From positions 1,237,905-1,301,904 of the forward strand of contig NZ_JAHRYQ010000002.1 in NCBI RefSeq assembly GCF_020622065.1: 64,000 nt of DNA. The letters are read 5' to 3'. This stretch comes from Geothrix sp. Its GTDB lineage: Bacteria; Acidobacteriota; Holophagae; Holophagales; Holophagaceae. Position numbers and translations under genes: made by a program. Below the pieces are notes generated by a model, which made no database searches, had not been told where the DNA came from, and saw nothing but the letters and a program-made list of their open reading frames with translations. Positions 1 to 64,000 of the stretch are shown here, piece after piece (the stretch's first letter is position 1; the number at the start of each line of letters is the position of its first letter).

Positions 1-60
1 CGATCTCCCATGCTGGAAAGGCACGGGGTGGTCAACCTTCATACCGAGGTCGTGATTCCG

Positions 61-95
61 AGAGACGGGTTCGGGCTTTACCAGAGGGTGGGTAG
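61..95. repeat. Copy 1 of an imperfect 35-37 bp direct repeat
   Basis: This copy matches the segment at 2043-2079 apart from one substitution, a shifted short G/A stretch and two single-base gaps. The shared core begins AGAGACGGGTT and continues GGGCTTTACCAG. It lies just upstream of the gene at 127-1449, and the second copy lies just beyond the start of the gene at 1582-2031, so the pair brackets a two-gene accessory segment. No clear dyad symmetry is visible, and its function is unknown. Confidence 0.75.
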
Positions 96-126
96 GCTTG
101 TCTTGATCCCCTCACTAAGGACTCGT

Positions 127-1449
127 ATGCCTCGGACCAAGTTCCTTTTTGTGATGACCGTGCTGCTTGCGAGTCAGTTGACTCTGACGGCGCAGAAGGT
201 TCAAGCAGTCCAGAACAAGCCCATTCCAACGGAACTCATCCTTGAACCCTGGATCGTTGGAAGCGAAACCGCAGCCCAGTGGAAAGGGTTGCTGCCCACG
301 GTGAATGCGCCAAACTACCGTTCAAAGGCGTATCCGGGGCAGCACCTGACCATTGCCGTGGGTGCCCAAGGGAAGGACCGGGACTTGCTCCTGAAGGAAG
401 GGACCTACGACTTCACCGTGGAGTTCGGAGGTGCCAGCCAGTCCTTTCGTGCGCTGCACCCAGCCCAATCTCGCCGCATCAAGGCTGACGGGGCGGATTT
501 CGTCAAGTTCGTCATGAAGGAAGCCAAGGTGGAATCCAGTGAGCTTGATGACGCTGTGTCGATGGTCAGCCTCGCCCTTTTCGAGGTTGATTGGGTGGTG
601 CCAGCGGACGCCAAGGACGGCACTGCGAAGATCCGTGGAACGGTCACCTCAAGCACCGGGAAGGTCGCCCCACTGAAGGAGCGCACTGTGGAAATTTGGT
701 CCTTCGACCGGGTTGCGAAAGAAGGTGGGTTCAAGGATCAGAAGGAGAGCAATGAGTGGATGATGACCTATTACCAGCATCCAGAACCTCCGCGCCTCCT
801 TCATGCGCTCAGACTGGATAAGGACAATCCAGCCAGCAAGCAGCCCAATGGGATCGCCTTCAATGTGGCAGTGCTGAAGTCCTCACCCTTGGCAGCCCAG
901 GACCTCCTTCAACGGCTGAAGGGTGAAGATCGAGCAGTCCGTGGGTTTGCCCTCCTCCTCCTGTCAGAGGCGGGCTATGACCTGACCTCCTGCCTCAAGA
1001 CACTCCCGGAAGAGGAGCAATCCTGGTTTGCCAAGGCTCGGGAAGCAGCATCGGCACTTCCGGATCCCTACGACCTGACACCAGACGCCAGCGATCCCTA
1101 CAAGGTCACTACTCGAATGGACATGCTGTGGAGCTTGTTCCTGGTGACGGGGGACCAGAAGCCTGTCCGTGCCGTTTCACAGCCATTGGCATGGCGAGAC
1201 GACTGGAAGGTGTTCACGAAGATGCGGGACGAGTATCAGAAGACGGGGAAGCGGACCAACGGCATTACCCTCGAACTCGCCCGGGCAATGGCTTACGGTG
1301 CCTCAGGTTGGTCCCTCGGCTCCTTTGTTCGCCACCACCCCCTCGTCACTGACTTCGTGGATGCCTGGAAGCAGGATGCGACCGTTCCGAAGGTCATCCA
1401 GGAAGAACTCGGGACCCTTATCACTAACCCGGCTTTCAAGAGGCAGTAG
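127..1449 (+). CDS. Secreted protein of unknown function (440 aa)
   Basis: I do not recognise this protein. The start is placed at the ATG at 127 because an AAGG lies 6 bases upstream and the protein then begins with a signal peptide: a basic n-region followed by a hydrophobic stretch at residues 6-17, ending near residue 22-26 (LTAQKVQA). An in-frame ATG at 10 would add 39 residues that overlap the repeat at 61-95. The mature protein has no membrane segment and no catalytic motif I can name. The middle part (about residues 60-200) looks beta-rich, and the C-terminal half looks helical. It may act in the periplasm or outside the cell. Codon use is less GC-biased than in the genes after 2.6 kb, consistent with an accessory region. 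Confidence 0.7.
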   Translation: MPRTKFLFVMTVLLASQLTLTAQKVQAVQNKPIPTELILEPWIVGSETAAQWKGLLPTVNAPNYRSKAYPGQHLTIAVGAQGKDRDLLLKEGTYDFTVEFGGASQSFRALHPAQSRRIKADGADFVKFVMKEAKVESSELDDAVSMVSLALFEVDWVVPADAKDGTAKIRGTVTSSTGKVAPLKERTVEIWSFDRVAKEGGFKDQKESNEWMMTYYQHPEPPRLLHALRLDKDNPASKQPNGIAFNVAVLKSSPLAAQDLLQRLKGEDRAVRGFALLLLSEAGYDLTSCLKTLPEEEQSWFAKAREAASALPDPYDLTPDASDPYKVTTRMDMLWSLFLVTGDQKPVRAVSQPLAWRDDWKVFTKMRDEYQKTGKRTNGITLELARAMAYGASGWSLGSFVRHHPLVTDFVDAWKQDATVPKVIQEELGTLITNPAFKRQ

Positions 1450-1581
1450 ATTGCCAGGGCACTTGATGCTCGCTCTCAACCCCGAAGGCAGCATCAAGCA
1501 AGAGCGCTCGTTCCTAACCTGCAACATCGATGGACTCGGGGCTTGAGGGCGATGGGAAGCCTGCTCTTGGTCGTGGGAGCG

Positions 1582-2031
1582 TCACCAGAGCCAGTTACCG
1601 AGATAGCCCTGTAGACCTCTCACATGCCCCATCCAGTGCGGCATGAGGGTCTGGAGGTGGAACAGGGCATCGTCATGGCTGGTGTGCTCCCATCGCCATA
1701 GGAACGCCTCAAGGTCGCCTTGAATGTCTGCGAGGTCATCCAGGGCATCGCCGCACTCGATCTCCGCTTCCCCATCGTCTGGTTTGACCTTGGAGACGGT
1801 GTGATACCAGCCGAACCCCGGGAAGCCTGCTTCGAGGGCAGCCCTTGTCGCGGCGTGATCGGCGGAAGGAGGGTCGGGATAGTCTCGATCATCGAAGGAG
1901 TAGCTGGTCTCGTGACGGACCCATGCGAGGCGATCCAGGTGCCTCTCCAGGTCCAAGCCCCGTTCTACCGCCTCCATCGGCGGGTTCTTCAGGAACTGAA
2001 CGAAGGCGTGGATCGAAGTTTGGGGTTCCAC
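1582..2031 (-). CDS. DUF5063-like protein (149 aa)
   Basis: This small acidic soluble protein has no signal peptide or membrane segment. The N-terminus (IHAFVQFLKNPP), the central D-Y-P-D-P-P and F-P-G-F-G-W-Y elements, the D-D-L-A-D-I segment at about 95-105 and the C-terminal W-x-x-H region resemble DUF5063 proteins as I recall them, but the match is not strong. The family has no established enzymatic role. The barstar-like gene next door and the flanking repeats suggest an immunity or accessory role, which is inference only. It is transcribed away from the barstar gene, and its start codon lies 11 bases from repeat copy 2. Confidence 0.6.
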   Translation of the reverse strand: MEPQTSIHAFVQFLKNPPMEAVERGLDLERHLDRLAWVRHETSYSFDDRDYPDPPSADHAATRAALEAGFPGFGWYHTVSKVKPDDGEAEIECGDALDDLADIQGDLEAFLWRWEHTSHDDALFHLQTLMPHWMGHVRGLQGYLGNWLW

Positions 2032-2042
2032 GGGGCTCCAGC

Positions 2043-2079
2043 AGAGACGGGTTTGGGCTTTACCAGGAAGGTGGGTTAG
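2043..2079. repeat. Copy 2 of the imperfect 35-37 bp direct repeat
   Basis: This is the partner of the segment at 61-95, in the same orientation about 1.98 kb away. It sits between the DUF5063-like gene and the 3' end of the barstar-like gene. Beyond the copies the flanking sequences do not align, so the repeat is a discrete short element and not the edge of a larger duplication. Confidence 0.75.
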
Positions 2080-2100
2080 AGGTCAGACCCTGGGGCTTGG

Positions 2101-2383
2101 TCATTTCGAGGACACAGAACCGCCGTTCTCTCTCACGGACCTTTGGGCAATCTCTATGACTGCCTCAGCAAAGCCCCTCAGAGGTTCCCTGACGCGGTCG
2201 CAACTTACGAAGCAGAGCTCATAGGGTGGTCCAGTGGGGTTGATGTCTCCCGTCACCCCAGGAGTCTTCAAGCGCAGCTCGGTTCCGTCCATGCCATTCG
2301 GGTTCCTCGCCCTCCCGGCACACGAAGTCCCAGAATTCCTCAAGAGAGTGGATCGTTGCCCAATCAACAGTGAGCTTGTGCAT
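2101..2383 (-). pseudogene. Barstar-family (ribonuclease inhibitor) gene, +1 frameshifted
   Basis: From the ATG at 2383 the reading frame gives a barstar-like N-terminus. It has a hydrophobic first strand, then S-L-E-E-F-W-D-F, then the hallmark P-E-W-H-G-R-N-x-x-A-L-E-D helix that in barstar blocks the barnase active site. After the tryptophan codon at the G4 run (CCCC on the + strand, 2256-2259) this frame soon hits a stop at 2219-2221. The adjacent frame continues with a barstar-like C-terminal half (YELCFVSCDRVREPL, then an amphipathic helix) to a stop at 2101-2103. Removing one G would restore a 93-residue protein, the usual family length. No barnase-like ribonuclease is visible nearby. 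It is either a recent pseudogene, a homopolymer sequencing error or, less likely, a programmed shift. Confidence 0.75.
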
Positions 2384-2422
2384 GACTTCTTGAGTGTGCC
2401 CGAGGCGCCACTTGATGTGGCG

Positions 2423-2476
2423 CCGGAGCGAGATCGGCGGCTGGCGAAGCCAGACGCAGGTCGAATCCCGCTCCGG
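2423..2476 (+). other. tRNA/tmRNA-like remnant at the edge of the accessory stretch
   Basis: A 7-base stem (CCGGAGC at 2423-2429 with GCTCCGG at 2470-2476) encloses 40 bases ending in GCAGGTCGAATCCCGC, which resembles a tRNA or tmRNA T-arm. It is too short for a complete tRNA, and the T-stem does not pair properly. It sits at the transition from lower-GC accessory DNA to the GC-rich core, where 3' fragments of tRNA genes often mark integration sites. The call is tentative. Confidence 0.3.
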
Positions 2477-2581
2477 TGGGGCGGTGCGGAAAAGGGGGAG
2501 TGGCCGATCTCCACGAGGCGCCATCCATTAATCGACCCTGTAGTATTCTTACCCTCCCGGGGCGGATCTCCTCCCGTCCCG

Positions 2582-3010
2582 ATGGAGAGCCTGATGCCAT
2601 CCGAGCGCTGGCGGGAGCAGTACGAGACCGGGCTGGAGCCCATCGATGCCCAGCACCGGGGGCTGTTCGAGGCCCTGGACCGGCTGGCGGGGGCCCTTGG
2701 CTCCACGGCGAAGGGCCGAATGGATGAATCCCGGGTGGATGAGGAGCTGGCCTTCATCGCCCAGCACATCATCCGGCACTGCCAGACCGAGGAGTCCCTC
2801 ATGAAGGAGATGGGGTTCCCCGGGCGCCTCGCCCACGCGGAGCAGCACCTGGAGCTGATCCACCGGGCCCGCGACCTCCAGTACCGGCGGCTCAAGGGAC
2901 AGCGGGTGGATCTGGAGGTGGTCGCGTTCCTGGACGCCTGGCTGGATCACCACATCTGCGAGTCGGACCTGGCTTATGTGGCGTACCTGAAGGATCACCG
3001 GGGCGCTTGA
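2582..3010 (+). CDS. Bacteriohemerythrin (142 aa)
   Basis: This is a single-domain hemerythrin, a four-helix bundle that binds O2 at a non-heme di-iron site in the cytoplasm and serves in O2 sensing, storage or delivery. The expected ligands appear in order: a histidine in the first helix (DAQHRGLFE), H-C-Q-T-E-E-S on the second, H-A-E-Q-H on the third and D-H-H-I-C-E-S-D on the fourth. The length matches the family. The open frame extends much further 5', but hemerythrin homology begins at the ATG at 2582; a second ATG lies four codons later. It converges with the E1-beta gene. Such proteins are common in microaerophilic and metal-reducing bacteria. Confidence 0.9.
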   Translation: MESLMPSERWREQYETGLEPIDAQHRGLFEALDRLAGALGSTAKGRMDESRVDEELAFIAQHIIRHCQTEESLMKEMGFPGRLAHAEQHLELIHRARDLQYRRLKGQRVDLEVVAFLDAWLDHHICESDLAYVAYLKDHRGA

Positions 3011-3050
3011 GGAACAGCTCCCCGGTGATCCAGTCCGGTGATCCGCGGCC

Positions 3051-4034
<984 letters not shown>

Positions 4035-4043
4035 GGGGGCTCC

Positions 4044-5006
4044 TCAGGCGTAGACGCCGGCGGTGAGTTCAGAGGGATCGGGGTAGGGGGAGGCGGTGGC
4101 GAAGTCCGCAGCCGCTTCCATGGCGGCGCGGGCCTCGGCGCGGAGGGCTTCGAGGCTTTCCCGGGTCAGTTCGCCGGAGGCCAGGAGGCGATCCTCCAGG
4201 CGGGCGATGGGATCCTTGGCCAGCCAGGCCTGGATCTCGGCGGGATCCACATAGGACTGGTCATGGGGTTCCATGTGGCCCCGCTGGCGGTAGGTCCAGG
4301 CTTCCAGAAGGAAGGGGCGGCGGGTGGCGCGCACCTGCGCCGCGGCACGGGTGGCGGCTTCCAGCACGGCTTCCGCATCGTTGCCGTCCACCGTGAGGCT
4401 GTCCATGCCGTAGGAGGCGGCCCAGGGGGCGATGTGGTCGCCCACCATGGTCTCCTTGCGGTGCACGAAGGCCTGCCACTGGTTGTTCTCGCAGACATAG
4501 AGCACTGGCAGATTCCACACGGAGGCCAGGTTCAGCGACTCGTGAAAGATGCCTTCGCAGGCGGCGCCATCGCCGAAGAAGCAGACCACGATGCCCTCGC
4601 CGCCGAGCAGGCTGCGCGAGAGCGCCACGCCGGGGGCCAGAGAGAGCTCCCCGCCCACGATGGTGGAGGTGAGGATGACACCCAGCTCCTTGGCGGAGAT
4701 GTGCAGGGTGCCGCTGCGGCCCTTGCAGTAGCCCGTGCTGCGGCCCATGACCTCGGCCAGGAGGCGGCCGGGATCGGCGCCGCGGGCCAGGAGGTGCCCG
4801 GCGCTGCGGTGGTTGGTGAGGATCTGGTCGTCGGGGTGGAGGGCGGAGACCACGCCCACGGCGGTGGCCTCCTGGCCCACGGAGGTGCAGACATGGGGGA
4901 AGGGGCCCCGTTCATGGAAGGCCACGATCTTTTCTTCGTAGGCCCGGATGCGGAGCATGGCCCCGAGCAGGTCGAGGCGGGTGGGGGCGGGTCGGGAGGG
5001 GTGCAT
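4044..5006 (-). CDS. 2-oxoacid dehydrogenase E1 component, alpha subunit (320 aa)
   Basis: This is the thiamine-diphosphate-binding alpha subunit. The TPP/Mg motif G-D-G-A-A-C-E-G is followed 27 residues later by E-N-N, the standard GDG-X-NN signature. An H-R-S segment precedes C-K-G-R-S-G-T-L-H, resembling AcoA/PdhA-type enzymes. The gene lies 9 bases upstream of the beta subunit and 24 bases downstream of the diheme protein gene, so all are probably co-transcribed. The E1 heterotetramer decarboxylates a 2-oxoacid; without a local E2 the acceptor could be an E2 encoded elsewhere or an artificial-type acceptor such as a cytochrome (speculative). Confidence 0.9.
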   Translation of the reverse strand: MHPSRPAPTRLDLLGAMLRIRAYEEKIVAFHERGPFPHVCTSVGQEATAVGVVSALHPDDQILTNHRSAGHLLARGADPGRLLAEVMGRSTGYCKGRSGTLHISAKELGVILTSTIVGGELSLAPGVALSRSLLGGEGIVVCFFGDGAACEGIFHESLNLASVWNLPVLYVCENNQWQAFVHRKETMVGDHIAPWAASYGMDSLTVDGNDAEAVLEAATRAAAQVRATRRPFLLEAWTYRQRGHMEPHDQSYVDPAEIQAWLAKDPIARLEDRLLASGELTRESLEALRAEARAAMEAAADFATASPYPDPSELTAGVYA

Positions 5007-5030
5007 GGCGTCCTCGAGGGTGGGTGGAGG

Positions 5031-6041
5031 TCAGTGGGAGGGAAGGAACGGCGAGTCGGCGATCCAGCGGCGGAGGTGGTCCACCGCCGCCTGGTCCACC
5101 AGGACCGAGCCCAGGGGCGGCATCTGGGAGAGGGCATGGCGCGAGGCCATGCGGTGGAGCAGCGCACTGCGCTCCGGGTGGCCGGGGCTCAGGATCCGCG
5201 AGTCCGCCTGACCGGGAATGCGGTACGAGCCGGGTTGATCCAGGGCCGTGCGGAGGGCGGCTCGGGGGCGGAGGTCCAGCTGGAGGCCCGGGATGGGTCG
5301 GTCCGCGCGGTGGCAGGCGGCGCAGTTGGCCTGGAGATAGCCCAGCGCCGTGCGGGTGGCCGGGGCCTCGGCGGCGATGCGGGGCGGGTGGCTCAGCAGG
5401 TCCGGGCGGGCCCCCCGCAGGAGGCGCCGGACCACCAGGTCGTCGAGGGTGATCATGCCCGGCTGCAGGGCCTCGGCGTGGAGGGCGCCGGGATCGCGAT
5501 CCGGCGAAAGCTGAAGGGCGTTGAAGCCCAGGATCTCCACCTGCTCCCGGCCGTGGCAGCCGCGGCAGTCCTCCCGGGAGGGGATGCTGTGGCGCAGGCC
5601 GGGGGCGATCTCGGCGGCCTCCGGCTGGCCGCCCTCGGGCACGAGCGTGGCGTCGGTCTGGGCCTCGTTCCAGGCATAGCTGGCGAAGACCCAGGTCGCC
5701 GGGCCGGTCTTCCAGATCAGGCGCGTCTCCACCTTGCGGCCGCCGAAGCGGAACTCCTTCCAGGCCTTGGTGCCCACGGGGAGGACCCAGCCCTCCTCGT
5801 CGCGCCCGTCGATGACCGTCCCCGCCGGGAGGTGGAGCCACCGGGACTTGGCGGCGCCATCGGTCCACAGCGGGTACTGGGGCGCATAGGCCAGGTGGCG
5901 GGCGTCCACCACCCCGGAGGCGGCGTAGAGGCCGGTCTGGGACAGCAGGCGGGGCGGCTGGGGGAGGGTTCGGGGGAGGGTCCGGGCAGCCCCCGGCACC
6001 AGGCCGAAGGCCGCCAGGGCGGCGAGGAGGAGTGCGCGCAT
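5031..6041 (-). CDS. Exported diheme c-type cytochrome, SO_2930-like (336 aa)
   Basis: A signal peptide covers residues 1-19. Two c-type heme motifs are present, C-R-G-C-H (159-163) and C-A-A-C-H (240-244), and a methionine in Q-M-P-P-L-G near the C-terminus is a likely axial ligand. The N-terminal 150 residues (Y-P-L-W-T-D-G-A-x-K, W-x-L-P-x-G-T) match the conserved region of the uncharacterised SO_2930/HNE_0200 group of periplasmic diheme proteins. It lies 13 bases downstream of the monoheme cytochrome gene. The role is periplasmic electron transfer or substrate oxidation; the donor is unknown. Confidence 0.8.
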   Translation of the reverse strand: MRALLLAALAAFGLVPGAARTLPRTLPQPPRLLSQTGLYAASGVVDARHLAYAPQYPLWTDGAAKSRWLHLPAGTVIDGRDEEGWVLPVGTKAWKEFRFGGRKVETRLIWKTGPATWVFASYAWNEAQTDATLVPEGGQPEAAEIAPGLRHSIPSREDCRGCHGREQVEILGFNALQLSPDRDPGALHAEALQPGMITLDDLVVRRLLRGARPDLLSHPPRIAAEAPATRTALGYLQANCAACHRADRPIPGLQLDLRPRAALRTALDQPGSYRIPGQADSRILSPGHPERSALLHRMASRHALSQMPPLGSVLVDQAAVDHLRRWIADSPFLPSH

Positions 6042-6054
6042 GGTCGGACTCGGC

Positions 6055-6609
6055 TCAGTGCATGGGGATGGGCGTCGCGGCCGGCTCGATGGGGGCGGGC
6101 ACGCGGTTGTGGATGGCGGGGATGGACTGCAGGTAGGCGAAGATGGCCTTCAGGTCCGGCTCACTGACGAGCTGGAGGTTCTGGATGGGCATGGGGGGCA
6201 GGATGCGGCGGCCCTGACCCAGGTGGCGACCCGTACGCACCATCTGGAGGAACTGAGCCTCGGTCCAGCTGCCCAGGCCGGTCTCCTTGTCGGGGGTGAG
6301 GTTGGCGGTGTAGGTCACGCCCCAGGGCCCGGTGAAGGCCGTCATGCTCAGGGAGCCGACCCAACCCCAGGGGCCTTCCGGCAGCTTCGGGGCCGGGGGC
6401 ATCTTCAGGGCCTCGGGGTGCCCGGAGAGCATGCGGGTCATGTCCGGCTCGGGGCCCTTGGGGCCCATCTTGAGGGGGGTGTGGCAGTCGTGGCAGCCGG
6501 AGATCGAGACCAGGTAGGCCCCGCGCCGGATGACGGACTTGCCGGGAGTGCCGGCCTGGGCCAGGGCGACGCCGAGCAGGGCCAGGAGGAAGGGGCGGGT
6601 CAGGGACAT
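6055..6609 (-). CDS. Exported monoheme cytochrome c (184 aa)
   Basis: The N-terminal signal peptide ends near residue 19. One heme-binding motif C-H-D-C-H is at 39-43, followed by a long insertion and a C-terminal helix typical of class I cytochromes (D-L-K-A-I-F-A-Y-L-Q-S-I-P). P-P-M-P in the second half is a plausible heme ligand. It is the first gene of the four-gene operon running to 3051. The 146 bases upstream are AT-rich and probably hold the operon promoter, but I could not fix its position. Confidence 0.85.
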   Translation of the reverse strand: MSLTRPFLLALLGVALAQAGTPGKSVIRRGAYLVSISGCHDCHTPLKMGPKGPEPDMTRMLSGHPEALKMPPAPKLPEGPWGWVGSLSMTAFTGPWGVTYTANLTPDKETGLGSWTEAQFLQMVRTGRHLGQGRRILPPMPIQNLQLVSEPDLKAIFAYLQSIPAIHNRVPAPIEPAATPIPMH

Positions 6610-6755
6610 GATTCACCTCATCAGGGGTCGGGGGGGTTCAAAGCCCGATGAGGGGTTTATCGCATCAAGTCGGATTGGTTTATGTCTTTTTTCCACCCTT
6701 AAGGAAGAATTAGCAAGCCTTTAAGGATGTTTTAAGAAAGGGCAGGTTGGGGGGC

Positions 6756-8102
6756 TCAGGCCCCGGGGTCCATGTCTTCGAGCTCCAGAGGCCGGTCCAC
6801 CACCAGGCGGAACCGCCCCCGCCCCGTCTTCTCCATCTGGACGCAGGCCCGGTGTTCCGCCAGACGGCGGTGCAGAAGGACCAGGCGGGCCTCCAGGTTG
6901 TCGCTCTGGTCCGGCAGGCGCACGCGGGGGTCGGCCCGCAGCTCACGGTTGCTGAACTGGGTGCGCCCCAGGGCCTGGTGATCCTTCAGCAGGGTCCACA
7001 GGATGCTCCCGGCCACCCCTTTGATGAGGTAGTCGTCGCCCAGGAAGACGCTGTCGTTGGCGGGATAGTGCCGCACCCGCAGGGGCGCGCCCTCGGGGTG
7101 GGGCGGCTGCCCCGTCGCGGGTTGGGTCTCCTCCCCCAGCTCCAGCTCGGCCAGGAACAGGCGGAAGAGCCCCCCCACCTGGGTGGCCAGGGCCACGAGG
7201 GCATCCTCATCGGCGTGGGAGAAGCGCATGTCCGAGGGGCTTTCCACGAACAGCACGCCGATGGGTTCCCGGGCCCCGGGAATGGGCACCGCCAACTGGC
7301 TGCCTGGCGCCGCCAGGCCCGGGAAGGGGATCGCGGTCTCCAGAAGGTCGCCCAGGCCGCGCTGCTCGGCGCCTTCGCGCATGGCGCGGCCGTAGGCGTA
7401 CTCGGAAGTCATGTGCGAGATGCGGATGGGCACCCGCTCGCGGGCGGCCACGCCGATCACCCCCTCGCCCAGCGGGATCTCGGAGCCCACGCCGGAAGTC
7501 TCGTAGCCCCGGCTGGCCACGGTGTAGAGCCGGGACCGACCCGGATCCAGCATCATGACCAGGGCGTGTTCGATGGCGAAGTGCTCCAGGAGGCCGTCGA
7601 GCAGGGCATCGAGCAGGGACTCGGCATCCGGGCTGGCCGGCAGGCGCTCCATGCAGGCCCGGAGGGCCGAGAGGCCGTCCATGGCCGGGGCGGGAGCCGC
7701 CACCGTGCTGCCGGGCACCACCTCCACCCGGTCGATGCGGTAGATGTCGGAGCCCAGCAGGCGGAACACACCGCTCATGCCTGTATGCGAGGCGATGCCG
7801 GCGAGCTTGGCCTTCATGGACTCGAAGACGGGGCCCGTCGTTTCCGTCCGCTGGTAGGTGAGGTGGACCCGGTACTGCTGGGCGGTCTGGGGGTGGATGA
7901 GGCCCAGGGTGGCCCGGGGGTTGGCCAGGATGTTCTGGCGGGTCCGATTGAAGAACTGGTAGGACAGGGCCAGGTGCTGCCGGTCGAGGTACTGGCCCTG
8001 GGACATGTAGGCCACATTGGGAGTCCCATCGGCCGCGCAGGTGGAGACCACGCCGGGGATGACGCCGTCGAGGCAGTCGCGGAGGGCGCGGGTGGGGAGC
8101 AT
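6756..8102 (-). CDS. Pyridoxamine-oxidase-fold / GAF / C-terminal DNA-binding-like regulator (448 aa)
   Basis: Three regions are visible. Residues 1-130 resemble the flavin-binding split barrel of pyridoxamine 5'-phosphate oxidase-like proteins (G-T-P-N-V-A-Y-M-S-Q). Residues about 165-315 form a GAF domain (VMMLD, I-P-L-G-E-G-V-I-G-V-A-A, L-A-V-P-I, G-V-L-F-V-E). Residues about 340-448 look like a compact DNA-binding-type domain (W-T-L-L-K-D-H, S-N-R-E-L-R-A-D, G-R-G-R-F-R-L). The start at 8102 is chosen because homology begins there and the ATG overlaps the stop of the upstream gene (TGATG). It is probably a cytoplasmic redox- or ligand-sensing regulator. Confidence 0.75.
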   Translation of the reverse strand: MLPTRALRDCLDGVIPGVVSTCAADGTPNVAYMSQGQYLDRQHLALSYQFFNRTRQNILANPRATLGLIHPQTAQQYRVHLTYQRTETTGPVFESMKAKLAGIASHTGMSGVFRLLGSDIYRIDRVEVVPGSTVAAPAPAMDGLSALRACMERLPASPDAESLLDALLDGLLEHFAIEHALVMMLDPGRSRLYTVASRGYETSGVGSEIPLGEGVIGVAARERVPIRISHMTSEYAYGRAMREGAEQRGLGDLLETAIPFPGLAAPGSQLAVPIPGAREPIGVLFVESPSDMRFSHADEDALVALATQVGGLFRLFLAELELGEETQPATGQPPHPEGAPLRVRHYPANDSVFLGDDYLIKGVAGSILWTLLKDHQALGRTQFSNRELRADPRVRLPDQSDNLEARLVLLHRRLAEHRACVQMEKTGRGRFRLVVDRPLELEDMDPGA

Positions 8103-8599
8103 CAGACCCCCAGGACCAGGGGGGAGCCCGCCTGGGCTCCGGGGGTCTGGTTGAAGGCGGCCTCCGGCGTGAAGGCCAGGGCCACCAGGCTGCTGTCCGG
8201 GCAGTCCAGGAAGGTGCGCACCATGGGTTCGGTGAACCCCAGGGGCAGGAGGCACTGGAGGAAGGCCGTGCGATAGGCGGCCACCCGCGCCAGGTCTCCC
8301 TCGGCCAGCGGCACCCGGCGGGCATCGGAGCCCTTGACCTGAACGGTCCGGTGCGTGGGGGGATCGCTGAAGACCACCGCCAGCTTGCCGGACCGGGCGA
8401 CATCCCGCAGCAGGTCGGCGGCCTGGTGCTCGGCGAAGAACACCGAGACAAGGTCCGTTCCGGGATCCACGCGGCAGCCGAGGGCCCGGCACTGGCTGGG
8501 AGTCCCGTCCGAACTTCCGGAACCCGCATTCATGGAGATACCGCTCGTCATGAAACGCACGAGCTCCGGATCGAGGTGGAAGGGGGCATCAGGGGACAT
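8102..8599 (-). CDS. Pyridoxamine 5'-phosphate oxidase-family protein (165 aa)
   Basis: This is a small split-barrel flavin-binding-type protein. The pattern D-L-V-S-V-F-F-A, then S-G-K-L-A-V-V-F-S-D-P-P-T-H-R-T-V-Q-V-K-G, is characteristic of FMN-binding PNPOx-like domains. It ends with TGA overlapping the ATG of the GAF regulator, so the two are translationally coupled and may act as partners. The hexamer TAGACT (8614-8609 on this strand) lies only 9 bases before the ATG, so the transcript may be nearly leaderless. Confidence 0.7.
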   Translation of the reverse strand: MSPDAPFHLDPELVRFMTSGISMNAGSGSSDGTPSQCRALGCRVDPGTDLVSVFFAEHQAADLLRDVARSGKLAVVFSDPPTHRTVQVKGSDARRVPLAEGDLARVAAYRTAFLQCLLPLGFTEPMVRTFLDCPDSSLVALAFTPEAAFNQTPGAQAGSPLVLGV

Positions 8600-8608
8600 G
8601 GAGGGAAA

Positions 8609-8621
8609 AGTCTAGCGGGTC
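8609..8621 (-). promoter_or_regulatory. Promoter -10 element upstream of the PNPOx-family gene
   Basis: On the minus strand this reads GACCCGCTAGACT. The same 13 bases occur at 9248-9260 upstream of tRNA-Arg on the same strand. TAGACT fits a TAnnnT -10 box, and the shared GACCCGC extension suggests a conserved extended -10 or upstream contact. Confidence 0.5.
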
Positions 8622-8692
8622 TGGGTGGATGGATGGGCGCCGCCGCGTTCCGGAACCTATTCTTTCGGGGCGTCCCCCTGGGGGGAGTGGGC

Positions 8693-9139
8693 ATGCAGAT
8701 CAGTGGCATCCAGACTGCTTCGACGACTTCGGGGACCACGGCCCTGAAGGCGCTCGCCTATGACCCGAGGGACACCAACCAGGACGGTGTCGTTTCGGCC
8801 GCCGAAGATCAGGCCTACACCTTGAGGCACCCCCAGGTGGAGATCCTCAGGCGCCTGAGGGAGGGCCGCTCGGCTTCCAGGACCGAGGCGGTCGCCCCGA
8901 GTCCATACGGCCCCCGGGAGACTCCCAACCTGGTCGCGGCCAGCGACCCGCGGGATGCCAATCGCAACGGCCAGGTCTCCCCTGCGGAGGATCTGGCGTA
9001 CGCGCTGGCTCATCCGAAGGAGGACCCGTTCCGGGCCGCCACCAGGAAGACGCCCGTCTACGAGAGCCCCTACGGGCCACAGGGGAGGCCGAGCGCCGGG
9101 TTCAGTGCGAGGATCGGCGCCTTCGATGTCCTGGCCTGA
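8693..9139 (+). CDS. Small EF-hand-type protein (148 aa)
   Basis: Two calcium-binding-like loops are visible: D-T-N-Q-D-G-V-V-S-A-A-E and D-A-N-R-N-G-Q-V-S-P-A-E. Each is preceded by D-P-R and followed by a short helix (A-Y-x-L-x-H-P). Both have acidic or amide residues at loop positions 1, 3 and 5, Gly at 6 and Glu at 12, though position 5 of the second is Asn. There is no signal peptide or membrane segment from the ATG at 8693, which follows a GGGGGGAG ribosome-binding site. The two loops look like an internal duplication about 50 residues apart. Function is unknown; calcium binding is inferred. Confidence 0.75.
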   Translation: MQISGIQTASTTSGTTALKALAYDPRDTNQDGVVSAAEDQAYTLRHPQVEILRRLREGRSASRTEAVAPSPYGPRETPNLVAASDPRDANRNGQVSPAEDLAYALAHPKEDPFRAATRKTPVYESPYGPQGRPSAGFSARIGAFDVLA

Positions 9140-9184
9140 TTCGAGTCCAGCCAGGCGCCCTTGGTGCGCCTAGCTGGACTCGAA
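9140..9184. repeat. Inverted duplication of the tRNA-Arg 3' end
   Basis: 9140-9159 repeats, in opposite orientation, the T-loop, 3' T-stem and 3' acceptor strand of the adjacent tRNA-Arg gene (9163-9184). The two arms match over 18 of 19 bases and are separated by three bases, making a very stable potential hairpin. It begins one base after the stop of the EF-hand gene, so it may terminate that transcript, though no U-tract follows. Confidence 0.8.
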
Positions 9185-9238
9185 CCAGCGACCTACGGCT
9201 TAGAAGGCCGTTGCTCTATCCACCTGAGCTATAGGCGC
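9162..9238 (-). tRNA. tRNA-Arg (anticodon TCT)
   Basis: The reverse complement folds as a complete cloverleaf. The acceptor stem is GCGCCTA/TAGGCGC. The D-arm contains AGCTCAGGTGGATAGAGC. The anticodon stem ACGGC/GCCGT encloses loop CTTCTAA with anticodon TCT. The T-arm is GCTGG-TTCGAGT-CCAGC, the discriminator is A, and CCA is encoded. It reads AGA codons. Confidence 0.95.
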
Positions 9239-9247
9239 GCGAGGAAC

Positions 9248-9260
9248 AGTCTAGCGGGTC
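9248..9260 (-). promoter_or_regulatory. Promoter -10 element of tRNA-Arg
   Basis: On the minus strand GACCCGC-TAGACT ends 9 bases before the mature 5' end of tRNA-Arg, the right distance for transcription to start a few bases upstream of the tRNA. The same 13-mer precedes the gene at 8599. No good -35 hexamer is evident. Confidence 0.55.
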
Positions 9261-9327
9261 GGGGACGGTGGATGGCTGGGATGGGGCGGCCCTGCCCTAG
9301 ACTTGGGGCCTTGGTAAGGAGGGAACC

Positions 9328-9930
9328 ATGGCCGAGGCTCTTGAGCAGGTCCAGGGGGAAGTGCAGGATCACGCGGGCGACAGTCGCCTGAACGGGTTCA
9401 TTGCGCTTTTCGTGGCCGTGGTGGCGACCTTCATGGCCCTGTGCAATGTGAAAGACGGCAATGTCGTCCAGGCGATGCAGCAGTCCCAGGCCAAAGCGGT
9501 GGACCAGTGGGCCTACTACCAGAGCAAGAGCACCAAGCAGCACATTGCCGAGAACGCGGTGGAGATGCTGAGGGTCCAGCTTGACATGAGCCCCGGGTTG
9601 AAACCGGCGGCGCAGGCCAAGGTGGAAGCCCGCATCGCCGACCAGGAAGCGGCCGCGAAGAAGTACGAGCGGGAAAAGGAGCAGATCAAGGCCGAGGCGG
9701 AGCAGGCCGCCAAAGACTACGAGGCGATGAATGTTCATGACGACCAGTTCGACCTGGCGGAGGCCTGCCTGAGTGTCGCCGTGGCGCTGGCGGGGGTCAC
9801 GGCCCTCACCCGGAAACGGTGGCTCTTCGCCGTGGCGGGGGTCTTCGCGGGCATCGGCCTGATCTTCGGTCTGGCCGGGTTCTTCCACTGGAACCTGCAC
9901 TCCGAGGTGATGGCCAAGTTCCTGGGTTGA
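9328..9930 (+). CDS. DUF4337-family membrane protein (200 aa)
   Basis: The layout fits DUF4337. One transmembrane segment lies near residues 24-40 and is followed by N-V-K-D-G-N and W-A-Y-Y-Q-S-K-S-T-K-Q-H. A long charged, Ala/Glu/Lys-rich coiled-coil region spans about 85-140, and two further transmembrane segments lie at about 150-190. The start ATG at 9328 follows AAGGAGG. No biochemical function is established for this family. It stands alone, and a terminator shared with the tsx operon follows. Confidence 0.85.
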   Translation: MAEALEQVQGEVQDHAGDSRLNGFIALFVAVVATFMALCNVKDGNVVQAMQQSQAKAVDQWAYYQSKSTKQHIAENAVEMLRVQLDMSPGLKPAAQAKVEARIADQEAAAKKYEREKEQIKAEAEQAAKDYEAMNVHDDQFDLAEACLSVAVALAGVTALTRKRWLFAVAGVFAGIGLIFGLAGFFHWNLHSEVMAKFLG

Positions 9931-9947
9931 GGTCCATCGCTCAGATG

Positions 9948-9974
9948 AAAAAGGGGGGGCCCGCGAGGCCCCCC
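9948..9974. terminator. Bidirectional terminator between the DUF4337 and Tsx-like genes
   Basis: A GC-only stem pairs G9953-C9961 with G9967-C9974 around a five-base loop. Five A residues (9948-9952) precede it on the + strand and read as a U-tract on the minus strand, so it should end the nucleobase-transport operon efficiently. On the + strand it is followed by only two T residues, so termination of the DUF4337 transcript may be weaker. Confidence 0.75.
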
Positions 9975-9993
9975 TTCGTGTCTTCCAAAGGTC

Positions 9994-10827
9994 TCAGAAG
10001 TGGACTTGCAGCTGGGCCATGGGGGCGGTCACGCGCTTGTTGGTGAGTGGCGCGGGGCCGTCGTGGTTCTGGCCGCCGAACTTGTTGTTCCAGTACTCGA
10101 AGCCGCCGCCGACGAAGACCTTGCCCTTGGTGCCGAAGACGGGGCTGATGTCCACGAGCAGGGAGAGGTTGGCGAGGGTCTCGGGCTTGGTCTCGACGCC
10201 GAAGCCATCCTTGCCCTTGGCGCCCACATAGTTGGCGTAGCCCTTGAACTCGGCGCCCACGGTGCCCATCTGGAAAGGGATGCCCCAGGCGGCGGAGATC
10301 AGGTAGGTGGTCTTGAAGTCCACGGACTGGCCCACGATGCCGTTGTAGTTCTGTTCGTGGCAGGCCCAGATGCCGAGATCCAGGAAGCCGCTGGGCATCT
10401 TGAAGTTCAGGGTGGGGCCCAGGACGAGGAAGCGCTTCTTGGAGGCGAAGGCGTTGTCCTTCGAGTTGAAGTCGAACCCGCCGGTGATGGAGAGGTCGCG
10501 CACGGGGCCGAAACCGAGGTCCTTCTTGTGGATCTTGCCCAGGCTCAGGGAGCCGCGGTAGACCACATACACCTCATTGGCGCCGGTCTTGCCGCCGCTG
10601 GCGGGATCGTTCTTGTCGGACATGAGCATGTCGGCGTTGAAGAAGTTCGAGCCGTAGGCCCAGCCGCTGGCATGGCTCAGCTGCACGATGTTCTTCTCCA
10701 CGGTGCCGTCGATGCCGGGCTCGCGGAACTGGGTGCCGTAGCGGTAGCCGATGAAGGTGTCGCTCCAGTCGGCGGCGGCGAGGGGCAGGGCCGCGGCCGC
10801 GAGGAGGGCAAGGGCGAATTTGGTCAT
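9994..10827 (-). CDS. Tsx-like outer-membrane nucleoside channel (277 aa)
   Basis: The signal peptide covers residues 1-19, and the mature protein begins ADWSDTFIGYRYG, as in Tsx/OmpK-type proteins. The body is a series of alternating amphipathic strands ending in a C-terminal phenylalanine (LQVHF), the signature of outer-membrane beta-barrels inserted by Bam. The length is right for a 12-stranded Tsx barrel. It is the last gene of an operon with two nucleobase permeases (26 bases downstream), which supports a role in nucleoside/base entry across the outer membrane. Confidence 0.75.
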   Translation of the reverse strand: MTKFALALLAAAALPLAAADWSDTFIGYRYGTQFREPGIDGTVEKNIVQLSHASGWAYGSNFFNADMLMSDKNDPASGGKTGANEVYVVYRGSLSLGKIHKKDLGFGPVRDLSITGGFDFNSKDNAFASKKRFLVLGPTLNFKMPSGFLDLGIWACHEQNYNGIVGQSVDFKTTYLISAAWGIPFQMGTVGAEFKGYANYVGAKGKDGFGVETKPETLANLSLLVDISPVFGTKGKVFVGGGFEYWNNKFGGQNHDGPAPLTNKRVTAPMAQLQVHF

Positions 10828-10853
10828 GGATTCTCCGGGAAGGAAGGCGGGTC

Positions 10854-12272
10854 CTAGGCGGACAGGAAGAGAAGCTTGAGCAGGAAGATGACGGAGAGGA
10901 CGAGGATGATCGGGTTGATCTCCTTGAACCGCCCTGTGGCGGCCTTCAGCACGGTGTAGGCGATCATGCCGAGGGCAATGCCGTTCACGATGGAGAAGGT
11001 GAAGGGCATGACGATGACGGCGAGATAGGCGGGAATGGCATCCGTGACATCGTCGAAGCGGATCTCCTTGATCTCCGACAGCATGAAGAAGCCGATCATC
11101 ATGAGCGCCGGGGCCGTGGCCTGGAGCGGCACCATGAGGAAGAGGGGCGAGAGAAAGAGCGCCAGGGCCAGCCAGCCCGCCACCACCAGGGCCGTGAGGC
11201 CCGTCTTGCCGCCCTCGGCCACGCCCGAGGCGCTCTCGATGTAGGCGGTGATGGCGGTGGTGCCGAACATGGAGGCGAAGGTGGTGCCCACGGCGTCGGC
11301 CATGAAGGCCTTGGAGGCACCCGGGAACTTGCCCTCCTTGTCCAGCAGCTTGCCTTGGGCGCCGATGCCCATGAGCGTGCCGATGGTGTCGAACATGTCC
11401 ACGAAGAGCAGGGTGAACAGGATGATGAAGATGTTCAGCACGCCGCCCAGGGATCGGGTCCAGCTCCAGTCGTACTGGAACATCTTCGGCCAGCTCGGAA
11501 TCTGGAACAGGGCGCCCTTGGGCAGGTGGGTGAAGCCACCGCCCCAGCTCACGGGCAGCAGGCCCACCAGGGTGATGGCGAGGATGCCCAGCAGGATCGC
11601 GCCCTTCACTCGCTTCGCCACCAGCACGGCGATGAGGAAGAGGCCCACCACGGACCAGAAGGCGGGGGTGAGGTGGCCGTGGTCCCAGAACTTCGCGATG
11701 AAGAGGTTGTTCACATCATGCAGACCGAAGAGAGCCGAGGGGTCGTTCTTCAGCACGGGGAAGATGGTGTCCGCGTCGAACTTCAGGCCCACCTGGGTGA
11801 CGCCGGAGTCCACGAAGCCGATGATGGCGATGAAGAGGCCGATGCCCACGGAGATGCCCTTCTTCAGCGAGAAGGGGATGGCGTCCATGAAGGCTTCCCG
11901 CACCTTCATGGCGCTGAGGAAGATGAAGACGATGCCCTCCAGCAGCAGGGCCGTGAGCGCCACCTGGATGGTGTAGCCCATGCCGCCCTGGTTGGCGGGC
12001 GCGCAGACGGTGAACGCGAAGAAGGCCGAGAGGCCGATGCCCGAGGCGAAGGCGATGGGCAGGTTCGCGTAGAAGGCGCCGATGAGGGTGGAGAGGATGG
12101 CGCAGACCACGAAGGCCGTGAAGCCCTGGGCCGGCGCGATGCCCGCCACTTTGAGGAAGGCGTTGGGGATCAGCGAGATCACATACGCCATGGAGATGAA
12201 GGTGGTGGTGCCCGCGAGCACCTCCGTGGCCACGGTCGTGCCCCTTCCCTTGAGGTTGAAGAACCGTTCCAT
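10854..12272 (-). CDS. AzgA-type purine permease, NCS2 family (472 aa)
   Basis: This is an inner-membrane H+-coupled uptake carrier for adenine, guanine or hypoxanthine. It has about 12-14 hydrophobic segments and the characteristic N-terminus (F-N-L-K-G-R-G-T-T-V-A-T-E-V-L-A-G-T-T-T). It also shows G-I-G-L-S-A-F-F-A-F-T-V, D-M-F-D-T-I-G-T-L-M-G and the T-A-I-T-A-Y-I-E-S-A-S-G-V-A-E-G-G segment of the PbuG/PbuO/AdeP branch. It lies 16 bases after the UraA-type gene. Which purine it prefers cannot be told from sequence. Confidence 0.9.
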   Translation of the reverse strand: MERFFNLKGRGTTVATEVLAGTTTFISMAYVISLIPNAFLKVAGIAPAQGFTAFVVCAILSTLIGAFYANLPIAFASGIGLSAFFAFTVCAPANQGGMGYTIQVALTALLLEGIVFIFLSAMKVREAFMDAIPFSLKKGISVGIGLFIAIIGFVDSGVTQVGLKFDADTIFPVLKNDPSALFGLHDVNNLFIAKFWDHGHLTPAFWSVVGLFLIAVLVAKRVKGAILLGILAITLVGLLPVSWGGGFTHLPKGALFQIPSWPKMFQYDWSWTRSLGGVLNIFIILFTLLFVDMFDTIGTLMGIGAQGKLLDKEGKFPGASKAFMADAVGTTFASMFGTTAITAYIESASGVAEGGKTGLTALVVAGWLALALFLSPLFLMVPLQATAPALMMIGFFMLSEIKEIRFDDVTDAIPAYLAVIVMPFTFSIVNGIALGMIAYTVLKAATGRFKEINPIILVLSVIFLLKLLFLSA

Positions 12273-12288
12273 GCCGAGCTCCTTTGAA

Positions 12289-13584
12289 TCAGGGGTGGGT
12301 GTCGCTGCCGGGGTTCAGGGCGTCGTTGCTGAGGCCGAGCTGGTCGAGGCCCCAGAAGAGCAGGCTGAGGGCGATGGCCACCACCGTGCCCAGGGCCATG
12401 CCCTTGAGCTCCACGGTGCCCACCTTCACCGCCGCCCCACTGATGCCGCTGATGAGCACGACGGAGGTGAGGATCAGGTTGCGGGACTGGGTGTAGTCCA
12501 CCTTCTTCTCGATGAGCATCCGGATGCCCGCGGCCGCGATGACGCCGAAGAGCAGGATGCAGACGCCGCCCATGACCGGTACAGGGATGCTCCGGATGAG
12601 GGCCGCCAGCTTGCCGGAGAAGGAGACCAGGATGGCGATGCAGGCCGTGCCGCCGATGACCCACACGCTGTAGACCTTGGTGATGGCCATGACGCCGATG
12701 TTTTCGCCGTAGGTCGTGTTGGGCGTGGCCCCGACCAGGCCCGACAGCACATTGGAGAGACCGTCTCCCAGCAGGGAGCGGTGCAGGCCGGGCTCCTTCA
12801 TGAGGTCCTTGCCCACGATGTTTCCGGTCACCACCAGGTGTCCCACATGCTCCGCCAGCACCACCAGCGTGGCCGGCAGGATGATGAGGATGGCCTGCAG
12901 GTTGAAGGTGGGCGCGTAGAGGGTGGGCACCTGGAACCAGGGCGCGAGGCGCACCGCCTGGAAGTCGACCACACCGAGGCCCAGGGAGATCAGATAGCCT
13001 GCGATCACGCCCAGCAGCACGGGAATCACCGCCAGGAAGCCCCGCAGGAGGATGGACGCCAGGATGGTCACGGCCAGGGTGGACAGCGACACCACCAGCG
13101 CCAGGCGCAGCGGCATGCCCAGCACCGCGGGGCCGGCGGTGAGGCCCGCCATGTTGGTGGCCACCGGGGCCAGCTCCAGGCCGATGATGGCCACGATGGC
13201 GCCCATGGCGGCTGGGGGGAAAATGATGTCGATCCACCGCGTGCCCGCGACGCGCACCACCTGGGAGACCAGGATGAAGATGAGGCCGAAGACGATGAAG
13301 CCGCCCTGGGCCGCGGAGTAGCTCAGGCCCGCTGCCAGCACGGCGAAGACCGGGGAGAGGAACGCGAAGCTGGAGCCCAGGTAGGCGGGGATGCGGCCCT
13401 TGGCCACCACCAGGTAGATCAGCGTGCCCACGCCGTTCATGAGCAGGCAGGTCGCCGGATTCACCTTGAAGAGGAAGGGCACGAGCACGGTGGCGCCGAA
13501 CATGGCGAACAGGTGCTGGAGGCTCAGGGGCACGGTCTGCAGCAGGGGCAGGCGTTCATCGACGTCGATGGTGCGGCGCAGCAT
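12289..13584 (-). CDS. uraA: Uracil/xanthine permease, NCS2 family (431 aa)
   Basis: This is an inner-membrane proton symporter of the UraA type with 14 predicted helices. It begins with the family motif L-P-L-L-Q-T-V-P-L-S-L-Q-H-L-F-A-M-F-G-A-T. Near residues 240-300 it carries L-A-E-H-V-G-H and P-N-T-T-Y-G-E-N-I-G-V-M-A-I-T-K-V-Y-S, which contain the substrate-binding Glu and Asn regions. It is the first gene of the three-gene uptake operon and is preceded by a long structured leader. Uracil is the likeliest substrate because the TTYGEN motif is that of UraA/PyrP. Confidence 0.9.
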   Translation of the reverse strand: MLRRTIDVDERLPLLQTVPLSLQHLFAMFGATVLVPFLFKVNPATCLLMNGVGTLIYLVVAKGRIPAYLGSSFAFLSPVFAVLAAGLSYSAAQGGFIVFGLIFILVSQVVRVAGTRWIDIIFPPAAMGAIVAIIGLELAPVATNMAGLTAGPAVLGMPLRLALVVSLSTLAVTILASILLRGFLAVIPVLLGVIAGYLISLGLGVVDFQAVRLAPWFQVPTLYAPTFNLQAILIILPATLVVLAEHVGHLVVTGNIVGKDLMKEPGLHRSLLGDGLSNVLSGLVGATPNTTYGENIGVMAITKVYSVWVIGGTACIAILVSFSGKLAALIRSIPVPVMGGVCILLFGVIAAAGIRMLIEKKVDYTQSRNLILTSVVLISGISGAAVKVGTVELKGMALGTVVAIALSLLFWGLDQLGLSNDALNPGSDTHP

Positions 13585-13599
13585 GGAAACCTCGGCAGG

Positions 13600-13720
13600 T
13601 GGGCCCTCCCGGGGAACGCTTAAAAAAAAGCGCCGGTCTCCGGAACCATGGGTGGCTGCGGGGATCGGAAAGGACAGGGGGCACCCCCATCCTTTCCGGA
13701 CCCAAGGCCTGCAGGGGTCA
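13600..13720 (-). promoter_or_regulatory. Structured leader with candidate attenuator upstream of uraA
   Basis: Read on the minus strand, the leader contains a strong hairpin (arms 13667-13674 and 13690-13697, GGAAAGGA/TCCTTTCC, with an inner GGGGG/CCCCC stem). This is followed by a short GC stem (CCGG-AGA-CCGG, 13634-13644) and an eight-T tract (13622-13629). A U-tract after a GC stem inside the leader, 38 bases before the start codon, looks like an intrinsic terminator and so suggests attenuation. It does not match the purine riboswitch core. A sequence around GGTTCCGGAGACC only loosely recalls a PyrR-binding loop. Confidence 0.5.
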
Positions 13721-13775
13721 CATATTGTTTTTTACAAGCGCACCCGGCCCGGGTTGGCCTCCCGCCTGAAATCGG

Positions 13776-15287
13776 TCAGCGGGATCCCCGGTTCCGGCCC
13801 GTGGGGGAGGTCCGGACGACCCTGACTTCCTCCGGGGCCCGGCCCCCCTTCTTGAGGAACTGCTTGGTCGACATGAATTCCAGCAGGGCTTCGAAGGCGT
13901 CTGCGGGCAGGGGCCGGCCCAGCAGGAATCCCTGCAGGCAGTCGCAGCCCAGCAACTCCAGCATGTCCCGCTGGCTCTCGGTCTCCACGCCTTCGGCCAC
14001 CACGGTGAGGTGCAGGCTGTGGGCGAGCTGGATCACCGCGCGCACGATGTTCTCGGAGGAGGTCTGGGGATCCTCGGACTGCAGGGCCGCCGTGAACGAC
14101 TGGTCCAGCTTCAGGGTCGTGATGGGCAGGCGCTGGAGGTAGCTGAGGGAGCTGTACCCTGTGCCGAAATCGTCGATGGCGATCCGGGTGCCGATCTCCC
14201 GCAGCCGGTGGAGGGGCACCAGGTCCTCGTGGTCCTGCCGCATCACCATGCTTTCGGTGAGCTCCAGCTCCAGGCATTTCGGATCCAGGCCCGTATCCGC
14301 GAGGGCCTTGGCCACGCAGGCATCCCAGTCCCCGTTGGCGAACTGGAGGACGGACACATTTACGGCAAGGAGGAGGGGGGTGGGGCTGATGGCCTGCCAT
14401 TTGGCCATCTGGCCGCAGGCCTCCCGGAGCGCCCACTCGCCGATGGGCAGGATGAGGCGGCTCTCCTCGGCCAGAGGGATGAACTTCATGGGGGGGACCG
14501 TGCCCAAGAGGGGGTGGTTCCAGCGCAGGAGCGCCTCGGCCCCGGCCAGGCGGCCGTCCATGAAGAACTGGGGCTGGTAGTACATCTGCAGTTCATCGTT
14601 CTGGAGCGCCTCCCGCAGGCAGCTCTCGAGCTCCTGGCGCTCGAGGGAGACTTCGTTGAGGGTGGTGGTGAAGCACTCGATGCGGTTGCCGCCGCGCTCC
14701 TTGGCGCGGTACATGGCGGACTCGGCGTGGGCCTCCAGCGCCTGGGCGTCCAGGCCGTCCTGGGGGTAGACGCAGACGCCGATGCTGGCGGTGAGGTCCA
14801 GCTCCCTGGCGCCGGCGCGGAAGGGCGTCTGGAGGGCCTCCAGCAGCTTCTGGCCCACCCGCGCCGCCGCCATGATGTCCTTGATCTCCTGGAGCAGCAC
14901 CATGAAGCGGCCGCCGCCGATGCAGGCGATCGTGTCGCCCTGGCGCAGCGGTTCCTGCAACCGCTGCGCCACCTGCTTCAGCACCTCGTCGCCACCCTGG
15001 TGGCCGAGCAGGTCATTCACGCGCTTGAAGCGGTCCAGGTCCACGAGCAGCACGCTGATGATGTGGCCGTGGCGCTGGGCCAGGCGCAGGGCCTGCGACA
15101 AGCGGTCGGCGAAGTGCCGGTGATTGGGCAGTCCGGTGGCGGACTCCATCAGGCTCAGTTCCTCCACCCGCGATTCCAGCGCCTTGATGCGCGACTCGGC
15201 CTGCTGAAGGCGGCTGATCGCATCGAGACGGTCGATCCTGAGCAGGAAGCCCTTGAGGTCCAGTCCCTTGGGGTGCTCGTTCGACAG
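13776..15287 (-). CDS. Degenerate GGDEF - EAL c-di-GMP phosphodiesterase (about 503 aa)
   Basis: A short coiled N-terminus (S-R-L-Q-Q-A-E-S-R-I-K-A-L-E) is followed by a GGDEF-fold domain whose active site reads G-G-G-R-F instead of GG[D/E]EF, so cyclase activity is unlikely. The EAL domain keeps the expected residues: E-A-L-L-R-W, N-V-S, E-L-T-E-S, I-D-D-F-G-T-G-Y, K-L-D, A-E-G-V-E and Q-G-F-L-L-G-R-P-L. It should hydrolyse c-di-GMP. There is no in-frame ATG before the GGDEF domain. The start is given tentatively at a CTG (15287) with a GGAG 5 bases upstream; an internal start or a sequence error is possible. There is no membrane segment or sensor domain. Confidence 0.8.
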   Translation of the reverse strand: MSNEHPKGLDLKGFLLRIDRLDAISRLQQAESRIKALESRVEELSLMESATGLPNHRHFADRLSQALRLAQRHGHIISVLLVDLDRFKRVNDLLGHQGGDEVLKQVAQRLQEPLRQGDTIACIGGGRFMVLLQEIKDIMAAARVGQKLLEALQTPFRAGARELDLTASIGVCVYPQDGLDAQALEAHAESAMYRAKERGGNRIECFTTTLNEVSLERQELESCLREALQNDELQMYYQPQFFMDGRLAGAEALLRWNHPLLGTVPPMKFIPLAEESRLILPIGEWALREACGQMAKWQAISPTPLLLAVNVSVLQFANGDWDACVAKALADTGLDPKCLELELTESMVMRQDHEDLVPLHRLREIGTRIAIDDFGTGYSSLSYLQRLPITTLKLDQSFTAALQSEDPQTSSENIVRAVIQLAHSLHLTVVAEGVETESQRDMLELLGCDCLQGFLLGRPLPADAFEALLEFMSTKQFLKKGGRAPEEVRVVRTSPTGRNRGSR

Positions 15288-15514
15288 ACAAACTCCGGAT
15301 GCTGCCCGAATCCTAAAGGTGGAAGGGGGATTTCGCCAGTGAGAATGGGGTCGCGGAGGTAAAAAACAATGAAAGGTGGGCTTCCGGGCCCTGGGCTGGG
15401 GCGGGCCGGAGACGGGACCCACCCCGGGGGGTGGCCTTGAACGGGCCGCGCCCGGGTGCGCCGTCCGCCGATCCCGCTCCCGACAGCGCTCCGCGCTGTC
15501 TCCACGAGCCCAGG

Positions 15515-15542
15515 GTCGCCGGTTCGGGTCCAGCCATTCCCA
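15515..15542 (+). other. tRNA-like 3' fragment facing tRNA-His
   Basis: On the + strand this contains a T-arm-like sequence (GCCGG-TTCGGGT-CCAGC, one stem mismatch) followed by CATTCCCA, but no complete tRNA can be built from the upstream bases. Seventeen bases (15515-15531) match the corresponding part of tRNA-His on the opposite strand except for one substitution. It looks like the remains of a convergent tRNA gene or an inverted duplication, sharing the terminator in between. Confidence 0.5.
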
Positions 15543-15584
15543 GATTGAAAAAGGCCCCCGGGTGGGGGCCTTTTTCAATCTGGG
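15539..15584. terminator. Bidirectional terminator next to tRNA-His
   Basis: A perfect 21-bp inverted repeat (15539-15559 and 15564-15584) with a four-base loop has a GGCCCCC core flanked by five A on one side and five T on the other. It works as a rho-independent terminator in either direction. The outer end of the right arm includes the encoded CCA of tRNA-His. Confidence 0.85.
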
Positions 15585-15658
15585 GCGGCTGACCGGACTC
15601 GAACCGGCGACACCTGGAATCACAATCCAGTACTCTAACCAACTGAGCTACAGCCGCC
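15581..15658 (-). tRNA. tRNA-His (anticodon GTG)
   Basis: The reverse complement forms a full cloverleaf. It has the histidine-specific extra G at position -1 opposite discriminator C73, and an acceptor stem GCGGCTG/CAGCCGC. The anticodon stem CTGGA/TCCAG encloses loop TTGTGAT with anticodon GTG. The T-arm is GCCGG-TTCGAGT-CCGGT, and CCA is encoded. A TAnnnT box, TACTCT (15676-15671 on this strand), lies 12 bases before the 5' end. Confidence 0.95.
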
Positions 15659-15767
15659 GTTGGACCATCCAGAGTATCCGGGGCGGCCCGGGAAGGCCAG
15701 CGGGAACCTTCGGGGGACTGCGGTCATCGAAGGGGCATGCCGGGGATCCGGCCGAGTGAGGAGTTCC

Positions 15768-17270
15768 ATGAATCGTCAGGTGAAGCAGGTTCTGGGTTTG
15801 TCGGCATTTGCGGCCGGGTGCATGGCCCTGGGGATGGGGCTCAGCCATGGATGGCAGGCCTCGGCCCAGGAAGAGCGGCCGGTGGTGGTCGACGCGAAGG
15901 GGCTGGACCGTCTGCCGCCCATCGCGGAGGTTGCCGAGAAGCTGAATCCCACGGTGGTGGCCATCACCAACACCAGCTTCGTGAAAAACCGCCAGTTTCA
16001 GCACCCCCAGGTGGGCGGCCAGGATTTCTTCGACTTCTTCTTCGGCCCCGGCGGACCCCAGCAGCGGCGCACGCCCCGGGGCGGGGAGGATGAGCAGCGG
16101 GCCGTGTCTGGCGGCTCGGGCGTCATCATCTCGCCCGCCGGCGAGATCCTCACGAACTACCATGTCATCGCCAGCATGGGGGGCGGCGACAACGCCCTGG
16201 AAGTGAAGACCAGCGACGGGAAGAGCTACAAGGCCACCGTGCTGGGCAAGGACAAGGAACTGGACATCGCGCTCATCAAGATCGACGCGGCGCACCTGCC
16301 CTTCGCCAAGCTGGGCGAAAGCGATTCGCTGCGCATCGGCGAGTGGGTGGTGGCCATCGGCAACCCCTTCGGCCTCGAGCACACCGTCACCCAGGGCATC
16401 ATCAGCGCCAAGGGCCGCAAGCTCGATACCGGCGTCAGCTCCTTCCTGCAGACCGACGCTGCCATCAACCGGGGCAACTCCGGCGGCCCGCTGCTGAACC
16501 TGAAGGGTGAGGTGGTCGGCATCAACACCGCCATCAACCCCGCGGGCCAGAACATCGGCTTTGCGGTGCCCATCAGCCAGGTGAACCGCATCATCAAGGA
16601 GCTGCGCAGCGGCAAGCCCGTGAGTCGCGGCTACCTCGGCATCGGCCCCCTGGAACTGGATCAGGCCTACCAGGATGCCCTGGGCGTGAAGGCGGGCGTG
16701 GTGGTGAGCACCGTCGAGAAGGGCCAGGCGGCCGACAAGGCCGGCGTCCAACGCCTGGATGTGATCACGGCCCTCGACGGCCAGCCCGTCCGAAGCCCCG
16801 AGGACCTGGTGACCATGGTCTCCAGCCGCCGGGCCGGGGAGACGCTCAAGCTCACCCTCTGGCGGGACGGCAAGAGCCTCACCGTCACGGCCACCCTGGG
16901 CGACCGGAAGGCCCTCGAGGACCAGCGCCGCCGCGAGGCCGGCGAAGAGCCCGAGGACGAGCAGGGTCCCAAGCCCCAGGGCGACCTGAAGAGCATCAAC
17001 CTGGAAAAGGCCTACGGCTTCACCGTGGAGCCCTTGGATGTGAAGAACCGGCTCAAGGGCGTGGTGGTGACCTCCGTGGATCCCCGCTCCCCGGCCGCGG
17101 ACCGGGGCTTGGCCCAGGGCATGGTCATCACGGAGGTGGGCCGCCAGCCCGTGAACAGCCTCGCCGAGTTCAACGCCCAGGTGAAGAAGGCCTTGGGTCG
17201 CACCCTGCTGCTCTATATCCAGTCCCCGAACGGGGCCCAGAAGGTCACCCTGGCCATCCCGCCCCGCTGA
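15768..17270 (+). CDS. DegP/HtrA-type periplasmic serine protease (500 aa)
   Basis: The start at 15768 follows GTGAGGAG and gives an N-terminal hydrophobic export or anchor segment (about residues 7-24). The trypsin-like domain has the triad His132 (T-N-Y-H-V), Asp166 (L-D-I-A-L) and Ser238 (G-N-S-G-G-P). Two PDZ domains follow, at about 295-385 and 415-495, joined by an acidic/Arg-rich linker. This is the full DegP/DegQ architecture: a periplasmic quality-control protease and chaperone for outer-membrane proteins. A long Phe/Gly-rich loop (F-F-D-F-F-F-G-P-G-G-P-Q-Q) corresponds to the LA loop. It is a single-gene unit closed by a strong terminator. Confidence 0.92.
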   Translation: MNRQVKQVLGLSAFAAGCMALGMGLSHGWQASAQEERPVVVDAKGLDRLPPIAEVAEKLNPTVVAITNTSFVKNRQFQHPQVGGQDFFDFFFGPGGPQQRRTPRGGEDEQRAVSGGSGVIISPAGEILTNYHVIASMGGGDNALEVKTSDGKSYKATVLGKDKELDIALIKIDAAHLPFAKLGESDSLRIGEWVVAIGNPFGLEHTVTQGIISAKGRKLDTGVSSFLQTDAAINRGNSGGPLLNLKGEVVGINTAINPAGQNIGFAVPISQVNRIIKELRSGKPVSRGYLGIGPLELDQAYQDALGVKAGVVVSTVEKGQAADKAGVQRLDVITALDGQPVRSPEDLVTMVSSRRAGETLKLTLWRDGKSLTVTATLGDRKALEDQRRREAGEEPEDEQGPKPQGDLKSINLEKAYGFTVEPLDVKNRLKGVVVTSVDPRSPAADRGLAQGMVITEVGRQPVNSLAEFNAQVKKALGRTLLLYIQSPNGAQKVTLAIPPR

Positions 17271-17287
17271 GGGAGGCCCCTTCGAGC

Positions 17288-17318
17288 AAGAAAGCCCCGG
17301 TACTGCCGGGGCTTTCTT
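17288..17318 (+). terminator. Rho-independent terminator after the DegP-like gene
   Basis: A 13-bp perfect stem (17288-17300 with 17306-17318) has a five-base loop. The core is GCCCCGG/CCGGGGC, and the flanks AAGAAA/TTTCTT supply the U-rich tail. Confidence 0.85.
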
Positions 17319-17362
17319 GATTCAGTTAGACTCGAAGGTTCAACCCAGGCTAAGGATCGATC

Positions 17363-19030
17363 ATGGGCCAGCGCCTCCTCCTCGTGGACAGCGACCGGAG
17401 CTTCCTCAAGGAGCACCAGGTCAGCCTTGAGGCGGCCTTCGACCTCGAGGTGGCGGCCTCGCCGGAGGGTGTGGTGCCGCGCCTGGAGCGCGGCGACTTC
17501 GCCGCGGTGCTCATCTGCGTGGAGGTGGCGGACAACAAGGGCTACGCCCTCTGCTCCAGCCTGCGCAAGAATGCGGCCCTGGAGGGCCTGAAGGTGGCCC
17601 TCATCAGCGCCAAGGCCACGGAGGAGGAATACCGCCGCCACCAGAGCCTGAAGGGCAAGGCCGACCTCTACCTCCACAAGCCCATCGCCCCCAGCGCCCT
17701 TGTGGCCGCGCTCACGCCCCTGGTGCCCGGTCGCGTCCTCGACCCTGACAATCCCCTGGGCGAGCTGGTGGACACGGAGCTGGGCGACGACTGGCTGGAT
17801 GGCCTGAGGAACGCCCTGGATGGCCCGGCCGCCGCCGCGGAACCGGCGGCCTTCGCCCCGTCGGCAGGCCCGGCGACAGTCCCGACTCCGGGCCTGGCGA
17901 CGGCCGTCCAAGATGCCCCTCGGGACAACGCCCGGATCCACCAGCTGGAAACCGAGGTGGCGGCCCTGCGCGAGGAGCTGCGCACCAAGGATCAGCGCCT
18001 CCGCCAGACCGAGGGGGAGCTCCAGCAGCACCTGGGCTCCGTGACCCTGAACCTCGACGAGGCGGCCCGCCGGGACCGGGAGGCCGAAGGCCTGAAGGCG
18101 CGGCTCGCGGAAGCGGAAACGGCCCTGCGCCAGCTGCAGGAGACCCAGGTCCGGGAGGGCGAGGGGGCCGAGTCCCTGAAGGCGCAGCTGAAGGAGGCCC
18201 TGGGGGAACGGGCCGACCTGATCGCCCAGGTGGAAGCCCTGAACCAGCAGGTGGGCGACAAGGCCCAGCGTGCCATCGAGCTGCTCAAGGAGCGCGACCG
18301 CCTGCTCCACGAGAACCTGGATCTGGAGCCTTTCCGCGCCAAGGCGCAGGAGCTGGCCCAGGAACTGGAAGCCGCCCGCCTCAGCCACGGGGAGGCGCTT
18401 GCCGCCAAGGACGAGGCCCTCGCCGGCAAGCAGCAGGCCCTGGAAGCGGCCCTGGAGGCCCAGGGCCAGCTGAACGCCACGCTTGAAGGACTTGTCGGCC
18501 AGCACGCCACGCTGGAGGGCGTCCACCAGGCCGCCCTGCTGGAAGTGGCGGGGTACAAGGAGAAGGCTCATGTCCTGCAGCTCGAGGTAGCGGGTCTGGA
18601 GGCCACCATGCGCGGCCAGGGCCGGGACCTTGCCGAGCTCAGCACCCGCCTCCGGCAGGTGGAGGAGGAGCTGGCGACCAGCCAGGCCCAGCTCCAGGAA
18701 CGGGAGCAGCAGCTGGCGGTCAGCCGGGAGGAGGCCGCCCAGCTGGGCGACCAGGTCGCGGAATTCCGCCAGCGGCTCGACGAGGCCACCATCCAGCACG
18801 ATGGCGAGCGCCTGGAGCTGATGAACGGCCTGGATCAGAAAGAGGCGCAGCTGAGCCGCATGGCCCAGGCCCTGGCGGACCAGCAGGATGCGCACAGCGC
18901 CCTGGTGCAGGAGAAGCAGGCCGTCCACGGCCAGCTCTCCGAGCACCGTGAGCGCCTCCAGAGCCTCGACGCCCTGCTCCAGGAAGTCCAGGAGCGCTTG
19001 CGCCGCGGCTCCGACCTCGCGAAGGGCTGA
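17363..19030 (+). CDS. FrzS-like protein: pseudo-receiver plus long coiled coil (555 aa)
   Basis: Residues 1-120 fold like a CheY receiver: acidic pair D9/D11, S82 at the switch position and K106 in Y-L-H-K-P. The position of the phosphorylated aspartate is C52 (V-L-I-C-V-E-V), so phosphotransfer is not expected. A Pro/Ala linker (about 150-185) precedes roughly 360 residues of heptad-rich coiled coil ending at S-D-L-A-K-G. Pseudo-receiver plus coiled coil is the layout of FrzS, a polarity and motility protein of Myxococcus. A role in cell polarity or type IV pilus/gliding control is inferred. A GTG-started gene follows after 5 bases. Confidence 0.75.
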   Translation: MGQRLLLVDSDRSFLKEHQVSLEAAFDLEVAASPEGVVPRLERGDFAAVLICVEVADNKGYALCSSLRKNAALEGLKVALISAKATEEEYRRHQSLKGKADLYLHKPIAPSALVAALTPLVPGRVLDPDNPLGELVDTELGDDWLDGLRNALDGPAAAAEPAAFAPSAGPATVPTPGLATAVQDAPRDNARIHQLETEVAALREELRTKDQRLRQTEGELQQHLGSVTLNLDEAARRDREAEGLKARLAEAETALRQLQETQVREGEGAESLKAQLKEALGERADLIAQVEALNQQVGDKAQRAIELLKERDRLLHENLDLEPFRAKAQELAQELEAARLSHGEALAAKDEALAGKQQALEAALEAQGQLNATLEGLVGQHATLEGVHQAALLEVAGYKEKAHVLQLEVAGLEATMRGQGRDLAELSTRLRQVEEELATSQAQLQEREQQLAVSREEAAQLGDQVAEFRQRLDEATIQHDGERLELMNGLDQKEAQLSRMAQALADQQDAHSALVQEKQAVHGQLSEHRERLQSLDALLQEVQERLRRGSDLAKG

Positions 19031-19035
19031 CCTCC

Positions 19036-20352
19036 GTGAACCTCGCCGCGGCCCTCATCTGCGCCGCCCTCCTCCTGACCAGTGCCTTCTTCGTCATGGC
19101 CGAGTTCGCCGCCGTGCGCGTGCGGTCCACGCAGCTGGAGGCCCTGGTGGGCGCCGATCCCCGGGCGGCCTTCGCCCTGGAGGTGCATCGAAACCTGGGC
19201 CACCACCTCTCCTCCATCCAGGCGGGCATCGTGCTGTGCGCCCTGGCCCTGGGCGCCGTGGGCGAGGAGCTGTTCAGCCACGGCTTCCGCGCCGCGTTCG
19301 GCCACCTGCCCTGGCCCGCGCTGGTGGCCCCCCTGAGCTCGGGCCTGGCCCTGCTGGTGATGACCACCCTGGATGTGGTGCTGGCGGAGCTGGTGCCCCG
19401 CAGCCTGGCCATCCGGGCCGCCGTGCCCTGGGCCCTGCGCACCGCCGGGCCGCTGCTGGCCTGGTCCCGCCTCGTGCGCCCCCTCACCTGGTGCCTGACG
19501 CGCCTGAGCCACATGGTCCTGCGCATCTTCGGCGTCCACCCCGAGGCCGACGCCGAGGACATGCTGCCTTCGGAGGCCGAGTTCCGCCGCATGCTCGAGC
19601 GCAGCCAGGCCGAGGGCCGCCTGGAGCTGGACCGCAAGGAGCTCATCGAGAACCTGTTCGACTTCAGCCGCCGCACAGTGAAGGAGATCGCCGTGCCCCG
19701 GGCCCGCGTGGTGTGCTTCGATCTGGCCCACAGCCTGGCGGAGAACCTCGCCCTCGCCCGCACCACCGTCCACACCCGCCTCCCGCTGGTGGAGGGCGAC
19801 CTGGACCGCGTGGTGGGCGTCATCCACATGAAGGACCTGCTCTGGGCCATGCAGGATGGCGGCGGCGTCGTGAACCTGAGGGCCCTGGCCCGCCCGGCCT
19901 TCTTCGTGCCTGAGATGAAGCTCATCCAGGGCCTGCTGCTGGAGTTCCAGCAGCGCAAGCAGCACCTGGCCCTGGTGGTGAACGAGCATGGCGGCGTGGA
20001 TGGCCTGGTCACCCTCGAGGATGTGCTGGAGGAACTGGTCGGAGAGATCCAGGACGAGTTCGACCGCGAGGCCATCCAGTTGCGGAAGACCCGCGGCGGT
20101 GCCTGGCTGGCCCAGGGCAATGTGATGCTGGAGCAGCTGGTGGATCACCTGCGGCTGGACCTGCAGGCCGAGGCGGGCTCCGTCAGCCTCGGCGGTTTCT
20201 TCCAGGAGCGCCTGGGCCGCGTGCTGCGCCCTGGCGACGAGCTGCGGCTCCAGGGCTGGCGCATCCGCGTCCTCTCCATGCGCGGTTTGGCGCCGGGCCA
20301 GTTCCTGCTGAAGCCCCTGCCCCCCGGGAACGGTGATGCCGGGAGCGATTGA
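19036..20352 (+). CDS. CNNM/CBS-domain membrane protein, HlyC/CorC type (438 aa)
   Basis: The N-terminal DUF21 (CNNM) transmembrane domain has four hydrophobic segments within residues 1-150. A pair of CBS domains follows at about 195-330 (V-V-G-V-I-H-M-K-D-L-L, V-V-N-E-H-G-G-V-D-G-L-V-T-L-E-D-V-L-E-E-L-V-G). A small C-terminal transporter-associated (CorC_HlyC) domain lies at about 345-430. The family is linked to Mg2+/Co2+ efflux and is not a true hemolysin. The start is the GTG at 19036, five bases after the preceding stop, so it is likely co-transcribed with the FrzS-like gene. The 3' end overlaps the murU-like gene. Confidence 0.88.
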   Translation: MNLAAALICAALLLTSAFFVMAEFAAVRVRSTQLEALVGADPRAAFALEVHRNLGHHLSSIQAGIVLCALALGAVGEELFSHGFRAAFGHLPWPALVAPLSSGLALLVMTTLDVVLAELVPRSLAIRAAVPWALRTAGPLLAWSRLVRPLTWCLTRLSHMVLRIFGVHPEADAEDMLPSEAEFRRMLERSQAEGRLELDRKELIENLFDFSRRTVKEIAVPRARVVCFDLAHSLAENLALARTTVHTRLPLVEGDLDRVVGVIHMKDLLWAMQDGGGVVNLRALARPAFFVPEMKLIQGLLLEFQQRKQHLALVVNEHGGVDGLVTLEDVLEELVGEIQDEFDREAIQLRKTRGGAWLAQGNVMLEQLVDHLRLDLQAEAGSVSLGGFFQERLGRVLRPGDELRLQGWRIRVLSMRGLAPGQFLLKPLPPGNGDAGSD

Positions 20353-21190
20353 GGGGTTCCTCCTGGCCGCGGGGCTGGGCACCCGCATGGGGGTGCTGAG
20401 CCGCTGCCTGCCCAAGCCCGCCTGGACGCTCCGAGGTCGTCCCCTGCTCCAGTGGGGCGCGGAAGCCCTGCGGCAGGGAGGGGCAAGGCGCCTCGGCTGC
20501 AACGCCCACCTGTGGCCCGAGCGGCTGCGGGCCGTGGCCGAGGGGCTCGAGGTCTTCGACGAACCCGAGCTGCTGGGCAGTGCCGGAGGCCTGCTGCACG
20601 CGCGGGGCCGCGTGGCCGGGGAACTCCTCACCTGGAACGCCGACATCTGGGCCGATGAGGTACCTTTCGAGGTTCTGCGGGCGCGGCACCGCGAGGCGCG
20701 GGCCACCCTCAGCTGGTTGCTGGTACCCCATCCCGGCGGCGACTGGAACCCGGTGTGGATGGACCACGAGGGCCGCGTGCTGCCGAAGGGCGTGGCGGGT
20801 CCCTGGGGTCCCTATCACTTCACCGGCGCCGCGGCCTGGTCGCCGGAGGCCCTGGCCCTGCTGCCTGAAGGGCCCAGCGAGGTGAACGACCTGCGGCCCC
20901 GCCTGGCCGCGCTCCCCATGGGCCATCAGGGCGTGGTGGTGGAGCCCTTCCCCTGGCGCGAAGTGGGCACCGCCGGGGCCCTGATCGAGACCGCCGCCGA
21001 GCTGGCCCCGCAGGAGGAAGGCCGCCTGCCCGGCTGCTACCTCCACCCCGCGGCCCGGCTCCCCCAGGGATCTACCGGGCGCCTCACCCGCTGCGTCCTG
21101 GGCCCCGGCGCCGCCCTGCATCCCGCCATGGCCGACGCCGACGCCCTGTGGTTCGAGGAGGACGGGAACCAGGTGCGGCTGGGGCTCTGA
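20336..21190 (+). CDS. murU: MurU-like sugar-1-phosphate nucleotidyltransferase (284 aa)
   Basis: The N-terminal motif L-L-A-A-G-L-G-T-R-M is followed by L-P-K-P-A, the signature of NTP-transferase sugar nucleotidyltransferases. W-N-A-D-I-W at about 105 carries the metal-binding Asp. In peptidoglycan recycling MurU converts MurNAc-1-phosphate and UTP to UDP-MurNAc, bypassing MurA. The MurU assignment rests mainly on its proximity to an AmgK-like kinase (22729-23712). The C-terminal 50 residues look like a partial left-handed-helix tail, and there is no acyltransferase domain. The ATG at 20336 (preceded by an in-frame GTG) overlaps the previous gene by 17 bases. Confidence 0.7.
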   Translation: MPGAIEGFLLAAGLGTRMGVLSRCLPKPAWTLRGRPLLQWGAEALRQGGARRLGCNAHLWPERLRAVAEGLEVFDEPELLGSAGGLLHARGRVAGELLTWNADIWADEVPFEVLRARHREARATLSWLLVPHPGGDWNPVWMDHEGRVLPKGVAGPWGPYHFTGAAAWSPEALALLPEGPSEVNDLRPRLAALPMGHQGVVVEPFPWREVGTAGALIETAAELAPQEEGRLPGCYLHPAARLPQGSTGRLTRCVLGPGAALHPAMADADALWFEEDGNQVRLGL

Positions 21191-21193
21191 GGG

Positions 21194-22612
21194 CTACTCC
21201 TCCTTCAGGTCGAAGTCTGAGATGCGGCCCTGGCCTTCCAGGGTGAGCGTCCAGGCCACCGTGGCGCCGCTCTCGTGGAAGGCCCGATAGGTGCGCACGC
21301 GAAGGCCACCCTCCGAACGCTCCGCCTGGAAGACCAGGCGGGTGAGGGGGCCATAGGGCTGCAGCTGGAGATCGAGCCAGGGTTTGGCCTCGGGCAGCGC
21401 GGCGGCGGCCTCACCGCTGAAGGCCGCGGGATCGGCCTGGCCGCGGCCCAGCGCCTCGATCAGGGCGCGATGGCGAGCCGTCAGCGGGGCGTCGGGGTCC
21501 GCCGGGGCGGCCTCGGCTGCGAAGGGCCCGGGCGGGAGGAGGCGCGCGGCCAAGGCCCGGGCCAGGCTGGGGAAGAGGCGCTGCTGGTTGGTGAAGACGA
21601 TGACCCCCAGGCGCTCCTTGGGGAGGTAGAGCACATCGGAGAGGGCCGGGCCACCGCTGTGGCCCGTGGTGGGCCGGCCCGCCAGGGTGCCCGTGCTCCA
21701 GGCGGCGCCGAAGCCCGCAGGCCGGCCGTCCTTCAGGCGGAAAGGCGTCCACAGAGCCTCCCGGCTCCTGGGGCTGAGCAGGCGCCCCTGGTCGATGGCC
21801 AGGAGGAGGCTGGCTTCGTCCTGCAGGCTCACGAAGGCGCCCCCGGCGGCATAGGCGTGGACGGGGTAGAGGAACCAGTGCAGGCGCTGGCGGTCGCCCC
21901 GCCATTGGTAGACGCTGGCCCGCCCGGGAATCACCTCCGCGGTGCGCACCGCCCCAACTTCGGTGACATCCTCGAAGGCGGTGCGGTTCATACCCAGAGG
22001 CTTCCACACGCGCTCGCGCAGCAGGTCGGGGAAGGGCCGGCCGCCGGCCTTCTCCAGGATCAGGGCCAGCACCGAGAAGTCATCCGATCCATAGGCCGAC
22101 ACCGCGCCGGGTGCCGCGGCGAGCGGCAGGGCCTGGGCCGCCTTCATCACCTGGGCAAGGCTCTGACCCGGCTCGCCCACCATCTTGGGCTTCATGCCCG
22201 ACGCGTGGGCGGCCAGGTGGCGGACGGTGATGGACCGCCAGGGGGCGGGCACCTCGCCCACATAGGTGGAGATGGGCGCGTCGAGGTCCACCTTGCCCTC
22301 CTCCACCAGCTGCATGAGCAGCACGCCCGTGAAGAGCTTGGTGGCCGAGGCGATCTGGAAGGGCGTGTCCGGTGTCACCGGGACGCCGGTTTCCAGGCTG
22401 GCGGTGCCGTAGGCGGCCAGCTTCTCGAGGCGGCCGTTCCGGATCACGGCCACGGCGGCGCCGGGGATGTGGGCCCGGTCCATCTGCTGGCGCATGAAGG
22501 CGTCGATCGCATCGTCGGCCCGGAGGGGCAGGAGGCCGGCCCACAGGCAGACCAGCCAGCGGCCGGGCAGGTGTTTGGCCAAGTTCAGTGCCAGGTGCAG
22601 GGACAGGAGCAT
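21194..22612 (-). CDS. Serine hydrolase, beta-lactamase (class C/DD-peptidase) fold (472 aa)
   Basis: An N-terminal hydrophobic segment (about residues 12-30) suggests export. The catalytic S-A-T-K tetrad lies at 89-92, Y-G-S at 174-176 takes the YxN place, and G-H-S-G-G near residue 325 takes the KTG place. This pattern is typical of esterase/DD-peptidase-like members and not of true AmpC. After residue about 350 a C-terminal extension of about 120 residues is predicted to be beta-rich (DUF3471-like). It is transcribed opposite to the MurU- and AmgK-like genes that flank it, which hints at cell-wall or recycling work. Confidence 0.85.
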   Translation of the reverse strand: MLLSLHLALNLAKHLPGRWLVCLWAGLLPLRADDAIDAFMRQQMDRAHIPGAAVAVIRNGRLEKLAAYGTASLETGVPVTPDTPFQIASATKLFTGVLLMQLVEEGKVDLDAPISTYVGEVPAPWRSITVRHLAAHASGMKPKMVGEPGQSLAQVMKAAQALPLAAAPGAVSAYGSDDFSVLALILEKAGGRPFPDLLRERVWKPLGMNRTAFEDVTEVGAVRTAEVIPGRASVYQWRGDRQRLHWFLYPVHAYAAGGAFVSLQDEASLLLAIDQGRLLSPRSREALWTPFRLKDGRPAGFGAAWSTGTLAGRPTTGHSGGPALSDVLYLPKERLGVIVFTNQQRLFPSLARALAARLLPPGPFAAEAAPADPDAPLTARHRALIEALGRGQADPAAFSGEAAAALPEAKPWLDLQLQPYGPLTRLVFQAERSEGGLRVRTYRAFHESGATVAWTLTLEGQGRISDFDLKEE

Positions 22613-22728
22613 GGAACCCCCGGGAGTCCCATGCCTACGAAAGCTTCCGTAGTTCGGGTTAGCCCCGCTCCTCGCCTTGCCCCGGGATCGCCTCCGCGCG
22701 TCGGGCCTTCCGGGAGTACTCTGGAGGC

Positions 22729-23712
22729 ATGGATTCCCGCCTTGACCGCGCCCTGGCCCGCTGGAGCCTGTCGGATGCCCGGCCCCTGGCGGGGGATGTC
22801 GGGGCGCGGCAATACTTCCGCGCGGCCCACCCGCAATTGGGCACGGCCCTGGTGGTGCTGCACCCGCTGGATGCGCCTGGGAAGAGCGACGATTCCTACT
22901 TCGAATTCCGGGCCCTGCAGGCCTACCTGGATCCCGTGCTGCGGGTGCCCACCATCGTGGCCTGCGATGACGAGGACCGCTGCCTGCTGGTGGAGGACCT
23001 GGGAGACGACACGCTGGAAAGTCGTCTGGTGGCGCATCCCGAGGAAGAGCAGCACTGGGCGCGGCAGGCCGGCTGGCTGCTGGCCACCCTGGCCGGCCCC
23101 CTCACCCTGGGCGCGCCGCCCCACGCCTTCTTCATGGGCCGGGCCTTCGACCAGGCCAAGTTCCAGTTCGAGTGGGACTACTGCCGCCAGAACTTCTTCC
23201 GGGACTTCCTCCAGAAGGACCCGCCGCGCTGGCTGGAACGGATGATGGACGAGGCCCACGCCAGCCTGGAGACCCGCGCGCACTTCTTCGCCCACCGCGA
23301 CTTCCATGTGCGCAACCTCATGGTGCACGGCGACCGGCTGGTGGTGATCGACTTCCAGGATGCCCGCCGCGGCGCCGCCACCTACGACCTGGCCAGCATC
23401 CTCTACGACGGCTACTGGGATTGGTCCCGGGAGGCCGGCCGCCTCCTGGTGGGACCCCTCCAGGATGAGCTGGGCTGGAACCACGAGGCGCTCCTGGAGG
23501 AGCTGAACCTCAGCGCCCTCCAGCGGAACCTCAAGGCCCTGGGCACCTTCGGCCACCAGCTGGTGCACCGCCGCAAGGCCCACTTCGCCCCCGCCGTCCC
23601 CCGCACCCTGCGCCACCTGCGCAGCCACTTCCAGCGCATGAACCACCAGGACGGCGTCCTCGCCTGCGAGCACATGCTGCGGCTGGCGGAAGAGCGGCTG
23701 CTGAAAGGCTGA
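22729..23712 (+). CDS. amgK: AmgK-like anomeric MurNAc/GlcNAc kinase (327 aa)
   Basis: This is an aminoglycoside-phosphotransferase-fold kinase. The catalytic loop reads H-R-D-F-H-V-R-N-L, and the metal-binding segment is V-I-D-F-Q-D-A-R-R-G. The N-lobe starts with the R-x-Y-F-R pattern of the AmgK group. AmgK phosphorylates MurNAc and GlcNAc at C1; its product is the substrate of MurU. The start is preceded by TACTCT six bases upstream, so the transcript may be nearly leaderless, although GGAGG also lies just before the ATG. Confidence 0.8.
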   Translation: MDSRLDRALARWSLSDARPLAGDVGARQYFRAAHPQLGTALVVLHPLDAPGKSDDSYFEFRALQAYLDPVLRVPTIVACDDEDRCLLVEDLGDDTLESRLVAHPEEEQHWARQAGWLLATLAGPLTLGAPPHAFFMGRAFDQAKFQFEWDYCRQNFFRDFLQKDPPRWLERMMDEAHASLETRAHFFAHRDFHVRNLMVHGDRLVVIDFQDARRGAATYDLASILYDGYWDWSREAGRLLVGPLQDELGWNHEALLEELNLSALQRNLKALGTFGHQLVHRRKAHFAPAVPRTLRHLRSHFQRMNHQDGVLACEHMLRLAEERLLKG

Positions 23713-24004
23713 AGACCGGCACCCAAGAAAAGCTGACCCTGGACTCGTTTTAACTGGACCTTTCCAAGGGCGTGGGTAGGATGGGGCGAAATTCTCGAGC
23801 AGATGTTCGAGCTTAGTCGATTTTTTGGAAATTCAGGCAGGCCTTGGATGGGTTCGCCGAATTTAGCATTAAATACTGATTATGATTTCAATGGCCAATC
23901 GCAGGTATATATAAATTATTTAAATTGCATCAAATTTTATATCATACCCCTGCGATTTGATTTTATAACCCCAACCCAAACGGGTTTTCATGAAAGAGGC
24001 CAAC

Positions 24005-24451
24005 ATGAAAAAAGCTCTATTCTTCATTATTCCAGCCCTAATGGTCGGTTGTATGGCACCCGATCCTTATCCGGTTGGCTCCATGCTTCCCGGGAAAATA
24101 ATAAGCCTTTCGGACGGAAATATTTTTTCCATGGAGATTCAATTAACAGCCTTGTCTGCGCCCAGTGGAAAAATGACAGCCACAGATTATAAAAGTAATG
24201 AAAAATTCAATGGTACCTACACCTGTATTGTCGAAACAAAAATAATTCAGGATTCAAAACCAACCTTTTGGGGTTCCCAAGAGACCAAAACTTCTCAGGA
24301 AGTAAGTGATGTAGTTCCAGGAGTCGCGGTTTTGGTTGGAGATAAAGGAACTGTGATCAATATTAAAATGAAAATCAAAGCAGGCAATCCGCCCTTCGGA
24401 TTTGGTGAGGGTGAAGATAATAAAGCTAAAAAATACACGATTCAATTTTAA
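24005..24451 (+). CDS. AT-rich lipoprotein of unknown function (148 aa)
   Basis: The ATG at 24005 starts a typical lipoprotein signal (MKKALFFIIPALMVGC), with the lipobox cysteine at residue 16. The mature part is about 130 residues and probably beta-rich. It contains V-P-G-V-A-V-L-V-G-D-K-G-T-V and a Gly/Glu-rich patch near the end. I do not recognise a family. Base composition is sharply AT-rich (codons such as AAA, ATT, AAT), unlike every other gene in the window, so recent horizontal acquisition is likely. The AT-rich DNA extends from about 23795 to 24470. Confidence 0.8.
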   Translation: MKKALFFIIPALMVGCMAPDPYPVGSMLPGKIISLSDGNIFSMEIQLTALSAPSGKMTATDYKSNEKFNGTYTCIVETKIIQDSKPTFWGSQETKTSQEVSDVVPGVAVLVGDKGTVINIKMKIKAGNPPFGFGEGEDNKAKKYTIQF

Positions 24452-24460
24452 GGGTATAGG

Positions 24461-24490
24461 TTTAACGCCTAACTCGGGATTCAGCTCGGC
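24461..24490 (+). other. attC-like half-site after the AT-rich gene
   Basis: Immediately after the lipoprotein stop codon comes AACGCCTAAC followed by TCGGGATTCAGC. GCCTAAC matches the RYYYAAC core that opens an integron attC site, at the position expected in a gene cassette. No matching GTTRRRY end is found in the next 200 bases, so this is at most a half or degraded site. Confidence 0.25.
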
Positions 24491-24852
24491 CACCGCCTTC
24501 GGCCACCCCTGCTAATGCTTGCTTCTCTCCGCCAGTGGCATGACGCAGACAAAGGCGTTTTACGCACCTTCATGGGCCAGCCCATGACATGACCCGTTTC
24601 CTTCCTGTTCGACTTTTCCAGAGCCGGGTTTGTCTTGTCCACCCTGCTCTGGGGCTGGATCATCCACCCCTCAGCGGGCCTTTCCATATATCCCCTGCAG
24701 CCCGCACGGCCCTGGGCCTCCTGTCCACCCGGTGGTGGCTTCGACCAGCATGTCCATCCTGGCCGCCTTCTTCGTCACCGCCCCGGGCCTCTGCGGCCTC
24801 TGGCGTTGCCCGGCGCAGCCTTGGGCTTCGGGGCCACTTCCCGCCGCCGGGT
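24491..24852. other. Gene-free stretch
   Basis: I see no convincing gene between the AT-rich island and the sirtuin gene. Open frames here have no recognisable motif or ribosome-binding site, and GC content returns to the core level along the stretch. It may contain remnants of genes displaced by the island. Confidence 0.5.
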
Positions 24853-25557
24853 TCAGTCCCCCAACAACTCCGCCACAAAGGCGGGCACCAGCTCCGTGGC
24901 CTTGCCGACGCGCTGCTCCTGGAAGGCGTCGGCCACGAGGCTGGGCTCGAGGTTGAGCTCCACGGTGCGGGCGCCGGGGGCGGCGGCCTCCACGAAGCCC
25001 GCGGCGGGATACACATGGCCGCTGGTGCCGATGGCAGCGAAGAGGGCGCAGCGATCCAGGGCCTGGTAGATGCGCTCCATCTCCAGGGGCATCTCGCCGA
25101 ACCAGACGATGTGGGGGCGCAGCCGGCCGCGCCGGCAGGTGGGGCAGTGGTCGTCGGCATCCAGGTCGCCGGGCCAGGCCACCACGGCGCGGCAGGCGAG
25201 GCAGCGGGCCTTGAGCAGCTCGCCGTGCATGTGCAGCAGGTTCTTCGAGCCGGCCCGGTCATGGAGGTCATCGACATTCTGCGTGACCAGCAGGACCTCG
25301 CCGGGCCACTCGCGCTCGAACCGCGCCAGGGCCACATGGGCGGCATTGGGCTGGACCGCCGCCAGGCTCCGCCGGCGCTCGTTGTAGAAGCGGTAGACCA
25401 GGGCCGGGTTCCGGTGGAAGGCCTCGGGCGTGGCCACATCCTGCACCCGGTGGTTCTCCCACAACCCGTCCGCTGCGCGGAAGGTCCGCAGCCCGCTCTC
25501 CGCGGAGATGCCCGCGCCGGTGAGGATGACGATGGTGGCATCGCGGGAAAGGGTCAT
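24853..25557 (-). CDS. cobB: NAD-dependent protein deacylase, sirtuin class III (234 aa)
   Basis: The NAD-binding motif [14 protein letters not shown] lies at 14-27, T-Q-N-V-D-D-L-H at 92-99 and catalytic His111 in L-H-M-H-G. A zinc site is formed by C119/C122/C138/C141. Tyr58 and Arg61 (F-Y-N-E-R) are the class III pair that recognises succinyl-lysine, so it should desuccinylate as well as deacetylate. The ATG at 25557 is chosen because AGGAG lies 6 bases upstream. It removes acyl groups from cytoplasmic enzymes. Confidence 0.93.
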
Positions 25558-25626
25558 GGGGACTCCTGACCAGTTGAAAAGCCGAATGGCCAACGGATGG
25601 CCACCAAGGCACCAAGAAAGGCCGGG

Positions 25627-27324
25627 CTACTTCTTTCCTTGGTGCCTGGGGGGTGAGCTTGGCAGTCCTTCCTCTTTTCGGAGGTCGAGCGCGCGGCCGT
25701 CCACGGTTCCGGGCTGGATCCCCAGCTCCCGCGCCAGGGTGGGGGCGAGGTCCACGGTGCGGACGGGGCTGGGCCGCTCGCCCCCCTTCCAGGGACCCCA
25801 GAAGATGAGGGGCACGCGGCGGTCGTAGGCATAGGGAGTGCCGTGACCCGTGGCCCATTCGACGGGCGGCACGCCGAAGACCACCCAGGGTTTGAAGGCC
25901 ACCAGCACATCGCCGCTGCGGTCCGCGCGGAAGCTGCGCCGCAGCAGCACGCGCAGGCTGCTGTCCCGGGGGCTCCCGGTGGCGCTGGGGTCGGTGGCGG
26001 CCAGGTCCTCGGCGGTGAAGGCGTCGGCCACCTCGGGCCGGGCCCGCAGCCAGGCCTGCATCCGCGCGAGCACAGCCTTCCGGTCGAGGCCCGTGGCCTT
26101 CAGGGCGCCCTCCCGCAGGTAGAGCGAGTTGGGCTCGGGCGATTCCAGGATGAGATCGGCGTCCACCTTGAAGGTGGCCTTGAGCTCGGCGCGCAGCTCA
26201 TTCAGGAAGATGGGCGGGTTCACGCGCCGGGCGGGGAAGCCCTGGTCCGACAGGGCTTCGGGCAGGTCCATGCCGCCGTGATCGGCGCTGAGGATCACCC
26301 AGGCCCCACGATCGCGGCGACGCACGACTTCGAGCAGGCGGCCCAGGGTGCGATCCAGGCGGTGCAGCTGGTCCCGCATCTCCGTGCCCAGGATGCCGTA
26401 GCTGTGGCCGATGTAGTCCGTGGCGGAGAAGCTCAGGGCCAGCAGATCCGTGGCCGGACCCTGACCCAGCTTCTCGGCGTCCATCAGCGCCTCGGCGGCC
26501 TCCAGGGTGACCTCATCGAGGAAGGGGGACTTGCGGAAGCGGGCCTCGAAGGTTTTGTCGAGGGGCATGCCCGCGCCCTGGATGAGGCGTGGCAGGGCGC
26601 CGTTGCGGATCACCTGTCCTGGGAAGGTCCAGGTGGCCACGCGACCCTCGGGCGTGCCGGGAGTCTTGGTCCACAACCAGCTCCGGGTGGCGAACCGCGC
26701 CTGCAGCTCACCATCGAAGCGCAGCAGCCACTCGGGCAGGCGCTCGGCATAGGTGGTGGAGGTGCCGAAGCCGGCTGCTCCGCTGAACCAGTAGGCGGCG
26801 GTGGGCTTGCGGCCGGCCATCAAGATCGCGGCCCGGTCCTTGCCCGAGACGGCGAAGGCGCGGCTGCCGGGGACCTGCGCCTGGAGCCAGTCGCCCAGCC
26901 CATCACCCAGGAAGCGGGCATTGGAAGAGCCCCAGAGGCCTGTGGCGGGGAGTGGCTTGGCGGCGGCATCCTCGACGCAGTACACCAGGCGGTCCGCTCT
27001 GCGGTCGAACCAGCGGTTCTCCACGATGCCGGTGTTGGCCGGGAAGCGCCCCGACAGGAGCACGGAATGGCCCGGGCCCGTCTCCGTGAAGCCGTGGTCG
27101 TGGTAGGCCTCGGTGAAGAAGACGCCCTCCTTGGACAGCCGCGCGAGGCCGCCGGTCAGCTCGGGGCCGTAGGTCTGCATCAGCTCGGCGGAGAGCTGGT
27201 CCACGGACACGACCACCACCAGGCGGGGCCGGGTCGGCAGGGTCGGAGCTGGGGACTTCTGGGCGAGGAGGGGGGCCGGGGCGAGGACGGGAACCAGGGT
27301 CAGGAGAGCGGGGAGCCCACGCAT
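25627..27324 (-). CDS. Periplasmic alkaline phosphatase, PafA-like nucleotide pyrophosphatase/phosphodiesterase fold (565 aa)
   Basis: The signal peptide covers residues 1-21. V-V-V-S-V-D-Q near 37-43 gives the first metal-binding Asp, and G-F-T-E-T-G-P-G-H-S carries the threonine nucleophile and resembles PafA. Later metal ligands are F-S-A-T-D-Y-I-G-H and S-A-D-H-G-G, and W-A-T-G-H-G-T-P near the C-terminus gives the last His. It hydrolyses phosphomonoesters and releases phosphate. The ATG overlaps the stop of the upstream outer-membrane protein gene (TGATG), indicating coupling. Confidence 0.88.
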   Translation of the reverse strand: MRGLPALLTLVPVLAPAPLLAQKSPAPTLPTRPRLVVVVSVDQLSAELMQTYGPELTGGLARLSKEGVFFTEAYHDHGFTETGPGHSVLLSGRFPANTGIVENRWFDRRADRLVYCVEDAAAKPLPATGLWGSSNARFLGDGLGDWLQAQVPGSRAFAVSGKDRAAILMAGRKPTAAYWFSGAAGFGTSTTYAERLPEWLLRFDGELQARFATRSWLWTKTPGTPEGRVATWTFPGQVIRNGALPRLIQGAGMPLDKTFEARFRKSPFLDEVTLEAAEALMDAEKLGQGPATDLLALSFSATDYIGHSYGILGTEMRDQLHRLDRTLGRLLEVVRRRDRGAWVILSADHGGMDLPEALSDQGFPARRVNPPIFLNELRAELKATFKVDADLILESPEPNSLYLREGALKATGLDRKAVLARMQAWLRARPEVADAFTAEDLAATDPSATGSPRDSSLRVLLRRSFRADRSGDVLVAFKPWVVFGVPPVEWATGHGTPYAYDRRVPLIFWGPWKGGERPSPVRTVDLAPTLARELGIQPGTVDGRALDLRKEEGLPSSPPRHQGKK

Positions 27325-27971
27325 CAGAACGACACCCCCACGCCGAAGGTCCACAGGCGCTCGAACTCCTGGCCGCTGCCCTGGGCGGCGAAGTAGGTGG
27401 CCAGGTCGGAGGCGCTGCCCACCTTCACGGGGCGGTCCTTGGTGACGGGCTGCTGGTAGCTGGCGGCCAGGTAGGGGTGGACCACCACGGAGGGGATGCG
27501 CCAGCGGGCGCCCACCCGCAGCCAGGTGCGGCTCAGGTCCTTGGCGCTGCCGGCCCCGGCCGTGTCCACGGTGTAGCGCTGGAAGCGCTGGATGAGGCCG
27601 ATCTCGCCGGCGATCCCCACGAAGGGCACCCACAGCTGGGCGTTCAAGCCAAGGCCCGCGCCCTGCTGCTTCAGCTTTGTGCCCTGGGCGGTGGCGCCCG
27701 TGGCCAGGCGGCCGTCGGCCGTGAACTGGGAGTATTCAAGACCGCCTTCGAGCTTGAGCAGGGGGCCCACCTGGAAGATCTGGTGGTTGACGGAGGCGAT
27801 GAAGCCCTTGCCCGTGTCGAAGTCACCCGCCGCCAGCTGCCCCGTGCCGGAGATCAGGGTCTGGGGCAGGTTCTGGCCGGAGGGCCGCGGCAGCTCCAGG
27901 CGCAGGTCCCACTGAGCGCAGAGGGGTGCGGTGGCGGCGGCGAGGCAGAGGGGCAGGAGGGTGAGACGCAT
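27324..27971 (-). CDS. Outer-membrane beta-barrel-like protein (215 aa)
   Basis: The signal peptide ends around residue 19 (TAPLCAQ). The mature protein shows alternating polar and hydrophobic strands (LLKLEGGLEYSQF, GAGLGLNAQLWVPF, WLRVGARWRIP, VVHPYLAASYQQP) and ends in the C-terminal F of outer-membrane barrels. The size suggests 8-10 strands. No specific function is recognised; coupling to the phosphatase gene may indicate a shared envelope role. Confidence 0.65.
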   Translation of the reverse strand: MRLTLLPLCLAAATAPLCAQWDLRLELPRPSGQNLPQTLISGTGQLAAGDFDTGKGFIASVNHQIFQVGPLLKLEGGLEYSQFTADGRLATGATAQGTKLKQQGAGLGLNAQLWVPFVGIAGEIGLIQRFQRYTVDTAGAGSAKDLSRTWLRVGARWRIPSVVVHPYLAASYQQPVTKDRPVKVGSASDLATYFAAQGSGQEFERLWTFGVGVSF

Positions 27972-27995
27972 CAGAGGCTCCAGCGAAACCTCCGA

Positions 27996-28556
27996 TCATA
28001 CCGTCTGCAAGTGCCAGACCTGCAGCGGCGCGTAACATCCCTGGGGCCGGCTCTCGAAGAGCGCGAACCGGTCCGCCGCAAAGGTCGCAGGGGTCGGCGC
28101 CGTGGATCCGGCGAGGGGTCGAGTCTGGCGAAACCTCGCCAGGGTGAGGTGGGCCCGGAACGGGGGAGCCTCGAAGGGGTCTCCGGCGGCGCCCAGGGTA
28201 TGGCGCAAGTCCGCGGCCAGGGCCTCCAGCGCAGGGGAGGGCTCCAGGCCCAGCCAGAGCACCCGCGCCGCGCCGAAGCTCGGAAAGCCGCCGAGCCCCG
28301 CCGTGCGGAGGAGGAAGGCCTTCCGGCGCCCGGCCACGGCTTCGCCCACCGCGCCGAGATGGGGCAGGGCCTCCTCGGCACACTCACCGAGGAAGGCCAA
28401 GGTGAGGTGGAGCCCCTCGGGCCTGCACCAGCGCGCGCCAGCCATTGCGCCCTCCCCCGCGTCCCCCGGTAACAGGCTCTGCCAGCGGCCCAGGGCCTCC
28501 TGCAGCGGGGGCAGCAGGGGCAGGGCGAAGAAGAGGCGCCGCCGGCCTACTTCCAC
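27996..28556 (-). CDS. thpR: RNA 2',3'-cyclic phosphodiesterase (186 aa)
   Basis: This is a 2H phosphoesterase with the two H-x-T signatures H50-L-T and H136-L-T (the latter in A-H-L-T-L-A-R-F). The length (about 180) and R-L-F-F-A-L opening fit ThpR/LigT. It opens 2',3'-cyclic phosphates on RNA. It overlaps the 3' end of the thioredoxin-like gene by 10 bases. Confidence 0.92.
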   Translation of the reverse strand: MEVGRRRLFFALPLLPPLQEALGRWQSLLPGDAGEGAMAGARWCRPEGLHLTLAFLGECAEEALPHLGAVGEAVAGRRKAFLLRTAGLGGFPSFGAARVLWLGLEPSPALEALAADLRHTLGAAGDPFEAPPFRAHLTLARFRQTRPLAGSTAPTPATFAADRFALFESRPQGCYAPLQVWHLQTV

Positions 28557-29137
28557 TTGATGCTGCAGCCGCGGCTGGGGATCTGCTCCGCCGCCACGGG
28601 CCGGCCCGCCAAGAGGGCCTCGGTGGCGGCCTCCAGGTCGCGCACGGTGACCTTCGACGGGTCGCGCCAGCTGTCATCCAGGCGACCCCGGTAGGCCAGC
28701 TTCCGCGCGTGGTCGAACAGGAAGAAATCTGGCGTGCAGACGGCGCCGAAGGCCCGGGTCACGGCCTGGGGCTCGTCCTTGAGGTAGGGGAACGCGAAGC
28801 CCTGCCCTTTGGCCTGGGCCTGCATGTCGGCCAGGGACTCGCGGCCATGGGTCTCCACATTGTTGGCGTTGATGGCCCGGACCGCCACCTTGCCTGCGTA
28901 CCGTTTGGCGTAGGCGTTGATGCGGGCCTGGGTGGCCATCACATAGGGGCACTCGGTGCTGAGGAACACCACCATGAGCAGGGGTTCCGTCGCCTCGGCG
29001 GCATGGGTGCGCCCGTCCGTGCCCGGAAGGGTGAAGGGGGGGCAGGGATCGCCCAGTTTCAGCCCATGGGGGGCCTGGGCCCAAAGGGAGGGTGCCAGCA
29101 GGGCCGGAACCAGGAGGAAGGCCGGACCGGGCCTCAT
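28547..29137 (-). CDS. Exported thioredoxin-fold protein, AhpC/TSA-like, single Cys (196 aa)
   Basis: A signal peptide (residues 1-20) precedes the redoxin domain: C-P-P-F-T-L-P-G-T-D-G, then V-V-F-L-S-T-E-C-P-Y-V, where the usual C-x-x-C is reduced to S-T-E-C. It is clearly paralogous to the next gene upstream. Both share D-G-R, C-P-Y-V, R-I-N-A, Y-A-G, A-V-C-T-P-D-F-F-L, A-Y-R-G-R-L-D-D and the C-terminal G-C-S-I-K-W. This copy has gained an export signal and lost one active-site cysteine, so it probably acts as a peroxidase-like or structural variant in the periplasm. Confidence 0.82.
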   Translation of the reverse strand: MRPGPAFLLVPALLAPSLWAQAPHGLKLGDPCPPFTLPGTDGRTHAAEATEPLLMVVFLSTECPYVMATQARINAYAKRYAGKVAVRAINANNVETHGRESLADMQAQAKGQGFAFPYLKDEPQAVTRAFGAVCTPDFFLFDHARKLAYRGRLDDSWRDPSKVTVRDLEAATEALLAGRPVAAEQIPSRGCSIKWK

Positions 29138-29682
29138 CAGGACCTCCACTTGATGCTGCACCCCATGCTCGGGTGCTGGATTTCCAAAGGCTCCTCCCCA
29201 GCCAGCAGGCGGTCGATGGCTTCCTTCAAATCTCGATGCGTAACCCGGGTGGCATCCTTCCAGTTGTCGTCCAGGCGGCCCCGGTAGGCGAGGCGGCGGT
29301 GCGCATCGTAGAGGAAGAAGTCCGGGGTGCACACGGCGCCGAGGCGGCGGGCTACGGTCTGCTCCTCGTCCCAGAGGTAGGGGAAGACGAAACCCTTGGC
29401 CCGGGCGCGGGCCCGCATGGCCTCGTAGCTGTCGTCCGGGTAGGTCACGGCGTCGTTCGCATTCAAGGCCACCACGGCGCAGCGGCCCGCATAGGCCTTG
29501 GCCAGGGCGTTGATGCGGTCATCCACGGACTGCACATAGGGACAGTGATTGCACATCACCACCACCAGCAGGGCCGGGCAGTGGAAGTCGTGCAGCGACC
29601 AGAGCCGTCCGTCCACCCCCGGCAGGGTGAAGTCGGGGCAGGCCGTACCGAGCGGGACCATGGTGGATTCCGTCAGGGCCAT
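29137..29682 (-). CDS. Cytoplasmic thioredoxin-fold protein with CxxC (181 aa)
   Basis: This is an AhpC/TSA-type redoxin with the intact motif C-N-H-C-P-Y-V. The start at 29682 is preferred over an upstream in-frame ATG because GGAGG stands 6 bases before it. There is no signal peptide. Its stop overlaps the start of the paralogous exported protein (TGATG). A conserved C-terminal G-C-S-I-K-W contains a third cysteine also found in the paralogue. The family includes thiol-disulfide oxidoreductases and thioredoxin-dependent peroxiredoxin-like proteins; the substrate is unknown. Confidence 0.82.
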   Translation of the reverse strand: MALTESTMVPLGTACPDFTLPGVDGRLWSLHDFHCPALLVVVMCNHCPYVQSVDDRINALAKAYAGRCAVVALNANDAVTYPDDSYEAMRARARAKGFVFPYLWDEEQTVARRLGAVCTPDFFLYDAHRRLAYRGRLDDNWKDATRVTHRDLKEAIDRLLAGEEPLEIQHPSMGCSIKWRS

Positions 29683-29774
29683 GGGAACCTCCGGAGGCTC
29701 CTTCCATCGTACGCCGCAGGGCAAGCCATCGCACGCCGCGGGGCCGGCGGGGATTTCGCCGTCATTTTTTTGAC

Positions 29775-29802
29775 TTGACCCGCAAACATCTGCATCTAGG
29801 CT
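29775..29802 (+). promoter_or_regulatory. Candidate sigma-70-type promoter of the sigma-54 activator gene
   Basis: TTGACC (29775-29780) and TAGGCT (29797-29802) are separated by 16 bases. Transcription would start around 29809, just upstream of the AGGAG ribosome-binding site at 29814-29818. Confidence 0.45.
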
Positions 29803-29821
29803 GAATTCAGACTAGGAGTGT

Positions 29822-31309
29822 ATGACCCAACTGCCGCGCCTTCACTGGTCCACCCTCGGGGACGACACCGGGGGGCTGGAGCATCGGTGGGCCGCCCTTT
29901 GGGATGTCACCGTGGATCGCGGCGTCTCGCCCGCTCTGGCGCCGAAGGATGTGGACCTGTGGGTGATCAGCGCCAAGGGCGCCTGGCCGCCGCCGGAACT
30001 GAACCGCATGATGGCCGAAGTGGCGGCCCTGCCCATTCTGCTGGGCCTGAAGCCGGATGCGGCGCCCATGGACGCCAAGGCCCTGGGCGAGTGGGGCTCG
30101 CTGGGGTCCGTGCGCTGGGCCGTGCTCGGGCCCGAGCCGCCCATGCCCGGGCTGCGTCCGCGCTCGGGTACCACCACCCAGCTGAGCGCCTCGCAGGCGC
30201 TGGCCTTCGGCCTGGTGAGCACCAGCCCGGCCATGCAGGATGTGCTGGTTCGCGCCCGCAGCGCCGCCGCCACCCGCGCCACGGTGCTGCTGTTGGGGGA
30301 GAGCGGCACGGGCAAGGAAGTCATCGCCCGGGCCATCCACCGCATGAGTGCCGAGGCCGGTGAGCCCTTCGTGGCCGTGCACTGCGGTGCCATCCCGGAG
30401 AACCTGCTGGAATCCGAGCTCTTCGGTTACAACAAGGGCGCCTTCACGGATGCCCGCAAGGACACGCCGGGCAAGTTCCGCGAAGCCCATGGCGGCACCA
30501 TCTTCCTCGACGAAGTGGGCACCATGCCGCTCGGCGCCCAGGTGCGCCTGCTGCGGGTGCTCCAGGAGCGCGAGGTGCAGCCCCTGGGCGGCGGCGCGCC
30601 GGTGAAGGTGGATGTGCGCGTGGTGACGGCCTCCAATGTCGATCTCTGGAAGAAGATGAAGGACGGCAGCTTCCGTGAGGATCTCTTCTACCGCCTCGAG
30701 GTGGTGCCCATCACCATGCCGCCCCTGCGCGCGCGCCGCGAGGAGGTGCCCTTCCTGGCCCAGCACTTCCTCAACCGGAAGGCCCGCGAGCACGGCCTCT
30801 ACCCCAAGGCCCTGCACCCCAGCGTGGATCCGCTGCTCATGGCCCTGCCCTGGCCCGGCAATGTGCGCCAGCTGGAGAACGCCATCGAGCGCGCCATCGT
30901 GCTGTCGGGCACCCGCCCCGTGCTCACGCGGGAGGACTTCGCCTTCCTCGCGGAGCGCATGGGCGAATCACCCGAGCCCCTGGCCGCGACCCCCGCCGAC
31001 GGCACCGCGCGGCTCGAACCCCGGCCGACCTCCCAGCCAGTCATGTCGCCCGCGGGCCAGGCCTTCTCCTCGGCCCTCTTCGCGCCGCCTCCGGCCGCCG
31101 CCTACGGCCTGGACCTGCCGCCCGAGGGCCTGGACCTCAACCAGGTGGTGTCGGACATGGAGAAGACGCTCATGCTCCAGAGCCTGGCCATCACCCGCGG
31201 CAACAAGAAGCGCGCCGCCGACCTGCTGGGCCTCAAGCGCACCACCTTCCTCGAGAAAATGAAGCGGCTGGACCTGGAGGATGGAGACGGCGCCGAGGCT
31301 GAGGCCTGA
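29822..31309 (+). CDS. Sigma-54-dependent transcriptional activator with GAFTDA loop (495 aa)
   Basis: This is an NtrC-type AAA+ activator. Walker A is G-E-S-G-T-G-K-E (159-166), and the Walker B region is I-F-L-D-E-V-G-T. The sigma-54 contact loop reads G-A-F-T-D-A (206-211) instead of the consensus GAFTGA. A Fis-type helix-turn-helix at the C-terminus ([16 protein letters not shown]) binds DNA. The N-terminal 120 residues do not match a receiver, GAF or PAS domain that I can recognise. It is followed by prmA and murI after 22 bases, possibly in one transcript. Confidence 0.9.
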
Positions 31310-31331
31310 CCCCCCCTGCTACCCTGAGGGG

Positions 31332-32198
31332 ATGGCGAACGCGACGCATCTGAGATGGAAACTGGAAGTCCCGGACCCCCAGGAAGAAGGGCTCTGCACC
31401 TGGCTGGAGGGGGCCGGTTCCTCCGCCTTCTATCGCGAGGCCGATCCGCCGCGGGCCTGCTACGCCTACTTCCCGCCGGACCAGGCGCCTCCTGAAGCGG
31501 GTGGCCTGGCCGCGTTCCCCGGTGTGCGCCTGCTTGAGACCGAGACCTTCGGGGACGAGGACTGGCTGGCCAAGAGCCGGGAGGGTTTCGGCGCCTTCGA
31601 AGTGGGCGCGCGCTTCCATGTGCGGCCCCTCTGGGACGAGACGCCCGCCCCTGCGGACCGCTTCGACCTCGTGGTGAACCCCGGCCTAGCCTTCGGCACC
31701 GGCGGCCACGAGACCACCCGCCTCTGCATCGAGCTGCTGGAGGAACTCGCCGCGGCGGGTCGCCTGAAGGGGCCGGTCCTCGACATCGGCGCGGGCACCG
31801 GCATCCTGTCGCTGGCCGCCTTCCTGCTGGGGGGCCGGGACCTCACGGCCTTCGACAACGACCCCGACTGCGGGCCCGCGATGGAAGAGTTCATTGCGCT
31901 CAATGCGCACCTGCTGAAAGGCGCGAAACCCTACGACAGCTTCGTCGGCACGCTGGATCACCCGCGCGTGCAGGGCCCCTATCCCGGCCTGCTGGCCAAC
32001 ATCCTGCTGGAGACCATCCAGGAGCTGCTGCCCCGCATGGCCGAAGTGGCCGCGCCCGGAGGCTGGCTCATCGCCAGCGGCATCCTGGCCGAGCGCACGG
32101 ACGAGGCCCTGGTGAGCCTCGTCTCCCACGGGTTCAAGCCCGAGAAGGTGCGGACGGAAGGCGAGTGGATCGCCGTGCTGGCGGTGCGGGCATCATGA
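31332..32198 (+). CDS. prmA: Ribosomal protein L11 methyltransferase-like protein (288 aa)
   Basis: This is a class I SAM-dependent methyltransferase: G-T-G-G-H-E-T-T, then D-I-G-A-G-T-G-I-L-S (motif I), D-N-D-P-D and the A-N-I-L-L motif that replaces NPPY in PrmA. Length matches PrmA (about 290). It trimethylates L11. The ATG at 31332 follows GAGGGG and starts where homology begins. TACCCT lies six bases before the ATG. The stop overlaps the murI start as ATGA. Confidence 0.88.
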   Translation: MANATHLRWKLEVPDPQEEGLCTWLEGAGSSAFYREADPPRACYAYFPPDQAPPEAGGLAAFPGVRLLETETFGDEDWLAKSREGFGAFEVGARFHVRPLWDETPAPADRFDLVVNPGLAFGTGGHETTRLCIELLEELAAAGRLKGPVLDIGAGTGILSLAAFLLGGRDLTAFDNDPDCGPAMEEFIALNAHLLKGAKPYDSFVGTLDHPRVQGPYPGLLANILLETIQELLPRMAEVAAPGGWLIASGILAERTDEALVSLVSHGFKPEKVRTEGEWIAVLAVRAS

Positions 32199-32986
32199 GC
32201 CGCGCGGACCGTCCGATCGGCATCTTCGACTCGGGCATCGGCGGGCTCACGGTCATCCATGCCCTGCGCCAGCTGCTGCCCCAGGAGGACCTGGTCTACC
32301 TCGGCGACACGGCCCGGCTGCCCTACGGCACCAAGAGCCACCGCACCATCGAGCGCTACACGCTGCAGATGGGCGAGCTGCTGCAGCGCCACGAGCCGAA
32401 GCTCATCGTCATCGCCTGCAACACCGCCAGCGCCCACGGGCTGCCGGCCCTGCAGGCCGTGAGCCCCTGCCCCGTGATCGGGGTGATCGAACCTGGCGCC
32501 GAGGCCGCGGCGGAGGTTCCGGGTCCCGTGGGCATCATCGGCACCCTGGCCACCGTGAGCAGCGCGGCCTACGAACTCGCCATCCGGCGCCGCGACCCCG
32601 GCAAGGTCATCCACAGCGTGGCCTGTCCCCTGCTGGTGCCCCTGGCGGAGGAGGGGTGGTTCGATGATCCGGTCACCGACAGCATCTGCCGCCGCTACAT
32701 GAACGAGCTGCCCTTCGAGGTGAAGACCGTGGTGCTGGGCTGCACCCACTACCCGACGCTGATGACGAGCCTGGAACGCAGCCGTCCCGGCACCCGCTGG
32801 ATCGACAGCGGCCGCGTCACCGCCAAGGCTGTGGACCGGATGCTGCAGGGCACCCTCGGCTACCGCACCGCCGGCGCCCGCGGCAGCCTTCGCGTCCAGC
32901 TCACCGACGCCAGCAGCCGCCTGAAGGAAGTGGGCAGCCGCTTCTTGGAAGAGGCGCTGGGGGATGTCGAAGTGGTGGAGATTTAA
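32195..32986 (+). CDS. murI: Glutamate racemase (263 aa)
   Basis: MurI interconverts L- and D-glutamate for peptidoglycan. The N-terminal G-I-F-D-S-G-I-G-G-L-T-V and the two catalytic cysteines C75 (A-C-N-T-A-S) and C183 (G-C-T-H-Y-P) are all present, and the length is normal. Translation is coupled to prmA through an ATGA overlap. Confidence 0.95.
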   Translation: MSRADRPIGIFDSGIGGLTVIHALRQLLPQEDLVYLGDTARLPYGTKSHRTIERYTLQMGELLQRHEPKLIVIACNTASAHGLPALQAVSPCPVIGVIEPGAEAAAEVPGPVGIIGTLATVSSAAYELAIRRRDPGKVIHSVACPLLVPLAEEGWFDDPVTDSICRRYMNELPFEVKTVVLGCTHYPTLMTSLERSRPGTRWIDSGRVTAKAVDRMLQGTLGYRTAGARGSLRVQLTDASSRLKEVGSRFLEEALGDVEVVEI

Positions 32987-33030
32987 TCCAGGCCCGGCCC
33001 GTCAGTATCATCGTGGGTCTAGGGGGCGGG

Positions 33031-34149
33031 ATGAAAGGATTGGCCGGGGTTCGCCTGCTGAGAGCTCGGCTCCACTTCGCGCGCCGGCGTGAGCAGGGCC
33101 AGGTGTGGGCCTATCCCCTGCTGAAAGTGGCCAAGTTATTCCACAAGATGCATCGGTGGGCCAGCCCAGGGTCCATCCGGGTTCCCAAGACCACGGAGGG
33201 TGGGGCGCTCCCGTGTCCCATCCCCTTTCGGGAAATGGTCATCAACTGCGATGGGACGGTGGCCTGCGGCTCGACCGCCCAAGCCCCGATCCTGGACGCT
33301 TTGATCGAGGGCGCTGGATCGGTCGGCCTGACGGGGATCTGGGAGGGTGAAGGATTCCGGTCCATGCGGGCCCGCATGCTGGCGGGGGACCGGAGCGCCT
33401 GTTTAGAGTGTCATCTGAATCGGTGTCCGGGCTTCGAGCCGTTGTCGGATGAAGAACGGGCATCGGGCGGGGGAGGGGCTCCGTGGATTCACCAGCTGCT
33501 GATCGAACCCACGGCCGTGTGCAATTTCGATTGCCCCACCATTTGCGGACACAGCTTCCCGAAAGCGAAGCAGCCTGTCTCGGGCCGACGGGTGAAATTC
33601 ATGCCGATGGATCTCTTCCGGCAGCTGGTCGAAGCCATCGACCTGCCCATCGACAAGATCTGCTTCTACAACTACGGTGAGCCGCTCCTCCATCCGGAAT
33701 TCAGCGCGATGTGCCGCCTGATGCGGGAGCGCTGCCCGTCATCCCTCATCACCACCAGCACGAATGGCAGCAGGCTCGGGGATCCGGGCGTTCGGGCTGG
33801 GCTGCTGGCCTCGGGCCTGGATGAGATCATCATTTCCGTGGACGGCGCCAGCCAGGCCACCTACGAAGTCTATCGGCGCGGGGGCCGATTGGAGGACATC
33901 CTTCGGGGCATGCGCCTGTTGAAGGACGAGCGGGACCGGGCGGGGCTGCTGCGGCCGAGAATCCTGTGGCGCTACATCCTGTTCCCATGGAACGACAGTG
34001 ACGAGGAACTCGCGGAAGCGGAAAGGCTGGCTGGGGAGATTGGGGTCGATCGCTTCTGCTACCACCTCTCGGACCTGCCGGAGATGGCCTCGGAAACCTA
34101 CCGGCCTGGGACCGCCGCCTTTGAGCGCATTCGGGGCAGGCTGTTCTGA
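33031..34149 (+). CDS. Radical SAM protein with N-terminal SPASM-like Cys cluster and CX3CX3C core (372 aa)
   Basis: The radical SAM half begins near residue 155. A-V-C164-N-F-D-C168-P-T-I-C172 binds the SAM cluster but has spacing CX3CX3C instead of the canonical CX3CX2C. It is followed by Y-N-Y-G-E-P-L (GGEP-type motif), S-T-N-G and I-S-V-D-G-A-S, typical of the SPASM-associated branch. The N-terminal half (60-135) has the hallmarks of a SPASM/twitch domain: P-C62-P-I-P-F, I-N-C73-D-G-T-V-A-C79, G-I-W-E-G and C124-x-x-C127-x(4)-C132. That domain is normally C-terminal; here it precedes the core. The start at 33031 follows GGGGGCGGG. The substrate is unknown; peptide or cofactor maturation and cell-envelope modification are possibilities. 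Confidence 0.85.
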   Translation: MKGLAGVRLLRARLHFARRREQGQVWAYPLLKVAKLFHKMHRWASPGSIRVPKTTEGGALPCPIPFREMVINCDGTVACGSTAQAPILDALIEGAGSVGLTGIWEGEGFRSMRARMLAGDRSACLECHLNRCPGFEPLSDEERASGGGGAPWIHQLLIEPTAVCNFDCPTICGHSFPKAKQPVSGRRVKFMPMDLFRQLVEAIDLPIDKICFYNYGEPLLHPEFSAMCRLMRERCPSSLITTSTNGSRLGDPGVRAGLLASGLDEIIISVDGASQATYEVYRRGGRLEDILRGMRLLKDERDRAGLLRPRILWRYILFPWNDSDEELAEAERLAGEIGVDRFCYHLSDLPEMASETYRPGTAAFERIRGRLF

Positions 34150-34155
34150 ATCCGC

Positions 34156-35775
34156 TCAGGCCACCGCGCCGGGCAGGGTGAATACCACGCAGGTGCCCTT
34201 GCCTTCGGTGCTGTCGAGGCGGATGTCGCCCCCGTGGTTGCGGACGATCTCGCGGCAGATGCTGAGCCCAAGGCCGGTGCCCTTGCCCTCGGGCTTGGTG
34301 GTGAACATGGGGCGGAAGACCTGGCTCAGCAGGTCTGCGGGGATGCCCTGGCCCGAATCGGAGAAGCGCAGCTCCCACCAGGGGCCGTTGGGGGTGCTGT
34401 CCTCGGCGGGCTTCGCCGCAAGGCGCACGGTCCCGCCGGCGGGCATGGCGTCCACGGCGTTCTTCATGAGGTTGAGGAAGAGCTGTTCCATCTGCTTGCG
34501 GTCGACATCCAGGCGGCAGCCGGCGGGGATCTCGGTTTCCACGGTGACCCCATGCGAGGTCAGCGTGGGCGCCCATAGTTGCTGGAGGTCGTCCAGAAGA
34601 TCTGCGAAGGCCTGGGCCTCCCGGTGCAGCTGGGGGCGCCGGGTGAGGTCGAGCATGCGGCGCACGATGTCGCCCACGCGTTGGATCTGGGCGTGGATCA
34701 CCCGGAGGCGTTCACGCAGCTTGTCGGGGAGATCCGACTGGGCATCCATGAGCTGGAGGTGGCCATTCACCAGATTGAGGGGCGTGCCCACCTCGTGGGC
34801 GAAAGTGGCCGCGAGCTGGCCAGCCACGGCGAGCCGTTCCTGGGTGCTGAGTTCCTCCCGCAGCAGCGCCATGCGCTCGGCCATGGAGGCCAGTTCGGCG
34901 TTCTTGGCCTGAAGTTCGGACAGGGCGGCATCGATGCGGTCCTGCAGGTTGGCGTTCAGGCCGCGGATTTCGCGGATCAGGGCCTCGCGCTCCTCGCCCG
35001 CCCGCTCGAGTTGGACGGCCATCTCGTTGAAGCGGGTGGCGATCAGGCCCAGCTCATCGCTGCGCTTGATGGTCACGCGAGCCTTGGCTTCACCGCGCTC
35101 CAGCTGCTGCATGGCCAGCACCATGGCCTCGATGGGGTCGCTGATGAGCACCCGCAGGATGAGCCAGAGGAGGATGAACTCGCCAAGGAGGACGCCAGGG
35201 AGGGTGTGGAGGGTGCGCTTCAGGTTGTTGTCCCAGATCACATCCCAGCGCTCCAGGTCACAGTAGACGCGGATGAGGCCCAGGGGCGGCTGGCCAGGCT
35301 TGTGGGAGCGGATGGGCTGATAGACCTTCCAGGCCCGGCTGCCGGTATTCAGATCCACCAACTCCGCCTGGGAAGCGGTCAACGCGAGGTAGGAGCCGAT
35401 CTCGGGGCCCCAATCCACATTGGCCTCGTCCCCGGAGGAACGCACCAGCTCCACCTCGTTGCTCTTGCCGATGCGCTTGAAGACATCGATCTGGAAGATG
35501 CTGCGGTCTGGGCCGGCAATGCTGGAAAGCAGCTGATCGAGCTTGTCGGGATCCTTGAAGCCGGGATCCCGCTCCACCACATCCGTCTCCACGGTGCCGG
35601 CGGTGTCGATGGTCAGCTTGCGGGTGTAACTTTCCAGCTCCCGGCCGCTGTTGCGGGTGATGTTGTAGGCGACGGCCACCGTGAGAACGCTGGTGACGAG
35701 ACCCAGAAGCAGGAAGAGCTTGGCGTGGACGCTGCGCAGCCAGGCCAGGGGACGGATGCGCACGCGCCGCAGCAT
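34156..35775 (-). CDS. Membrane sensor histidine kinase with HAMP domain (539 aa)
   Basis: A transmembrane helix at 19-37 and a second at about 194-212 enclose an extracytoplasmic sensor region. HAMP and a coiled coil (212-315) lead to the H-box with His327 (F-A-H-E-V-G-T-P-L-N). The ATPase domain shows N-L-M-K-N-A-V-D-A, D-S-G-Q-G-I-P, F-T-T-K-P-E-G-K-G-T-G-L-G-L. It is a NtrB-like orphan: no response regulator is adjacent. Its start overlaps the stop of the CHAD gene (TGATG), so the two are translated together. Confidence 0.92.
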   Translation of the reverse strand: MLRRVRIRPLAWLRSVHAKLFLLLGLVTSVLTVAVAYNITRNSGRELESYTRKLTIDTAGTVETDVVERDPGFKDPDKLDQLLSSIAGPDRSIFQIDVFKRIGKSNEVELVRSSGDEANVDWGPEIGSYLALTASQAELVDLNTGSRAWKVYQPIRSHKPGQPPLGLIRVYCDLERWDVIWDNNLKRTLHTLPGVLLGEFILLWLILRVLISDPIEAMVLAMQQLERGEAKARVTIKRSDELGLIATRFNEMAVQLERAGEEREALIREIRGLNANLQDRIDAALSELQAKNAELASMAERMALLREELSTQERLAVAGQLAATFAHEVGTPLNLVNGHLQLMDAQSDLPDKLRERLRVIHAQIQRVGDIVRRMLDLTRRPQLHREAQAFADLLDDLQQLWAPTLTSHGVTVETEIPAGCRLDVDRKQMEQLFLNLMKNAVDAMPAGGTVRLAAKPAEDSTPNGPWWELRFSDSGQGIPADLLSQVFRPMFTTKPEGKGTGLGLSICREIVRNHGGDIRLDSTEGKGTCVVFTLPGAVA

Positions 35776-36683
35776 CACAGGGAGCCGTCGGCGGGCGGGA
35801 GCCCCAGGGCCGCGCGCGCCTCGCGGGAGAAGGCCACGGGGCCCTGCTTCTGGGCCAGGGTGGTGAAGCGGTCGAAGGCGGCCCGGCGGGCTTCGGCCAC
35901 CTCGCCCAGGAGTTCCAGGACGCCCCCGCGGAGGGTGCCCCGATCCCGGCTGCGGAGTCCGGCCTCCGTTTCCCACAACAGAGCCTCGAGGGTGGCGAGG
36001 TCGTGGTGTTCCCCCAGGGCGGTCTGGAGACCGCGCAGCTCCTTCAAGAGGGCCTCGGGCGGCACGGCGAAGGCGCTTTCCAGGGCCTCCAGCGCGTAGC
36101 GCAGCTTCTTGATGCGCACCCGCGCCTTGTGCAGGGCGGGGGCATCTTCCTGGGCGGCCAGGGGGGCCAGATCCCCCAGCGCAGCCTCCACGCGGGGCCC
36201 CAGGCAGGCCCAGGCCGCCTCCTGGAGCGAAGTCTGCTGGAAGGGGTCGCGCAGGGCCGGAACTTCCAGCAACCGCTGCAGATCCGGGAGGCGGAGGCGC
36301 TCCAGCTCTCGGCGCATGGCCCGGCGGGCCTTGGCGCGGGCGCGGTCCATCCCCTCCAGCAGGTGTTCGAGGGCGGCGGCCTGAACCGGGTTCCGGGTTT
36401 CGAGGAGCCGGGCCCTCAGACCGTCCGCGTGGACATCGAGTTCGCGGGGCAGGCCAAGGACATCCACCAGATCCTTCAGGGCCCGGCGCCGGGTCTTGTG
36501 GCCGGGATAGGCCTCGGCATCCACCAGGTCGAGCACCGCGCCGAGGCGCCGGGCCGAGACGCGCACCTGGTGCAGCTGTTCCATGTCGTCGGCCCAGTCC
36601 TCCGGAGCCAGCAGCGCCTGCAGGCCCGCCAGCCGGACCTCCAGGGCGCGGTGGAGCAGGATCGCCAGTTCGGCTGGATGCAT
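35775..36683 (-). CDS. CHAD-domain protein (302 aa)
   Basis: This is an all-helical CHAD domain with the conserved positive patches H-Q-V-R-V-S-A-R-R-L near residue 40 and L-H-K-A-R-V-R-I-K-K-L-R-Y near residue 190. It is followed by L-G-E-H-H-D-L-A. CHAD domains bind polyphosphate. There is no CYTH triphosphatase domain fused. Coupling to a histidine kinase gene is unusual and suggests a shared regulatory role. TAGAAT lies six bases before the start codon, so the message may be leaderless. Confidence 0.9.
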   Translation of the reverse strand: MHPAELAILLHRALEVRLAGLQALLAPEDWADDMEQLHQVRVSARRLGAVLDLVDAEAYPGHKTRRRALKDLVDVLGLPRELDVHADGLRARLLETRNPVQAAALEHLLEGMDRARAKARRAMRRELERLRLPDLQRLLEVPALRDPFQQTSLQEAAWACLGPRVEAALGDLAPLAAQEDAPALHKARVRIKKLRYALEALESAFAVPPEALLKELRGLQTALGEHHDLATLEALLWETEAGLRSRDRGTLRGGVLELLGEVAEARRAAFDRFTTLAQKQGPVAFSREARAALGLPPADGSL

Positions 36684-36740
36684 CCCATGATTCTAGACGC
36701 AATCCGCAGAAGCGAAAAAATGGCGTAAACTGGAGCGACC

Positions 36741-39572
<2,832 letters not shown>

Positions 39573-40636
39573 TGATCAGCTCCAAGCCAGTGCACCCCTT
39601 CCCTTGGGTTCCATATCGGGCGTGGCCCTGCCGACTTTCCGCTGGGCCTGATGCTCATGGTTGCCAAGGTTGAGTGAAGAGCCACTGCCCATGGCATGTT
39701 CACGCGGCCCCTCCTGGGCCGCGCCCTTCGGACCATCACGCTCCGCGTGACGGTGGGCCTCCGCTCCTGCTTCGGCCTCAAGACCGCCGACTGGATCCTC
39801 GACCTCGGTCCCGAGGGCGGCGGCGAAGGTGGCCGCGTCATCGCCGTGGGCACGCCCGAGGAAGTGGCGCGGAAGAAGACCAGCGTGACGGGGAAGTACC
39901 TGGCGCCCTATTTGAAGTGATGATCAGCTCCAAGCCAGTGCACCCCTTCCCTTGGGTTCCATATCGGGCGTGGCCCTGCCGACTTTCCGCTGGGCCTGAT
40001 GCTCATGGTTGCCAAGGTTGAGTGAAGAGCCACTGCCCATGGCATGTTCACGCGGCCCCTCCTGGGCCGCGCCCTTCGGACCATCACGCTCCGCGTGACG
40101 GTGGGCCTCCGCTCCTGCTTCGGCCTCAAGACCGCCGACTGGATCCTCGACCTCGGTCCCGAGGGCGGCGGCGAAGGTGGCCGCGTCATCGCCGTGGGCA
40201 CGCCCGAGGAAGTGGCGCGGAAGAAGACCAGCGTGACGGGGAAGTACCTGGCGCCCTATTTGAAGTGATGATCAGCTCCAAGCCAGTGCACCCCTTCCCT
40301 TGGGTTCCATATCGGGCGTGGCCCTGCCGACTTTCCGCTGGGCCTGATGCTCATGGTTGCCAAGGTTGAGTGAAGAGCCACTGCCCATGGCATGTTCACG
40401 CGGCCCCTCCTGGGCCGCGCCCTTCGGACCATCACGCTCCGCGTGACGGTGGGCCTCCGCTCCTGCTTCGGCCTCAAGACCGCCGACTGGATCCTCGACC
40501 TCGGTCCCGAGGGCGGCGGCGAAGGTGGCCGCGTCATCGCCGTGGGCACGCCCGAGGAAGTGGCGCGGAAGAAGACCAGCGTGACGGGGAAGTACCCGGC
40601 GCCCTACCTGAAATAGGGATCAGGCCGGGAAAGAAA

Positions 40637-40810
40637 TCAGGCGTAGAGATCGACCCGCTGTCCGGTGCCGCCCGCCTGGGCCACCAGCTTGGCCATGTCG
40701 GCCCCCTGCTCGGCCTGGATGTCGATGACCTTCTTGAGCACGCTGACGACGACCTCGTTCTGGGTCTGGAGCTGCTTCTGGGCGGAGATGGCGGCGAGGG
40801 TGATGTCCAC
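40637..40810 (-). CDS. YjfB-like putative motility protein (57 aa)
   Basis: This short gene starts with GTG at 40810, seven bases after GAGG. The product begins V-D-I-T-L-A-A-I-S-A-Q-K-Q-L, continues with V-V-V-S-V-L-K-K-V-I-D-I-Q-A-E-Q-G-A, and ends G-Q-R-V-D-L-Y-A. This is the pattern of YjfB-family proteins, about 60 residues of amphipathic helix whose genes are often found near flagellar or csrA loci. Its position 17 bases downstream of csrA supports the call. Function is not established. Confidence 0.75.
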   Translation of the reverse strand: MDITLAAISAQKQLQTQNEVVVSVLKKVIDIQAEQGADMAKLVAQAGGTGQRVDLYA

Positions 40811-40827
40811 GGGAACCTCAGTGGGCC

Positions 40828-41079
40828 TTATCGGGCCCTTGGCTTGCGGACTTGAGCGGCCCGGAGGAGGGCCGCGGCGTCCTGGACCGGGATCCGGGCC
40901 TCGGTGGCGGCCTTGTTCTCGGCTGCAATGGCTTCAAACACTTCGCGTCGGTGGACTTGAACGCTTCGTGGGGCCTTGATGCCCAGGCGGACGCCTTCCT
41001 TCGTGATGCCGAGGACGATGACCTCCACCTCGCCCCCGATGACGATGGATTGATCCGGCTTCCTCGTGATGACGAGCAT
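40828..41079 (-). CDS. csrA: Carbon storage regulator CsrA (83 aa)
   Basis: The canonical N-terminus M-L-V-I-T-R-K-P-D-Q-S-I-V-I-G and the conserved I-K-A-P-R-S-V-Q-V-H-R-R-E-V core, with the RNA-binding Arg, are present. It has a longer C-terminal tail (about 20 residues) than E. coli CsrA, as in FliW-containing bacteria, where the tail contacts FliW. It binds GGA motifs in mRNA leaders, typically that of flagellin. Confidence 0.96.
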   Translation of the reverse strand: MLVITRKPDQSIVIGGEVEVIVLGITKEGVRLGIKAPRSVQVHRREVFEAIAAENKAATEARIPVQDAAALLRAAQVRKPRAR

Positions 41080-41085
41080 GGTGGG

Positions 41086-41487
41086 TCAGTCCTGGGGGAG
41101 GATCGGGAATCGCAGGGGGTATTTCTCGGCGTTCAGCGCGATCTGGAAGCCCACGCGGGTCTTCACATTGACGACCAGGGGCCCGGCCAGGTTCGTGGTC
41201 ATCCGCCGGGGATCCTCGGGAATCACCACGAGGGTCAGGATCAGGGCGTCCTCCGGGACCTCAAGGCCCAGGGCTTCGGCGTCTTCGTCGCCCAGGGGCA
41301 CGGCGTAGTCCTCCTGGATGCCCGCCGGATCCAGGCAGGTGAAGGCGATCTCCGGAGACTCCACGGACTGGAGGAACTTCAGGGGGTAGCCGTCCCGGGG
41401 CTCGAAGAGCCGGAAGGTCGTCAGCTGGGGGAAGCCCAGGAGACCCTTGGGAAAGGTGAGGAGGATGCCGTCATCGGTCGTGGTCAT
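41086..41487 (-). CDS. fliW: Flagellar assembly factor FliW (133 aa)
   Basis: This is a FliW beta-barrel protein: F-P-K-G-L-L-G-F-P-Q-L-T-T-F-R-L near the N-terminus and the L-V-V-I-P-E-D-P segment mid-protein. FliW binds CsrA allosterically and is released by flagellin, coupling flagellin synthesis to secretion. It is six bases upstream of csrA, and its ATG overlaps the stop of the RNase D-like gene (ATGA). Confidence 0.93.
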   Translation of the reverse strand: MTTTDDGILLTFPKGLLGFPQLTTFRLFEPRDGYPLKFLQSVESPEIAFTCLDPAGIQEDYAVPLGDEDAEALGLEVPEDALILTLVVIPEDPRRMTTNLAGPLVVNVKTRVGFQIALNAEKYPLRFPILPQD

Positions 41488-42431
41488 GGTCGCTCGGTGT
41501 TGTTCCAGATCAATCCATCGGACGAATCAGCGTCCTCCTGAGTTTCAAGTCCTCCCTCGCGGAAGACCTCCCAGAGGGCTTCCGCGCGTTTGCGGCGGAA
41601 GCGCGGGTTGGGGATGGTGCGCTCCAGGGCCTCCTTGGAGGCCGGGGGATGCGCCAGGCGGGCCATGAGCCAGCGGTTGCCCAGCTCCATGACGGCCCCG
41701 ACATCGCCTTCGTTGCCCCAGGCCCAGCGCAGGGCCGTGAGCTTCTTGGCCCGTTCCACGGCCAGGTCGCCCAGGTGCCTGACCTTGTCCACCACGGGGT
41801 CATGCTTGGGGGGCACATAGGCCCGTACCCGCTTCAGCAGGTGTCGCATCTCCTTGGGCAGGCTGGCGAGCCGGGGGCCGATCTCCGGATGGTCCCGCTT
41901 GGCATCGGCCTCGTCGGCCAGGATGCGCAGCAGGGGCAGGAGCAGGGCCGCATCGCGGCTGGCGTAGCTGATCTGGGCGTCCCGCAGGGGGCGCAGCATC
42001 CAATTGGAATCCTGTTCCTCCTTGGGGATGTCCAGGCCCAGCTTGAGCTTGGCCATGGTCTTGAGGCCGGGCTGGGGGTAGCCGAGCGCGCGGGACAGCA
42101 GCATGGTGTCGAAGATGCTGTCGGGCACCACATCGTAGATCCGCTTGAAGACGATGCCGTCGCCGGAGAAGTCGTGGACGATCCAGGGCACCTGGGCCAT
42201 GGCCTGCAGGGCGGGCCGCATGAGGTCGTCGAGGGCCAGGGGATCCACCAGCCAGGCCTGGTCGTGCGTGGCGACCTGCATGAGGGCCAGCACGCAGTGG
42301 TGCATGCCCGTGAGGCTGCACTCGATGTCCACGGACAGCACGCCGGCCGCGTGCCACAGGGGGAGCGCCTCCTGCAGCTTCTCGGGCGTGTCCACGAAGG
42401 TCGTGGGAAGGTCGAAGTGATCGAGCACCAT
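41484..42431 (-). CDS. RNase D-like 3'-5' exonuclease (315 aa)
   Basis: The DEDDy exonuclease domain is intact: V-D-I-E-C (Asp/Glu pair), H-D-F-S-G-D (Asp) and Y-A-S-R-D (Tyr/Asp). The C-terminal part contains an HRDC-like helical stretch but is less clear. It resembles ribonuclease D, which trims tRNA and other structured RNA 3' ends. The start at 42431 is preferred; CATACT lies six bases before it. It is co-transcribed with fliW and csrA. Confidence 0.85.
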   Translation of the reverse strand: MVLDHFDLPTTFVDTPEKLQEALPLWHAAGVLSVDIECSLTGMHHCVLALMQVATHDQAWLVDPLALDDLMRPALQAMAQVPWIVHDFSGDGIVFKRIYDVVPDSIFDTMLLSRALGYPQPGLKTMAKLKLGLDIPKEEQDSNWMLRPLRDAQISYASRDAALLLPLLRILADEADAKRDHPEIGPRLASLPKEMRHLLKRVRAYVPPKHDPVVDKVRHLGDLAVERAKKLTALRWAWGNEGDVGAVMELGNRWLMARLAHPPASKEALERTIPNPRFRRKRAEALWEVFREGGLETQEDADSSDGLIWNNTERP

Positions 42432-42486
42432 CCGGCCAGTATGGCAGTCCGGTACCATGATCCTTCGTCACGATCTGCGAGGCCTC

Positions 42487-42756
42487 ATGAACCGCTCCCT
42501 CTTCTGGACCACCTTCGCCACCGTATTTCTCGCGGAAGTGGGCGACAAGACTCAGCTGGCGGCCATGACGGCCACCGTGCGCAGCGGCCAGATCTGGACC
42601 GTGTTTCTCGCCGCCAGCGCGGCCCTGGTCTGCGCCACGGCCATCGGCGTGGCCCTGGGCGGCGTCCTGTTCCGCTACATCCCGGAGGCCGCCATCAAGT
42701 GGGCCGCAGGATGCGCCTTCATTGCGGTGGGTCTGTGGGTGCTGATCAAGGGCTGA
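42487..42756 (+). CDS. GDT1/TMEM165 (UPF0016) family half-size membrane protein (89 aa)
   Basis: It carries one copy of the E-V-G-D-K-T-Q family motif (about residues 15-21) and three hydrophobic segments. Full-length GDT1 proteins have two such halves; bacterial half-size versions act as dimers. The family exports Mn2+/Ca2+. The ATG at 42487 follows GAGG by four bases; an in-frame ATG at 42457 is possible. Confidence 0.8.
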   Translation: MNRSLFWTTFATVFLAEVGDKTQLAAMTATVRSGQIWTVFLAASAALVCATAIGVALGGVLFRYIPEAAIKWAAGCAFIAVGLWVLIKG

Positions 42757-43187
42757 CCTCCGGGCCCGCTCCCGGACCTGCTTCAGGCCCGATCCGCCTC
42801 TTCTACGACGGTGGCTGCGGCTTCTGCCATGCGGCGGTGCGCTTCATCGCCCGGCGCGATGCGGCAGGCTGCATTCGGTTCGCCCCCCTGGGGGGAGCCA
42901 CCTTCCAGCGACAGATTCCCGAGATGGATCGCCGGAACCTGCCGGACAGCCTGGTGGTGCTTTCCCCGGAGGGCCGCGCCTTTGTGCGCTCGGACGCCGT
43001 GATCCACCTTCTGCGGGCCCTGGGCGGCACCTGGGCGGTGGGAGGCCGCCTGCTGGCGGTCGTTCCCCGGCCCCTCCGGGACGGCGGGTACAACCTGGTC
43101 GCCCGCTTCCGCGCACACCTGTTCCGGCCGCCGGAAGGGGTCTGCCCCCGCCTGCCTCCCGCGCTCCTGGACCGCTTTGATCCTTAG
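42735..43187 (+). CDS. DCC-type thiol-disulfide oxidoreductase, DUF393 (about 150 aa)
   Basis: The D-G-G-C-G-F-C motif gives the name to the DUF393/DCC family, followed by R-F-I-A-R-R-D and S-D-A-V-I-H-L-L. No ATG lies ahead of the motif. The GTG at 42735, overlapping the 3' end of the GDT1-like gene by 22 bases, is the best available start, but a CTG at 42753 is possible. Function: putative thioredoxin-like oxidoreductase. Its stop overlaps the stop of the convergent phosphoesterase gene. Confidence 0.8.
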   Translation: MGADQGLTSGPAPGPASGPIRLFYDGGCGFCHAAVRFIARRDAAGCIRFAPLGGATFQRQIPEMDRRNLPDSLVVLSPEGRAFVRSDAVIHLLRALGGTWAVGGRLLAVVPRPLRDGGYNLVARFRAHLFRPPEGVCPRLPPALLDRFDP

Positions 43188-44404
43188 GGTCTGGTCCCGG
43201 GCGCCGCCGGCCCCCGCCGCAGCGTGAGGATCGCGATCTCCGGAGGTGCGGCGATGCGGATGGGCAGGCCCACCACCCCGAGCCCGCGGCTTACATAGAG
43301 CAGGTCATCCCCTTGGCGGTAGAGCCCGTCCGTGCGGGGGCCGATGAGGTGCGCGCTGCTGAAGCCGGGGATGGGGTTGATCTGGCCCCCGTGGGTGTGG
43401 CCCGAGAGCGTGAGGCGGGCGCCGGCTTCCAGCGCGCGCTCCCACTCGCTGGGGCGGTGGTTCATGCAGATGCGGAAGGCCTCGGCGGGCAGGTCCCGGG
43501 CCGCTTCGGCGGGGCGCGGCCCGGGGCCGAAGACCATGCGGCGGAAGCGTCCGTTCCGCGCCATCGGATCCTGGAGGCCGAGGAGGGCGAGGGTGGCCCC
43601 GTCGCGCCGAATCAGCGTCGAGGCGTTCTCCAGGCAGCGGATGCCCTCGGCTTCCAGATCCCGCCAGATGGGACGCGGATCGTCGAAGTAGTCGTGGTTG
43701 CCCAGGATCGCGAAGGTACCCAGCGGCGGAGAGAAGCCGCGGAAGGCCTCCAGCAGCGGTTCCAGTTCGTCGGGGCGGCTGTCGACGAGATCGCCCGTGA
43801 AGAGCAGCAGGTCCGGCCGCTCGCGCTCGGTCAGCTCCCGCCAGCGGCGGAGGAGGCTCGGGCTCACCAGGGGGCCGGCGTGGAGGTCGCTGAGGTGGGC
43901 GATGCGGAGGCCATCCAGTCCCTCAGGCAGGTCCGGAAAGCCGAGGGCCCGGCGGGTGATCTCGGGGTCGCCGTAGGCCTGCCGCGCGCCTCCGGCCCCC
44001 AGGGCCACGGCGGCGCCCGTGCTCGCCAGGGCGGCGGTCTGCAGGAAGGCTCGGCGGCTCAGGTCCACGGCGCCGTCGCCGACCTCTGCGCCGGGTTCCT
44101 CTGGGCGGTTCCTTCGCCAGAACCGCCAGGTACCCTCGGCCAGCATGCCGGCCAGCAGGTGCAGGACCGTGAAGGCCTGGAAGTAGAAGCCCCCCCGGGC
44201 CAGGGTTCGCAGCCACGGCAGGGCGCCATGGCCGCCCAGCCCCAGGATGCGGAAGCCCGCGAAGAGCACGAGGGGCACATGGATCAGGCCCAGAATCCAC
44301 GGCAGCCAGCGCCGGTAGGGGGCGGCCACCTCCAGGCGCAGCAGCCGCAAGTGCAGCCACTGGACCAGGAAGATGAGGACGAGCGAGATCAGGAAGGGCA
44401 TCAA
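43184..44404 (-). CDS. Membrane-anchored metallophosphoesterase, YkuE-like (406 aa)
   Basis: Three or so N-terminal transmembrane helices (1-95) precede an internal twin-arginine-like segment (S-R-R-A-F-L-Q) and a hydrophobic stretch. The calcineurin-type domain follows, with S-D-L-H-A-G, G-D-L-V-D-S, G-N-H-D-Y and S-G-H-T-H-G-G-Q. The last motifs supply the dinuclear metal ligands. Homologues hydrolyse phosphodiesters or UDP-2,3-diacylglucosamine-like substrates at the envelope. The Tat motif in mid-protein suggests that the catalytic domain is exported. Confidence 0.88.
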   Translation of the reverse strand: MMPFLISLVLIFLVQWLHLRLLRLEVAAPYRRWLPWILGLIHVPLVLFAGFRILGLGGHGALPWLRTLARGGFYFQAFTVLHLLAGMLAEGTWRFWRRNRPEEPGAEVGDGAVDLSRRAFLQTAALASTGAAVALGAGGARQAYGDPEITRRALGFPDLPEGLDGLRIAHLSDLHAGPLVSPSLLRRWRELTERERPDLLLFTGDLVDSRPDELEPLLEAFRGFSPPLGTFAILGNHDYFDDPRPIWRDLEAEGIRCLENASTLIRRDGATLALLGLQDPMARNGRFRRMVFGPGPRPAEAARDLPAEAFRICMNHRPSEWERALEAGARLTLSGHTHGGQINPIPGFSSAHLIGPRTDGLYRQGDDLLYVSRGLGVVGLPIRIAAPPEIAILTLRRGPAAPGTRP

Positions 44405-44420
44405 GGGCTCAACAGAAGTA

Positions 44421-46976
44421 CTACGGTCTCACGATCACGCTGAGGGTCCCCACAGTACGGTGCTTCATCGGCCCATCCAAGGGGCGATGCAGGCCCAGGG
44501 TGAAGCTCAAGTTGCCGCTCAGGCGGCGAAGCACATCCAGGGGCAGGCCCAGGCGGCGGCTGTCCAGTTCCAGCCCCGCCACGCGCTGGGCGGCGGGCCG
44601 GGGCTGGGCCCCGTCCCACACCGTCGAATGCTCCAGGTAGGCCTCCAGGGGCCCGAGGCCCAGCTCGCCACGCAGGCGGCGGAGGCGGTCCCCCGTGGCG
44701 GTGTAGGCCGGGAGCGCGGCCTGGGTCACGCGGTTCGCGTCCAGGGCCGAAGGCAGCAGCGAGGTGGCCACGCCCCCCAGGTGGAAGCGGTCGAGGGCGG
44801 TGGGGTCGCCCGTGATCCGCCCCTCTTCCAGCCGCACCGTGAGGGGGCTCCAGGGATTGAGCCAGCCCAGGGTGAGGGCGGCCCGGGTCAGGTTCCAGGT
44901 CTGGCCCGCGGTGCGGCCGCGCTGCTCGCGGAGGGCCGCGCTCAGGAGGACGCCCTGATCGTCGCGGCTCCAGTGGTTGCCCAGACCCGCCTCCACGCCC
45001 CCGAGAGACCGATGGGTGGTCAGTCCGTCCGGACCTTCGACGCGCTCGAAGGCCACCACGGGCCGAATGCGCGCCCGGGGCCGGCCCAGGTCTTCCCGCT
45101 CGAAGGCCAGCTCGGCGCCCCGGCGTTCACGATCGAAGCCCGCCGCCGGTACGAAGCGCTGGCTCGAAGGGCGTTCGAGGAGCGAGAAGGCCTGAAGGGA
45201 GGGAGCCCACCGCCACCCGCGCCAGGCGACCCCCGCCATGCCCCCGCGGGGGCCGGCGCCATCGCCCAGCCCCGCCAGGACCTGCCAGTTGAGGCGGTGG
45301 AGCAGGTCATTGCCCCCGAAGCCGAGCTGAGCGCTGAAGCCCGAGGGCGCGGCGCTGTACCCGGCGAGGGCAAAGGCGTCGTGGCTTTCGCCGACGCGAT
45401 ACGGATGGGGCTCGACGGGCACCGAGGCGGGCAGGGGGCTGGGCTCGTCGGTAGGAGAGAGGATGGCGCCCGCCACCAGGGGCGCCGGGTCCATCCAGGA
45501 TGGCGGTGGAGCCGCGGGGGGCGGCTGCGTGACCTCCAGGCGGCGGATCTCGACGCCCGAGGCGGTGAGCCGCGTGAAGTAGATCCACTTGCCGTCCGGC
45601 GTGGCCACAGGGTTCCACGCGGCGGCCAGGGTCCGGGTGAGGGTCCGGCCCTGGGCGTCCACCAGGTTCCAGATGCCGTCGATGTCTTTCCATCCCGGGC
45701 CCCCCTTCGCCGGGGCGGGTGGGGTGAACTTTCCGGGCCGGACGCTGGTGCCGAGGATCCAGCGATACGGCTGGGCCTGCAGCACGCCTTCTTCGTTGGG
45801 CAGGCGGAGCTGGAAGCCCACGGTGTCGGCTCCGAGCCAGACCGGCTTCCAGGGCAAGGTGCCCTGCAGGCGGGGAACCCGCCGAGTGGGGGCCACGGTG
45901 GGGGTGGCGGGGGCATGGTCGGGGGGCTCGTCCGAGGCTGAGGGGGCGGCTTTGGGAGCGGGCTTCGGAGCGTTCAGGTCCCAGAGGTAGAGGCCGGGGT
46001 GTTTCGGATCCAGCACCCGGGCCAGGAGCTTCGTGCCATCCGGGCTCAGGGCCAGGTCGCTGACCCAGCCGTTGAGGCGGGTGAAGACCTCGCCCTCGCG
46101 CAGGCCCTGCGCCTTGGCCCGGCGCTCCAGCTCCAGGGCCGTGTGGGTCAGCTCGGCACAGAAGCGCTGGTAGCCGTCCTTGGGGCCGAATCCGAAGGTG
46201 GCGGTGAAGGCGGCCTCGAAACCGCGCGTTCCGGCCAGGCGGGTCCACAGCCCCTGGAGGACCTTCGGATCCGTGGACTTCGTCTCCAGCCAGGCCAGAT
46301 AAGCGCTGCCCCCCAGGTAGGCCATGCTGCCACCGAGGAAACCGTCGGTGCGGCTCAGGGCTTCGTAGGTGGGCAGCTTGCCCTCCAGGGCCCACTGGCG
46401 CAGCACCGCGGCGCGGATGGCGCTGTGGGGCCGGCCGCTGCCCGTGAGCTTGCCTTCGATGAGGGTGGCGTAGCCCTCGGTGACCCAGCGGGGCGACTTT
46501 TCAGTGAGGGGGCCGAGGACGGCCGTCCAGCGCTGCCACAGATTTGGCTTGCGGGCGGGGCGCAGCAGGTGGTGCATGTGCCCCAGTTCGTGGACGACCA
46601 GGAGTTCGGCCCAGCCCCGGTGGTGGCCGATGATGGAATCGGCCTCGGGTTCGGTCTTCCAGAGCACCACATGGGGGCGCCGGAGCAGTGGGAAGGCCAT
46701 GCCGTTGGCCTCCATCACGGGATCCTGGATCAGAATGTCGATGGGCTGACCGGGTTTCTCATAGGCGAATCCCACGAGTCCCAGGTACTGGGCGTGGATG
46801 CCTTCCACCCGGCTCGCCACCTCCCGGCCGAAAGACTCGAAGGCCGCGGGGCAGTGGATCCGGTAGTGGGCCGTGCTGAAGGTGAGCCAGCGGGCGTCCG
46901 GCGCCTGGACCGGGGGCGCCGCCTGGACCAGGGCGGACAGAAGGGCGATGCCGGCGGAGAGGGATCGACAGTTCAT
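44421..46976 (-). CDS. Gluzincin-like protease domain fused to propeller and barrel-like regions (851 aa)
   Basis: A signal peptide covers residues 1-19. H129-E-L-G-H133 followed by W-V-T-E167-G-Y is the zinc site of a gluzincin/peptidase-MA metalloprotease. Residues about 290-500 contain WD/TolB-like repeats (L-A-L-S-P-D-G-T-K-L-L, A-T-P-D-G-K-W-I-Y-F). The C-terminal 300 residues are a series of amphipathic strands resembling a surface-antigen barrel (L-G-F-G-G-N-D-L, V-A-F-E-R-V). It is probably a cell-surface or outer-membrane protease; the substrate is unknown. Confidence 0.75.
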   Translation of the reverse strand: MNCRSLSAGIALLSALVQAAPPVQAPDARWLTFSTAHYRIHCPAAFESFGREVASRVEGIHAQYLGLVGFAYEKPGQPIDILIQDPVMEANGMAFPLLRRPHVVLWKTEPEADSIIGHHRGWAELLVVHELGHMHHLLRPARKPNLWQRWTAVLGPLTEKSPRWVTEGYATLIEGKLTGSGRPHSAIRAAVLRQWALEGKLPTYEALSRTDGFLGGSMAYLGGSAYLAWLETKSTDPKVLQGLWTRLAGTRGFEAAFTATFGFGPKDGYQRFCAELTHTALELERRAKAQGLREGEVFTRLNGWVSDLALSPDGTKLLARVLDPKHPGLYLWDLNAPKPAPKAAPSASDEPPDHAPATPTVAPTRRVPRLQGTLPWKPVWLGADTVGFQLRLPNEEGVLQAQPYRWILGTSVRPGKFTPPAPAKGGPGWKDIDGIWNLVDAQGRTLTRTLAAAWNPVATPDGKWIYFTRLTASGVEIRRLEVTQPPPAAPPPSWMDPAPLVAGAILSPTDEPSPLPASVPVEPHPYRVGESHDAFALAGYSAAPSGFSAQLGFGGNDLLHRLNWQVLAGLGDGAGPRGGMAGVAWRGWRWAPSLQAFSLLERPSSQRFVPAAGFDRERRGAELAFEREDLGRPRARIRPVVAFERVEGPDGLTTHRSLGGVEAGLGNHWSRDDQGVLLSAALREQRGRTAGQTWNLTRAALTLGWLNPWSPLTVRLEEGRITGDPTALDRFHLGGVATSLLPSALDANRVTQAALPAYTATGDRLRRLRGELGLGPLEAYLEHSTVWDGAQPRPAAQRVAGLELDSRRLGLPLDVLRRLSGNLSFTLGLHRPLDGPMKHRTVGTLSVIVRP

Positions 46977-47057
46977 GACACCAGTGTGCCCTTTCGCGGG
47001 GGATCCTTCCTGCCTTCCCTATACGGGCGGGGCCGGACAGCTGATAGCGTCTTACCC

Positions 47058-48854
47058 ATGTCCCGCATCCGGATCCTGCCCGACCAGGTGGCCAACCAGA
47101 TCGCCGCCGGGGAGGTGGTGGAGCGACCCAGCTCGGTGTTGAAGGAGCTGGTGGAGAATGCCCTGGATGCCGGCGCGCGCCGCATTGAAGTGGCCTGGGA
47201 GGAGGGTGGCAAGCGCTTCCTGGAGGTGGCGGACGATGGCTCGGGCATGGCCCGGGATGACCTGTACCTGGCCCTGGAGCGCCACGCCACCAGCAAGGTG
47301 CGCACCGCGGAGGATCTGGGGCACCTGGCCAGTTTCGGGTTTCGTGGCGAGGCCCTGCCCAGCATCGCCAGCGTCAGCCGCTTCGACCTCACGAGCGCGG
47401 AATCCGAGGGTGCGGGCCACCGTCTTCGCTGCGAATTCGGCGTCATCAAGGAGGTGGCGCCGGTCTCCCGCAGCCGAGGCACCACCGTGGCCGTGCGCGA
47501 CCTGTTCGCCCAGCTGCCGGCGCGGCGCCGCTTCCTGAAGTCCACGGATACGGAACACGCCCAGCTCTGGGGCGCCGTGGCGCGGCTGGCCCTGAGCTCG
47601 CCCGGGGTCCACTGGACCATCCGCCCGGATCGCGGCGCGCCCCTGGTGCTGCCGCCCGTGGACGACCCGGGGCAGCGCCTGGCGCCGCTCCTGGGCGAGA
47701 AGCTGGGCCGCCTGGTGCCCTTCGTGAACGGAGAACGCCCCTGGCGTCTGCGGGGCTTCGTGTCGCCGCCGGATCTCAGCTTCCGCGACCGCAACCACCT
47801 CTACCTCTTCGTGAATGGCCGGGCCGTGCGGGATCGCCTTCTGCTGGCGGCGCTCTCCGAGGCCTGGTCCGGCACCTTCGCCAAGGGCTCGTACCCGGCG
47901 GCCGTGCTCTTCCTGGAGCTGCCTCCCGAGGCGGTGGATGTGAATGTGCATCCCACCAAGGCTGAGGTGCGCTTCCGCGAACCCCAGCGCATCTTCGCCT
48001 GGGTGCGGGGAGGCGCCGAGGAGGCCTGGGCGAAACTGCGTGGCGGATTGGCGTCGGTGCTGGAGCTGCCGCCCAAGCCCCTGGAGGCCGAGTTCGAGCT
48101 GGACCCTTCGCGCCGGCTGGTGCCCCAGCATCCGCGGCTCTGGTCCGATCATTCGGGGGGAGCCCTCGGGGGGTACCGGGCCCTGGAGGAGGCCTTCGGC
48201 ACGCCACCGTCGGACGCCGTCTATGCCTACGAACCGGCGCCCTCGGGCGTGGCGGAGGGCCCGGATTCAGAGGCGGGCATCCGGTACCTGGGGGCCTTCC
48301 AGCGGACCTACCTGCTGGCGGAGATCACTGGCCCTGCGGGGCCCGAACTCTGGATCGTGGATCAGCATGTGGCCCATGAACGGGTGCTCTTCGAGCAGCT
48401 CTTTCTGCGCCGCCATGCGCCCGCCATCCAGCCCCTGATGCCGCCCCAGGTCGTGCAATTGGGGCCGGAAGCGCTGGCCCGCCTCCTGCCCTTCCTGGCG
48501 GAACTGGCCGCTGCGGGCGTGGAGGTCGATCCGTTTGGGGCCGATGCCCTGGTCGTGCGCGGCCTGCCGGATTTCCTGGTGGATCGCGACCCGCAGGCCC
48601 TGCTGGAGGATCTGCTGGCCCGGCTGGAGCGGGAAGGGCGCGTGGACCTCGACGCGTTCCGCCGCGACCTCAACGCCGAACTGGCCTGCCGCGCCGCCAT
48701 CAAGAAGCACCACGCACTGCCGCCCGATCTGGCCCTGGGCCTCATCCAGGACCTCCTCGCCTGCGAAGTCCCCAACACCTGCCCCCACGGCCGGCCGATC
48801 ATCAAGAAACTGACCCTGGAGGACCTGGAGCGGAGCTTCGGGCGGAGGCTTTGA
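47058..48854 (+). CDS. mutL: DNA mismatch repair protein MutL, endonuclease type (598 aa)
   Basis: The GHKL ATPase is intact: E-L-V-E-N-A-L-D-A-G-A, D-D-G-S-G-M, G-F-R-G-E-A-L-P-S-I-A-S-V. The C-terminal domain has D-Q-H-V-A-H-E-R-V-L-F-E, equivalent to the DQHA(x)2E(x)4E endonuclease motif, plus the A-C-R-A-A-I and C-P-H-G-R-P motifs, so this MutL should nick DNA itself. That fits genomes without MutH. The ATG at 47058 is preceded by TAGCGT seven bases upstream; the long 5' open frame is a shadow of the opposite-strand gene. Confidence 0.95.
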   Translation: MSRIRILPDQVANQIAAGEVVERPSSVLKELVENALDAGARRIEVAWEEGGKRFLEVADDGSGMARDDLYLALERHATSKVRTAEDLGHLASFGFRGEALPSIASVSRFDLTSAESEGAGHRLRCEFGVIKEVAPVSRSRGTTVAVRDLFAQLPARRRFLKSTDTEHAQLWGAVARLALSSPGVHWTIRPDRGAPLVLPPVDDPGQRLAPLLGEKLGRLVPFVNGERPWRLRGFVSPPDLSFRDRNHLYLFVNGRAVRDRLLLAALSEAWSGTFAKGSYPAAVLFLELPPEAVDVNVHPTKAEVRFREPQRIFAWVRGGAEEAWAKLRGGLASVLELPPKPLEAEFELDPSRRLVPQHPRLWSDHSGGALGGYRALEEAFGTPPSDAVYAYEPAPSGVAEGPDSEAGIRYLGAFQRTYLLAEITGPAGPELWIVDQHVAHERVLFEQLFLRRHAPAIQPLMPPQVVQLGPEALARLLPFLAELAAAGVEVDPFGADALVVRGLPDFLVDRDPQALLEDLLARLEREGRVDLDAFRRDLNAELACRAAIKKHHALPPDLALGLIQDLLACEVPNTCPHGRPIIKKLTLEDLERSFGRRL

Positions 48855-48960
48855 TCGGGCCCCCGGAAGGCGCCCTGGCCTCAACAGGGTCAAAGCTGCC
48901 CAATTCTCAGCCCATCCCGGAGGAAACCCGATGGGATCCCCAACCAGCGAGGGAGCTTCC

Positions 48961-49734
48961 ATGCAGGCCGTGATTCTTTGTGGGGGGAAGGGCACGCGCC
49001 TTCGGGAAGAGACCGAATTCAAACCGAAACCCATGATCCGCGTGGGTGACCAGCCGATCCTCTGGCACATCCAGAAGCACTTCGCGACCCACGGGGTCAG
49101 TGACTTCGTCCTGTGCATGGGGTACAAGGCCGAGCTGATTCGGGACTATTTCCTGAACTACGATCTCAACCATTCCGATGTGTTGCTCGAGCTGGGCACG
49201 AAGCATGTGGTGCCGCTGGAGGCCGGGTACGAGGAAAGGAACTGGCGGATCTGGATGGTGGACACCGGGCAGGAGACCAATACGGGCGGGCGCCTGAAGC
49301 GCATCCAGAAATACATCCAGGGGCCGACCTTCCTGGCAACCTACGGTGACGGCGTGGCCGATGTGGATATTCCCCGACTCCTGGCCTTCCATGCCTCGCA
49401 TGGGAAGTTAGCGACGGTGACGGCTGTGCGTCCCAGCTCCCGATTCGGCGAACTGGGCCTGTCGGGCGACAGCGTCACCCTCTTTGCGGAAAAGCCCCAG
49501 GTGCGGGAGGGGTGGATCAACGGCGGCTTCTTCGTCTTCCAGCGGGAAGTCCTCGATCTCATCGAGGGAGACGAGGACTCTCTGGAATTGGGCCTCCTGA
49601 GGAAGCTGTCGGAGCGGGACGAGCTCCGGGCCTACTTCCACGAGGGATTCTGGCAGTGCATGGACACCTACCGGGAAATGGAGCTGCTCCAGGATCTGTG
49701 GCATTCGGGGCATGCTCCCTGGAAGACCTGGTGA
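48961..49734 (+). CDS. rfbF: Glucose-1-phosphate cytidylyltransferase (257 aa)
   Basis: C-G-G-K-G-T-R-L-R-E-E-T is the nucleotidyltransferase signature of RfbF. D-T-G-Q-E-T-N-T-G-G-R, G-D-G-V-A and E-K-P are further diagnostic features, and the length is 257. It makes CDP-glucose from CTP and glucose-1-phosphate. The start at 48961 follows GAGGGAG; an in-frame ATG at 48931 would add 10 residues. It is the first gene of a cluster continuing to 55314 without real gaps. Confidence 0.95.
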   Translation: MQAVILCGGKGTRLREETEFKPKPMIRVGDQPILWHIQKHFATHGVSDFVLCMGYKAELIRDYFLNYDLNHSDVLLELGTKHVVPLEAGYEERNWRIWMVDTGQETNTGGRLKRIQKYIQGPTFLATYGDGVADVDIPRLLAFHASHGKLATVTAVRPSSRFGELGLSGDSVTLFAEKPQVREGWINGGFFVFQREVLDLIEGDEDSLELGLLRKLSERDELRAYFHEGFWQCMDTYREMELLQDLWHSGHAPWKTW

Positions 49735-49738
49735 TCCA

Positions 49739-50782
49739 ATGGATTTGGGCGAAGCCTACCGCGGCAAGCGCGTCCTGCTGACTGGGCACACCGGGTTCAA
49801 GGGGGCTTGGCTGGTCCTCTGGCTGCGGCGCCTGGGGGCGGAAGTCGGGGCGGTCGCCCTGCCCCCGGGCACCGAGCCGAACCTCTGGTCCGCCCTCGGC
49901 CTCGAGAAGGAGGTGCGCTCGGAGTATGCAGACATCCGCGATTCCGGACGGCTGCGGGCCCTGGTGGACACCTTCCGTCCGGAACTCGTCTTCCACTTGG
50001 CGGCCCAGGCCCTCGTGCTTCCTTCCTACGAAGATCCCGTGGGCACCTTCGCCACCAACCTCATGGGCACGGTGAATCTCCTGGAAGCCTGCCGCCACCA
50101 GCCCTCCATCCGGGCCATGGTGGTCGTGACCAGCGACAAGTGTTACCGCCAACCCGGGAGGCGCCCGTTCCGCGAGGACGATCCCCTGGGTGGGGAGGAT
50201 CCCTACAGCGCCTCCAAAGCCTGTGCCGAACTCGCCACGGCCGCTTATCGCCATTCCTATTTCCAGGAGGGGGTCGGCCTCGCCACGGTCCGGGCAGGCA
50301 ATGTCATCGGAGGCGGCGACTGGGCGGCCCACCGGTTGGTCCCGGACCTCGTGCGCGCCTTCCAGCAGGGGAGGACCCCCGGGATCCGGCGGCCTGAAGC
50401 CCGGCGGCCCTGGCAGCATGTCCTGGATCCCCTGGATGGCTACCTGCGCCTCGGGGCCAAGCTGGCGGCTGAGCCGGGACCCTGGTCCGGGCCCTGGAAT
50501 GTCGGCCCCACCCCGGAGCAGGCCTGGACGGTGGCCCAAGTCGCCGATGCCTGCTGCCGGGCTTGGGGGGGGACGGCGAGCTGGATTCGGGAAGATACTC
50601 CCTCTGGGCTGGAGGCGGAGCGGCTGGAACTCGACGGTTCCCGGATCCAGGAACGGCTGGGTTGGACGCCGCGATGGACCGTGGAAGCGGCGATTGAGCG
50701 GAGCGTCCGATGGTACCGGGCCTTCGCGGATGGGGTGCCAGCGCGCGTCCTTTGCGAAACCGATCTGGAGGCCCGCGGATGA
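49739..50782 (+). CDS. rfbG: CDP-glucose 4,6-dehydratase (347 aa)
   Basis: This is an SDR dehydratase: G-H-T-G-F-K-G-A-W-L NAD motif, T-S-D-K-C-Y, and catalytic D-P-Y-S-A-S-K (Tyr-x3-Lys). It converts CDP-glucose to CDP-4-keto-6-deoxyglucose, the branch point for CDP-deoxyhexoses. It starts four bases after rfbF, and its stop overlaps the next gene. Confidence 0.93.
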   Translation: MDLGEAYRGKRVLLTGHTGFKGAWLVLWLRRLGAEVGAVALPPGTEPNLWSALGLEKEVRSEYADIRDSGRLRALVDTFRPELVFHLAAQALVLPSYEDPVGTFATNLMGTVNLLEACRHQPSIRAMVVVTSDKCYRQPGRRPFREDDPLGGEDPYSASKACAELATAAYRHSYFQEGVGLATVRAGNVIGGGDWAAHRLVPDLVRAFQQGRTPGIRRPEARRPWQHVLDPLDGYLRLGAKLAAEPGPWSGPWNVGPTPEQAWTVAQVADACCRAWGGTASWIREDTPSGLEAERLELDGSRIQERLGWTPRWTVEAAIERSVRWYRAFADGVPARVLCETDLEARG

Positions 50783-52017
50783 GCCACCTGACCTGCCGCA
50801 TCTGCGGCTCACCCCTCGAGTTGAGCTTGGTGGATCTGGGTACGAGCCCTTTGGCCAACGCTTACCTCAGGCCGGAGGACCTGGAACGGTCCGAGGTGTA
50901 CCACCCTTTGCATCCGCGGGTTTGCGAGTCCTGCTGGCTGATCCAGCTCCCCGCCTTCGAGACACCCGAGGCCCTGTTCGGGCACTACCTGTATTTCTCC
51001 TCCTTCTCGGATGCGTGGCTTGCTCATGGTCGTGCCCTGGCCACCGAGGCCATCCGGGACCTCGGACTGGACACCCGGAGCCGCGTGGTCGAGGTCGCCA
51101 GCAACGACGGGTACCTGCTCCAGTATTTCAAAGAGGCGGGAGTCCCGGTCCTCGGCATCGAGCCCGCCGCCAATGTGGCCCAGGCCGCCGCGGCCAAGGG
51201 TATTCCGACGCTGACCCGGTTCTTTGGGACCGAGCTCGGCGAGGAGCTGGCGCAGTCGGGGCGTCAGGCCGATCTCCTGCTGGGCCTCAATGTCCTGGCC
51301 CATGTCCCGGACCTGCATGATTTCACGGAGGGCCTGCGCCGGGCCCTGGCGCCCCGGGGCACGCTGGTCCTGGAATTTCCCCACCTGTTGGAGCTGATTC
51401 AGGGCCTCCAATTCGACACGATCTACCACGAACACTTCAGCTATCTGAGCCTGCTGGTCGTGGAGCGGCTCTTTGCGGAACATGGGCTGGCTGTCTTCGA
51501 TGTGCAGCGTCTCTCCACCCATGGGGGGTCTCTCCGCATCCACGGATGCGGCTCTGCTGATCCCCGGGCCGCCCATCCCTCTGAGCGGTTGCGCCTCCTG
51601 AGGCGGCTGGAGCACGAGGCCGGTCTCGACCGGAAGGAAGGCTACGCGGGATTCCAGGCGCGGGTGTGGGACCTGAAGAACGCCTTGCTCACCTTTCTCA
51701 TCGACCAGAAACGCGCGGGGCGAGTGGTCGGGGCCTACGGGGCTCCAGCCAAGGGAAACACCTTCCTGAATTTTGCCGGGATCGGACCGGATCTGATCCC
51801 TTTCACGGTGGACCGGAGTCCGCACAAACAGGGCCGATTCCTTCCGGGAAGCCGCATCCCCATCCTGGCACCCGAGGCCGTGGCTGCCCGGCGGCCGGAT
51901 TTTCTGCTCATCCTCCCCTGGAACCTCCGAGAGGAGATCCGCGAGCAGATGGGCCACATCCGCGGGTGGGGAGGGCGTTTCGTGACCGCCGTCCCCCGGC
52001 TGGAGGTAATGGCGTGA
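50779..52017 (+). CDS. Sugar C-methyltransferase, TylC3/NovU-like (412 aa)
   Basis: The N-terminal zinc site C6-x-x-C9 and C49-x-x-C52 is followed by a SAM-binding core (V-V-E-V-A-S-N-D-G-Y-L-L) and a C-terminal domain with G-A-Y-G-A-P-A-K-G-N-T. This three-part architecture belongs to the C-methyltransferases that branch 4-keto-6-deoxy sugars at C3 (or C5). In this operon the substrate would be a CDP-4-keto-6-deoxyhexose, possibly after epimerisation. Confidence 0.85.
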   Translation: MSHLTCRICGSPLELSLVDLGTSPLANAYLRPEDLERSEVYHPLHPRVCESCWLIQLPAFETPEALFGHYLYFSSFSDAWLAHGRALATEAIRDLGLDTRSRVVEVASNDGYLLQYFKEAGVPVLGIEPAANVAQAAAAKGIPTLTRFFGTELGEELAQSGRQADLLLGLNVLAHVPDLHDFTEGLRRALAPRGTLVLEFPHLLELIQGLQFDTIYHEHFSYLSLLVVERLFAEHGLAVFDVQRLSTHGGSLRIHGCGSADPRAAHPSERLRLLRRLEHEAGLDRKEGYAGFQARVWDLKNALLTFLIDQKRAGRVVGAYGAPAKGNTFLNFAGIGPDLIPFTVDRSPHKQGRFLPGSRIPILAPEAVAARRPDFLLILPWNLREEIREQMGHIRGWGGRFVTAVPRLEVMA

Positions 52018-52586
52018 ACTTCCTGGAGACGCCGATTCCCGGGGCCATGGTCATCGAGGCCGACCGGCACGAGGACGACCGGGGTTTCTTCGCCCGGGTC
52101 TATTGCGAGCAGGCCTTCCGGCAGGCGGGGCTGCCCGTGACCTGGCCCCAGTCCAGCAGCGTGTGGAACCGGCGGAAGGGCACCCTCCGGGGCCTGCACT
52201 TCCAGGAGGCGCCCCATCAGGAAGCCAAGCTGGTGCGGTGCGCGGTGGGACGGATCTTCGATGTCATCGTCGATCTCCGTTCCGGGTCACCCACCTACCG
52301 CCATTGGTGGGGTGTGGAGCTGAGCCGGGAGAACTTGAGGACCCTCTTCGTCCCCGTGGGCCTCGCCCACGGCTACCAGACGCTGGTGGATGACTCGGAG
52401 ATCCATTACATGATCTCGGCCCTTCATGTCCCTGGGGTGGCGCGGGGCATCCGCTGGGATGATGCGGATCTCGGAATCCCCTGGCCCCAGGGGGATCCGG
52501 TGCTGTCCGAACAGGATCGCGCCTGGCCGGATCTGGGTGCGTGGCATGCGGACAAGCTGAGGGAGAAGGGGGAACACCATGACTGA
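52014..52586 (+). CDS. dTDP-4-dehydrorhamnose 3,5-epimerase-family protein (190 aa)
   Basis: This is an RmlC-type cupin: D-x-R-G-F-F, T-L-R-G-L-H-F-Q (catalytic His), V-D-L-R-S-G-S-P-T-Y and G-L-A-H-G-Y. It starts at GTG (52014) after GGAGG with a seven-base gap, overlapping the preceding stop (GTGA). Acting on a CDP sugar, it would epimerise C3 and/or C5. Confidence 0.88.
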   Translation: MNFLETPIPGAMVIEADRHEDDRGFFARVYCEQAFRQAGLPVTWPQSSSVWNRRKGTLRGLHFQEAPHQEAKLVRCAVGRIFDVIVDLRSGSPTYRHWWGVELSRENLRTLFVPVGLAHGYQTLVDDSEIHYMISALHVPGVARGIRWDDADLGIPWPQGDPVLSEQDRAWPDLGAWHADKLREKGEHHD

Positions 52587-53712
52587 ACGGGCCCTGCCGG
52601 TATTCAGACCTTTCTTGGATGAAACGGATTTCCAGGCTGCGCGGGCGGCCCTGGAGATGGGTTGGCTGGGCATGGGCAGCTATGTCGGGCAGTTCGAGGA
52701 GGCCACCCGGACCTACCTGGAAGCAGACGATCGCCATGTGGTGGCGGTGAGCACCGGGCACGCCGCCCTGCATCTGGCATTGTTGGTCGCGGGGGTGGGA
52801 CCCGGCGATGAGGTCATCACCCCCTCCTTCAACAATGTGGCGGACTTCCAGGCCATCTTGGCCACGGGTGCGGACCCGGTCTTCTGTGACATCAGCGACG
52901 ACACCCTCTGCATCGACCTGGAGCGGGCCGAGGCGCTGATTTCACCCCGCACCAAGGCGATCATCGCCATGGACTACGACTGCATTCTCTGCGATCACGA
53001 TGAAGTGGGCCGATTGGCGGCCCGGCACGGCCTCCGGGTCATCCACGATGCCGCCCACGCCTTCGGGTCCCGGTACCATGGGAAGCGGATCGGCAGCTTC
53101 TCGGACATCGCCATTTTCAGCTTCGATCCGGTGAAGACCATCACCTGCATCGATGGCGGTCTGGTGGTCGTCCGCACGGAGGAAGAGAAGCGCGCCCTGC
53201 AAGAGATGCGGCTCATCGGCATGGGGCAACCGTCCACGCTCATGTATCAGAACCGCCGGGCCTGGACCTACGATGTGAATCGTCTCGGATTCCGCTATCA
53301 CATGGCCAACCTGCATGCGGCCATCGGCCTCGGACAGCTCTCCAAGATGGACACCATCGAGCGGACCCGCCGGGCGGCCTGTCGCCGCTACAGCGAAGGA
53401 CTGGCGGACCTGCCGACGGTCCGGACCCCCAGAAGCGATTTTGAAGGCGTGGTGCCCTTCCTCTACTACATCCGGGTTCCACCCGAGGGGAGGGATGATC
53501 TGCGGGGTTTTCTCCAGGAGCGGGGCATCGATACGGGCATCCACTGGCAGCCAGGTCACTGGTTCACCCTGTTCAAGGACTGTCGGAAGGGCGATCTAAA
53601 GGTGACGGAACGCGTGGGCCACGAGATCCTCTCCCTGCCTCTGCATTCGGCCATGCGGGATGCCGACCTCGACCGCACGGTGACGGCTATCCGGGCCTTT
53701 TTTGATAAGTGA
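52579..53712 (+). CDS. DegT/DnrJ/EryC1-type sugar aminotransferase (377 aa)
   Basis: This is a PLP aminotransferase of the DegT/DnrJ family: S-T-G-H-A-A-L-H-L (PLP phosphate), D157-A-A-H-A-F-G and Lys186 in S-F-D-P-V-K-T-I-T. Lys is present, so this is an aminotransferase and not the RfbH-type dehydrase, which has His there. It forms a 3- or 4-amino group on the keto sugar. It overlaps the preceding gene by 8 bases. Confidence 0.9.
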   Translation: MTERALPVFRPFLDETDFQAARAALEMGWLGMGSYVGQFEEATRTYLEADDRHVVAVSTGHAALHLALLVAGVGPGDEVITPSFNNVADFQAILATGADPVFCDISDDTLCIDLERAEALISPRTKAIIAMDYDCILCDHDEVGRLAARHGLRVIHDAAHAFGSRYHGKRIGSFSDIAIFSFDPVKTITCIDGGLVVVRTEEEKRALQEMRLIGMGQPSTLMYQNRRAWTYDVNRLGFRYHMANLHAAIGLGQLSKMDTIERTRRAACRRYSEGLADLPTVRTPRSDFEGVVPFLYYIRVPPEGRDDLRGFLQERGIDTGIHWQPGHWFTLFKDCRKGDLKVTERVGHEILSLPLHSAMRDADLDRTVTAIRAFFDK

Positions 53713-53722
53713 GGTGGTCCGC

Positions 53723-54547
53723 GTGAGCCCAACCAGACCCAGTGCCATTCTGATGGGCTCCAAGCCAGGGAGTGTCGTCGCCCTAGAGATACTGCTCCGG
53801 CGGGGCTGGGAGGTCCCCATGGTGGTGGTGGGGCGGAATGTCTCCCATCCCTGGATGCCCACCCCTGATCTGGAAGCCCACGCCCGTCGCCGCGGCATCC
53901 CCGTCCGAAGCCAGAAGGAACTGCTCGATCCGCCGCCGGTCGATTTCGTCATCAGCTACATGTACCGGAACCGGGTCACAGCCTCCACCCGTGCTCTCGC
54001 CCGCCGAGCGGCCCTCAACTTCCACGCAGGTCCCCTTCCCGAGTTTGGCGGCTGGGCTTTCTACAATGTGGCGATTCTCGAGGAACGCAGAGAGTACGGC
54101 TGCACATGCCACTACATGGAAGACGCCTTCGACGCGGGCGATCTCCTCAGAGTCCGGCGCTTCCCCATCAATCCGGCGCAGGAGACGGCCGAGAGCCTGG
54201 AGCGCCGCTCCCAGGAGGAGATGATCCAGCTCTTCCTGGAGTTCTGCGCCTTGGCGGAATCCGGAAGCGAGCTGCCCCGGGAAGCCCAGGACCCCGCTCG
54301 GATGCGCTACCTGGACCGGGCCGGTTTCGAGGCCCTGAAGCGGATTCCGGAGGGCGCCGATGGGGCGATCATCGATCGCCATGCCCGGGCCTTCTGGGCG
54401 CCGCCCTATGGGCTCGCCTATCTCGAAGGAGCCGGAGGGCGGGTGGAGGTGGTTCCGGCCTGCGTAAAAGAGGCCCTGGCCAGGGAATTCCATCGGGCGG
54501 ACCTGGATCGTCTTTTTATGGCCGCGGGCCTGGAGCTGGAACGATGA
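53723..54547 (+). CDS. Formyltransferase-family sugar N-formyltransferase (274 aa)
   Basis: This is an FMT-fold protein. Catalytic Asn99 and His101 lie in N-F-H-A-G-P-L-P-E-F-G-G, and Asp140 follows in F-D-A-G-D-L. The context suggests it formylates an amino-sugar (as VioF or Fdt-type enzymes do) and not methionyl-tRNA. The start is not certain: GTG at 53723 is chosen because it follows GAGG, but GTG codons at 53714 and 53717 are possible. Confidence 0.85.
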   Translation: MSPTRPSAILMGSKPGSVVALEILLRRGWEVPMVVVGRNVSHPWMPTPDLEAHARRRGIPVRSQKELLDPPPVDFVISYMYRNRVTASTRALARRAALNFHAGPLPEFGGWAFYNVAILEERREYGCTCHYMEDAFDAGDLLRVRRFPINPAQETAESLERRSQEEMIQLFLEFCALAESGSELPREAQDPARMRYLDRAGFEALKRIPEGADGAIIDRHARAFWAPPYGLAYLEGAGGRVEVVPACVKEALAREFHRADLDRLFMAAGLELER

Positions 54548-55314
54548 AAATCAGCATCGACATGGACAACGGCCGGGTGGAGGTAGAGCGGGGAACGGGT
54601 CCGGTCGAATCCCATGAGGCGGGCACGGCGGAGGCCTTTGAATTGGTCTCGAAGGCCTGGTTGCGCGTGGGCTGGGACACCAAGTATGTCTACGGTTTCA
54701 CCTGGATGGGACGGCCCATCATTCAGCTCCCTGAGGACATGTTCCGGATCCAGGAGGTCATCCACCAGGTCCGGCCGACCCTCATCATTGAAACCGGCGT
54801 CGCCCATGGCGGATCGCTGATCTTCTACGCCAGCCTCTTCGAGGCCATGGGGACGGGGCGGGTCGTGGGCGTGGACATCGAGATCCGCCCCCACAATCGC
54901 ACCGCCATCGAGACCCATCCGATGGCGAAGCGGATCGACCTCATCGAAGGCAGTTCCGTCGATCCGGCCGTGGTGGAGGCGGTCCGCAGTCGGATCCGGC
55001 CGGACGACCGCGTCCTGGTGGTCCTGGATTCCTGCCACTCAAAGGATCATGTCCTGCAGGAACTCCGCTTCTATGCTCCGCTGGTGTCGGTGGGTTCGTA
55101 CATCCTGGCGGCGGACGGCATCATGAAGGACCTGGTGGGTGCGCCTCGCAGCCAGCCGGATTGGGCCACCAACAATCCCGAAGCCGCGGCCCGGGCCTTC
55201 ATCGACGAATGTCCGGCCTTTGAAATTGTGGAGCCCCCCCGTCCCTTCAACGAAGGGCAGGTTGAGCATCCCGTGACCTATTGGCCGGGCGGCTGGCTCA
55301 AACGGACCCGCTGA
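54544..55314 (+). CDS. CmcI/cephalosporin hydroxylase-like methyltransferase (256 aa)
   Basis: The SAM-binding domain is of the CmcI type: I-I-E-T-G-V-A-H-G-G-S, V-V-G-V-D-I-E-I and V-V-L-D-S-C-H-S. Members include rhamnosyl O-methyltransferases and CmcI-type enzymes. Here it probably O-methylates the sugar. The start overlaps the previous stop (ATGA), and the 3' end overlaps the convergent glycosyltransferase gene by 17 bases. Confidence 0.85.
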   Translation: MKISIDMDNGRVEVERGTGPVESHEAGTAEAFELVSKAWLRVGWDTKYVYGFTWMGRPIIQLPEDMFRIQEVIHQVRPTLIIETGVAHGGSLIFYASLFEAMGTGRVVGVDIEIRPHNRTAIETHPMAKRIDLIEGSSVDPAVVEAVRSRIRPDDRVLVVLDSCHSKDHVLQELRFYAPLVSVGSYILAADGIMKDLVGAPRSQPDWATNNPEAAARAFIDECPAFEIVEPPRPFNEGQVEHPVTYWPGGWLKRTR

Positions 55315-56761
55315 GCCCCAGGGCCGGGAGGACGGTCCGGGTCAACTCGCCAAGGCGGCTGGGGGGTAGGAAGCAGTCGTAGGGTGGGGACATCCAGGGC
55401 GCGAGGGTGTCCTCACCCGAATGGCCATCCTGATGGGCCGCAGCCAGGGCGGGCTTCGCCGCCTGGACCAAGGGCCAGAGATGCGGATCGTGAGCCAGGG
55501 CGGCGCAGTAGACCAGGTCGATATCCAGGGTGCCGACGAGATCGACGATCTCCTGGCGGAAAGCTGAGTCCAGCACGAAGGTGCGGAGGTCGAACGCGAT
55601 GAGGTCATCGAGGTCCGGGTTGGCCTCGGCGGCTTCGAGGGCCTCGACGGGGCACACGAGGATCAGGCGGGTGTCAGGAAGGGCCCTGCGCAGAGCGGAG
55701 AAGAAGGGGCCCGCTGCTTCGTGCTCGGGGAGACCGCCTGGAATCCAGAGAAGGGCGGTGCGGGCCGAGGCCGCCAGATGCTCGACGGCAGTGCGTCCCA
55801 GGGCGATGCCGCTGGACTGGGCGAGGGGGAAGAAGGTGTCGGCGAGGAAAGTCGAAAGGGTCGGTGGGTTGGGCACCGCGAAAGCCCCCGAATGTTCGCC
55901 CCTGAGGATGTCCCGCCAGCAGGGGTGAGGGCCCCGGGGCACCAGGTGCACCAGGGTCTTCAGGAAATCGGTGAAGAGCCACCTCCGCTCAGGTATTCCC
56001 AGGGGCGAGGTCACGAGGATCCTGAGCCAGGTCTGGGCGAAGGCGGTGTAGGGTTTCGGGCTTTCGAACCCCTCATCAAAGCACTCCTTCAAGGTCTGCT
56101 CGCTCCCCTTGGGCACCTCGCGAACCCGGTAGCGGAACAGAGGGGCATCCACCTTGCAGAAATCACCCTGGAGCAGGAGTTTGGCGCTGATCAGGACATC
56201 TCCGCCCCAGGTTCCCTCGAAGGGCAGGGCCTTGGCGAGAGCCTTCCGCCGGACCAGTCCCATCATGTCCACCCAGTCCATGTGATCGTAGAGCCGGTGG
56301 AGTCTCTCAAGAACCGTGAGCCCCACCGTCGAGAAGTTGAGGTCCTCCCAATCGGGGCGGGAAGACCCCGCTTCATCGATGATCTCGACGGCGCTGTTGC
56401 AGAGGACAGCGTTGGGATGGTTCTGCAACGCCTCCAGGCACCTCGAGGTGAAGGTCGGATGACGGAGGTCGTCGTGCGCCTGCCAATAGAAGTATTCCCC
56501 CCGGGTGTGTTCAAAGACGAATTCGAAATTCCGAGTGGACCCGATGTTGGTGTCCTGTCGGACATAGCGTACGCGCGGATCCCGCCGGGCATAGCTTTCG
56601 CAGATCTCGCCGGTTCCATCGGTGGAGGCATTGTCGGAGATGAGGATCTCCAGGTTCGGATGATCCTGGGCCAGCAGGGAGTCCAGGGAGTCGGCCAGGT
56701 ACCTCTCCCCATTGAAGACAGGGACGCCGATGCTCACCAGTGGAGGGTCTTGGAAGGCCAT
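55298..56761 (-). CDS. Family 2 glycosyltransferase with GT9-like C-terminal region (487 aa)
   Basis: GT2 features are V-S-I-G-V-P-V-F-N-G-E-R-Y-L, S-D-N-A-S-T-D-G-T and an A-H-D-D in the metal-binding position (residues 1-220). The C-terminal part (about 330-487) contains L-W-I-P-G-G-L, A-L-R-R-A-L-P-D-T-R-L-I-L-V-C and similar segments reminiscent of the N-terminal domain of GT9 heptosyltransferases. It probably transfers a sugar during O-antigen or glycoprotein glycan assembly. Confidence 0.8.
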   Translation of the reverse strand: MAFQDPPLVSIGVPVFNGERYLADSLDSLLAQDHPNLEILISDNASTDGTGEICESYARRDPRVRYVRQDTNIGSTRNFEFVFEHTRGEYFYWQAHDDLRHPTFTSRCLEALQNHPNAVLCNSAVEIIDEAGSSRPDWEDLNFSTVGLTVLERLHRLYDHMDWVDMMGLVRRKALAKALPFEGTWGGDVLISAKLLLQGDFCKVDAPLFRYRVREVPKGSEQTLKECFDEGFESPKPYTAFAQTWLRILVTSPLGIPERRWLFTDFLKTLVHLVPRGPHPCWRDILRGEHSGAFAVPNPPTLSTFLADTFFPLAQSSGIALGRTAVEHLAASARTALLWIPGGLPEHEAAGPFFSALRRALPDTRLILVCPVEALEAAEANPDLDDLIAFDLRTFVLDSAFRQEIVDLVGTLDIDLVYCAALAHDPHLWPLVQAAKPALAAAHQDGHSGEDTLAPWMSPPYDCFLPPSRLGELTRTVLPALGLSGSV

Positions 56762-56853
56762 GAAGCTCCCATCACGGGGTGTCGGGGTGAAAGATCAGGT
56801 CTCCATGATGGCCAGAAATTCCTGCCGCTGGACCTTCCGTCGTTCCGGAGACC

Positions 56854-59912
<3,059 letters not shown>

Positions 59913-59919
<7 letters not shown>

Positions 59920-61238
59920 CCCAGCATCCCGCGCCAGACATCCCAGAAATCCGGGAAGGTCTTGGCCACACAGTGAGGGTCGAGAAGCTCCCCGCCGTGA
60001 CGGAGCCCGCCGACGGCGGCGGCGAAGGCCATGCGGTGGTCGTTCCGGGGGTTGAAGGGCGGGCGGGGGTCGGACGGAGCATTCGGCCCGGATCGGGTCC
60101 CGAATTCAGCTCTGAACCCAGGCCTGAACCTAGGCGCCGGCCTCACGCGCAGGGTGTGGTCTCCAATCACCTCGGCCGTCCCGCCCAGCCAGCGCACCAG
60201 CTCTGCGGAAGCATCCAGGCGGTCGCACTCCTTCAGGGGCAGGGTGTGGAGGCCACGCAGCTCCGAAGGGCCGGGGGCCAGGGCCGCCAGGGCCGCCAGC
60301 ACGGGGCCCAGGTCTGGACAGTCGGTGAGGTCGGCGTCGAGGCCCCGGACGAGGGGGCCCTCCACCTCCAGGATCTGTGGCCCGGTCCACTGGGCGCGGC
60401 ACCCGGCGGCATGAAGGATGGCCACCATGGCCCGGTCGCCCTGCGCATCTTCAGGGTCCAGGGGGCCCAGGCGGAGACGGCGCCCCGTGGCCGCCGCCGC
60501 GGCGAGGAAGGCCGCGGCCCCGCTCCAATCGCCGGGCAGGTCCAGGGAACGCGGTTCCAGGGCTCCGCCCGGAATGCGCCAGTGGCCGGGCTCCAGGTCG
60601 GCTTTGCAGCCGAAGCGGCGCAGCCATTGGGTGGTGAGGGCCAGGTAGCTCGGACTGGCGGCTTCGGTCCACCGCAGGATGCCCCCTCCCGGCAGCGCGG
60701 CGGCGGCCAGGGCCAACCCGGTGAGGAACTGGCTGCTGAGGCGCGCGTCCACGACCAGCTCCAGGCGCTCGGGGGGTGCGGCCACGGGGCGGAGCCAGGC
60801 CCCGGAGGCATCGGGATGCCAGGTCGCGCCCAAGGCCGTCAGAGGCTCCAGCAGGGGACCGAGGGGCCGCTCGAAGAGGCGCGGATCGCCTTCCATCCGG
60901 AGGTCGCTCCCGGCCCGCAGGGCTAGCCAGGGCAGGAGGAAGCGCAAGGTGGTGCCCGAGGCGCCGAGCCAGAGGGGCGCGGCCGCTCGGGGGCGGTCGC
61001 CGCCGCGGATCGTCCAGGTCCCATCCGCCACCGCGACTGGAATCCCCAGGTCGCCGAGGGCCCGGCGCATCCAGCGCGTGTCCTCGGCTTCCAGTCCCCC
61101 CTTCAGACGGCTCTCGCCCGGGGCCAACGCGGCCAGAAGCAGGGCGCGGTTGCTCACCGACTTGGAGCCGGGGATGGATACCGGGCGGAACGCCGCTCCA
61201 GAAGGGAACTGGCTGTCTTCAGGAAGTGACAGGGACAT
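59913..61238 (-). CDS. aroA: 3-phosphoshikimate 1-carboxyvinyltransferase (441 aa)
   Basis: This is EPSP synthase of the shikimate pathway. I-P-G-S-K-S-V-S-N-R-A (S3P site), G-A-S-G-T-T-L-R-F (PEP-site region), and the C-terminal N-D-H-R-M-A-F and K-T-F-P-D-F motifs are all present. The GASGTTLRF segment stands in place of the usual NAGTAMR-type sequence. The length is normal. Confidence 0.95.
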
Positions 61239-61312
61239 GCAGCGAGGGTGCCGCGTCCGGCGCCCCGCCGCAAGCCTTCAGCAGGAGATCAGCGCCGTCA
61301 ACGGCAGCGGCC

Positions 61313-61702
61313 TCAGCCGATGTTCTCGAAGATGGGCTTCGTGATGCGCTTGTCGGTCACCACGGTCCACTTGTAGGTGCCGTAGAAATCGATGACGCGC
61401 TTGTAGCGAAGCGTGATGGTGCAGTTTCCTGTCTCCCCATAGCCGGTCTTGCTGACGCGGATGGCATTCTTATCCGTCAAGACTTCAAGGACGCCCAACT
61501 CGCGGGCCTTGTCCTTGATTTCCCGCTCAAGGGTTTCGACGGGCTTGCGCGCTGCGCCGCTGGCGATGAAGTCGCAGGCATCCACCAGCTCGCTGTTGCC
61601 GTAGTAGACGGGAATGGCCTTGTAGCCTGCGGCGGCCAAGGTGCCAAACACGAGCAGGGAGATGATGCAGCCGATTTTGCCTTCGCCGCGCTGGTGCCTC
61701 AT
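61313..61702 (-). CDS. Small single-pass membrane protein (129 aa)
   Basis: An N-terminal charged stretch is followed by one transmembrane segment (I-I-S-L-L-V-F-G-T-L-A-A-A-G-Y, about residues 13-28). The rest is a charged soluble domain with several beta segments (C-T-I-T-L-R-Y-K-R-V-I-D). It recalls DUF4845-like proteins but no family is certain. It stands 11 bases downstream of the PEGA-protein gene, so probably in that operon. Confidence 0.7.
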   Translation of the reverse strand: MRHQRGEGKIGCIISLLVFGTLAAAGYKAIPVYYGNSELVDACDFIASGAARKPVETLEREIKDKARELGVLEVLTDKNAIRVSKTGYGETGNCTITLRYKRVIDFYGTYKWTVVTDKRITKPIFENIG

Positions 61703-61713
61703 GGGTGCCTCCG

Positions 61714-63750
61714 CTACTTCAGATCCTCCAGGGCCTGCCGCGCCAGGGGAGCGACCAGGGGACCGTCGGGACCGAGAAGGGTTGCCTGAGGATACTTCAG
61801 AGCCTGCCGGAATGCCTGCACAGCTTCAGCCTGGTAGGCCGCCCCGAGGCGGAGGAAGCAGATGCCCGTGTGGTAGTCCAGGGTGCCCTGGCTGACCCCG
61901 GCGACGGTGCTGAGGCGTGCATCCCGCAGGAGGTCGATGGCCTTGTCGAAGGCCCGGAAGTGCATGTGGCCGAGGGCCAGGTTCAGCCGGATCAGGTTGG
62001 CTTCATCCCCCCGGGCCCCGGCGTACTGCAGGCGCAGGTGGGCGAGGACGGCCGGGTAGCAGAGGTCCGGGGCGCTCAGGGGGATCTCCAGGGCCTCGGT
62101 CTGGATGGGCAGGGTCACGGAGGCGCCCCCCCCTTGGACGAGGGTGACGGGGCCGCGGACACCTTCCAGAAGGGGCCGCAGGGCCTGGACGGAGCTGATG
62201 GGCTTGCCGTTCACCTGGGTGAGGGCCTTCCCGGGCTGGATGCCGGCCTTCTGGGCCGGTTCTGATGCGGCGAGGACCCAGGGGCCCGGTTCACCGGGAA
62301 GGTCGAGCAGGGACAGGCCAAGGCCGGGTTCGTGGATGACCGGGAGGGTGTTGAGGCGGGTGGCGAGCGGTCCCAGGGGGTCCTGCTCCAGGGGCTTCAC
62401 CACCAGGCGTTCCTCCTCGCCCTCGAGCGTGGCCAGCCGAAGCTCGACCTGGTGGATGACCTTGTCGGGCACGGGGGTCGCCAGGAGGACCAGCTCTGCT
62501 TCCCGCGAGGCCTTCACCCGGGCCAGGGCCTCCCCGGTGCCTTCGCCGGGCCGGGCGGGCAGGAAGGCCACCTGCTGCAGGCGGTCGCCAAGCCCTTCGA
62601 GCTGGGCCAGGAACCGGGCCCGGCCCGTGAAGTCGGCCTCGCCCTCCAGGCCCAGGAAGGCCAGGCGGGGCTTGGGTCGCGCCTCCACGGAGAGGGCCTT
62701 CCCATCTTCCACGGTGATGCGCTGGGAGAACCCGCCCGCGGGGAAGCGGACCAGCAGATCATAGGCACCCGAGCAGACCGGAAGCTGGGTGACGGGGAGG
62801 GGCCCCTGGCTCTGCCCGGACAGGAAGAGTTCGCCGCCCGCCCAGGCGGAGGTCACCGTGAGGGTACCCTTGGACGACTCGAGGCGGATGGGTTCCAGGG
62901 TGTGGTCCGCCCAGGGGGTGGCAAGCCCTTCGCCCATCTCCAGCACCTTGGTGCGGAAGCAGGGGGCGCGCAACTCGAGCTTGTGCTTGCCGGGACCGAG
63001 CTCGGAAATGACGAAGGCCTCGGAGAGGTCCTCGGGCCGCAGGCCCAGGGGCACGGCCACGGATGCGGCCTCGGGGCCCGCCTTGCCTTGGGTGCGACCC
63101 AGGCTGCGCCCATCCACCAGGACCTCGGCGCCGCTGGGCTGAACATAGAGGGTGACTGTGGAGGACACGCGGACGAGCTTGAAGTCGGCGGTCTTGGCGT
63201 CGCGGGGGGCGAGTTCGAGGCTGAGTTCCGCAGGGGCGAAGCCCGGGCGGGTGTAGGTCAGCTTGTGGGTCCCGAAGGGGAGGAACTTCCGGGCCAGGGG
63301 CGGTCCGGGGCGGCCGTCCACCAGCAGCTTCCCGCCCTCCGGGGCATAGCTCAGCTTCACCGGCGCGTACTTCTCGGCTTTCAGGCGATCGAACAGCGTG
63401 GCCAGGCGCTGGGAGGTGAGGGCGCGGTCCACGTCGAAATCCGGGTTCAGGTCGATGAGGGCCTGCAGCCGCGTCTGGGCCCGGGGCCGGTTCGGGGCGC
63501 TGCGGTCATCCAGCACGGCGAGCCAGTTGTAGCTCTCGCACAGCGCGGCGAGCCAATCGGCCTCCAAGGAAGCCCCCCTGGGCGCCAGGGCCTCGACGAC
63601 CTTTTCGAAGCGTGCCGTGGCGCCTTCCCGGTCCCCCTGGGTGGCCCAGAGGGCCTTGGCCTGGAGGAAGGTATCCCGGAGGGCCGGATCCTGCGCCCCG
63701 AGCGAAAGCCCGAGGAGGAGCGCGAGTGGGAGGAAGCGTCGGAGGCGCAT
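61714..63750 (-). CDS. PEGA-repeat and PDZ-domain protein (678 aa)
   Basis: The signal peptide covers residues 1-20. Residues about 135-345 contain several PEGA-like repeats (G-G-K-L-L-V-D-G-R-P-G, A-E-V-L-V-D-G-R-S-L-G, G-E-L-F-L-S-G-Q-S-Q-G). A PDZ-like segment lies at about 490-555 (A-G-I-Q-P-G-K-A-L-T-Q-V-N-G-K-P-I-S). TPR-like helices at the C-terminus (Y-H-T-G-I-C-F-L-R-L-G-A-A-Y-Q-A-E-A-V-Q-A-F) complete it. It probably works in the periplasm in protein-protein interaction. Confidence 0.8.
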   Translation of the reverse strand: MRLRRFLPLALLLGLSLGAQDPALRDTFLQAKALWATQGDREGATARFEKVVEALAPRGASLEADWLAALCESYNWLAVLDDRSAPNRPRAQTRLQALIDLNPDFDVDRALTSQRLATLFDRLKAEKYAPVKLSYAPEGGKLLVDGRPGPPLARKFLPFGTHKLTYTRPGFAPAELSLELAPRDAKTADFKLVRVSSTVTLYVQPSGAEVLVDGRSLGRTQGKAGPEAASVAVPLGLRPEDLSEAFVISELGPGKHKLELRAPCFRTKVLEMGEGLATPWADHTLEPIRLESSKGTLTVTSAWAGGELFLSGQSQGPLPVTQLPVCSGAYDLLVRFPAGGFSQRITVEDGKALSVEARPKPRLAFLGLEGEADFTGRARFLAQLEGLGDRLQQVAFLPARPGEGTGEALARVKASREAELVLLATPVPDKVIHQVELRLATLEGEEERLVVKPLEQDPLGPLATRLNTLPVIHEPGLGLSLLDLPGEPGPWVLAASEPAQKAGIQPGKALTQVNGKPISSVQALRPLLEGVRGPVTLVQGGGASVTLPIQTEALEIPLSAPDLCYPAVLAHLRLQYAGARGDEANLIRLNLALGHMHFRAFDKAIDLLRDARLSTVAGVSQGTLDYHTGICFLRLGAAYQAEAVQAFRQALKYPQATLLGPDGPLVAPLARQALEDLK

Positions 63751-63751
63751 G

Positions 63752-64000
63752 TCAGTCCACACGGATCAGGAGGTCGTTGCGGCGGTCGCAGAGGATGAGC
63801 CCCCCCTCTCGGTCCAGGGCCAGCGAGGTGATGCGCCCGCTGATGCCAAGGGCCTTGAAGGTGGCCTGGCGCAGCACCGCGCCATCGGGCCCGAGGACCA
63901 CCACGCCCTCGCCGAAGTCCCCGCCATCCACCAGGGCCGCCACTTGGCCGGCGCCGTCCGAGGCCAGGGCCACCACATAACGGAAGGGGGCGGGCAGGTC
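63752..64000 (-). CDS. 3' end of a beta-propeller-like protein gene (partial)
   Basis: The C-terminal 82 residues are visible; the gene continues beyond the window. The sequence A-L-A-S-D-G-A-G-Q-V-A-A-L-V, V-V-L-G-P-D-G-A-V-L-R-Q and S-L-A-L-D-R-E-G-G-L-I-L-C-D-R is typical of NHL/SMP-30-type propeller blades. Its stop is one base before the ATG of the PEGA protein gene, so they form one operon. Confidence 0.75.
   Translation of the reverse strand, partial: DLPAPFRYVVALASDGAGQVAALVDGGDFGEGVVVLGPDGAVLRQATFKALGISGRITSLALDREGGLILCDRRNDLLIRVD

Follow-up and report, generated by a model that had tools for sequence, protein, structure and literature searches.

The window, a 64,000 nt stretch of a Geothrix sp. 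contig, carries on the forward strand (33031..34149, +) a gene for a 372 aa radical SAM protein with an N-terminal Twitch domain, a reading based on the ORF, its homologues and a dN/dS of 0.24 against the orthologue of a second genome (G032). On re-checking, the initial annotation of this DNA proved correct in its reading frame, strand, coordinates and residue numbering. A G-rich stretch lies immediately 5' of the ATG and could be a ribosome site. The radical SAM core spans residues 158–327 (33502..34011, +) and is identified by Pfam PF04055 (45.4 bits, E 1.3e-11, above the gathering score of 29.5), an AlphaFold2 model and a fold search. Ahead of it lies a Twitch/SPASM-type auxiliary cluster domain, residues 62–128 (33214..33414, +), recognized by invariant Cys residues, a swapped-order match to BtrN (see below) and a Pfam SPASM match of 19.2 bits (E 0.0015), slightly below the cut-off of 21.5; in one homologue, the SPASM match is above the cut-off (E 2.2e-10). 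The core cluster motif, C164-NFD-C168-PTI-C172 (CX3CX3C; 33520..33546, +), is at a place where canonical relatives are one residue shorter, and the 'YNYGE' strand of residues 213–217 (33667..33681, +), in which N214 and Y215 are invariant, is the counterpart of the radical SAM GGE motif. Cys residues occur at positions 62, 73, 79, 124, 127, 132, 164, 168, 172, 211, 228, 235 and 343; in 20,000 shuffled versions of the protein, the nine-Cys spacing pattern never appeared.

The gene lies between murI, for glutamate racemase (32165..32986, +), and a convergent histidine kinase ORF (34156..36702, -), which form the left and right borders of an insertion site; the true start of the kinase is probably well inside its ORF. 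Free DNA is restricted to 44 nt on the murI side (gene end at 32986) and 6 nt on the kinase side (ORF end at 34156). These flanks hold no room for a precursor peptide gene, in agreement with the initial annotation, which had seen none nearby. A query consisting of the flanks was matched in all 47 genomes of the genus that were searched, and the radical SAM gene in two of the 47. The distance between murI and the kinase gene was 0–26 nt in 9 of 30 loci examined; in others the gap is filled by unrelated DNA, at most about 1 kb long, and no remnant of the radical SAM gene was seen at sister sites among these 30 loci. The junction itself (32987-34155 in the window) appears as a variable slot in the genus, holding roughly 0.1–1 kb of other DNA in some genomes. 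The GC3 of the radical SAM gene is 0.80, compared to 0.88–0.92 for murI, prmA and uvrA. Taken together, the empty sister sites without remnants, the dN/dS value and the lower GC3 read as a single cargo gene that a common ancestor of both genomes acquired and that was kept under selection.

A two-step search of 396 genomes sampled from the same phylum retrieved full-length, two-domain relatives from 34 of them, and weaker ones occur besides (e.g., in G350). The family alignment (A2) consists of 33 rows, and the family is described here from this phylum. The nearest homologue is the orthologue of G032, which is 89–90% identical and occupies the same locus, and the next are at 32–38% identity over the Twitch and core regions. 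These more distant proteins share the architecture and the invariant residues of the window protein, but their third core Cys lies one residue later (CX3CX4C), and most have an extra C-terminal Ig-like domain (N_BRCA1_IG in L003, 1096-2934, -) that the window copy lacks. Two copies from one genus look damaged: L080:9893-10825 (-) has a C164Y change and YSE in place of YGE, and L084 (genome G286) has an in-frame TAG in the core. Closer relatives were sought around G057 and G077, and none were found. No relatives were detected in viral contigs with A1, and the viral proteins matched by A2 were standard-order radical SAM relatives only. One scan of genome contigs turned up nothing but a SPASM relative with a canonical motif, on a contig from Spirochaetia, and tblastn searches of plasmids gave distant matches (33% identity or less), the best of which, L147, reads CILECPGC and is canonical.

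An N-terminal cluster of six Cys had been described in the initial annotation. Four of them (C62, C79, C124 and C127) are invariant in 33/33 family members; in a second alignment, made up mostly of phage N-Twitch proteins, all four align collinearly with conservation of 90% or more, and they are probably the ligands of the auxiliary cluster. The other two did not hold up, as C73 is Cys in 29 of the 33 rows and C132 is confined to the window protein and its same-genus orthologue. Since only four N-terminal Cys are invariant, the alignment indicates a one-cluster, four-Cys Twitch domain and not a two-cluster SPASM domain; SPASM enzymes of the latter kind have a seven-Cys domain with two auxiliary clusters, which this family is without. 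The remaining invariant residues of the A2 alignment are D74-G75, W104 and R113 on the Twitch side, and E159, N165, C168, N214-Y215, H221, N245-G246, S269, D271-G272, W313-R314-Y315 and N321-D322 on the core side.

The placement of an auxiliary-cluster domain ahead of the core is borne out by the Pfam matches and by profile comparison. When the 33-row family profile was searched against solved structures, the top match was BtrN (2-deoxy-scyllo-inosamine dehydrogenase, PDB 4M7T), which was matched twice and in swapped order: profile positions 96–219 aligned to residues 22–148 of the BtrN core (i-E 5e-8), and positions 4–79 to residues 184–262 of its Twitch domain (i-E 3e-7). The sequence itself thus directly equates the N-terminal domain with the Twitch domain of BtrN. 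In each protein this domain carries four Cys for a single auxiliary cluster, but in BtrN it comes after the core and in the window protein before it. Twitch and SPASM domains are portrayed as C-terminal extensions (PMC9012708), and, compared to Twitch-containing radical SAM enzymes in general, the window protein departs from the usual position of the domain while sharing the four-Cys homology to BtrN.

The exchanged order had been proposed as undescribed, and this part of the proposal fails. An NCBIfam model, NF033640 ('N_Twi_rSAM'), is already named for an N-terminal Twitch domain followed by the core, and its phage-type members are plentiful: one viral contig encodes a member that scores 236.7 bits, and relatives of this protein are encoded at 69 viral loci. 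The Twitch domain and the core of one member align with A2 in the same order (hhalign 92.9%, E 3.6e-7), and the four Twitch Cys align. However, the window protein reaches only 27.3 bits where the model requires 170, is thus no member by the rule of the model, and is about 20% identical to the proteins it describes. An open-access literature search found no paper on the N-terminal Twitch type. Among NCBIfam models, the best sub-cut-off matches to the core were TIGR04317 and TIGR04311 (metalloenzyme-maturase radical SAM/SPASM), at 83.0 and 79.8 bits, but their cut-offs (380 and 400) are far above these scores and the match is limited to residues 153–342. In these two families the SPASM domain is C-terminal. 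Both domain orders can be found together in viral DNA: a standard-order radical SAM/SPASM ORF (2886-3860) overlaps an N-Twitch radical SAM ORF (3790-5082) in the viral contig L136, and one ORF of each type is present on opposite strands of L131.

The second unusual feature is the core motif. The third Cys is at window position 173 (CX3CX4C) in 30 of the 33 family rows, whereas CX3CX3C, with C172 followed by G173, occurs in the window protein and its G032 orthologue only; the canonical CX3CX2C is seen in L095 and in the more distant L098. Position 172 is Cys in 25/33 rows (including the window protein, G032 and L095) and Ile or Val in eight. In the alignment, C172 lies opposite the third ligand of canonical relatives, not opposite a gap, with one residue inserted, and the window protein has neither a standard CX3CX2C anywhere in its sequence nor a Cys at the canonical position. 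The expanded spacing is therefore real, as had been claimed. A sequencing error was rejected as its cause, as two genomes separated by a dS of 0.22 carry the same motif, and so was a frameshift, the frame being open and under purifying selection. In scannable relatives, 67 distinct motifs with a spacing of 2 were counted, and spacings of 3 or 4 were exclusive to the N-Twitch family of the window gene; the scan stops at the first Cys met, so that a spacing of 4 is undercounted. All 34 viral N-Twitch sequences checked have CX3CX2C. A tree places the window pair with L095 and L098 (support 99/98), a grouping flagged as unsafe because of long branches, that to the window pair being 2.68. Judged from the aligned sequences, a single architecture accommodates second spacings of 2, 3 and 4 residues.

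The stretched spacings (CX3CX3C and CX3CX4C) are apparently new to description in a radical SAM core. In the open-access literature, CX3CX3C was found for such a core only in one review's description of NifB, and elsewhere in a sactibiotic paper, where it denotes peptide spacing; no paper was found that links CX3CX4C with radical SAM. NifB has a CX3CX2C motif, and the wording of the review is for this reason probably a misprint. The canonical motif, absent from the window protein, is usual but not obligatory for the superfamily, and accepted exceptions exist, such as ThiC (CX2CX4C), HmdB (CX5CX2C) and QueE (CX14CX2C) (PMC4389238). Of the undescribed subfamily suggested by the initial annotation, the apparently undescribed core spacing remains, but the permuted order is known and the exact CX3CX3C is shared with one orthologue only. 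It seems improbable that this is a distinct N-Twitch subfamily with a moved third ligand, in which the binding of the cluster or of SAM, and perhaps the reaction as well, would be unlike those of all characterized enzymes.

The motif could also have drifted after transfer, leaving an inactive or decaying copy. The long branch to the window pair, the loss of the near-invariant C173 and C81, the missing C-terminal Ig domain and the existence of decaying copies elsewhere in the family (L080 and L084, above) are in keeping with this. We nevertheless regard it as improbable, given the dN/dS of 0.24 between the two copies, the identity of the C172 site in both genomes, and the retention of the four Twitch Cys, C164/C168/C172, N245, S269, D271 and W313-R314-Y315.

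A usable structural model was obtained when the window protein was aligned with viral N-Twitch relatives (AlphaFold2, mean pLDDT 65.6, pTM 0.68); a single-sequence run was unusable (pLDDT 41.5). Most core blocks have pLDDT values of 70–96 and the Twitch blocks about 50–79, while the loop after the cluster motif (residues 173–185, below 50) and the last 28 residues are of low confidence. The model shows the partial TIM-barrel fold of the core, with DALI-scale Z scores of about 13 to radical SAM enzymes including DesII, MoaA and BlsE. These three and AprD4 were among the top matches of the fold search, which also returned NifB; BtrN was not among the matches listed, an absence to which no weight is given. 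The predicted structure indicates a radical SAM fold whose core is canonical outside the cluster motif. This, along with QueE, where CX14CX2C is accommodated by one extended loop and the geometry is otherwise canonical (PMC4389238), speaks against the stretched motif binding the SAM cluster differently and supporting non-canonical chemistry, for example cleavage of another SAM bond. Non-canonical motifs are known from ThiC, whose CX2CX4C goes with an unusual architecture, and PhnJ (PMC4389238), as well as Dph1-Dph2 (PMC11048331), and the third Cys varies (x2, x3, x4) in this one family, but we consider such chemistry very unlikely here.

In the window, the neighbors murI and histidine kinase give no clue to the substrate. 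In other members of the phylum, most copies lie downstream of an operon for a sigma factor, a STAS protein and an 89 aa protein, near obgE-nadD or lpxC-uvrA, while in a second lineage the gene follows dnaX-ybaB-recR-roadblock-GTPase genes, which have no bearing on sugars. The 88–90 aa protein (c6small; MRxIKTTxGxEIxLDGDLLAVxEALxxEVT...) is conserved between the STAS and radical SAM genes in many of the loci L068-L093, and matches no Pfam family above the cut-off. In many loci, lpxC is a neighbor, but as it is convergent to the family gene, this adjacency may be mere synteny. HldE/heptosyltransferase-type genes adjoin the exchanged-order radical SAM gene in L066, and in L067 the family gene shares 4 nt with an overlapping polysaccharide deacetylase gene. 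L066 also has a C-terminal-SPASM radical SAM gene divergent from the exchanged-order one (148-1788, + and 2293-4131, -).

Like most SPASM/Twitch enzymes of undefined substrate, the protein might be a peptide (RiPP or protein) maturase, acting on a substrate encoded elsewhere or on a house protein. Peptide maturase models match it weakly and below their cut-offs, and c6small (89 aa) lies directly upstream of many homologues; both would fit such a role. In the window, however, the flanks are too short for a precursor. The genome of the window yielded no credible counterpart of c6small (best E 0.3); c6small is absent next to the copies of other lineages, and it lacks a Cys- or Gly-rich core, being regulator-like and set among sigma factor and STAS genes. 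None of the loci examined has a RiPP-like cluster around the family gene, and a maturase appears unlikely. Our leading guess for the substrate, a tentative one, is a small, carbohydrate-like envelope molecule, since aminocyclitol or sugar compounds are the substrates of the nearest solved relatives and envelope-sugar genes adjoin several of the homologues.

Overall, the protein is likely a Twitch-type radical SAM oxidoreductase similar to BtrN, with the domain order exchanged. From family knowledge, a core [4Fe-4S] cluster at C164/C168/C172 would bind SAM and cleave it to a 5'-deoxyadenosyl radical, which would abstract a hydrogen atom from the substrate. A low-potential auxiliary [4Fe-4S] cluster at C62/C79/C124/C127 would then accept the second electron, as proposed for BtrN, whose chemistry and use of the auxiliary cluster as electron acceptor have been reviewed, and whose core Cys (C16/C20/C23) form a canonical CX3CX2C (PMC9012708). 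The extra residue between C168 and C172 would lengthen the cluster loop, with the chemistry expected to be unchanged. The exchanged order makes the subfamily a good first target for testing whether an auxiliary cluster can function from the opposite terminus. Radical SAM enzymes are usually recognized by their CX3CX2C signature; its second spacing varies naturally in this family, and the members with 2, 3 and 4 residues offer a natural series for probing the role of the spacing.
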